34,175 nt of DNA from ANME-2 cluster archaeon (GTDB taxonomy: Archaea > Halobacteriota > Methanosarcinia > Methanosarcinales > Methanocomedenaceae): the NCBI GenBank assembly GCA_014237145.1, contig JAAXOC010000036.1:1-34175 (forward strand). The letters are read 5' to 3'. The position numbers were made by a program, and so were the translations under genes. The notes beneath the pieces were generated by a model that was not told the origin of the DNA, made no database searches, and saw only the letters and a program-made list of their open reading frames with translations. Shown piece by piece: positions 1 through 34,175 of the stretch. The first letter of the stretch is position 1. Every line of letters starts with the position of its first letter.

Positions 1-1332
1 GTAAGTTTTACAAAAGGAGTGTATGCAGAATATGCACTTTCCATCCTTTCAGGGGAAATTATATCCAAAAACGGAAAAAGGGATGGACATGACCACCCAC
101 CAATTCACCCGGTACATTATGTATCAAAGACAGATATTGAAAAAGCGATCGGATTGTCGAATGCATGGAAGATATACGACCTCATAGTCCGTCATTTCCT
201 TGCAAACCTCATGCATTCGGCACTATTTGAGAAGACCCGCCTTGAAATAACAGTAAAGGATGAGATATTCGATTCAACTGGTTCGGTACAAAAAAACGCT
301 GGCTGGCTTCGAGTGTACCCGTTCGAGACGAAAAACGATAAACTCCTGCCACTTGTAGAAGAAAGACAGAACGTTGGCATAAAGAGGATCACAAATAAGA
401 AATCCAGGACATCACCTCCGAATAAGTTGACCGAAGCCGAACTGCTCACACTGATGGATAAGCACGGCATTGGCACTAAAGCGACCGCACCCTCGCATAT
501 CGCAACAAACAAAAAGCGTGGTTATTTTGAGACAAAAGGCAAGTCAGTTTTCATTCTTGAGACAGGTTTTACGCTCATGGATGCCCTGAACAACTCAGTC
601 CCGATACTTGTCAAACCAGACATACGCGCCCGTATTGAATCACTCATACAGGAAGTGGAAAATGGTGAAAAGGATTTTGAAGCATCGCTTGTTGAGGGCA
701 CGACACTGATCAAGGAGATGTACTCGCAACTAACATCAAACAGGAATGAACTTGTATCCCAGCTTGCAGGCACGATCCGGGATGAAACCGTTGTTGTTGA
801 CAAAAAGAACTACGTAGGAGAGTGCCCGAAATGTGGACGAGTGCTTCGGATGATCACGACAGACAAAGGGCGATTTGTCGGATGTACCGGATACCCGCAG
901 TGTAAGAACACATATTCCTTGCCAAAAGTGGGTGCCATTAACATTTTGCGAAGCCGCAAGTGCAAAATGGGTGGTGTTGCCGTCGCTAAGGTTGGGAACA
1001 AATACCACTGGGCATTGGGTATCGGTCCGTGCTTCAACTGTGATATGGAAAAGGAATGTTTTCCGCCTGAAATTATAGGGGCGTGCCCGGAATGTGATGG
1101 GGACATGTTCCTGATAAACATTACATCAAAGAACACGCGCTTTCTCGGATGCACCAAACGCTGCGGTCACACCCGGTCATTGCCAAAGAACGGGCGGCTG
1201 ACCATACTCAAGAAAGTGTGTGAGAAGTGTGGCTGGCGAATGATACGTGTAAAAGAGCAGGATAAGGATGCGCGTGAGTTCTGCGCAAACAGAGTGTGTG
1301 CGCAAAGTTCAAGACAGGGAAGCAGAAAGTAG
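1..1332 (+). CDS. topA: DNA topoisomerase I (type IA), C-terminal part, gene starts before the window
   Basis: The reading frame is open from base 1, so the 5' end and the active-site tyrosine lie outside the window. The visible part keeps type IA features: a DGHDHPPIHPV segment matching the family AHEAIRPT-like region, and the conserved MDKHGIGTKATAPSHIATN motif (GIGTPATRA-like in relatives) followed by KRGYFE. The last third holds several four-cysteine zinc ribbons (CPKCG...GCTGYPQC, CFNCDMEKEC, CPECDGD...GCTKRCG, CEKCGW...CANRVC), typical of archaeal TopA, which use them to bind single-stranded DNA. The enzyme relaxes negatively supercoiled DNA by passing a strand through a transient single-strand break. 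The stop TAG is at 1330-1332. No downstream gene is coupled to it; the next gene has its own promoter. Confidence 0.92.
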   Translation, partial: VSFTKGVYAEYALSILSGEIISKNGKRDGHDHPPIHPVHYVSKTDIEKAIGLSNAWKIYDLIVRHFLANLMHSALFEKTRLEITVKDEIFDSTGSVQKNAGWLRVYPFETKNDKLLPLVEERQNVGIKRITNKKSRTSPPNKLTEAELLTLMDKHGIGTKATAPSHIATNKKRGYFETKGKSVFILETGFTLMDALNNSVPILVKPDIRARIESLIQEVENGEKDFEASLVEGTTLIKEMYSQLTSNRNELVSQLAGTIRDETVVVDKKNYVGECPKCGRVLRMITTDKGRFVGCTGYPQCKNTYSLPKVGAINILRSRKCKMGGVAVAKVGNKYHWALGIGPCFNCDMEKECFPPEIIGACPECDGDMFLINITSKNTRFLGCTKRCGHTRSLPKNGRLTILKKVCEKCGWRMIRVKEQDKDAREFCANRVCAQSSRQGSRK

Positions 1333-1472
1333 GATTGATGAAAGCCCACTCTGAATCCCCATTGGTAATTCAACCCCCGATGACTTAGAACGTTTCAACG
1401 TCTGTATGACAACTATTGTTGACTTACATGAGAATCTATATTTTAAGTAAACTTTCATTGACTTAAAATAAG

Positions 1473-1481
1473 GTTTATATC
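1473..1481 (+). promoter_or_regulatory. TATA box of the first fic gene
   Basis: GTTTATATC lies with its centre about 27 bases upstream of the ATG at 1504. That is the archaeal TATA-to-start distance, so the transcript is probably leaderless. No Shine-Dalgarno sequence precedes the ATG. Confidence 0.5.
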
Positions 1482-1503
1482 ACTTTAGATCATCTAATTT
1501 ATC

Positions 1504-2664
1504 ATGGGAAATAAAACGAAGGACAATAGAGCAGGAATTTTTGTTCTTCAAAATGCCGGATACGAATCATTCATACCTAATCCACTGCCTCCGGAGGATC
1601 TGGTAATCGATGATGAACTCCAATTATTGCTTTCAAAAGCAGATGGGGCTTTAGCAAGATTGGATGGGGTTACGCAAGTACTTCCCAATCCTGATCTTTT
1701 TGTTGCCATGTACATTAAAAAAGAGGCACTATTAAGTTCCCGGATCGAAGGAACACAAGCTTCACTAAAAGGTGTTCTAGAATTTGAAGCAAAATTGGAA
1801 CCAAAAGAAAATATCAACGATATTCGAGAGGTTATGAATTACATAAAAGCAATGCACCATGGCATTGATAATCTTGGGTCTGATAACCTATCTCCTGAAC
1901 TCATAAATGACATCCACAAGATACTGATCGAAGGCACAAGAGGCACTAACAAGCTTCCTGGAAAACTAAGAGATTTTCATAATTGGATAGGTACCGGTGG
2001 CGGTACAATTCATGATGCTGTTTATGTTCCTCCGCCACCTGAATATGTAGAAGAACTAATGTCAGAGCTTGAAGATTTTATTCAAACTTCTGACAACATC
2101 CCATCACTCATTAAAATCGCTTTGATACATTCACAATTTGAAACAATACATCCCTATCTGGACGGAAATGGCAGAATGGGACGATTGTTAATAACTTTTT
2201 ATCTGTACTGGAAAGGGCTTTTATCAAGACCATTATTGTATCTTAGTTATTACTTAAAGAAAAATCGAAACCTATATTATGAAACTTTAAATGATGTACG
2301 ATCAAAAGGGGATTGGGAACAGTGGCTGACATTTTTCTTAAAAGGCGTGATCGAAGTCTCAAATGATTCGATCGATACGGCAAAACGAATAATAGAACTA
2401 AAACAAAATCTTATTGAAAGATTGCTTGAAAACAATGTTGGAGGAGTTCATGCAGTAAAGTTGATCGATATACTTTTTGACCACCCTGTAATAACAGTCA
2501 CCGAGATCTCGCAACTGATTGGAATAAGTCGTCAGGCAGCAAATAAATTAACATCAAAATTTGAAGAAATGAACATTCTAACAGAGATTACCGGAAAGAA
2601 GCGGTACAAAAAATACACATTTGTTGATTTCGTAAGGATCATTGAAAAGGGAACACAAATTTGA
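1504..2664 (+). CDS. Fic family protein (AMPylase-type) with N-terminal inhibitory motif and C-terminal HTH
   Basis: A 386-residue protein of the Fic_N/Fic family. Residues 24-95 form the Fic_N region and contain the inhibitory motif SSRIEG (S78-G83), which in class II Fic proteins blocks ATP binding. The flap loop is around GTGGGTIHDAVYVPPPPE (163-180). The catalytic loop HPYLDGNGR (216-224) keeps the catalytic His and the phosphate-binding GNGR. The last ~60 residues look like a winged helix (ITVTEISQLIGISRQAANKL). Family members transfer AMP or another nucleotide phosphate to hydroxyl groups of target proteins, or act as regulators. The gene stands alone with its own promoter, and its substrate cannot be told. 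It is distinct in architecture from the second Fic protein at 11507-12394. All catalytic residues look intact. Confidence 0.9.
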   Translation: MGNKTKDNRAGIFVLQNAGYESFIPNPLPPEDLVIDDELQLLLSKADGALARLDGVTQVLPNPDLFVAMYIKKEALLSSRIEGTQASLKGVLEFEAKLEPKENINDIREVMNYIKAMHHGIDNLGSDNLSPELINDIHKILIEGTRGTNKLPGKLRDFHNWIGTGGGTIHDAVYVPPPPEYVEELMSELEDFIQTSDNIPSLIKIALIHSQFETIHPYLDGNGRMGRLLITFYLYWKGLLSRPLLYLSYYLKKNRNLYYETLNDVRSKGDWEQWLTFFLKGVIEVSNDSIDTAKRIIELKQNLIERLLENNVGGVHAVKLIDILFDHPVITVTEISQLIGISRQAANKLTSKFEEMNILTEITGKKRYKKYTFVDFVRIIEKGTQI

Positions 2665-2940
2665 TCAAAATTTGGTTTTTGTTTGGTGAAGGCTGCACAT
2701 ACGGCTAATTCATGCTCGAATTTATGAATATTAATCTAAAAAACCACCATCAAATCCAAAGCAGGCGCAAATCATAATCATACCTCTGGGTCTTCCTGAT
2801 GCTGATGCAGAAGAGCTGCCGTGGTATCCACTTCAAAAAGCATGGTATTTTGACCGGATTTACAGGATATTAATGTTGCCTCGTATCCTGTCGATCTTGT
2901 CAATCCTGTCTAATAATTTTTAAATTACCCTTAGATTTGA
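2665..2940. other. Gene-free stretch with nested inverted repeats and a dispersed repeat
   Basis: No intact gene is visible. A 14-bp perfect inverted repeat (GTATCCACTTCAAA at 2824-2837; its complement at 2936-2949) encloses about 98 bases. Inside it is an 8-bp inverted repeat, ACAGGATA (2862-2869) and TATCCTGT (2884-2891). Bases 2834-2877 resemble 32805-32836. A short open reading on the plus strand (about 2776-2919, ending in TAA) could be the tail of a lost gene; I do not recognise it. Confidence 0.5.
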
Positions 2941-3312
2941 AGTGGATACAATAAATTCCTGTCTGAATGCGGATATGAGTCTGATTCCATCGAACATGCA
3001 TTGAGTATGCTCAGGCGCAGGTATGCCACGGTCGGGTGCCCTCCGGAGATCGGGGTATTCCTGGGCATTCCACTAAAGGATGTTAAGGGGTTTATGGGAC
3101 TCAATTCCCTCCGGCATACAAAATACGGAATGTGGCGGATATATGGAGACCCAGTAGTATCTGAAAAAAGAATGAACGAATACCGTCGTGCAAGGAACAT
3201 GATAAGAAGACGGCTCATTTCAGGAGAGGATCCTGTCAGGATCATCAGGGGGAAAGAATTCGGTTTTTTGAATAAACCTAATTTTATTCGGGAAGATTAC
3301 TTGCGTACCTAA
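2941..3312 (+). pseudogene. DUF3793 family protein, N-terminally truncated
   Basis: The reading frame from 2941 to the TAA at 3310-3312 matches the C-terminal half of DUF3793, a family of unknown function common in methanogens and clostridia. The family core HEIGxFLGYPxEDVxGFI appears here as PPEIGVFLGIPLKDVKGFM, followed by YGMWRIYGDP (family CGYWKVYGD) and a basic tail. Coding similarity (FLSECGYESDSIEHALSMLRRRY) continues upstream of the only start-like codon (TTG at 3001). The frame then ends abruptly at a TGA at 2938-2940 inside an inverted repeat, and the usual N-terminal half is absent. No promoter or ribosome site precedes the TTG. This is most likely a remnant. A short product from TTG 3001 (103 residues) cannot be excluded. 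Confidence 0.7.
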
Positions 3313-3370
3313 TGACACATCATAGAATCAAACCTATAAGGTCAATAGATCAAAAATTGAGAGATATAAA

Positions 3371-4078
3371 ATGAAATCATTGAAAGATGTAGAGCCTGAA
3401 ACTATGGCGGTGGTTAAGGAGATCACAGGTGGTCTTGATGTCAAAGAGCACCTTGAGGAACTCGGTGTAAAGGAAGGAGTTGAACTCAATGTAGTGGCAA
3501 CCGAGCCAGTGCATGTGCACTGGGGACCCATTTCCCTGGCAGTGGGAGATCAAGAGATCGTCATAGCCCGCGGATGGGCTGATAAGATCTATGTGGAGAA
3601 GGGGGGAGAGATGCTTCCACTGCTGAGACAAGAGGAAGGAGATAAAGGAACTGTCATATCAATTGAGGGTGGAAAGGATTTCAAAGATTTTCTTTCTGAA
3701 TATGGCATCATGGAAGGGAGCGAACTTACATTCCTGCGCCATGTCCCGGATCGCACCATGGTGTTTTCCATCGAGGATGGGGAAATGAGAATGGGTGAGG
3801 GCCAGGCATCGAAGGTGTTTGTGACCAGGGAGGAAAAATCCATCCAGATCAACTACCTGGAAGAGGGCGAAAAAGCAGCGGTGGAAAAGATCGTTGGTGG
3901 GATCCATATCAAAGAGAAGTTTGAGCAACTCGGACTCAAAGAGGGTGCCGAGATTACCCTGCTCAGAAAAGAAACGCCTGCGCCGACCCCAAAAAGAGGC
4001 ACATACATACTTGCAAAGGTGGGGGAGCAGTTGATCACTATCGGCCACGGTCTGGCTGAAAAGATGCTGGTCGACTAA
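3371..4078 (+). CDS. Protein of three fused FeoA domains
   Basis: The 235-residue protein is three FeoA (SH3-like) domains in a row, roughly residues 1-78, 81-153 and 158-235. Each repeat has the same landmarks: a Gly-rich turn (ITGGLDVKEHLEELGV, IEGGKDFKDFLSEYGI, IVGGIHIKEKFEQLGL), the strand after EG (EGVELNVV, EGSELTFL, EGAEITLL), and a closing GxGxAxKxxV-like motif (ARGWADKIYV, GEGQASKVFV, GHGLAEKMLV). Free-standing FeoA proteins are about 75 residues and are thought to modulate FeoB. Triple fusions are unusual and their role is unknown. TATA-like CCTATAAG lies at 3333-3340. The next gene starts 52 bases downstream, so the two may be co-transcribed. The dedicated feo operon, on the opposite strand at 6349-9298, has its own two single-domain FeoA proteins. 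Confidence 0.85.
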   Translation: MKSLKDVEPETMAVVKEITGGLDVKEHLEELGVKEGVELNVVATEPVHVHWGPISLAVGDQEIVIARGWADKIYVEKGGEMLPLLRQEEGDKGTVISIEGGKDFKDFLSEYGIMEGSELTFLRHVPDRTMVFSIEDGEMRMGEGQASKVFVTREEKSIQINYLEEGEKAAVEKIVGGIHIKEKFEQLGLKEGAEITLLRKETPAPTPKRGTYILAKVGEQLITIGHGLAEKMLVD

Positions 4079-4130
4079 AAAAACATGAGCACGATGATGA
4101 ATCGGGCTCAAATATCATTGGAGGCATGCA

Positions 4131-5288
4131 TTGTCAGAAAGAAAGATATGGGAATTCAGGAACCAAACAGTATGTACAATCCTTGGATTGACATTCGATG
4201 AAAAGGAACTGTCTGAGATTTTCAAGAAACTGAAACTAAATCATGACAGGATCACGGCTTTTGAGATGCATGGCAGCCTTGTTAAGGCATGTGGCACCCA
4301 GAACAAAACATCCAAACAACTGGATAAGATACTGAAAGATCGATTTGAAGAATACAGGGAAGATATCAAGCGCATATCCCAAAAGGAAATTTATAGATAC
4401 ATCGAGGATAGAAACGCTGCGGGTACCCAAAACGGCACGAATATCCCTCTTCCTGCTCTTATCTGGTTTGCTGTGCGCAATCAGCATGAAGACATCGACA
4501 AGATCGAGGCAGGAGTTTTTGGTGTCACACACATGTACGGGCATCGAGCTTTACGATTCCATGATGCGCTTCGCAGAGTACTGCCTGATAGCAGACCTGA
4601 GTATGTTATGAAAGAACTGAATGATGCCCTGAGATCAAACGAAAAACTTCAAACAAAGTGTAACAGATCAGAATGGAAAATAGAGCAATTGAAATCTGAT
4701 ATCGAATCCGATAAAGAAGATAGATCAAGAATTAATACTGTGATAGAGGAGCAGAAACAGTTGAACAGACGATTGGTAAGCGATTTCGAGAGACTTGGTG
4801 GTGAGAACGCGCTCGGTCAGATCGAGGATATGAAGAAAGAGATCGATCTTTTGACCGAAGAGGTGGGGACATTGACCAGTGAACTGCTGGAACGAAATCG
4901 AACATGTGATATGATATCCAATGAATCGACACAGATTGAACAGTTTTCAGAATCGGCTACCGAAGATAGAGGGAAGTGTGTTGATCTAAATGGCATGAGA
5001 GTGGCTTATGTTGGCGGAGTGGAATCGCTCACGTCGCACTATAAGGAAGTGATCGAATCCTTTGGTGGCACATTCTGCTACCATTGCGGGCGGTGCATAC
5101 AGGGAAAAAAGGAAATAGAAAACCTTGTGGATGGAATAGATATGATATTCTGTCCTGTGGATATAAACAGCCGCACTGCATACAGATACATTAAAAAAGC
5201 TTGTAAAACCAGAAATAAACCATGCCATTTCCTTCGCAGTTCGGGTCTCAGCATGCTCATCAGGGAACTGGAGAATCATGCCGGATAA
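4131..5288 (+). CDS. Coiled-coil protein with C-terminal DUF2325 domain
   Basis: A 385-residue protein of unknown function. The start is TTG at 4131, chosen because GGAGG at 4120-4124 sits six bases upstream; the ATG at 4126 is out of frame. Residues ~1-160 form a helical region without a recognised family. Residues ~165-275 are rich in E, K, L and D with heptad-like spacing, consistent with a coiled coil. Residues ~293-385 match DUF2325: MRVAYVGGVES, a Tyr/Gly/Cys segment FGGTFCYHCGRC, DMIFCPVDINSRTAYRYIKKACK, and the family ending FLRSSGLSMLIREL. Cysteines in YHCGRC could bind a metal (inference). It lies directly downstream of the triple-FeoA gene in the same orientation, which hints at a metal-related role but does not prove one. 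Confidence 0.75.
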   Translation: MSERKIWEFRNQTVCTILGLTFDEKELSEIFKKLKLNHDRITAFEMHGSLVKACGTQNKTSKQLDKILKDRFEEYREDIKRISQKEIYRYIEDRNAAGTQNGTNIPLPALIWFAVRNQHEDIDKIEAGVFGVTHMYGHRALRFHDALRRVLPDSRPEYVMKELNDALRSNEKLQTKCNRSEWKIEQLKSDIESDKEDRSRINTVIEEQKQLNRRLVSDFERLGGENALGQIEDMKKEIDLLTEEVGTLTSELLERNRTCDMISNESTQIEQFSESATEDRGKCVDLNGMRVAYVGGVESLTSHYKEVIESFGGTFCYHCGRCIQGKKEIENLVDGIDMIFCPVDINSRTAYRYIKKACKTRNKPCHFLRSSGLSMLIRELENHAG

Positions 5289-5823
5289 TATGATTATACT
5301 TCATAGATAATGAACGTTCATGTGAAGGAGATTTACTAAACTTCCAAATGACCAATAGGTCTCTACACCTGCCATAATTTACTTCACTCATTTGTCTTCA
5401 TACTTTTTCCTGTCGTCTGTCATCTGTATTCGACTGCTCCACTTCCTGCACTTGCCTGGCTGCCCGGTCATGGTACTGCGAACCGGGTACAAGTGCTCAT
5501 TGGCTGAGCTATGGTTGAAAGGGGGATGTGCCTGCGGTGGCCTCGGGTCTTGTTGGATGCTGCCAGCGGCGGCCATGGCTGTTAAAATATAAATTTTATG
5601 ATATACTGCACCGCAAAGCACGCAAAGTACGCAAAGTTAAGGTTACAATGTCTTTGCGAACTTTGCGCTCTTTGCGGTGAAACAGTGAGCGACAACCTTC
5701 AATCTGCATGTATCTGCGGTTCGAATTCTTCTATATATCTGGCGGGAGACTATAAATTGATTTTGACAGGTTATTATCGAGTAAGGCCTTACCATCAACA
5801 GGAATATCTAATAACCCTTGAAC
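5289..5823. other. Long gene-free stretch with a relatively GC-rich block
   Basis: I see no convincing gene. Open frames here lack family matches and start signals. Bases ~5430-5590 are clearly more GC-rich than the AT-rich flanks and contain a small inverted repeat CCCGGT (5463-5468) / ACCGGG (5482-5487). This could be an untranslated RNA or the debris of a gene. The stretch also contains the GCAAAG hairpin listed separately. Confidence 0.4.
5610..5678. repeat. Iterated GCAAAG inverted repeat (copy 1)
   Basis: Two 27-base arms (5610-5636 and 5652-5678), each built of three CGCAAAG heptamers or their complement CTTTGCG separated by two-base linkers, begin with ACCGCAAAG and end with CTTTGCGGT. 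The loop is 15 bases. Only the linkers fail to pair. Related elements occur at 11344-11458 and 25349-25417. Confidence 0.85.
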
Positions 5824-6282
5824 TTACTTCGATCTGTGAGTCTTTTCCTCACATGGATGCTTTCCAGTCATGCAGAATTTTTCAAAATGCTCAAGCCATT
5901 GAGGATATTCTGGCGCTGATTTTACAAAAATAACCAGATTTTTAACCTGTTTTGTCGTTATTGCATTCAGTTCATGCTCCATTGTACATGCATCCTTCTC
6001 TGCAATTTTTTCAGGCACTTTAATAATCTCCAGGAAAGCTTTAAGGGTATCGTGCCGATCCTTTATGATCAATGCGATCTCTCTTCCTTTTTCAGTCAGT
6101 GTTATGCCGTCGTATTTCCTGTATATAACAAAACCCATCTTATCAAGTTTCTTTACCATTTCAATAACGCTTGGCGGCTTGACATCCAGCGCGACTGCTA
6201 TGTCCTTTATTTTAGCATATCCCTTATCTTCTGTGACATTGAGAATTGCTTCGAGGTAGTCTTCTCCTTTTCGAGTTAGCAT
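5824..6282 (-). CDS. DtxR/MntR-family metal-dependent transcriptional regulator
   Basis: The 152-residue protein has an N-terminal winged helix (MLTRKGEDYLEAILNV...VKPPSVIEMVKKLDKMG, residues 1-60) followed by the DtxR dimerisation/metal domain. Visible metal-ligand candidates are His77 (RHDTLKAFL) and the cluster C99-T-M-E102-H103, matching the DtxR CxxEH motif. No SH3-like third domain is present, so the length is that of MntR/short IdeR-like archaeal proteins. Family members bind Fe2+ or Mn2+ and then bind DNA to repress uptake genes. It lies 66 bases downstream of the feo operon on the same strand and is the obvious candidate regulator. A TTAGGTAT half-site lies just upstream of its own start (6288-6295) and resembles sites upstream of feoA, which suggests autoregulation. 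Confidence 0.88.
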   Translation of the reverse strand: MLTRKGEDYLEAILNVTEDKGYAKIKDIAVALDVKPPSVIEMVKKLDKMGFVIYRKYDGITLTEKGREIALIIKDRHDTLKAFLEIIKVPEKIAEKDACTMEHELNAITTKQVKNLVIFVKSAPEYPQWLEHFEKFCMTGKHPCEEKTHRSK

Positions 6283-6287
6283 ACTAA

Positions 6288-6295
6288 ATACCTAA
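6288..6295 (-). promoter_or_regulatory. Putative DtxR half-site at the dtxR start
   Basis: TTAGGTAT on the minus strand lies six bases upstream of the dtxR ATG. A weak TATA-like TTAAAAG lies about 25 bases further upstream. The motif repeats in the feo upstream region (9475-9514). Use as an operator is inferred from these copies and from the DtxR consensus TTAGGTTAG. Confidence 0.35.
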
Positions 6296-6348
6296 GTAAC
6301 TGAAAGCTTTTAATGTTTCCATTGAAATTGATGAAGTCACAGAGTTCT

Positions 6349-6606
6349 CTAAGAAAGGAACTGTTCACCCTTTACGGTCAACGCATACATCTTTGTTTGC
6401 GAACCGCTGTTAGGGCCGCAGCATTTTTCGCACAGGTTCGAAGCTTGGCAAGAGCATTGCAACCCTGTTATTTCCAGATATCCTGCACTTGCCAGGAAAT
6501 CGATCATCGCCAGGAGAGTGGATATATTCATATCCATCTCTCTGGCGAGTGCGTCGATAGTACCCCCTTTCACAGTTCCTGACAGGACCTTCTTCATCAC
6601 AGTCAT
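6349..6606 (-). CDS. feoC: FeoC-like winged-helix protein with cysteine cluster
   Basis: I place the start at the ATG at 6604-6606, giving 85 residues, because GGTGAGG precedes it at normal spacing. A longer in-frame start at 6717 would run into the upstream gene. Residues 1-45 form a small winged helix (TIDALAREMDMNISTLLAMIDFLASAGYLEI). Then comes a cysteine-rich wing (C51, C53, C59, C62, C63) and a short strand ending TVKGEQFLS. FeoC proteins of Enterobacteria have a winged helix with four cysteines in the wing that can bind an Fe-S cluster, and they regulate FeoB. The similarity here is in architecture rather than in detailed sequence, so the name is a functional analogy. It is the last gene of the feo operon. 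Confidence 0.7.
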   Translation of the reverse strand: MTVMKKVLSGTVKGGTIDALAREMDMNISTLLAMIDFLASAGYLEITGLQCSCQASNLCEKCCGPNSGSQTKMYALTVKGEQFLS

Positions 6607-6619
6607 AATATCCTCACCA

Positions 6620-7078
6620 TTAGATCTCCTGATTCCTTTTGCGGATGTAATATACCACCACGAGCGAGAACGGCAGCAATAACACTGCCGGCGCATAAGG
6701 CGGTGCGTACGCCGCAATAAAGTCCGGAAGCGTGTTGAACCATGGCCCAGTCTCTTCTTCCCAGCTCGGTATCGATTCAGTGATCATCGCAAAGATGTCG
6801 CACCCTGCCATGATCCAGATCAGTATGCTTCCCATCACAATTTTTGAAAACTGATGGATATCTTCTAAATTCCTGGCGCCAGATAGATAGAAGAGTCCTG
6901 CAAAGAATACAATGACCCCGCCCCAGCCACCTCTGAAGATGTCACCCGGTATCTCAAGAATGCCATAAGCGAATTCACTCGCCCCTGCTGTTACCAGTAT
7001 GTCAGCAATCCCGAATGCCGTTGTTACGATTCCAAGTATGGCAAAGTAGATTGCTGCAACCGATGATTTCCCAGCCAT
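6620..7078 (-). CDS. Four-helix membrane protein of the feo operon, unknown function
   Basis: The 152-residue protein has four likely membrane helices, near residues 7-30, 49-67, 79-100 and 127-145. Between helices 3 and 4 there is an acidic/aromatic loop (ESIPSWEEETGPWFNT), and the C-terminus is basic (YYIRKRNQEI). I recognise no family. Its start codon is immediately adjacent to the stop of feoB-C (7079), and feoC-like follows after 13 bases, so it is translated within the feo operon. Its position suggests an accessory subunit of the ferrous-iron transporter, a role that FeoC or other small membrane proteins play elsewhere. This is inference from position only. Confidence 0.7.
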   Translation of the reverse strand: MAGKSSVAAIYFAILGIVTTAFGIADILVTAGASEFAYGILEIPGDIFRGGWGGVIVFFAGLFYLSGARNLEDIHQFSKIVMGSILIWIMAGCDIFAMITESIPSWEEETGPWFNTLPDFIAAYAPPYAPAVLLLPFSLVVVYYIRKRNQEI

Positions 7079-8314
7079 CTATGCCACCCCCAGGAGTATT
7101 CCTATCAGATGTATCAGTCCACCATAAGCGAATACGACCACTACAAGAACAGCCATTGCTCCAAGCAGCTCTTTCCAGCCCTCTTTCAGCATCATAGCAA
7201 ACGTTGCAACGCATGGGAAGTAGATCGAGACGAGCACAACTGCTGTGATCATCTGATACTCGGTCATCTCGATTACAGAAAGTTGCGCAACCGCAAGGTC
7301 TTTTCTGAGGAACGCAGCGATGAGCGGACCTGCAGTCTCTTTTGGCACGCCGAACCAGCCGACAAAGACCGGAGCGAGCGCATCACCCAGGAACCGGATG
7401 ACTCCGATCTGGTAGAGAACGCCCACTATAGCAGCGCCAAGCAGTACGAATGGGATTGCAACCTTGAAAAATCCTGTGATCCTTCCCCACACCTTCTTTC
7501 CAATATTACTCAGCATCGGTCTCCGGTACGGCGGCACATCGATCAGAAACTCAGGAGCTTTTCCGGGAACGATCTTGTTTAAGATGTAACCGAAGATGAA
7601 GTACCCGATAATCAGATAGAGCAGAATCCAGCCCATAAGACCCGGGATTACATCCTGCATAATCCCGATCTGGGCACCGCATGGGATGAATATGGCAAGG
7701 AGCGTCATCATAATGAACCGTTGCTTCTTTGTCTCAAGGATTCTTGTCGCAGTAACACCTGGCACATTGCACCCGAGTGAGAGGATCGTTGGCACGATCG
7801 CATACCCGTGCAGACCGATCTTGTGCAGCATAGTATCGATGAGGACAGCAAGCCGCGGCATGTACCCGATATCCTCGAGTAGCGCAAGCATCAGGTAGAA
7901 TATGACTATCGCAGGCAGAACAACACCGATTGCAACGAATATGCCCGATGTCAGCACACCAAACGACTCCAGACAGTTATCAGAAAGCACGAACTCACCG
8001 CCCTCAATGCCCCCGGCATCGACCATGATGGCATATAGCCATCCACCCTGCCCCGGGAATACTTCCTGGAGCCATGGCAGCCAGTATGCATCAAATAGTC
8101 TGACAAAGAATCCGTCTGTGAAAAATCCTGCAAACGAACCGAATATGCTCCAGAAAGCATACATGACCGCAATCGCAATGGGTATGCCTGTAAACGGCTT
8201 GACCGTGAGTTCTCCGATCGCATCCTTTAAGGTATGCCTGTATTCTCCAAATGTCACGGTTTGTTTCGCGATCTTATCAATAAGATCCCAGCGCTGATCA
8301 ATAGTCAGTTTCAT
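7079..8314 (-). CDS. feoB: Ferrous iron transporter FeoB, membrane (permease) part
   Basis: A 411-residue polytopic protein equal to the membrane half of FeoB. The Gate/FeoB_C landmarks are present: ILSLGCNVPGVTATRILE (C182), FIPCGAQ (C212) and, near the end, SIYFPCVATFAMML (C368). About ten hydrophobic helices can be traced. It transports Fe2+ across the cytoplasmic membrane. The G-protein domain that is fused to this part in most FeoB proteins is encoded by the separate upstream gene, whose stop overlaps this ATG by four bases (8311-8314), so the two products are expected in fixed ratio. The protein lacks the N-terminal GTPase region entirely, starting MKLTIDQRWDLIDKIA, which corresponds to the linker helix just before the first membrane segment. 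Confidence 0.93.
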   Translation of the reverse strand: MKLTIDQRWDLIDKIAKQTVTFGEYRHTLKDAIGELTVKPFTGIPIAIAVMYAFWSIFGSFAGFFTDGFFVRLFDAYWLPWLQEVFPGQGGWLYAIMVDAGGIEGGEFVLSDNCLESFGVLTSGIFVAIGVVLPAIVIFYLMLALLEDIGYMPRLAVLIDTMLHKIGLHGYAIVPTILSLGCNVPGVTATRILETKKQRFIMMTLLAIFIPCGAQIGIMQDVIPGLMGWILLYLIIGYFIFGYILNKIVPGKAPEFLIDVPPYRRPMLSNIGKKVWGRITGFFKVAIPFVLLGAAIVGVLYQIGVIRFLGDALAPVFVGWFGVPKETAGPLIAAFLRKDLAVAQLSVIEMTEYQMITAVVLVSIYFPCVATFAMMLKEGWKELLGAMAVLVVVVFAYGGLIHLIGILLGVA

Positions 8315-8838
8315 GTCAGGCCTCCCGCGTTCCTGATAATGTCATCGATTTCAACAGGTTTAGCCTCTTTTAGCCTTGATATGAGTTCCTTTATCCCTTC
8401 GCCGCTGATCGCAACAGTCGGAACCACAGGAACATCAAGGATCCGCTGCAGGTTATTGATATCGATCCGGATATTCTTATCAACTGCAGCATCCCACATA
8501 TTGAGTGCGATCACCATTGGATATCCTTCCTCAAGTATTTCCAGTGCCAGATAGACCCCGCGTTCTATTTTGGATGCATCGATAACGCAGATCACCTTCG
8601 CATCCTTATTTTCGTGCAGCATTGCCACAGCAACCTCTTCTGCTTTATCCTTCGGATCAAGAGAGAACGTACCTGGTACATCTATCAGCTCGGCATCCTC
8701 ACCCCCGATCTTCATATATCCTTTTGTAAAATCAACTGTGGTCCCTGGGTAGTTGGACTCGGTGACATTCGCCCCTGTCAAACGGTTGAAGAATACGCGT
8801 TTACCCACATTCGGGTGTCCCATCAGCAAGACTTTCAC
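8311..8838 (-). CDS. feoB: Ferrous iron transporter FeoB, GTPase part, with altered P-loop
   Basis: A 175-residue free-standing FeoB G domain. G1 is GHPNVGKR (7-14), G2 is NYPGTT (T33/T34), G3 is DVPG (53-56), G4 is NMWD (113-116) and G5 is VAISGEG (143-148). A GTP-binding G1 should end in Lys-Ser/Thr, and here the Mg2+-coordinating Ser is Arg14 (codon CGC at 8797-8799). The other motifs are intact. AGC to CGC is a single-base change. The start is GTG at 8836-8838, overlapping the upstream feoA stop by four bases. FeoB G domains bind and slowly hydrolyse GTP to control Fe2+ flux. Whether this one still does so is doubtful. Splitting of FeoB into two genes is seen in some archaea. Confidence 0.9.
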   Translation of the reverse strand: MKVLLMGHPNVGKRVFFNRLTGANVTESNYPGTTVDFTKGYMKIGGEDAELIDVPGTFSLDPKDKAEEVAVAMLHENKDAKVICVIDASKIERGVYLALEILEEGYPMVIALNMWDAAVDKNIRIDINNLQRILDVPVVPTVAISGEGIKELISRLKEAKPVEIDDIIRNAGGLT

Positions 8839-9071
8839 GATTTCGTCTCCACAATGATCTTTTCTGCTATATTCAGTCCAAGGGAGGTGCTTGCCTCATC
8901 AACGACCACAACTACCGGACCCTTCACCGGCTGTTTTGTGATCATCTTCAGCTTCTTGCCAACCCTGATGCCCATTCCAGCCACTTTTTTTCGTAACGTT
9001 CCTTCAATGTCTGTTACGGTTCCTTCTTCTTCGTATTCCATCTCAGATAATTTCTTTTCCATTATTGTCAC
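8835..9071 (-). CDS. feoA: FeoA-domain protein (second of two)
   Basis: A 78-residue SH3-like FeoA protein: EEEGTVTDIEGTLRKKVAGMGIRVGKKLKMI, then KGPVVVVVDEASTSLGLNIAEKIIVE, which ends with the family LGxxxAxKIxV motif. The GTG start at 9069-9071 overlaps the upstream feoA stop by four bases. An in-frame ATG three codons later is an alternative. FeoA interacts with FeoB in the cytoplasm and is needed for full Fe2+ uptake in bacteria. With the first FeoA and the split FeoB it forms the core of the operon. Confidence 0.88.
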   Translation of the reverse strand: MTIMEKKLSEMEYEEEGTVTDIEGTLRKKVAGMGIRVGKKLKMITKQPVKGPVVVVVDEASTSLGLNIAEKIIVETKS

Positions 9072-9298
9072 ACTCTCGTAACCCTGATCTTTTGTGCCAT
9101 CCCGCGCCCGATCGAAAGGACATTTCGATCGACTTCGATCGTGACCGGACCGTTGGTGGATATCACACGCACGATGCTGCCCTCAGAGATTCCTCTAAGG
9201 TTCAGTTTCTGTCTGATCCCGTGACCTCCATCAATATCCATAATTCTGACCGGTTCCCCTGGTTTCATCTGTGAAAGATTTGTATCGTTTAAACGCAT
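9068..9298 (-). CDS. feoA: FeoA-domain protein (first gene of the feo operon)
   Basis: A 76-residue FeoA protein: LSQMKPGEPVRIMDIDGGHGIRQKLNLRGISEGSIVRVI, then PVTIEVDRNVLSIGRGMAQKIRV, with the typical IGRGxAxKIxV end. AAGGTGA lies about eight bases before the ATG at 9296-9298. This is the promoter-proximal gene of a six-gene operon (feoA-feoA-feoB G domain-feoB permease-4-TM protein-feoC-like) in which neighbours overlap by four bases, abut, or are 13 bases apart. Confidence 0.9.
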   Translation of the reverse strand: MRLNDTNLSQMKPGEPVRIMDIDGGHGIRQKLNLRGISEGSIVRVISTNGPVTIEVDRNVLSIGRGMAQKIRVTRV

Positions 9299-9474
9299 CC
9301 TGTTTCACCTTTTAAGATTGTTTTATGGTTGTGATCTGCACCATGTTTATAAAAATATATTATACTTTTATGAAAATATTCACTTCGGGTCATTGTTTGC
9401 AGACCCTTTCATATTGCTTTTTCAAGCAATCCATTCTATCAATTATAATTATCATGCACGTACAGATCCGTATG

Positions 9475-9490
9475 TTTAGGTATCCCTAAA
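9475..9490. promoter_or_regulatory. Palindrome TTTAGG-TATC-CCTAAA, putative DtxR-type operator
   Basis: Perfect 6-bp arms with a four-base spacer. It resembles the DtxR/IdeR consensus (TTAGGTTAG/CTAACCTAA). It lies 177 bases upstream of feoA. Operator function is inferred. Confidence 0.45.
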
Positions 9491-9497
9491 ATAGGCA

Positions 9498-9514
9498 TTA
9501 GGTATGTTAATACC
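9498..9514. promoter_or_regulatory. Inverted repeat TTAGGTAT...ATACC, second putative metal-regulator site
   Basis: GGTAT (9501-9505) and ATACC (9510-9514) form an inverted repeat, preceded by TTA so that the left half reads TTAGGTAT. That is the same half-site as at 9475 and at the dtxR start. Confidence 0.35.
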
Positions 9515-9528
9515 CTGCCCTACAAATG

Positions 9529-9552
9529 TTAGGTAATTGGCAAAAAACCTAA
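9529..9552. promoter_or_regulatory. Inverted repeat TTAGGT-N12-ACCTAA
   Basis: Perfect 6-bp arms (9529-9534 and 9547-9552) with a 12-base spacer. It is the third TTAGG-type site in 80 bases, which makes chance occurrence less likely. Confidence 0.35.
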
Positions 9553-9786
9553 TGCGGTCAAACTGGAAAGTACAATATTGATATAAGGAAAGGGAGTATC
9601 ATAGTTTGCAAGAGGCGAAGTCGAAGCACAAAAAGAGTGGAAGCTGTGGATTTTTCACTGTTTAGAAACTGTTATGAAAATCAGTGCAATCTGTGAAATA
9701 TATGTCTATATTAATCTTGAATTGTTTCATGCTTCATGCATTGGGTATTTGACCAATGTTGTTTTTTTAGCTCAATATTTATCAAG

Positions 9787-11274
9787 TTATACCTCCAATT
9801 CAGATAGCGTTTTTGTGATTTTACTCTCCAGTTCCAGGATTTTCTGCTTGATCACTTCAGGCTTTTCATACTGGATTTCCTCATATTCAATCTCATTATA
9901 CTTGGAAATGCTCAAATCGTAATCATTCTCTTTAATCTCATCAACCGGCACAAAGAAGCATTTTGCTTTCCTGTCTTCATACGTCTCCTTCTCCCTTCTC
10001 CCGAATTTCTCAAGTATATCAGGAATATCCCCTTTCCCATCCATAAACGTCCGCTTGTCATCCAGGCTGTACCCATCTGCGGTCATATCATAGAACCACA
10101 CTTTCTTAGTAGGCTCGCCCTTGGTAAAGAAGAGCACTCCGGTAGACACCCCTGCATAGGGCTTGAACACCCCTGAGGGCATGGAGATTACCGCATCCAG
10201 CCTGCACTCCTCCAGCAGTCTCTTCCGTATGGCTTTATGCGCCCTTGAACTGCCGAAGAGCACCCCGTCGGGCACAATTACCGAACACCTCCCGCCGCTT
10301 TGCAGCATGGTGTACATAAGTTCAAGGAACAATATCTCGGTCTTCTTTGTCTTGATGGTGAACTTGCCGCCAATCTCTGATTCATCTATACTGCCTTTGA
10401 ATGGCGGGTTGGCCAGTACCACTGTGTAATGGTTCTCCTCATCATAGCGGGCTGACAGGGTGTTTATCTGCTTGATGTGGGGGTTGTTGATGCCGTGCAT
10501 CATGAGGTTCATGAGGGAAATGCGGCTCATGGTCTGGTCGAAATCGTAGCCGTGGAGGGTATGTTCCCGCAGCACCTCGTATTGGTCAGGATTCAGCTTA
10601 TCGCCCTTGAAGTTGTATTTATTCCCTTCTTCGTCCACTTTGATAAATTCGGATGAGGTATTGTTTTTCAGGATGTGCTCATTGGAAGCAACCAAAAAGC
10701 CGGCAGTACCGCAGGCAGGGTCGCAGATGATGTCGCCAGGAGAAGGGTTTGCAAGTTCCACCATCATCCTGATTATATGGCGGGGTGTCCTGAACTGGCC
10801 GTTCTTGCCTGCGGTCTTGAGTTCTGAGAGCAGGTATTCGTAGAGGTCGCCCTTGGTGTCCCTGTTCTGCTCTTTGATGTGCATGTCGTTGATTATGCGC
10901 ACGGCTTCAATGAGCAGGGAGGGTGTGGGTATGGCGAATACTGCATCTTTCATGTAGATTTCATAGAGGGAGTCTTCGCCGCCGAGGGTGCGCAGGAAGG
11001 GGAATACTTTGTCCCGCACATGATATAAGATGGTGTCGGCGGGGTAGTTGGACCATTTTGACCATTTGCATTCTTCACTGCCTGTGAAGATTGACTGGTG
11101 GGGTTTGCCTGATAGCTGTGCGTCCTGTTCCCGTGCAATGTCTTCGTCTTCGAGGCGTTTCATGAAGAGGAGGTAGGACATTTGCTCTATGGCCTGGAGG
11201 GGGTTTGAGATGCCTCCACTCCAGAATTTGTCCCAGAGCTGGTTGATCTTGGATTTGAGGGTTGGGTCAAGCAT
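9787..11274 (-). CDS. hsdM: Type I restriction-modification DNA methyltransferase subunit (HsdM)
   Basis: A 495-residue adenine N6 methyltransferase. It has the HsdM N-terminal helical domain (residues ~5-140), the SAM-binding motif DPACGTAGF (185-193), and the catalytic NPPF (289-292). The C-terminal part (ELESKITKTLSELEV) is helical, as expected for contact with HsdS. The frame is uninterrupted. Its partners are the broken hsdS (12411-14030) and hsdR (15594-18347) upstream on the same strand. The fic gene lies between hsdS and hsdM. With a disabled specificity subunit the enzyme is probably an orphan unless another HsdS is supplied. The start codon is preceded by GGTGA. Confidence 0.94.
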   Translation of the reverse strand: MLDPTLKSKINQLWDKFWSGGISNPLQAIEQMSYLLFMKRLEDEDIAREQDAQLSGKPHQSIFTGSEECKWSKWSNYPADTILYHVRDKVFPFLRTLGGEDSLYEIYMKDAVFAIPTPSLLIEAVRIINDMHIKEQNRDTKGDLYEYLLSELKTAGKNGQFRTPRHIIRMMVELANPSPGDIICDPACGTAGFLVASNEHILKNNTSSEFIKVDEEGNKYNFKGDKLNPDQYEVLREHTLHGYDFDQTMSRISLMNLMMHGINNPHIKQINTLSARYDEENHYTVVLANPPFKGSIDESEIGGKFTIKTKKTEILFLELMYTMLQSGGRCSVIVPDGVLFGSSRAHKAIRKRLLEECRLDAVISMPSGVFKPYAGVSTGVLFFTKGEPTKKVWFYDMTADGYSLDDKRTFMDGKGDIPDILEKFGRREKETYEDRKAKCFFVPVDEIKENDYDLSISKYNEIEYEEIQYEKPEVIKQKILELESKITKTLSELEV

Positions 11275-11506
11275 TTGTGTTCACCATTTAGGATTGTTAT
11301 TTTGCAGTTTCATTTTATTTGTTATATTCATACTTCCTTTTACTTTGCGTCCTTCGCGGTCTTTGCGGTGTGCTTTTTATAAATTCACCGCAAAGGACAC
11401 TCACCTCCTACGGAGTTGAGTGCCTGCTACGCCTGTGGGGCGTGCAGGTCGCAAAGATTGTGCTGGATTGGTATGTAATGCTAACACCGAACTTTTTACC
11501 GCCCGG
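11275..11506. repeat. Degenerate GCAAAG inverted repeat (copy 2) between hsdM and fic
   Basis: CTTTGCGGTG (11361-11370) and CACCGCAAAG (11386-11395) pair around a 15-base loop. A further CTTTGCG starts at 11344, and a CGCAAAG lies at 11452-11458. The right arm is interrupted by about 55 bases that contain their own small hairpin (ACTCA...TGAGT, about 11399-11423). No gene is present. Confidence 0.65.
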
Positions 11507-12394
11507 TTATTTGAGATAGTTCTTGTATTCTTTCAGGTATCTCCTGAAAAACCACTGTGAAAATATGGTATCGTCCTGTTTGGTCTGGGACCTTTCCAGT
11601 GCATTATAATACCCTGTCCTTGTTTCATAGTGGATATTGAGCATTAGGTAATCGTGTCTGTGCAATACAAGGTTCATCATGAGCCTGCTGATTCTTCCGT
11701 TGCCGTCAGCAAAGGGGTGGATCGTCACGAGTTTCAGGTGGACAAGGGCTGCCAGTTCCACTGGGTGCATGTTGTTCCTGTTCTTATTGTACCATTTGAA
11801 ATAGTCCATGAGTAACGGGTGTATTTCTGCCGGGAACGGTGGCATGAACTTGCTTCCTGAGATAGCTATCTGGTGCGACCTGATGAGCCCGGCAATGTCA
11901 GCTTTTGTGTCCTTGAATAGTTTTTTGTGGAAATACAATACGGTATTGAATGATAGGTCTTTTTTGTAATCCAGCATTTCGTAGAATGTATTCCTGTGGA
12001 TTTCGGTTTCTTTTACGTCGCTTAAGGGGCGGGCAGCAGGGGTTATGCCTTTTTCAAGGAGGTCTGCTGTTTCCCTGAGTGTGAGGGTTGAGCCTTCGAT
12101 GCGGTTGGTGTCATAGGTAAACCTGTTGGCGAATGTTTCCAGTTCCTTTTCCCTTGCTGTGGGGGGTGTTCTTTGTGCTTCTTCCTGGAATTGTGTGCGG
12201 ATTTTGTCGAATTTGGTAAACCACCGCCCGGTATAGACTTCGGACCGAAGCTGCTGTTTTAATTCTTCGATGTTTTTGGGTAGTGTTCTTCCCAGGTATT
12301 TTTCTTTTTTGTGTACTTTGCCACCCTCGCGGTAGCTGTGCTCAAGGTAGTAGTATTGCTCTTTTCCGACTGTTTTTTTCCTGATGGATGGCAT
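11507..12394 (-). CDS. Fic family protein inside the type I R-M locus
   Basis: A 295-residue Fic protein. Residues ~10-36 form a conserved lead (YYYLEHSYREGGKVHKKEKYLG). The inhibitory motif is TNRIEG (96-101), so this is a class II-like Fic. The active loop HPFADGNGR (226-234) is complete, and the docking flap is near AISGSKFMPPFP. It is shorter than the Fic protein at 1504-2664 and lacks a C-terminal HTH. The gene starts 16 bases after the former end of hsdS and lies upstream of hsdM, so it was probably part of the hsd operon. Fic genes are found inside other hsd loci, but their task there is not established to my knowledge. The reading frame is intact although its neighbours are broken. 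Confidence 0.9.
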   Translation of the reverse strand: MPSIRKKTVGKEQYYYLEHSYREGGKVHKKEKYLGRTLPKNIEELKQQLRSEVYTGRWFTKFDKIRTQFQEEAQRTPPTAREKELETFANRFTYDTNRIEGSTLTLRETADLLEKGITPAARPLSDVKETEIHRNTFYEMLDYKKDLSFNTVLYFHKKLFKDTKADIAGLIRSHQIAISGSKFMPPFPAEIHPLLMDYFKWYNKNRNNMHPVELAALVHLKLVTIHPFADGNGRISRLMMNLVLHRHDYLMLNIHYETRTGYYNALERSQTKQDDTIFSQWFFRRYLKEYKNYLK

Positions 12395-12410
12395 GGTTGT
12401 TGTATTGTCC

Positions 12411-12534
12411 CTACATATTGATAAGATTTTGGTTATTTTGCATATGTGTAGGGGTAACTGGAAGTTGGGTGGTTAGTTCTCCGCGAAAGGCTTGTTGCAT
12501 GAGGGTGTTGAAAAGGTCTTCGAGATGCTGGCAG
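12411..12534 (-). pseudogene. hsdS: hsdS, C-terminal end, separated from the rest by an insertion
   Basis: This minus-strand frame reads CQHLEDLFNTLMQQAFRGEL, then a short tail to the TAG at 12411-12413. The sequence LFxSLMQxAFRGEL is the characteristic end of many HsdS proteins. It begins at the target-site duplication of the inserted element (12535-12787). If the element and one duplication copy (259 bases in all) are removed, it joins in frame to the upstream fragment, giving QTQSC-QHLEDLF. Confidence 0.8.
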
Positions 12535-12787
12535 CTCACTTTCCGCAGGTATCTGTAAATTTTAAATAATTTCTCATGATAGTGGTTTACATATTTCTAA
12601 AATATTATATTTATATTGTGAATACCTAAAAGATATGTTTTGAATATATGATTTGCCAATTTCGGCAGAAAATATACATGCATTTTTTCAAACCATTTAT
12701 CTAAATATACAGAAAACCACAATCATTAGGCATCATTCAATGTTTAAAAAAAAGATTTGTTTTCAAAGTATACCTGCGGAATATAAG
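12535..12787. mobile_element. MITE-like 253-bp insertion in hsdS
   Basis: The ends are imperfect 18-bp terminal inverted repeats (12535-12552 and 12770-12787) identical at 15 of 18 positions, including a perfect 12-bp core TTCCGCAGGTAT / ATACCTGCGGAA. TGGCAG lies directly on both sides (12529-12534 and 12788-12793), as expected of a 6-bp target-site duplication. Subterminal inverted repeats (12576-12588 and 12714-12726) match at 12 of 13 positions. The interior is very AT-rich and has no meaningful coding frame, so a transposase would have to act in trans. Removing 259 bases restores the hsdS frame exactly. I do not recognise the family. Confidence 0.85.
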
Positions 12788-12936
12788 TGGCAGGATTGGG
12801 TTTGGTATTTTCGTATTTGTTCGTCCTTTTCTACGATATTAACAAATTCATCCTGAATTTCGATTGGAGGTACGGTTATATTAATCAAACTGAATTTTTT
12901 CATTGATATATTATACATTGAATCACTAGTTCCTGT
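12763..12936 (-). pseudogene. hsdS: hsdS, continuation of the second target-recognition half after a nonsense codon
   Basis: Directly after the TAA at 12937-12939, in the same frame, the translation reads TGTSDSMYNISMKKFSLINITVPPIEIQDEFVNIVEK. This is the standard HsdS conserved-region signature (TGTSxSMxNIS...PxPPxxxQxxIV). The frame enters the inserted element at 12787 and stops at 12763-12765. Confidence 0.8.
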
Positions 12937-13320
12937 TTAAAGTGCCAATATTCTTTTTCTAATGGCAGAGTGGCTTAATACAAATTTTAAATATTCAGGC
13001 AACATATACTTTTTTTCAACTTTTATTTTCCATAATTTATCAGGCAACAATAAGAAAGGATAATTTTCTGTTATTAGGCATGTAGCACCAACAAGTTCTA
13101 GGGTATTTGCTCTGCTAAACAAAACATCCCTTTTTTCAGGAGTAACAATTTTTTTCAAATCCTTCTCATTGATTACTTTGCATTCTTTCGGTAAAAAAAC
13201 ACCACTTGCTACAGCACTTACTTTCAATACTGCAAACTCATTTTTTAGACGAGGTTTAGATTCTCCGTTAACGCTCCATCCAGCTTGAATATCTACTAGA
13301 ACTTCTCTTATTTTTTTCAT
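12937..13320 (-). pseudogene. hsdS: hsdS, second target-recognition domain fragment
   Basis: A 127-residue fragment, KKIREVLVDIQAGWSVNGESKPRLKNEFAVLKVSAV...MLPEYLKFVLSHSAIRKRILAL, which is HsdS target-recognition domain 2. It ends at an in-frame TAA exactly where relatives continue with A-TGTSxSM, and that continuation follows directly (12763-12936). Its ATG overlaps the stop of the first half. The gap between halves looks like a one-base deletion: TGG to TG in the usual MFGDPVxNPxGW sequence. The ATG may be used by translational coupling, but the product would lack the central and terminal conserved regions in the normal arrangement. Confidence 0.78.
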
Positions 13321-14030
13321 CCCATCGGATTCTTCACCGGGTCCCCAAACATCTCCAAAAAAGTGCTTTTCAAAAACTCATCGGTCAGCTCATCAGCTTC
13401 TCTTCTCCACCCCTTGAGCTTTTCAGCTTTTTCAAGAATGGCAACGATTTTCTTTTGAGTGGGGAGGGGCGGGAGAAATATTTCTATTTTTTTTAGTTTA
13501 GATAACGGGATGAATTTTTGGTTACCCTCCCCAGCAATATTCAATAATACTTTACGTGTCGGCTCATATTTCAGATAATATTTAAGGTATTTATTTGAAA
13601 TTATTTCTCTTTTCAATTTGAATAAAGCAACATTTTTTATACCAAATTCAATGTCACTATCTACTATTGTTGGCTTCCCAATTGTTCCTATTTTTGAATA
13701 TAAAATATCTCCTTTTTCAGGCTTAGATCTTTTAATAATCTGTTCATGTTGCTCTCTTGTAATATATAATACATTTTTGAAAGAAATTCCCTCATCTTTA
13801 AGATCCTTTGAAGTAATCAGAGGAACTCCTTCTTTCTTATCTACAAGAGGTGTTTTATCGTGTGTTCCATCAGTAATGAGCGTACAAACATATTCTAATT
13901 TCTTCGATTCAAAACCTTTCGGGAAATCATTTTGCCTGTACATTCCCAGCACCTTGAACCCCAGCCTCTCATAGAAACACATGGATTCGGGTTTGTAATC
14001 TACAGTAAGATACCGGCAGCAGAATTGCAT
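13317..14030 (-). pseudogene. hsdS: hsdS first half fused in frame to a GNAT acetyltransferase C-terminal remnant
   Basis: Residues ~1-30 (CCRYLTVDYKPESMCFYERLGFKVLG) match the C-terminal end of GNAT acetyltransferases (...LTVDxxPESxxFYERLGF). From about residue 35 the protein is an HsdS first target-recognition domain (FESKKLEYVCTLITDGTHDKTPL), followed by the central conserved region (IFLPPLPTQKKIVAILEKAEKLKGWRREADELTDEFLKSTFLEMFGDPVKNPMG). The frame stops at TGA 13317-13319. The upstream part of the GNAT gene is absent, and the DUF3307 stop lies three bases before the ATG. HsdS recognises the DNA target of the R-M complex. A half-HsdS of this size might dimerise, but no sign shows that this happens here. 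Confidence 0.75.
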
Positions 14031-14033
14031 GCA

Positions 14034-14747
14034 CTATAAAAACATGCTCGCAACCAAGCCTACAGTGATTGCTATAGTAAAACTAAGCAAAGTTCCAATT
14101 AAAACATACTCCCCCACACTTCTTGATGCACTAAACCTGAATATTGATTTTGCAGCCACCAATAAGCCAATTGCTTCATATTGTCTTAACAGGACCAGAG
14201 TAAGAATTAAAAATCGCTCCAACCGGCCAATCCACATTCCCGCCTTTTCCAGACTTTCATTTTCATCAGTGATATCAGTTCTCCATTTTTCTGTTATCTT
14301 ACTGATCAACACACTACTTGGCCAGATTATTATTAGATAAGCTGCTACTATTACCCACACGTTTATTCCTGGCAGAAATATCTGTTCTAACAGTGCTATA
14401 TCCTCAGGTCCTGGGCTTATTATTAATATCCAGATAACCAAAATAACCATGAAGTGCCCAAGTTGATCCAATAAGAAAGATTGGATATTGTTCTCATATT
14501 TTGCTTTAAAACCATCAATTAAGATATGTGTGGCAGCAACAGCAGCAGGGATCCATATCAAATTCCACAATCCGGATAAAAAATAGGCAAGAACTCCGGC
14601 AATAATCCCATGTAAATAGAGATATTTCGAGTGCCAGCCATTTTTAAATCTTTGATCTACCCATGAATCGGGCTGAAATACAAAATCAGCAAGAAGATGA
14701 GCAATTATCAAGCGAATTAATAACGATATCTCTATTGGAGTGAACAT
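14034..14747 (-). CDS. DUF3307 family membrane protein
   Basis: A 237-residue polytopic protein. The N-terminal half has the DUF3307 signature: HLLADFVFQPDSWVDQRFKNGWHSKYLYLHGIIAG and ATHILIDGFKAKY, with conserved His and Asp in predicted membrane helices. About six to seven helices can be traced. The function of the family is unknown. It lies 28 bases downstream of the satD-like gene, and this pairing recurs in bacteria and archaea to my knowledge, so the two probably act together. It is inserted, with its partner, between hsdR and hsdS. Confidence 0.85.
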   Translation of the reverse strand: MFTPIEISLLIRLIIAHLLADFVFQPDSWVDQRFKNGWHSKYLYLHGIIAGVLAYFLSGLWNLIWIPAAVAATHILIDGFKAKYENNIQSFLLDQLGHFMVILVIWILIISPGPEDIALLEQIFLPGINVWVIVAAYLIIIWPSSVLISKITEKWRTDITDENESLEKAGMWIGRLERFLILTLVLLRQYEAIGLLVAAKSIFRFSASRSVGEYVLIGTLLSFTIAITVGLVASMFL

Positions 14748-14775
14748 TATAAACCTCCAGCCTTATTTTCGACCA

Positions 14776-15444
14776 CTATAAGTCCACAACCTTATATTGA
14801 ATTATTCCTTTATAACGCCTTAAAAATGCCTGAACCGCCCAGGCACCACCGGTTCTCAGGCGCTGGAACACCGCAGATTGACTAATTTCCAGGTTTTTTG
14901 CGATTTCTTCCTGTGTATAGCCCTGGATTTGATACAGTATAGCCTTAGCCTGTTCTTTTGTCCATCGTTGAATTAAAGCATTAAGCAGAGCACATTCTGT
15001 TTGTAATTCTTCATTTATTTCTGGCCAGGGGGTCTTTATTGTTAGATTTCGTTCTCTTTTTTTCATCTTGTCAAGTTCCATGCCTGAACTTCTAAAAGCT
15101 TCTCCATCCCCTTCGCCGACCTTATCCCCTGGCAAATAATCTATCTTTCCTACACCAATGGCAATCCTGGCATCTAAGTGGATATTTTTTTCAAAAGGCT
15201 TAGACAGTAAATTAGCACGAATGATTATTGCAGCCTTCAGAGCTTCCTCGGGTCTGGATAGCACACCCTGGAAACTGTCCCCCCTGTAAATTTCAAATCG
15301 TGCTGCAACAATATCCGGTGATTTGATCTTGTTGAATGAATTTTTAAGAATTGATAGAACCTCATCCCGCTGTTTTTCGATTTTATATCTGGATGATCCA
15401 ACTAGATCACCAGTTAAAACTGCAAATATTTTCTCATTTGCCAT
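14776..15444 (-). CDS. SatD-like protein with C-terminal helix-turn-helix
   Basis: A 222-residue protein. The N-terminal part has SatD landmarks: VLTGDLVGSSRY (residues 9-20), RFEIYRGDSFQG (49-60) and LDARIAIGVG (90-99). The spacing of acidic residues recalls the nucleotide-cyclase/GGDEF palm fold, but that is only an impression. Residues ~160-215 form a sigma-region-4-like HTH (GYTQEEIAKNLEISQSAVFQRL). It probably binds DNA through this, perhaps at the three 29-bp repeats just upstream of its own start (inference). The last codons (QYKVVDL) overlap a fourth degenerate copy of the same repeat motif. DUF3307 is the downstream partner. Confidence 0.8.
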   Translation of the reverse strand: MANEKIFAVLTGDLVGSSRYKIEKQRDEVLSILKNSFNKIKSPDIVAARFEIYRGDSFQGVLSRPEEALKAAIIIRANLLSKPFEKNIHLDARIAIGVGKIDYLPGDKVGEGDGEAFRSSGMELDKMKKRERNLTIKTPWPEINEELQTECALLNALIQRWTKEQAKAILYQIQGYTQEEIAKNLEISQSAVFQRLRTGGAWAVQAFLRRYKGIIQYKVVDL

Positions 15445-15463
15445 GGGATACCACTCTTGTACA

Positions 15464-15545
15464 ATTATAAGCCTATAACCTTATTATGATAGATTATAAG
15501 CCTGCAACCTTATTATGATAGATTATAAGCCTACAACCTTATATT
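15464..15545. repeat. 29-bp tandem repeat (2.8 copies) in the satD promoter
   Basis: Copies begin at 15464, 15493 and 15522. The shared core is ATTATAAGCCTnnAACCTTA, containing the inverted repeat ATAAG-N8-CTTAT. Only the two middle bases differ (TA, GC, AC). The array lies 20-101 bases upstream of the satD-like start, a position suited to cooperative repressor binding. A related core (ACTATAAG...AACCTTATAT) occurs at about 14776-14798, at the 3' end of satD. Confidence 0.8.
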
Positions 15546-15593
15546 AATCTTCCGTAATCATATCTTATCGTTAATATTTACCCTTTTGCCATA

Positions 15594-16865
15594 TCAGCAG
15601 CACACCTTAATCGCATTGCACTTCTCCACTATTGCCTTCAACTCATCCAACTGGAAATAATCACGTGGATGCTCTTCAGACTGCGGCAGCCTGGCCATAT
15701 CAGAAAGCTCAATATATTTCCTGTCTGCAAAGACCTTCTTTAACATCAGCAAAAAATCCAGTTGTTTTGAGTTGTAAATATTATTACCAATGATAAACTC
15801 ATTAAACTTCGCTTCAATTACAGTCTTTGGATCCTGTTTTACAGTCATCCCGATAATATCCAGCAAGAACACCATAAAATCAATTTTCTGGAAATTCTGG
15901 ACATTCTCGATAGTTAATTCCGGCCTTAATGCAGACAACTGCGCTTCAAGTTGTTTAATCTCACCTGATGTAATGCCCTTGCCACCCCTTATATTTTGAA
16001 TCAACAGGTTGCTTTCCAAAAACTCCTTGAGTTCCACATCTTCCTTGATCTTCTTCGTAAACTTCTCCCTGCTGAGCACCAGATCAAGCGCATCGATCTG
16101 GATGACTTTCTTTCTGGTCGGCTCATAATACTTCATCAGCGGTGACAGTTCCCTGATCATAAATTCAACATCATCAAATGTCAGGTCATCCCAGAAATCA
16201 TCCTGGAGCACTTTAATAAGGTTATCCTTATTGTTCCCCACTTCACTAAGACTGTCTTTTTTCCTGAGAACATTTTCAACCCTTTCCTGCACATATGTCC
16301 TCATATGCTCTATCTTGTCAAGTTTTTTATCCAGGACAAAACTGAACAACTTTTCAGTCTGCAAAATAAAAGCTGACACATTAGGGTTAGCTTCCTGTGA
16401 AAACATGATCAAGGGCACAATATCCTTTTTCAATTCCCTTACATATTTTTCCAGCCTGAAAGAGTTCTGTTTGATAGTGTTAATAGCAGGTAACTTCTCC
16501 CTGGTAATAGACGACTCTTCATCAAGATTATCAATATAGTACAGGATTTTATTTGAGATAATCGTCTTTTGCTTCTCATCAAGAGGCTTATCCAGCAACT
16601 CAATCCTGTTTTCAAATATCCTGGTTATCACATCCGTCCCGGGTCCACGCTCTGCTCCCACTTTAATATTATGATATTTTACATTTGAATGCCCGCCAAT
16701 TTTAAAATCAAGGATGAGAAAATCGTATTTCCCCCTCTCCTGCAGCCAATCCCTGTGTTTACATGACTCCAGGTTCCTGGTACCCCTGCCAATCATTTGC
16801 CAGAACCTGATATGGGAGAATACAGGTTTCACAAAAACAAGGTTGCACACTTCGGGAATATCCAC
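15594..16865 (-). pseudogene. hsdR: hsdR, C-terminal part after an internal TGA
   Basis: The translation continues without a frame change from the upstream part: VDIPEVCNLVFVKPVFSHIRFWQMIGRGTRN (helicase motifs V-VI of HsdR), then an EcoEI-type C-terminal domain rich in charged helices to the TAG at 15594. Relatives read MLDTGIDVPE, and here the Gly codon is TGA (GGA to TGA is one base). The GTG right after the stop has no ribosome site, so separate translation is unlikely. The C-terminal domain normally binds HsdM/HsdS. Confidence 0.85.
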
Positions 16866-18347
16866 TCATGTATCCAGCATCCCGACTGAAAGGGCAATTC
16901 TTGGCTCAGATTCTTTTTGGAACCGTTTGACCTCATCCTCTGATCTTGTCATATCCGACGTAATTACCTGCACATCACTGCTGAGTTTTGGATATACTTT
17001 TCCAAATATATTCTTCATATGTTTCGCATGCCGCTGGCTGGCACAGAAAAATATCGTTTTGCACGGCTTGCCTTCATCAGATTTATAGCAGGAATTCATA
17101 AATTCCCTGATGATAAGTTCATTCGTCTTATCATCCATGAATACCTTATCAAATTGGGGTCCGTCAAAATAGGTACTATCGGGGTCGATCTCCTGCCTTC
17201 TCAACTGGTCTTTTAAAGATTTGCTCAATTCAGTACCTTCAATGCCTAATGCCAGGACTTTGGTGTCAATGATCTCTGCCCGGTATGAAACAAGAACTTC
17301 ATCCCTGACTGCCTCATCATAAGAGTATTCAACTGTTGGCTTGTTGTCTTCACAACCAAACAGGGCATACGTATTTCTGGACTCATGTTCTCTTGGGGTG
17401 GCGGTCAGACCTATTTTTATTGCATCAAAATATTCATTAATGCGGTTATTTTTATCATAAATTGACCTGTGAGCCTCATTAAATACGATGAGGTCAAAAA
17501 ATCCGGGACTTAACATTCTATAGAGTTTTTTTGGTTTACCACTGCTCAAAGTCTGGATAGTGGAAACATATAATCTGGCACTGGTGGTAAATCCATCGCG
17601 AAGACTGGCTACCGATTCTGTAAAGAATTCCTCAAAGCCGTTAGTTTTTGCCTGGTTAACCAGTGCGATTCTATCTGCTATGAATAATACATTGCGAACC
17701 ATATTAGCGTCAATCAACATTTTTATCAAAGCCATGGCCACCCTTGTTTTTCCCGTGCCGGTGGCCATTTGCACCAGCGCTTTTCGATGACCTTGCGAAA
17801 AATGTTCGCTCAATTTCCTCACAATCTGCTGGCTTCTTGGCCTATCTACGATCCGGGGATTGATTTTAACATCCTTTGGGTCCAGCCTTTTATGGTACAG
17901 GTCATTCCTTCTTCTAAGGTCTTCCTGGGAGAACGGGCCGCTGACTTTCCGCTCAATCCCATCATCATCAATAAAACGCCAGATGTATCCGTTGGTTAAG
18001 AAGATAGGGACCTTTCGATCAATCTGGTTTTCAATATCCTTGGCATACGTGCGTGCCTGGATCCTCCCCATCTCTTCATCCTTTGAGAATCGTTTTGCCT
18101 CGATAATAGCCAGTACGGAATTGTCTTCGTCCAGCAAGACATAGTCAATAAATCTATCAACGCTTTTTTCAACACTGCCATTAAAAAACACAAATTGCTT
18201 CTGATTAAAATCAGATTTTACAGAATTGACTTCTTCTTTAATGTATTTCCTAATCCAGCCAGCTTTTCCTAATTCCGGATCAATATACTGTTTTCTGGTT
18301 TGATTTTCGTTGATTAAATCGACAACATCATCAAATTCTTCAACCAT
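16866..18347 (-). pseudogene. hsdR: hsdR, N-terminal part (nuclease and first helicase lobe), truncated by TGA
   Basis: A 493-residue N-terminal portion of the type I restriction endonuclease. The nuclease core is FIDYVLLDEDNSVLAIIEAK, with D68 and E83-A-K85. Walker A is MATGTGKT (194-201), and motif III is GLTATP. Motif II should be DEAH but reads NEAH (N290, codon AAT at 17478-17480), and the Asp coordinates Mg-ATP in this helicase family. The frame ends at TGA 16866-16868 inside motif V. A product would lack the second half of the motor. The start ATG at 18345-18347 has a TATA box (GTTTATAAGT, about 18372-18381) at leaderless distance. The gene is the first of the hsd cluster. Confidence 0.88.
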
Positions 18348-18371
18348 CCTTGAATAAAATGCGTTGCATTA

Positions 18372-18440
18372 CTTATAAACGGTCTTATTTTTACTTTAAT
18401 AATATTTTTTGTAGAACGAATTATAGTCAAGAACTATAAT
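18372..18440 (-). promoter_or_regulatory. hsdR promoter with upstream inverted repeat
   Basis: On the minus strand GTTTATAAGT (18372-18381) is a good archaeal TATA box 25-30 bases before the hsdR ATG. Further upstream, ATTATAGT (18420-18427) and ACTATAAT (18433-18440) form an 8-bp perfect inverted repeat with a five-base spacer, a possible operator. Confidence 0.5.
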
Positions 18441-18833
18441 CAGCCTCCAGACAATAAAATATTTTATCAGGATTTCACTAAAATCCCAAATGAATGGCAG
18501 GTACTACTAACACTACTCATCTTTTATCAAACACTTCCGCCACCCACACAAAGAGTATCCCCGTCTACCTGAATGTGCAACGTATGATGGGTGAGCCTGC
18601 GAACTTCTCGCTGCATTTCATTTTAACCACACTCTTTTGGGCATATCATAAAGACTCGGAAGAAATTTATCTCAGGGCAAGTACTTAAACTTGGCAGAGA
18701 AAAAGAGTATGAATTTGGGAATAACAGGATAGGGTTGCTGGAGATCTAAAGAGTTTTAAACCAAAAGGAAAGAGGGAAATGGTAAAAAACCAGATGGTTG
18801 CAATCCCATGATTTAAAAAAGGTACAAACAAAA
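18441..18833. other. Gene-free stretch, possibly gene debris
   Basis: Open frames here (for example 18494-18688, plus) do not match a family and have no start signals. Short stretches such as LGREKEYEFGNNRIGLLEI (plus strand, about 18689-18748) look weakly coding, so it may be debris of an old gene or insertion sequence. I cannot identify it. Confidence 0.3.
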
Positions 18834-18845
18834 TATGTATATATT
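18834..18845 (+). promoter_or_regulatory. TATA box of the DUF5678 gene
   Basis: TATGTATATATT lies about 35 bases before the chosen ATG at 18875. GGTGA at 18865-18869 provides a ribosome site five bases before that ATG. Confidence 0.5.
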
Positions 18846-18874
18846 TTCAGAAGAATCTATTTGTGGTGACTGAT

Positions 18875-19087
18875 ATGACCAGTAAAGAGTATAATTGGCT
18901 ACTTAAACATTCGCAGAATTTGTTTGAGGAATATCATGGCAAGCATCTGGCAATCTCCGGAGAGCAGATAATTGCTGTGGGCGAGTCCGCTATCGAAGTA
19001 TTCAAAAAAGCAAAAAAATACAAACCCACTGGAAAAATCTCAATAACCTACATCCCTACCGATGAAGAGACAGTCACACTCCTGTGA
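18875..19087 (+). CDS. DUF5678 family protein
   Basis: A 70-residue protein starting MTSKEYNWLLKHSQNLFEEYHGKHLAISGEQIIAVGESAIEVFKKAKKY, which is the DUF5678 pattern (YEWLxKHxxLFExYxGKWIAI...GxSxxEVxxKA). I chose the ATG at 18875 over the in-frame GTG at 18863 because GGTGA lies five bases before it. The function is unknown. In archaea and cyanobacteria such genes commonly precede a small retropepsin-like aspartyl protease gene, and a damaged version of that follows here after 16 bases. Confidence 0.8.
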   Translation: MTSKEYNWLLKHSQNLFEEYHGKHLAISGEQIIAVGESAIEVFKKAKKYKPTGKISITYIPTDEETVTLL

Positions 19088-19103
19088 CAGGAAGATTACA
19101 GCT

Positions 19104-19307
19104 ATGAAATACCCGTATATGCTATTTAAAGGTAGATACCTGCCGATAATCCCGCTGGACCTAAAAGGTTCCGAATGGGTGGAATTCAAAGCAAGTATCG
19201 GGTTTTCGAGGAATCTTGGCATCGGTTTTAACATTCTTGGAAGAGAAAGCTTCTTTGATCGATTTGTATTCTGTTTTGATGATAAAAATAAGGTATTGAT
19301 TGTTTAG
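19104..19307 (+). pseudogene. Retropepsin-like aspartyl protease gene with internal deletion
   Basis: Start ATG 19104, preceded by AGGAAGA. The N-terminus, MKYPYMLFKGRYLPIIPLDLKGSEWVEFKA, matches the start of the small aspartyl-protease-like proteins that accompany DUF5678. The end, GFSRNLGIGFNILGRESFFDRFVFCFDDKN, matches their C-terminus (ILGRExFFDxFxxxFDExN). The middle, which should carry the catalytic D-S/T-G-A motif and about 50 or more residues, is missing, and the two parts are joined in frame near 19189-19195. A 67-residue product could still be made but would not be a protease. Confidence 0.72.
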
Positions 19308-19494
19308 ATGATATCCTATATCCAAAATATAAATTTGTATATGTTAAGTCCATCTTGTTTCACCATTTAAGGTTATTCTATGGTTCTGATCCATGCCATT
19401 TTCTACATAAGCTGGGTTTTACACCAACACTAAAATTTTTAAAACCCCATCCGTTCAATAATTTAATCTATTAGTAGACTCAATATATGATTGT
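19308..19494. other. Intergenic region with orphan leader-like repeat
   Basis: Bases 19356-19395 resemble 9302-9342, the leader just upstream of feoA (shared TGTTTCACC, TTTAAG, TATGGTT and TGATC in the same order), but no gene follows on the corresponding strand. TATA-like AAATTTTTAAAA near 19432-19443 may serve the downstream gene at 19495. Confidence 0.35.
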
Positions 19495-19878
19495 ATGTCA
19501 CTCCCCACAGTATGCCCAAAGACAGGATCAGGTCAATGTATTGGCAATAAATGTCAAATGTACGTCTTGGACTGGCGATCGAATGAAGAATACTGTATTT
19601 TAGGATATTACTCTGCCTCGAACCGGAAAAACCTGGGCGAACCGGTAGTGGACAATTATGCAGCCAAGGTAAGATCAAATAGTAAGAATTCTACTAAAGT
19701 AGCAATCTTCGTAGATGACAGGTCTAAGTCCGACAGCCTCAAGGAAACTGAAAAACCAGGGCGGCAATCCAGGCAGGCAGCCGACAATGTGACATTGAAG
19801 GTCAAAAAAACAAAGAATATCACAGATCTTGGCGATATCCCTGACGATTATGAAGAGCAGTTCTGGGATAAACTCTGA
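19495..19878 (+). CDS. Hypothetical protein with N-terminal four-cysteine motif
   Basis: 127 residues. The first 40 contain four cysteines (C7, C15, C20, C34) in VCPKTGSGQCIGNKC and YCILGYY, suitable for a metal or Fe-S site. The remainder is hydrophilic, Lys/Asp/Ser-rich and probably disordered, ending DIPDDYEEQFWDKL. I recognise no named family. ATG 19495 is chosen as the first methionine before the Cys region. It converges with the Fe-S gene at 19879, whose stop abuts its own. Confidence 0.65.
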   Translation: MSLPTVCPKTGSGQCIGNKCQMYVLDWRSNEEYCILGYYSASNRKNLGEPVVDNYAAKVRSNSKNSTKVAIFVDDRSKSDSLKETEKPGRQSRQAADNVTLKVKKTKNITDLGDIPDDYEEQFWDKL

Positions 19879-20919
19879 TCATTCAATAGCCATCCAAACA
19901 AGGTCTGCCAGGTCAAGCACCTTTACTCCTGTATCTGACAGATTCCTGAAACAAAGAGGACATGACGTTACCAAATAATCTACTCCGCCAGGTATATTCT
20001 CTTTTAATTCCCCTGCCATGGAACCTGAGAGTTCTGGATACCCCAGCCTGACACCGCCCCCTCCACCGCAACAACTGGCTTTTTCCCTTGATGCATCCAT
20101 TTCCACAAGAGTGCATATTTCTTCAATAACCTTCCTGGGTGCATCATATATCCCATACGCCCTGCCAAGGTGGCACGGGTCATGATAAGTGACTGAGATG
20201 TCAAGTCTTCCGGCAGATAGCTCATCAAGCCTTTCTCCCAGGAACTCTGATAAATGCAGCACGTTAAATCCCTGGTATTGTTCCTTTAGCATGGAATAGC
20301 AGCCGGCACAGCCAACAATGACCGTGTGTGCACCCGCAGCCTCGATCTGCCTGGAATTATGTGCAATAAGATCGGATGCGTCCAGCCCCATCCTGAATAG
20401 CGGCGAACCACAGCACTGTTCATCCTCCAGGAATCCTACCCCGAACTTACTCAGTATTCCGTAAGTAGCCGTCGCAGTGGACTGATACCTGTATGAGGCC
20501 AGACACCCTGCAAAATAGACATATCCTGAATCTACGGGAACATGGGTTTCGGTGAGCCATGCAGTCCTTGATGACCTTTCCCCAAGCGAATTACCAGTAT
20601 TGCCTATGCGCTCCTGCATTTCTACCTGATGTGTAGCTGTAAGTCCAAGTTCTACAAGTTTACGCCGGGCGGCCCTGGTCACCTGGTGTGGGTCTGCGCC
20701 TGACGGGCATTCAGTAACACACTGCTGGCATGTGGTGCATGTCAAAATACTTGTGATCAAACTATTTGAAGGCTCAAGCCCAAAAGCCATTCCCAGTGCC
20801 ATCTGCATCCTGCCCCTGGCTCCTGATGATTCCCAGCCCTGCACCTGCTGGGAGGGACATACCGTACGGCAGCGGCCACACTTTACACACTTGACAATGT
20901 CCCTGAGGTATTCCCTCAT
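19879..20919 (-). CDS. Fe-S oxidoreductase (GlcF/GlpC/HdrD-like, two CCG domains), partner of the FAD oxidase
   Basis: 346 residues. Two ferredoxin-type 4Fe-4S motifs lie at C11-x2-C14-x2-C17-x3-C21 and C61-x2-C64-x2-C67-x3-C71. Two cysteine-rich CCG domains follow: AGCLASY...EQCCGSP...CAGC, and DPCHLGR...SCCGGGGG...CPLC. The CCG pattern is shared by HdrB/HdrD, GlpC, GlcF and LutA. It probably passes electrons from the FAD subunit encoded just upstream (stop/start overlap of four bases, 20916-20919) to a membrane carrier or another acceptor. In Methanosarcinales such pairs are annotated as D-lactate or glycolate dehydrogenases, and the real substrate cannot be told from sequence. Confidence 0.88.
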   Translation of the reverse strand: MREYLRDIVKCVKCGRCRTVCPSQQVQGWESSGARGRMQMALGMAFGLEPSNSLITSILTCTTCQQCVTECPSGADPHQVTRAARRKLVELGLTATHQVEMQERIGNTGNSLGERSSRTAWLTETHVPVDSGYVYFAGCLASYRYQSTATATYGILSKFGVGFLEDEQCCGSPLFRMGLDASDLIAHNSRQIEAAGAHTVIVGCAGCYSMLKEQYQGFNVLHLSEFLGERLDELSAGRLDISVTYHDPCHLGRAYGIYDAPRKVIEEICTLVEMDASREKASCCGGGGGVRLGYPELSGSMAGELKENIPGGVDYLVTSCPLCFRNLSDTGVKVLDLADLVWMAIE

Positions 20920-22295
20920 TTTAGACCCACCTTCTGTGGGTTCATAATATTACACGGGTCCAGAGCCTTTTTGATAGATGCCATAACATCCATTGCGCTG
21001 CCGTGCTCTTCATCCATATACATCCCCCGGGCACAGCCAATACCGTGCTCCCCTGACACTGTACCGCCCAGCAGCAGGGCTGCCCTGTGTATATCATCAG
21101 CCGCCTGTTTCAGCACTTTCCACTGATTTTCATCAAGCGTATCAATGGCCATGCCCGTATGCAGGTTGCCGTCCCCTGCATGACCGTAGGTCATGATAGT
21201 GAGACCGTGTTTCTTTGAAATAGTACTTATCTCTCTTAGCATTTCAGGGATAGCTGACAGGGGTACTGCCACATCCTCGCCGATATAGACCCTGGTCTTT
21301 CCCGGACTTAGTCGTGTCACGGCGGCACCTGCCAGGCGGCGTGCAGCCCATAGTTCCTCCATCTCTGACTCTGAATTGGCTATCCTGACATTAAACGCTC
21401 TAAGTTCTTGGCAGCAGTCTGCCACCTTGATTGCATCTGATTCCACGCTGCAGGGTGCACCATCCACCTCAATAAGCAGCAGGGCCTCACAGCCCGGGAT
21501 GTTGAGGTCAGAATCATATGTATTTACTGCCCGGATGGTTGTACTGTCCATTAGTTCACAGGCAGAGGGCACTAACCCACGACCCATAATAGCAGATACT
21601 GCACTGCCTGCAGCTTCCAGGTCATTGAAATGGGCCAGCACTGCCGCCCTGGCTTCAGGCAGCGGGTGTATCTTCAACCTGGCTCCTGTAATGACGCCGA
21701 GGGTGCCCTCCGAACCTACCATTAATGCAGTGAGGTCGTACCCAGATGCCGATTTCATGACCTTGCCGCCGGTTTGGATGACTTCTCCGTCCGGCATCAC
21801 CACTTCCAGGTCCAGTACGTAATCAGTGACTGTGCCGTATTTTACCGAACGCATACCACTGCCCCTGTTGGCTATCAGTCCACCCAGGGTGCACATCTCG
21901 CTGCTACCCGGGTCTGGAGGGAAGAAGAAACCGTAGGGTTCAAGTGAGCGGTTCAGGTCTGCGTGGATGAGTCCGGGCTCCACCAGTACCTGCAGGTTCC
22001 TGATGTCAATATCAAGTATCTTGTTCATCCGGCTCATATCCAGCACGATACCGCCCTGTAAGGGTACGGCACCTCCGGCTAGGCCAGTACCTGCACCCCT
22101 GGCAGTGATAGGTATGCGGTGCTTGTGGCCCAGTTTAACGATTTTTGATACTTCTGCTGTGGTACAGGGCATGACCACATAGTCAGGTGTGCCGGTTATG
22201 TATGAAGCGTCATAGGAATAACAGTACAATTCTGCCGGGTCATTGGAGATGCGGGATGTTGGGACGATATCCTGGAGTTTCTTTAGTAGATTCAT
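20916..22295 (-). CDS. FAD-linked oxidase (GlcD / D-lactate dehydrogenase type)
   Basis: 459 residues, the normal length for GlcD. The PCMH-type FAD domain has RGAGTGLAGG (66-75), DPGSSEMCTLGG and GSEGTLGVIT. The C-terminal FAD-oxidase domain has TYGHAGDGNLH and the ending GEHGIG (415-420) with ALDPCNIMNPQK. It oxidises a 2-hydroxy acid (lactate, glycolate or 2-hydroxyglutarate) to the keto acid and reduces FAD. Electrons go to the Fe-S partner translated from the overlapping downstream gene. CTTATAAATA on the minus strand (22321-22330) is a TATA box at leaderless distance. The gene is divergent from the F420:NADP reductase gene. Confidence 0.9.
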   Translation of the reverse strand: MNLLKKLQDIVPTSRISNDPAELYCYSYDASYITGTPDYVVMPCTTAEVSKIVKLGHKHRIPITARGAGTGLAGGAVPLQGGIVLDMSRMNKILDIDIRNLQVLVEPGLIHADLNRSLEPYGFFFPPDPGSSEMCTLGGLIANRGSGMRSVKYGTVTDYVLDLEVVMPDGEVIQTGGKVMKSASGYDLTALMVGSEGTLGVITGARLKIHPLPEARAAVLAHFNDLEAAGSAVSAIMGRGLVPSACELMDSTTIRAVNTYDSDLNIPGCEALLLIEVDGAPCSVESDAIKVADCCQELRAFNVRIANSESEMEELWAARRLAGAAVTRLSPGKTRVYIGEDVAVPLSAIPEMLREISTISKKHGLTIMTYGHAGDGNLHTGMAIDTLDENQWKVLKQAADDIHRAALLLGGTVSGEHGIGCARGMYMDEEHGSAMDVMASIKKALDPCNIMNPQKVGLK

Positions 22296-22441
22296 TCACT
22301 TATAAGTGATTATTATTAATTATTTATAAGTTTCTATGAGAGTATCTTTTTTTGGGTCAATATATGTAAGTTATAAATCTCCGGTAGTGTCTCTTACACA
22401 AACATTTTATATCCATAATTATACTGGGAATGTGTGATTCT
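22296..22441. promoter_or_regulatory. Divergent promoter region of glcD-like and npdG
   Basis: The TATA box for the minus-strand gene is at 22321-22330. For the plus-strand gene, TTTTATATCC lies at about 22405-22414, about 33 bases before the ATG at 22442. A small palindrome CACTTATAAGTG (22298-22309) lies directly before the glcD-like start codon and could act in its control. Confidence 0.5.
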
Positions 22442-23095
22442 ATGAAAATAGCAATACTTGGCGGAACCGGAAGTATTGGAGAGGGACTTGCTCTCAGGTG
22501 GGCCGTTAAACATGAAGTATTTGTCGGGTCAAGGAAACTTGAAAAAGCACAAGCTTCAGCTGATAGATACCGGAAAATACTGGAAGAATCGGGTGATACC
22601 TGCACTATCACAGGATGCGTTAATCCGGTTGCTGTTGACCAGGCCGACGTGATTGTACTATCAGTGCCATATGAGCATGTATCGTCAACTATCGAAACAA
22701 TCAAACCTTACCTTAGGGACCAGATCATAATCTCTATTGTTGTGCCGATGAAAAAGGTTGGCCATTTACTTTATACACCACCGGAATCCGGTTGTGCGGC
22801 TATGGAAATCCAGAGTTTGCTGCCTGAAAGTGTAAAACTTGTTTCTGCCTTCCATAATGTCTCTGCAAAAAAGCTTGCCGATATCAAGAAGAAACTGGAT
22901 ATGGATGTATTCATCTGCGGCGACCATGAGGAAGCAAACAATGTGGTGAGTGATCTGGTGAGTGATATCCCGGAACTGAATCCAATGATGGCCGGGCCTT
23001 TAGAGGTTTCATGCATGGTGGAAAGTATCACTCCCTTGCTGGTCAACCTGGCTGTATTAAATAAGAAGAAGCATCTGGGAATAAAGAGTGTATGA
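22442..23095 (+). CDS. npdG: F420H2:NADP+ oxidoreductase (NADPH-dependent F420 reductase)
   Basis: 217 residues from ATG 22442, chosen because family members start MKIAxLGGTG; an in-frame ATG at 22430 would add MCDS. The Rossmann motif is LGGTGSIGEGLALRW, then the NADP-selecting GSRKLEKA, VIVLSVPYEHV, VVPMKKV and AFHNVSAKKL. The family reversibly transfers hydride between coenzyme F420 and NADP in the cytoplasm, supplying NADPH for biosynthesis. Its presence supports an archaeon that uses F420. It stands alone, with its own promoter. Confidence 0.9.
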   Translation: MKIAILGGTGSIGEGLALRWAVKHEVFVGSRKLEKAQASADRYRKILEESGDTCTITGCVNPVAVDQADVIVLSVPYEHVSSTIETIKPYLRDQIIISIVVPMKKVGHLLYTPPESGCAAMEIQSLLPESVKLVSAFHNVSAKKLADIKKKLDMDVFICGDHEEANNVVSDLVSDIPELNPMMAGPLEVSCMVESITPLLVNLAVLNKKKHLGIKSV

Positions 23096-23179
23096 TCGGG
23101 GAGATTTTATTCATCATCATTCCCATTTCGATATCTAATAATTTACAAGTTGATCATGAAATAAGATAATTGCATAAAC

Positions 23180-23200
23180 TATACATTATAGTATTAAATA
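23180..23200 (+). promoter_or_regulatory. Promoter of the aconitase gene
   Basis: An AT-rich TATA-like region (ACTATACATTATAGTATTAA, about 23178-23197) lies about 45 bases before the ATG, and GGTGA at 23229-23233 is a good ribosome site for ATG 23239. Confidence 0.4.
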
Positions 23201-23238
23201 ATCCGACATACAGCCAATTTTTAATCAGGTGACCCCTA

Positions 23239-25164
23239 ATGACCATGAACCTAACCCAAAAAATAATCTCATCCCATCTCGCCAAAGGCGAGATGAAACC
23301 CGGCCTGGAAATAGCAATAAAAATAGACCAGACCCTTACCCAGGACGCCACCGGCACTATGGCGTACCTCCAGTTCGAAGCCCTGGACATTCCACAAGTA
23401 AAAGTACCCCTGGCAGTCAGCTACGTTGACCACAATATGCTCCAGGCCGGATTCGAGAACGCAGACGACCACCGCTTCCTGCAGACATTTGCTAACAAGT
23501 ACGGTATCCATTTCTCAAAACCAGGCAACGGTATCTGCCACCAGGTGAACCTGGAGCGGTTCTCAAAACCCGGTAACACCATGATAGGTTCGGACAGCCA
23601 CACCCCAACAGGCGGCGGTGCAGGCATGCTGGCTATAGGTGTGGGTGGCCTGGATGTTGCAGTGGTAATGGGCGGTGCGCCCTATTATGTGAAAATGCCA
23701 AAAGTGGTTGGAGTGAAATTGACAGGCAAACTCAAGGTCTGGGTATCTGCCAAAGACGTCATCCTGGAGATGCTGCGGCGGCTCACAGTAAAGGGCGGTG
23801 TTGGCAAGGTCTTCGAATACTACGGTCCTGGCGTGAGTACCTTATCTGTACCAGAGCGGGCCACCATCACAAATATGGGTGCCGAACTGGGAGCTACAAG
23901 TTCCCTCTTCCCGTCCGATGATATAACAAAAGAATTTTTCAGGATGCAAGACAGGCTCGACGACTACAATGAGATATCGGCAGACCATGATGCAGAATAT
24001 GATGAACACATTGAGGTCAACCTCAGTGAACTGGAGCCCATGATGGCAAAACCCGGCTCTCCTGATGCTGTTGTAAAGGTGTCTGAGGTGGAGGGTACAC
24101 CTGTGCAGCAGGTCATTATCGGTTCATGTACAAATTCCAGCTATAAGGACCTGATGCTGGTCGCAGGAGCAGTAAAAGGCAAAAAGGTAGATCCTTACGT
24201 GAGTTTGCACATTACACCAGGCTCCAGGCAGGTACTGGAGACCATTATTCGTAACAGGGCACTGGTTGATATGGTCTCGGCAGGTTCACGTATCATGGAA
24301 GCCGCATGTGACGGATGTATCGGACTGGGTTCATCCCCTCCTTCTAACTCCGTGTCCATCAGGTCCTTTAACAGGAACTGGTCCGGGCGCTCGGGTACTA
24401 TGGATGACAGTGTCTACCTGGCCAGCCCCGAGGTCTGTGTGGCAGCCGCCCTTACCGGAAAGATAACTGACCCGAGAAAACTGGGCGAGTACCCGGAGGT
24501 GGAATGGCCTGAGAGTTTTGTTACCGATGATTCCATGGTGATCAGGCCGTCAGATGACCCGGGGTCTGTTGAAGTGATACTGGGTCCGAATATCAAACCC
24601 CTGCCTAAAGCCGAACCCTTATCAACTGATCTTGAAGGTGAGGTACTGATAAAACTGGAGGATGATATCAGCACAGACGGTATCATGCCGGCAGGCCCGA
24701 AGATACTACCCCTGCGCAGTAACATCCCTGCCATTAGTGAACATGTGTTTTCACAGATCGACCCCGGTTTCCCTGCAAGGGCAAAAGAGAAGCAGGGTGG
24801 TTTTATCATTGGCGGCGATAACTACGGCCAGGGTTCAAGCCGGGAACATGCTGCACTGGCACCGATGTACCTGGGAGTTAAGGCGGTCATTACCAAATCA
24901 TTTGCCAGGATACACAAGGCTAATCTTGTGAATTTCGGCATTCTGCCCATGGAATTTGCCAACCAGGCAGGCTATGATGCAATTGAGCAAGGGGATATTT
25001 TAAGGTTTAGTGGTGTCAGGGAACTGGTAGAAGGCGGTGCCACAAGCATACCTGTGCAGGCCGGGTCGAACAACTTTGAGTGCATACTGGATATATCAGA
25101 CAGGCAGCGGGAGATCATCCTGGCTGGCGGGCTGCTGAATTATACGAAGATGATGCACGGTTAG
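23239..25164 (+). CDS. Aconitate hydratase
   Basis: 641 residues with all four aconitase domains in one chain. The [4Fe-4S] ligands are C297 (IGSCTNSS) and C357/C360 (ACDGCIG). Other landmarks are QDATGTMAYLQFEAL, GNTMIGSDSHTPTGGGAGMLAIGVGG, and the swivel-domain GGDNYGQGSSREHAALAPMYLG. The length is close to the short archaeal/bacterial aconitase group rather than the ~890-residue AcnA. It interconverts citrate and isocitrate in the partial TCA route to 2-oxoglutarate. A homoaconitase or isopropylmalate role is less likely because those archaeal enzymes are split into two smaller subunits. It is monocistronic. Confidence 0.88.
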   Translation: MTMNLTQKIISSHLAKGEMKPGLEIAIKIDQTLTQDATGTMAYLQFEALDIPQVKVPLAVSYVDHNMLQAGFENADDHRFLQTFANKYGIHFSKPGNGICHQVNLERFSKPGNTMIGSDSHTPTGGGAGMLAIGVGGLDVAVVMGGAPYYVKMPKVVGVKLTGKLKVWVSAKDVILEMLRRLTVKGGVGKVFEYYGPGVSTLSVPERATITNMGAELGATSSLFPSDDITKEFFRMQDRLDDYNEISADHDAEYDEHIEVNLSELEPMMAKPGSPDAVVKVSEVEGTPVQQVIIGSCTNSSYKDLMLVAGAVKGKKVDPYVSLHITPGSRQVLETIIRNRALVDMVSAGSRIMEAACDGCIGLGSSPPSNSVSIRSFNRNWSGRSGTMDDSVYLASPEVCVAAALTGKITDPRKLGEYPEVEWPESFVTDDSMVIRPSDDPGSVEVILGPNIKPLPKAEPLSTDLEGEVLIKLEDDISTDGIMPAGPKILPLRSNIPAISEHVFSQIDPGFPARAKEKQGGFIIGGDNYGQGSSREHAALAPMYLGVKAVITKSFARIHKANLVNFGILPMEFANQAGYDAIEQGDILRFSGVRELVEGGATSIPVQAGSNNFECILDISDRQREIILAGGLLNYTKMMHG

Positions 25165-25166
25165 AA

Positions 25167-25255
25167 TCGGAAATTAATCATACTACAGCAAGTATAAAGT
25201 CAGAAATTAATCATACTATAGCAAGTATAAAGTCGGAAATTAATCATACTACAAC
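25167..25255. repeat. 33-bp tandem repeat (2.7 copies) downstream of the aconitase gene
   Basis: Copies start at 25167, 25200 and 25233. The unit begins TCGGAAATTAATCATACTAC and ends GCAAGTATAAAG. Copies differ at one or two positions. It begins three bases after the aconitase stop. Confidence 0.85.
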
Positions 25256-25348
25256 ATAGGTCATTTGACCGAGATGTAAATAGTTATTCCATGTCTGCTT
25301 GTGACTTTTTAATTTTTTCTGTATAAATGGATCGTGGCGAAAAAATTC

Positions 25349-25417
25349 ACCGCAGAGGACGCAGAGAGGCGCAGAGAGGCGCAGAGATGTGTTGTTTGTC
25401 TCTGCGCTCTCTGCGGT
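25349..25417. repeat. Iterated GCAGAG inverted repeat (copy 3)
   Basis: It starts ACCGCAGAG and ends CTCTGCGGT. The left arm holds four CGCAGAG units, the right arm two CTCTGCG units, and the loop is about 13 bases. It has the same design as the elements at 5610-5678 and 11344-11458 but with GAG in place of AAG. No gene lies in 25165-25525. Confidence 0.8.
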
Positions 25418-25525
25418 TTTTTGAATCGTCCTAGAAAACTTACATGAAATTCTTCGAATAACATGCACAAAAAGATGAAAGAACCCAAGGGTACTTTCAT
25501 GCTAAATAATAAAAAGTCTCTGGGT

Positions 25526-25903
25526 TTATATGCTCAATGACGTTACAATGAACCTGCCAAAGTAAATTCCGGAAATACTCAACACTATATTCATCAGGAT
25601 ATTCCCATACCCCATCATTACATTGGATTCATTGAATAAACTTACCGTTTCGTATGAAAATGTTGACATGGTGGTGAATGAGCCCAGAAGTCCTATAGCT
25701 ATAAAATTCCTTGTCGAATCAGAAAAATATCCCTGGTATAAATTTGAGAATATCAAAAATCCCAGGACCAGGCACCCGATAAAGTTGACCAGAAGAGTCC
25801 CGTATGGAAAATTCTCATGTTTGACCAATCCTGTCAGGTAATAACGAGACGTAGCGCCCAGGAATCCACCTATTCCAATTATTAAGAGCGTTTTGTATCC
25901 CAA
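25526..25903 (-). CDS. crcB: Fluoride ion channel CrcB/Fluc
   Basis: 125 residues with four membrane helices. Fluc signatures are GFLGATSRYYL (residues 13-23), FPYGTLLVNFIGCLVLGF (32-49) and GLLGSFTTMSTFSYE (73-87), which include the conserved Asn, the Thr/Ser track and the phenylalanines of the pore. Fluc proteins export F- as dual-topology dimers. Only one gene is present, so a homodimer is expected. It is divergent from the P-type ATPase gene. I see no fluoride riboswitch-like fold in the 180-base upstream gap, but I cannot exclude one. Confidence 0.9.
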   Translation of the reverse strand: MGYKTLLIIGIGGFLGATSRYYLTGLVKHENFPYGTLLVNFIGCLVLGFLIFSNLYQGYFSDSTRNFIAIGLLGSFTTMSTFSYETVSLFNESNVMMGYGNILMNIVLSISGIYFGRFIVTSLSI

Positions 25904-25976
25904 GTCATTATCTCCTTTGGTTAGTGTGCTGTTTATCGTGATTTGTTGTTAATCATAAACGCTGGCCTGTAAATTG

Positions 25977-26014
25977 TTTTAGTGGGATAGCTATGTTTTA
26001 GTGGGATAGCTATG
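25977..26014. repeat. 19-bp direct repeat, two copies, in the crcB/P-type ATPase divergent region
   Basis: TTTTAGTGGGATAGCTATG occurs at 25977-25995 and again at 25996-26014, with a partial third start (TTTTATTGGAT) after it. Upstream of both genes; may bind a regulator. Confidence 0.8.
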
Positions 26015-26041
26015 TTTTATTGGATGGAATTATTTTACTGG

Positions 26042-26067
26042 CATATATATTTAGTGACATAGTGTCA
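26042..26067 (+). promoter_or_regulatory. P-type ATPase promoter with palindrome
   Basis: The TATA box CATATATATTTA (26042-26053) is followed at once by TGACA-TAG-TGTCA (26055-26067), a 5-bp perfect inverted repeat placed between the TATA box and the expected transcription start, which is a repressor-like position. Confidence 0.45.
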
Positions 26068-26084
26068 TATAAAATCTGAGAGTA

Positions 26085-28814
26085 ATGAAAAAATCCATAT
26101 CATCAAATGAAACCACATGGCATCAGCTATCTGTGGAACAGGCTTTCGAAACCCAGCAGTCAGGACCTTCAGGACTGACCACGGATGAGGCAAAAGCAAG
26201 ACTTGCACGTTATGGATGCAATGAACTAAAATTCAAGAAACGCAGTGCTCTTGTTCGATTCCTGATGCAGTTCAACAGTCCGCTTATCTATATTTTACTC
26301 GCCAGTGCCGCAGTCACAAGTGCTCTTTATATTTGGGAAGGCGCGGATATGTTGATAGATACTGTGGTTATTCTTGCCGTGGTTCTTGCAAACACTATCA
26401 TCGGTTTTATCCAGGAGGGAAAAGCCGAGGCATCGGTAGAGGCGCTTGGGAAGATGATAGCACCTGAGTGCACTGTCCTACGGGATAATAATAAGAAGAA
26501 AGTCATACCTGCAAGGGAACTTGTTCCAGGGGATGTCGTAATCCTTGAAGGCGGGGATAAAGTTCCTGCAGATATGCGGCTGTTTTATGCACGGAACCTG
26601 AGCGCAGATGAAGCAGCCATCACAGGAGAATCCGTGCCTGTGACCAAGCACATAGACCAGATTATGGGATACGCAACATTTGGGGACCAAAAGTGCATGA
26701 TATTCAGCGGCACCTTCATTACAAAAGGAACGGGGTCTGGAATCGTTGTCGGTACCGGGGAGCAGGCAGAGATTGGAAGGATCGCAAAACTGATACAGGA
26801 AACAGAGAAGATTGTAACCCCGCTCACAAGGAGATTAGCAGACTTCACCAGGTTCCTTATCATTGCAATACTCGTGATCACCGGTCTTAATTTTATACTG
26901 GCAGTAAGGTTTGGAATTGAGACGAGTAAAGCGTTTCTCGCGTCAGTGTCCCTGGCGGTCGCTGCAATACCGGAAGGACTGCCTGCGGTTGTAACGATGG
27001 CACTGGCATTCGGTGTGACCGCGATGGCGCAAAAGAATGCAATCATCAAGAAACTGCCTGCTGCAGAAACCCTTGGATGCACTAGTGTCATATGTTCGGA
27101 TAAGACTGGAACGCTCACCAAGAACCAGATGACAGTATCGCGGATATATTCAGGTGAAAGGGACTACATGGTAAGTGGAGTTGGATACGAGCCAAAAGGC
27201 GAATTTACTCCATCCCATAGGAGTAGAGAGTTTATTGGAACATTAAGGGCAAGTTACCTTTGTAATAATGCGAGTATTGTGGAAGAAGATGGATATTCCA
27301 TCATCGGAGACCCGACCGAAGGCGCACTGCTGGTTTGTGCAATGAAAACAGGTATAAAAGAAAAATTGTTGCGGCTGGACGAAATACCGTTCGAATCTGA
27401 GAAACAATATATGGCTACGCTGCATGAGATGGGTGAAAAGCAGATCATATTTGTGAAGGGGTCACCTGAGCGGATCCTGGAGATGTGCCAGACCCGGATG
27501 GTCGATGGAAGCATCGAACCGATAAACAAGGGAAATATACTTGAAAAAGCAGATGAGATGGCAGAAGAAGCACTCAGAGTGCTTGCCATGGCATATAAGA
27601 AAACTGATAAACGATCACTTGATCAAAGCGACCTTAAGGATATGGTTTTTCTTGGTATCCAGGGGATGATCGATCCGCCAAGAGAGGAGGCAATAGAAGG
27701 GGTAAGAAAATGCAGGAGTGCAGGAATACGGGTTGTGATGATGACAGGAGATTATGCAATAACAGCGAAAGCTATCTCCTGCAAACTCGGGATCAATGCA
27801 GACAGGGTGATTACCGGGGATGACTTGTCAAAAATGAGTGATGATGAACTGTATGATATCGTGGAAGATGTATCGGTATATGCACGGGTAGCACCTGAAC
27901 ACAAGTTCAGGGTCACAAAGGCACTGCAAAAACATAAGCACGTCGTAGCAGTCACAGGTGATGGCGTGAATGATGCACCTGCACTAAAGGCAGCAGACAT
28001 TGGGATTGCTATGGGGATCACTGGAACCGAGGTAAGCAAGGAGGCATCTGACATGATCCTTGCAGATGACAACTTTGCAACGATCGTTGCTGCGGTGGAA
28101 GAGGGAAGGTATGTTTACAACAATATTAAAAAGGTTATTTTATACCTGCTCCCGACAAATGGCGGACAGGCGCTGCTGGTTCTGGGTGCGATCCTGCTTT
28201 CCCCATTTTTAATACTTTTCCACGACCGCCTTCCTCTCGAACCTGTGCAGATACTCTGGATCAATCTCTTAGCTGCGGTAGCACTCGCGCTGCCAATTAT
28301 CAAAGAACCGATGGAGAATGATCTGCTCAAAAAACCTCCGAGGAATCTGGATGAACGTATAACCGATCCTCCGTTCTTCAAGAAAGTTGGATTGATCTCT
28401 ATTGTGGTGGCAATATCAGGATTTGCAATGTACTACTACCACGGGATGCCTGCGATCGATGGAACCCTGAACACGGATATTGAGATCGATCGCCTGCTCA
28501 CACAGGCGCAGACCGCTGCGTTCACAACAGTAATATTGGTGCATATCTGTTACGCCATTACTGCACGTTCGATCACAGAATCCGCATTCACGTTCAGTCC
28601 GTTCTCAAACAGATGGACGCTTGCAGGTATAGTGATCACTATTTTAGCACAACTTGCAATCGTCTATGCTCCCCCCTATATCGGGTTCAATCCGCTCAAA
28701 ACAGCACCCCTGCCGCTCGACTGGTGGGGACTCATGATCCTGGTTGCGCTTCCGGGATTTTTTGTGATCGAGATAGAGAAGTGGCTGACGAAGCGGTTTG
28801 GGAGAAGGGAGTAG
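26085..28814 (+). CDS. P2-type cation-transporting ATPase
   Basis: 909 residues with the full P-type ATPase plan: cation_ATPase_N (residues ~10-80), TGES (180-183), PEGLP in helix M4 (296-300), the phosphorylated Asp in DKTGTLT (D339), KGSPE in the nucleotide-binding domain (458-462), MTGD (553-556), TGDGVND (624-630), and four to six C-terminal helices. It resembles SERCA/PMR-like P2 pumps. In M5 the sequence is LYLLPTNGGQALL and in M6 LWINLLAAVALALP: the Asn residues of the Ca2+ site are kept, but the usual M6 Thr-Asp pair is Ala-Ala and the M5 Glu is Gln. The transported ion is therefore open, and Ca2+ as in SERCA is doubtful. It is divergent from crcB. Confidence 0.88.
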   Translation: MKKSISSNETTWHQLSVEQAFETQQSGPSGLTTDEAKARLARYGCNELKFKKRSALVRFLMQFNSPLIYILLASAAVTSALYIWEGADMLIDTVVILAVVLANTIIGFIQEGKAEASVEALGKMIAPECTVLRDNNKKKVIPARELVPGDVVILEGGDKVPADMRLFYARNLSADEAAITGESVPVTKHIDQIMGYATFGDQKCMIFSGTFITKGTGSGIVVGTGEQAEIGRIAKLIQETEKIVTPLTRRLADFTRFLIIAILVITGLNFILAVRFGIETSKAFLASVSLAVAAIPEGLPAVVTMALAFGVTAMAQKNAIIKKLPAAETLGCTSVICSDKTGTLTKNQMTVSRIYSGERDYMVSGVGYEPKGEFTPSHRSREFIGTLRASYLCNNASIVEEDGYSIIGDPTEGALLVCAMKTGIKEKLLRLDEIPFESEKQYMATLHEMGEKQIIFVKGSPERILEMCQTRMVDGSIEPINKGNILEKADEMAEEALRVLAMAYKKTDKRSLDQSDLKDMVFLGIQGMIDPPREEAIEGVRKCRSAGIRVVMMTGDYAITAKAISCKLGINADRVITGDDLSKMSDDELYDIVEDVSVYARVAPEHKFRVTKALQKHKHVVAVTGDGVNDAPALKAADIGIAMGITGTEVSKEASDMILADDNFATIVAAVEEGRYVYNNIKKVILYLLPTNGGQALLVLGAILLSPFLILFHDRLPLEPVQILWINLLAAVALALPIIKEPMENDLLKKPPRNLDERITDPPFFKKVGLISIVVAISGFAMYYYHGMPAIDGTLNTDIEIDRLLTQAQTAAFTTVILVHICYAITARSITESAFTFSPFSNRWTLAGIVITILAQLAIVYAPPYIGFNPLKTAPLPLDWWGLMILVALPGFFVIEIEKWLTKRFGRRE

Positions 28815-28922
28815 CGTACATTCAATAAGTTGCGGTTGATCTTGTTGGTGACCGCAAATAAACGTCTTGATGTGCAATACCGTTCATACAAAAAATATTT
28901 ACATTTAGACAACATTTCAGGT

Positions 28923-29480
28923 ATGACTATGAAAATCAGGATAAACGGCTGGCAGATCATTGTTATCATCCCACTTGTACTGGCTTTCGCCCCAGGCATC
29001 CAGGCACAGGAGGAAGTTCTGTTCAACGGCACTGGCTTTTATCTGTCTACAGGCCAGACCTGGACATTCCACCAGGATTATTCATTCACACTTAAAAGTG
29101 TTGACCAAAGTGGTGAACGGGGCTGGGTGCAATTAAAACTTAATAATGCTGTGGTCAAATCAGGCATTTTATCCAATAATGAAGTTTTTTATTACAATAC
29201 CAGCACAAACGGGTCTAACGAAACTGTCATATTCAGCCTGAAAGTATCTGGAATATACTCGGGAGAGGATACCGATATTGTTACTTTTTCCCCTGTTTAC
29301 CAGTACTACCAACCCGGACTTGCAGAGCCAACACCCATACATACACAAACACATGATAATTCCAATGATACACAAGGTACACCCGATCACACAAATGCTG
29401 GTGGAAAAATTCCCGGATTCCATGCAATTACAATAGCAATAATAATATGCATTTATAGTATATTGTTGCATAGAACCTGA
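28923..29480 (+). CDS. Exported, membrane-anchored protein of unknown function
   Basis: The start is taken at ATG 28923 (185 residues); ATG 28929 is an equally good choice, and the frame upstream to 28830 shows no coding character. A signal peptide is clear: basic KIRINGWQ, hydrophobic IIVIIPLVLAFAPG, then IQAQEE. The mature part (YLSTGQTWTFHQDYSFTLKSVDQSGERGWVQLKLNNAVVKSGILSNNE) resembles the small beta-domain of archaeal S-layer proteins. A Thr/His/Asn-rich stretch and a C-terminal hydrophobic helix (FHAITIAIIICIYSIL) follow. It is probably anchored on the outer face of the membrane. Confidence 0.65.
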   Translation: MTMKIRINGWQIIVIIPLVLAFAPGIQAQEEVLFNGTGFYLSTGQTWTFHQDYSFTLKSVDQSGERGWVQLKLNNAVVKSGILSNNEVFYYNTSTNGSNETVIFSLKVSGIYSGEDTDIVTFSPVYQYYQPGLAEPTPIHTQTHDNSNDTQGTPDHTNAGGKIPGFHAITIAIIICIYSILLHRT

Positions 29481-29561
29481 AATCATCATTTAATATAAAT
29501 GGTGATATAGTATAACACAAATCTACATGGCATCCTGTATTTATTAAATAACGTGATACTT

Positions 29562-30518
29562 ATGCCAACATCAGCCAATAATGGAAACTGCAATATGGTG
29601 CGAGCGTATATCGATATGCTGCGACCCGAGATAGCTGATATGGACCTGGCACTTCCGGCTGCCAGTGCCCTGCTCGCAACCTATCTCATCAGCGGAGGTA
29701 TGCCACCCTTATTCCCGTTCATCATTGCAGTTGTGGGTGCATATTTTGCAATTACCAGTTCCTATGTGTTCAATGATTACTGTGATGTGGATATCGACAA
29801 GATCAATCTCCCGAACCGACCGCTGCCATCTTTGCGGATCAGCCGCAAAAATGCACTGGCCTATGCCCTTGTACTGATGGTGATCGCCAGTACAGTTGCT
29901 GCCTTCCTGAATCCTGAATCACTGGTTGTTTTTATTATAGCTGCGGGCGTTATTACCCTTTATTCAAGTGTGGCAAAGCGGTCCACTTTCCTGAGTTTTG
30001 TTCCTGTTGGTATCTCATACGGGCTGGTCCCGATAGGTGTATGGCTTGCTTTTGACCCTGCTGGTATACTGAAAACAAGCATTGATAACCAGATACTACC
30101 CCTACCTGCAATATTCTTAGGGATAATGATATGTGTTACCGACTGGGGCTTTACCCTTAGCGGAGTGGCACGGGATGTGGAAGGGGATCGTGCCAAAGGC
30201 GCGCCAACCGTGCCTGTGACGTTCGGTATACCTGCCACTTCGAAGTTCATATTCCTGTGCTGGTTAACGGGTGTTGCGGCATCCCTGGTTATAGGGTATA
30301 CCGCCCACCTTGGTCCGTTGTATTTTGCAGGTGTTATATTAGGCGGCGGCTGGATGCTGTGGCACTCCATTGATTTTATCAGAAATCCTCTCCCTGAAAG
30401 GGGGGGCAAGTTATTCCTGCAAGGTTCCAGGTACAGGGGTGTTATGTTCGGCTCCCTGATTATCGATGTGCTGCTCCTGATATTTATTAAGTCCACCGGA
30501 TATCCTTTTATCTGGTAA
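29562..30518 (+). CDS. UbiA-family prenyltransferase (digeranylgeranylglyceryl phosphate synthase-like)
   Basis: 318 residues from ATG 29562, preceded by GTGAT; an in-frame GTG at 29553 is the alternative. About eight membrane helices. The first Asp-rich motif is NDYCDVDIDKINLPNRPLPS (N71-D79), and the second is RDVEGDRAKGAPTVPV (about residue 200-215). Both bind Mg2+-diphosphate of the prenyl donor. NRPLP and DVEGDR are typical of archaeal DGGGP synthases, which add the second geranylgeranyl chain in membrane lipid synthesis. A role in quinone, methanophenazine or heme A/O-like prenylation is possible. It is followed after 18 bases by a geranylgeranyl-reductase-like gene, which supports a lipid or isoprenoid function. 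Confidence 0.85.
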   Translation: MPTSANNGNCNMVRAYIDMLRPEIADMDLALPAASALLATYLISGGMPPLFPFIIAVVGAYFAITSSYVFNDYCDVDIDKINLPNRPLPSLRISRKNALAYALVLMVIASTVAAFLNPESLVVFIIAAGVITLYSSVAKRSTFLSFVPVGISYGLVPIGVWLAFDPAGILKTSIDNQILPLPAIFLGIMICVTDWGFTLSGVARDVEGDRAKGAPTVPVTFGIPATSKFIFLCWLTGVAASLVIGYTAHLGPLYFAGVILGGGWMLWHSIDFIRNPLPERGGKLFLQGSRYRGVMFGSLIIDVLLLIFIKSTGYPFIW

Positions 30519-30536
30519 TACCGGAGTGGTTAGCAA

Positions 30537-31706
30537 TTGAATGAGAATGTCGGTATTGTGGTGATCGGTGCCAGTCCTGCCGGGGTGATGGCTGCCAGAA
30601 GTGCGGCTTTGCAGGGGGCAAGTGTGACACTACTGGACCGTAAGGAGGATATGGGACATCCACCCCATCCCGCAAATACCTTTTTCAAGTTCATGATGGA
30701 CCGTAACTGCGAGCCGATCCTGGATGAGTATGTACTTAACAGGTTGCAGGGTATGAAGATTATCTCACCGGGAGGTATCGCTATCGAGATCGAGACCCCT
30801 GGATATTACATCGACAGGCAGCGGTTTGACAGGCATTACAGGGATGAACTTTTAAAAGCAGGGGTGGACGTGCTTACTGGCACGGAAGCTCTTTTAGTGA
30901 TGCGGGCCGGGTCCCAATTCAAGGTAAGTACATCTGATGGTATCCTTCTCCCAAAACTGGTAATAGTGGCCGACGGTATAGAGTCAAAGACTGCGGCCCG
31001 GATGGGGCTTAAGACCACACGTTATCCTGGAGATATTGCCTGGGCGATGGAGGCGGAGGTCAGGGCACCCGGTATCGGTGAGCCTGATATGTTCGAATAT
31101 TATTTAGGGGACCATTCACCTGGCTGGAAGTCCACCTATTCACCGGCAGGGGGTGACCTGGCCACACTGGGAGTATATGTCAGGCGTCATGGCAGGGATG
31201 TTTCTGCTTTCTTTGACAGGTGGCTTGAGATGTTCGCTAGGATGAAGGGGTATGATATCGATGATATTGAGATAATTGCCACGCATACAGGGGGTGACCC
31301 CATAGCCATGGTCCCATACCAGTTAGTCTCTGACGGGTTTATGGTAGCGGGCGGCGCGGCTGGCCAGAGCGGTATAGGCTACGGTATGCGGGCCGGGCAG
31401 ATATGTGGTGAGGTGGCTGCGGCTGCGGTTGCTGAAGGTAATGTAACGGCTGGGAAATTACGGGAATATGTAAAACGCTGGAGAGGGGAGTTTGCCAGCG
31501 AGTACTGGATGGGGCGCATGGGCCTGGAACTGGTGCGCAAGATGACAAATGAGGAGATCGATACTGTGGTGTCGGTGTTTGCCGGGAGGGACCTGTCATC
31601 GCTTAAGGGAACACCGCTGGTGCAGGCTGCTAAGGTAGGGTTGTTTATTGCAAGGCATAAGCCGGCGGCGCTTTGGGCTTATAGGGCTATGCTGAGAAGG
31701 AAGTGA
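30537..31706 (+). CDS. Geranylgeranyl reductase family FAD-dependent oxidoreductase
   Basis: 389 residues from TTG 30537, with GGAGTGG upstream; the ATG at 30541 is out of frame. The FAD dinucleotide motif is VVIGASPAGVMAARSAA (residues 8-24). The PGYYIDRQRFDRHYRDELLKAGVDVL segment matches the GGR family YxVxRxxFDxxLAxxA pattern. A later GD-like motif, MVAGGAAGQSGIGYGMRAG, contacts FAD. Family members reduce the double bonds of geranylgeranyl chains in archaeal lipids or related isoprenoids. It forms an operon with the UbiA gene upstream. It is divergent enough that another isoprenoid substrate is possible. Confidence 0.85.
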   Translation: MNENVGIVVIGASPAGVMAARSAALQGASVTLLDRKEDMGHPPHPANTFFKFMMDRNCEPILDEYVLNRLQGMKIISPGGIAIEIETPGYYIDRQRFDRHYRDELLKAGVDVLTGTEALLVMRAGSQFKVSTSDGILLPKLVIVADGIESKTAARMGLKTTRYPGDIAWAMEAEVRAPGIGEPDMFEYYLGDHSPGWKSTYSPAGGDLATLGVYVRRHGRDVSAFFDRWLEMFARMKGYDIDDIEIIATHTGGDPIAMVPYQLVSDGFMVAGGAAGQSGIGYGMRAGQICGEVAAAAVAEGNVTAGKLREYVKRWRGEFASEYWMGRMGLELVRKMTNEEIDTVVSVFAGRDLSSLKGTPLVQAAKVGLFIARHKPAALWAYRAMLRRK

Positions 31707-31846
31707 AGGGTGTAGATTTTACTAAACTCCCAAATGGTAAGATAATCACATTGCCCTGTTCAAGTGACCTGAAAGCTGGTTTACTTCGAGCAGAAATCAA
31801 AAAAGCCGGGTTGACTATGGAAGATTTCCAGATGTTAATACAATAG
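31703..31846 (+). pseudogene. HicA toxin remnant (C-terminal part)
   Basis: The 47-codon frame ends KLPNGKIITLPCSSDLKAGLLRAEIKKAGLTMEDFQMLIQ, matching the end of HicA (KVTIPxHSSxDLKxGTLRxIIKxAGLxxEEF). The N-terminal half with the GSH catalytic histidine and the first strands of the dsRNA-binding fold is missing. The frame begins inside the end of the preceding geranylgeranyl-reductase-like gene. The toxin would be inactive. HicB follows 11 bases later. Confidence 0.72.
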
Positions 31847-31857
31847 GAGATAAGATT

Positions 31858-32082
31858 ATGGAATATACAGTACTTGATTACAAGGATGAAGAAGGAGGCT
31901 TTTGGGCAGAGGTACCAGCCCTTCCTGGTTGTTATTCTCAAGGCGAGACAGTAGAAGAGACAATGGAAAATGTGAAAGAAGCGATTGAGACACACATAAT
32001 AGCTTTGAAGGAAGATCTTCAGGAGATACAAGCCAATAAGGAATTTGTTATTGGAAACGTGACTGTAAATACAACTGCTTAA
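31858..32082 (+). CDS. HicB-family antitoxin
   Basis: 74 residues: YTVLDYKDEEGGFWAEVPALPGCYSQGETVEETMENVKEAIETHI, the HicB partial RNase-H-like fold (GGFWAEVPxLPGCxSQGxTxEExxxNxxEAI). No DNA-binding HTH or RHH follows, so it is the short HicB type. It would neutralise HicA, but the partner here is only a fragment. GGAGA lies eight bases before the ATG. It is intact. Confidence 0.85.
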   Translation: MEYTVLDYKDEEGGFWAEVPALPGCYSQGETVEETMENVKEAIETHIIALKEDLQEIQANKEFVIGNVTVNTTA

Positions 32083-32117
32083 TATAAATAAATTATATCT
32101 GATTCCTTTGATAACTT

Positions 32118-32555
32118 TTAGTTGTTTTTGAGCTGGATTTTCACTTCCTGCCCCGCGTACCGCTCCAGTTCCTCAAGCGTAAGCATCACCGGAATATCTC
32201 CCCTCGCACATCATTACACGCCCGGGCCAGCAGATGCGGCTCAATGGACGCCTCCCCAGGAATATCAGGTTTCGAAAAAACCTCACGAGTACCAGCATCC
32301 ATCAATATCCCTCCCCCCTTCATCACAATGGTCCTGCTCGCATATTCTGTCACCACACCCATGTTATGGCTTATCAGGATTATCGTTTTTCCAGTCTCGT
32401 TCAACATCTTCATGCGGGCCAGGAACTTGTTCAGATGTCCCCTGTCCTGCCCGGTAGTGGGTTCGTCCAGCACGATAATACCAGGGTCCATGGACAGTAT
32501 GGAAGCAACCGCCAGCCTCTGCCTCCGGCCCTGGCTCAGTGAGTGCGGGAGCATT
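32118..32555 (-). pseudogene. ABC transporter ATP-binding protein (EcfA/CbiO-like), 3' half with frameshift
   Basis: The minus-strand frame contains the ABC signature PHSLSQGRRQRLAVAS, Walker B GIIVLDEPTTGQD, and the H-loop ILISHNM, the pattern of cobalt/ECF-type ATPases. The Walker A half is missing upstream of about 32555. Near 32190-32200 a run of four G (probably once five) shifts the frame; beyond it the translation continues GDIPVMLTLEELERYAGQEVKIQ to the TAA at 32118-32120. The gene is dead. No transporter partner is adjacent. Confidence 0.78.
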
Positions 32556-32780
32556 GACGAGGTGCTGCTGAATATCAAGATGAGGGCACAGATAAAAAGG
32601 ATAATTGCCGGGGCTGGCAGGAGCAGGTCCGAACTGGTATAGGGCGATATGGTGGGGCAGGCTAATAATATGTTCTGGTTGATAATGAATGAATTGCAGA
32701 ATGGAGATGGGGGCGTGGATTTGGGTGAGGTGTATGGCCGGTGGTGTGGGGGGTATGAGGGGATTGTTTTGAAACGGTGA
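32542..32780 (+). pseudogene. Unidentified ORF remnant with internal TAG
   Basis: One plus-strand frame reads CGSIDEVLLNIKMRAQIKRIIAGAGRSRSELV, a TAG at 32640-32642, then GDMVGQANNMFWLIMNELQ, NGDGGVDLGEVYGRWCGG and YEGIVLKR to the TGA at 32778-32780. The composition looks coding on both sides of the stop. I do not recognise the family. It begins at the place where the ABC gene on the other strand is cut off. Confidence 0.4.
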
Positions 32781-33188
32781 TCATTTGGGTTATGGCAAAT
32801 TTTGCAAAAACATGATATTGACCGGATTTTAATGTTTCAATTCCATCTGTAGTCCTGAAAATGTCGCGCTGGACCTCATCAAGAAATATTTATTTAGCGT
32901 GGGGAAGAACATTTGTTGGCACAAAGTTACGATCATGGCTTTGCCGGAAATATATGGGATTTTGTTGAGTAGAATTTCAACACAGAATTCAATTAAATAT
33001 AATTGATAATTATCCCAAAACCACTATATACAGACCCTGGATTTTTGTCCAGGGCATACCGGTGACTGAGGTTATAGAGAATTATGCTCTTTAATTGCTG
33101 ATAAAATCCATATTCATCCAATCACTAAAATTAGGCGCAAATGCGATTTAAAAATGCCCTAAACATGCACTATAAAGGAAGAATAATA
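32781..33188. other. Gene-free stretch with a dispersed repeat and a promoter-plus-hairpin
   Basis: Bases 32805-32836 resemble 2834-2877 (shared CAAAAA, CATG, TATT, GACCGGATTT and TAATGTT in order). Further on, CCACTATATACAG (33021-33033) looks like a TATA box. CCCTGGA (33035-33041) and TCCAGGG (33048-33054) then form a 7-bp stem with a six-base loop. No gene is visible. Confidence 0.4.
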
Positions 33189-33674
33189 TTAATCTTTTAG
33201 AATATTTTCTTTTGCTTTTATAATTGTCCGGTCTTTCTTTTCAATATCTTCGATTAGATTTTTTAATTTCTCATAATTCAGGATATTTTTTAATTTTAAC
33301 GCTCTCAAAACGTCTTCTAAATCCAGAAAATATGTATTATTTTTTTTGCAATGACTTTTTACAACATTATCATTCGTTATCAAAACACCATTCCTTGATT
33401 TGCATAATGCTAGCAATTGGCACTCACCCTCATGCAAATCTTTTTCATTTTCTAACAGATTTCTGAAATCTCTAAATTCATCTTCCGAAAGGAGAATAAT
33501 TTCAACTTCAGTTAAGATATCATCCAAATAAGGATATCCTGCACGTTTAGCCCGCACAAGTTCTTCATAAATTGATGGAGCTATATTTAGGTTTTGGAAA
33601 AGCACCTTAAGATATTTTATACCCCCAACTTTTACAAAAGCACTTAGAATATCTGTGTCCACAAAAAACATCAA
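33189..33674 (-). CDS. PIN-domain ribonuclease toxin
   Basis: 161 residues. The PIN-fold acidic residues are D6 (FVDTDILSAF), E37/E38 (PSIYEELVRA), E82/E84 (HEGECQLLAL) and D102 (LITNDN), consistent with a Mg2+-dependent single-strand ribonuclease. Lys-rich C-terminal helices (residues 125-161) are likely antitoxin or RNA contacts. The ATG overlaps the stop of the upstream antitoxin gene by four bases (33671-33674), the usual VapBC-like order. It is intact. Confidence 0.85.
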   Translation of the reverse strand: MMFFVDTDILSAFVKVGGIKYLKVLFQNLNIAPSIYEELVRAKRAGYPYLDDILTEVEIILLSEDEFRDFRNLLENEKDLHEGECQLLALCKSRNGVLITNDNVVKSHCKKNNTYFLDLEDVLRALKLKNILNYEKLKNLIEDIEKKDRTIIKAKENILKD

Positions 33675-33997
33675 ATTATTCCAATTTTTTTCAGTTTGGT
33701 GTCCATTTCTAGAGCAGATTTACCTTCAGTTTCTCTTACTATACCTCTTGCTGCCATAACCTCTTTGAACTCTATTGTAGTAAAACCCGAAAGTTCAGCA
33801 GCCCTAGCTATTGAAATTTTCCCATTGAGATAAAGTTCTATACTTAGAGATATTTTTAATTCTGTTTTTGTATTTAATAGTGTCCTGAAAGCGTCTCTTA
33901 ATAATTCTGACTTTGAAGTATAATACCCTCTTTTTACAAGAATATCAACCTCTTCATTCATATTATCTGAAATGTCTAATGCTTCCATTTCATTCAC
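33671..33997 (-). CDS. Antitoxin with RHH-like N-terminus and UPF0175-type C-terminus
   Basis: 108 residues. Residues 1-45 resemble a ribbon-helix-helix DNA-binding segment (ALDISDNMNEEVDILVKRGYYTSKSELLRDAFRTLL). Residues 50-95 match UPF0175 (ELYLNGKISIARAAELSGFTTIEFKEVMAARGI), a small HTH family found as PIN-toxin partners. It probably represses its own operon and binds the PIN protein. The two segments in one chain are a known archaeal arrangement to my knowledge. Confidence 0.8.
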   Translation of the reverse strand: MNEMEALDISDNMNEEVDILVKRGYYTSKSELLRDAFRTLLNTKTELKISLSIELYLNGKISIARAAELSGFTTIEFKEVMAARGIVRETEGKSALEMDTKLKKIGII

Positions 33998-34141
33998 AGA
34001 ATTACTATTGAATTCAAAACTTTAAATAGCTTTTTAAATATAACTGAACTAATTTTTGTTAATCGATCGCAAGCGCCTGATTATATACATAAAAATCAAG
34101 AAAAACTTAAAATGTCAAAAGAATGAACATCTTCCTGATGC

Positions 34142-34160
34142 CTCCCGTTTAAAACGGGAG
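34142..34160. repeat. Strong 9-bp palindromic hairpin at the window end
   Basis: CTCCCGTTT (34142-34150) and AAACGGGAG (34152-34160) are perfect arms with a single base between, followed by ATCGTTGCTCTACCC to the last base. This resembles the subterminal hairpin at the ends of IS200/IS605-type elements, but the element body would lie outside the window. Confidence 0.5.
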
Positions 34161-34175
34161 ATCGTTGCTCTACCC

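Follow-up and report, generated by a model that had tools for sequence, protein, structure and literature searches.

An IS1634-type MITE within hsdS of an ANME-2 cluster archaeon

The hsdS gene in the stretch of ANME-2 archaeal DNA analysed here (the window, 34,175 nucleotides, contig C36 of its genome) is interrupted by a MITE of 253 bp, which was very probably moved into the gene by an IS1634-family transposase encoded elsewhere, with duplication of TGGCAG. Multiple copies of the element, the duplications beside them, an empty site in a homologue and, in a related genome, an IS whose ends are identical and whose transposase is intact are all directly seen; mobilisation in trans by a transposase of the type encoded by that IS (L127) is the most likely course, judging from sequence. 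In the mechanism proposed, an IS1634-family DDE transposase supplied from elsewhere would recognise the CTYANWTTCCGCAGGTA ends in trans and move the element, insertion duplicating an AT-rich target of 5–6 bp; landing in the 3′ part of the type I hsdS would have doubled TGGCAG and left the C-terminal ~40 codons outside the reading frame.

The element and its ends

The element (12535-12787; Table 1) has a GC content of 26%, against 44% for the window, and contains no usable open reading frame, the longest stop-free frame being 48 codons. Its terminal inverted repeats of 18 bp are imperfect (15 of 18 positions match), with a perfect 12-bp inverted core at 12541-12552 and 12770-12781; TTCCGCAGG is the core within the MITE ends. 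Further inward lie subterminal inverted arms (12556-12588 and 12714-12746), which are 76% complementary; the 13-mers are those listed in Table 1 as subterminal motifs. The sequence-only reading had described these ends, the core, the TGGCAG on both sides and the subterminal repeats, and had denied the segment any coding capacity; on all these points the sequence bears it out. By its properties the segment is a MITE: it is short (253 bp, where the limit is about 500 bp) and without a transposase gene, it has its inverted repeats in common with an autonomous IS, as the first 17 bases of its left repeat CTCACTTTCCGCAGGTAT are identical to both ends of the cognate L127 IS, and it occurs in several dispersed copies with target duplications.

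Table 1. Features at the insertion site in hsdS (positions of the window)
Feature	Position	Strand	Remark
hsdS remnant coding for the C-terminus (QHLEDLFNTLMQQAFRGEL...), severed by the insertion	12411-12534	-	aligns with the C-terminus of the intact HsdS at L142
Target site duplication, left copy (TGGCAG)	12529-12534	.	other copies show other 5–6 bp duplications
MITE, 253 bp, nonautonomous, IS1634-type	12535-12787	.	100% and 88% copies in the same genome; copies in relatives
Left terminal inverted repeat CTCACTTTCCGCAGGTAT	12535-12552	+	100% over 17–18 bp to the IS of G010
Left subterminal motif TGATAGTGGTTTA	12577-12589	+	43 nt from the end; position equal in other copies
Right subterminal motif TGATTGTGGTTTT	12713-12725	-	63 nt from the end
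Right terminal inverted repeat, reading inward CTTATATTCCGCAGGTAT	12770-12787	-	
Target site duplication, right copy (TGGCAG)	12788-12793	.	
Second half of hsdS, with in-frame TAA (12937-12939)	12788-13320	-	shares 61% identity with the intact G057 HsdS
First half of hsdS (Methylase_S), read in another frame	13317-14030	-	foreign-looking, GNAT-like N-terminus

The interrupted gene and the restriction locus

The insertion cuts off the C-terminal ~40 codons of hsdS; the intact HsdS of genome G057 (384 aa, 61% amino acid identity) crosses the insertion point without an insert. When the flanks are joined, ...QTQSC and QHLEDLFNTLMQQAFRGEL... share one frame, and to this extent the exact frame restoration claimed in the sequence-only reading holds; it is only local, however, because hsdS also contains an in-frame TAA (12937-12939), and its two halves are separated by a frameshift near 13317-13320. 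Further, an in-frame TGA (16866-16868; GMLDT*VDIPEV) divides hsdR (15594-18347, minus strand); hsdM (9787-11274) is open. With the stop codon and the frameshift of hsdS and the TGA of hsdR present besides the insertion, the type I restriction system looks decayed, the MITE not being its only damage. Single-base assembly errors may be behind these lesions in hsdS and hsdR. In the first half of hsdS the N-terminus (13900-14030, minus strand) looks like the final part of a GNAT acetyltransferase, as though a fusion had cost the gene its own start.

Copies and target duplications

The whole genome containing the window (G000; 2.97 Mb, 118 contigs) was searched for copies. An identical one (253/253) lies at C10:3829-4081 and one of 88% identity at C88:11782-12033; a copy cut by the contig end occupies the very start of C10 (99 bases at 100%), and a truncated one is found at C52:5074-5206. 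The complete copies have unrelated flanks and a duplication of their own at each site (TGGCAG at C36, ATGAT at C10, TTGAAT at C88), which settles that the 253-bp segment is a mobile element. The identity of two copies over all 253 positions suggests that the insertion is recent.

Among 100 relatives, matches at E <= 0.001 were obtained in 20, nearly all belonging to family f1, which contains the window, and family f2, which includes ANME-2c-GOS; counted among the 20 is G041 (f5), whose match of 24 bp is at chance level. Locus L133 has its contig prefix (DAWR01) in common with COP2, a named ANME-2c genome of the Methanogasteraceae. Copies of ~253 bp occur in ANME-2a/b, in ANME-2c and in an uncultured Methanosarcinaceae genus. 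The last of these, genus g23, comes from a class-wide sample; its member CSMAG_2493 has at least about 20 matches, this figure being a lower bound like all copy numbers from the wide searches, in which scoring was confined to a few candidates in each genome. Most full copies measure 252–263 bp, and variants of 294 bp and 447 bp also exist.

Exact duplications of 5–6 bp flank 18 of the 23 MITEs of the first set, their A+T content being 77%, and five of nine in the g23 set; two further g23 copies represent one orthologous insertion, with the duplication GTCAAC if the right end is shifted by one base. A random 5-bp flanking match at the exact spot has a probability of about 0.001 per copy, and such matches recur at independent sites in other copies, so that chance does not account for them. 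The TGGCAG in hsdS has a lower AT content than most other duplications, which counts against the explanation preferred here.

Several arrangements of copies deserve mention in their own right. At L155 and L157 (genomes G216 and G207) the MITE occupies an identical insertion site; this is an orthologous insertion, older than the split of the two genomes. In L060 (1501-1790; G006:C37) a full MITE is followed by the duplication CTTTAT and then by the opening ~30 bp of another copy, which is a tandem or self-adjacent insertion. The copy in L151 (269-522; G209:C49) and that of the window are 85% identical across different archaeal families, a value like the identities within f1, and this may point to horizontal transfer. 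Viral contigs gave no exact match to a left-end pattern, and a search of plasmids gave no match.

The IS1634 partner

The same terminal repeat is found at C17:13788 of the same genome, 81 bp before an IS1634 transposase gene which has a frameshift and is cut short by the contig end. An intact IS of 1,715 bp, with CTCACTTTCCGCAGGTA at both of its 17-bp ends and the target duplication ATATAA, is present in JAIOQW010000209.1 (L127) of the related genome G010. Its transposase (532 aa) matches the IS1634 model NF033559 with 409 bits (cut-off 100) and also DDE_Tnp_1, and has a YREK-like signature, Y-(2)-Q-(3)-E-(6)-K at residue 408, the R of which is mostly absent in this IS1634 family. Duplications made by IS1634 elements are AT-rich tracts of 5–6 bp (PMC2266710); the 18 MITEs mentioned above and the G010 IS have exact duplications of this size, with 77% A+T. 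In the L127 genome there is also a MITE with these ends, flanked by the duplication GTAAA; the ends of its MITE and its IS share about 40 bp at 82–85%. Beyond about 40 bp from each end there is no extended match between the MITE interior and the f1 IS, a point that counts against their pairing. Further, variants of the terminal repeat pair MITE with IS by lineage: CTCACTTT is found in the MITEs and ISs of f1, CTGACATT/CTCACATT in both MITEs and ISs of f2, and CGCACTTT is the terminal repeat of the IS of G005, which is grouped in the same genus as the genome of the window in the genome set, and of the 294-bp MITEs. Matching IS length and ends suggest that G005 is isolate S7142MS1, an ANME-2a archaeon (Methanocomedens).

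The family, which the sequence-only reading did not recognise, can now be named as IS1634 through the IS with identical ends. That reading had proposed a MITE-like element in hsdS with a 6-bp target duplication, had suggested looking for further copies with duplications and for a full-length IS sharing the ends, and would have yielded to a lack of copies and relatives or to the segment being natural in homologous hsdS genes; its proposal is supported by the copies in this genome and its relatives, by the 1,715-bp IS and by the uninterrupted homologous hsdS. An intact cognate transposase was not found in the assembled genome of the window, where only the frameshifted copy at the contig end and broken remnants are present; the intact partner may be hidden in a gap of the assembly, and a MITE is not defined by having one in its own genome.

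IS1634 copies of ANME-2c (L130/L126, L133, L135, L137) have an outer arm of ~88 bp homologous to the left arm of the MITE plus a degenerate inner terminal repeat, which sits where shorter ISs have theirs, and an IS1634 copy of G028 (2,088 bp) has MITE-like arms at both ends. Either the MITEs were derived by deletion from long-armed ISs, or the IS acquired MITE arms. A wider idea, possible although rather doubtful, is that the interior is kept as a selected part of the transposition complex, that MITE and IS exchange ends, and that in some IS1634 elements of ANME-2c the left arm now forms the outer end; it draws on the near-constant length of ~253 bp and on the fixed spacing of the subterminal TGATAGYGGTTTT-type motif in three families of archaea and, in outline, in Methanosarcina.

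Alternative explanations

Most copies hold a length of 252–263 bp even at about 70% identity, and a single strand of the element is better folded than its shuffled versions (z -4.1 and -5.9), as would suit a conserved structured noncoding RNA or a repeated regulatory cassette that is no transposon. Such a fold follows from the inverted repeats, however, and RNAalifold retains little of it past the invariant ends; the duplications at unrelated sites and the ends identical to those of an IS likewise speak against this reading, which is very improbable. With covariation not above that of shuffled columns and no match in Rfam, the element does not qualify as a structured RNA family and no RNA function is supported; a tRNA search of the element found none.

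It is scarcely credible that hsdS naturally varies in this segment, or that the assembly is chimeric here, and that there is no insertion: the assembly does consist of 118 contigs with repeats at contig ends, but an identical element is present at another locus and the element occupies many sites in other assemblies, and the segment is lacking from the intact G057 HsdS. There is a small chance that the MITE was moved by a different agent, be it another IS1634 subgroup or a transposase outside IS1634. An intact transposase of 604 aa at C65:17775-19445 is the only full-length IS1634-like one seen in the same genome and would be a candidate; yet it is not flanked by paired matching ends within 4 mismatches, and the element has exactly the ends of the C17/L127 subgroup.

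Relation to known elements

The IS1634 ISs of ANME-2 (L127, L128, L130, L132) have the same terminal repeats and the same 5–6 bp duplication as the MITE, but are 1.7–2.1 kb long and carry a transposase gene, which the MITE lacks. In the literature searched there was no paper combining MITEs and ANME, and Table 4 of PMC3852290 contains no ANME copy; the word "undescribed" in the sequence-only reading is apt for the sequence in ANME, but not for the kind, which is published for Methanosarcina. Short ANME-2 repeats hereby gain a family name and a partner, which aids the annotation of these uncultured methane oxidisers and the interpretation of their pseudogenes and contig breaks. Together with the duplications and the partner ISs, the copies provide a usable data set on the origin and spread of IS1634 MITEs; no general rule is altered.

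The published MITEs of the IS1634 family are those of ISMac10 in M. acetivorans (249 bp) and of ISMba11 in M. barkeri (247 bp) (Kamoun et al. 2013, PMC3852290, Table 4). Like the ANME element they are about 250 bp long, with inverted repeats of 18–20 and an IS1634 partner, and the direct repeat of the ISMba11 MITE is reported as 6. The Methanosarcina IS1634 elements analysed here have C-N-Y-ACTTTCCGCA ends and 5–6 bp duplications, and a Methanosarcina genome of 5.8 Mb (G181) has two elements of 251 bp with CNNACTTTCCGCA ends, in which a subterminal TGCTATCGTTTTT lies at a distance of about 43 nt from the end. The Methanosarcina MITEs differ from the ANME element in their interior, which is not alignable as DNA past the ends, and in host lineage. 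Given the published elements of 247 and 249 bp and the 251-bp elements with the same layout, the element in hsdS is a member of a kind of IS1634 MITE already known in Methanosarcina.
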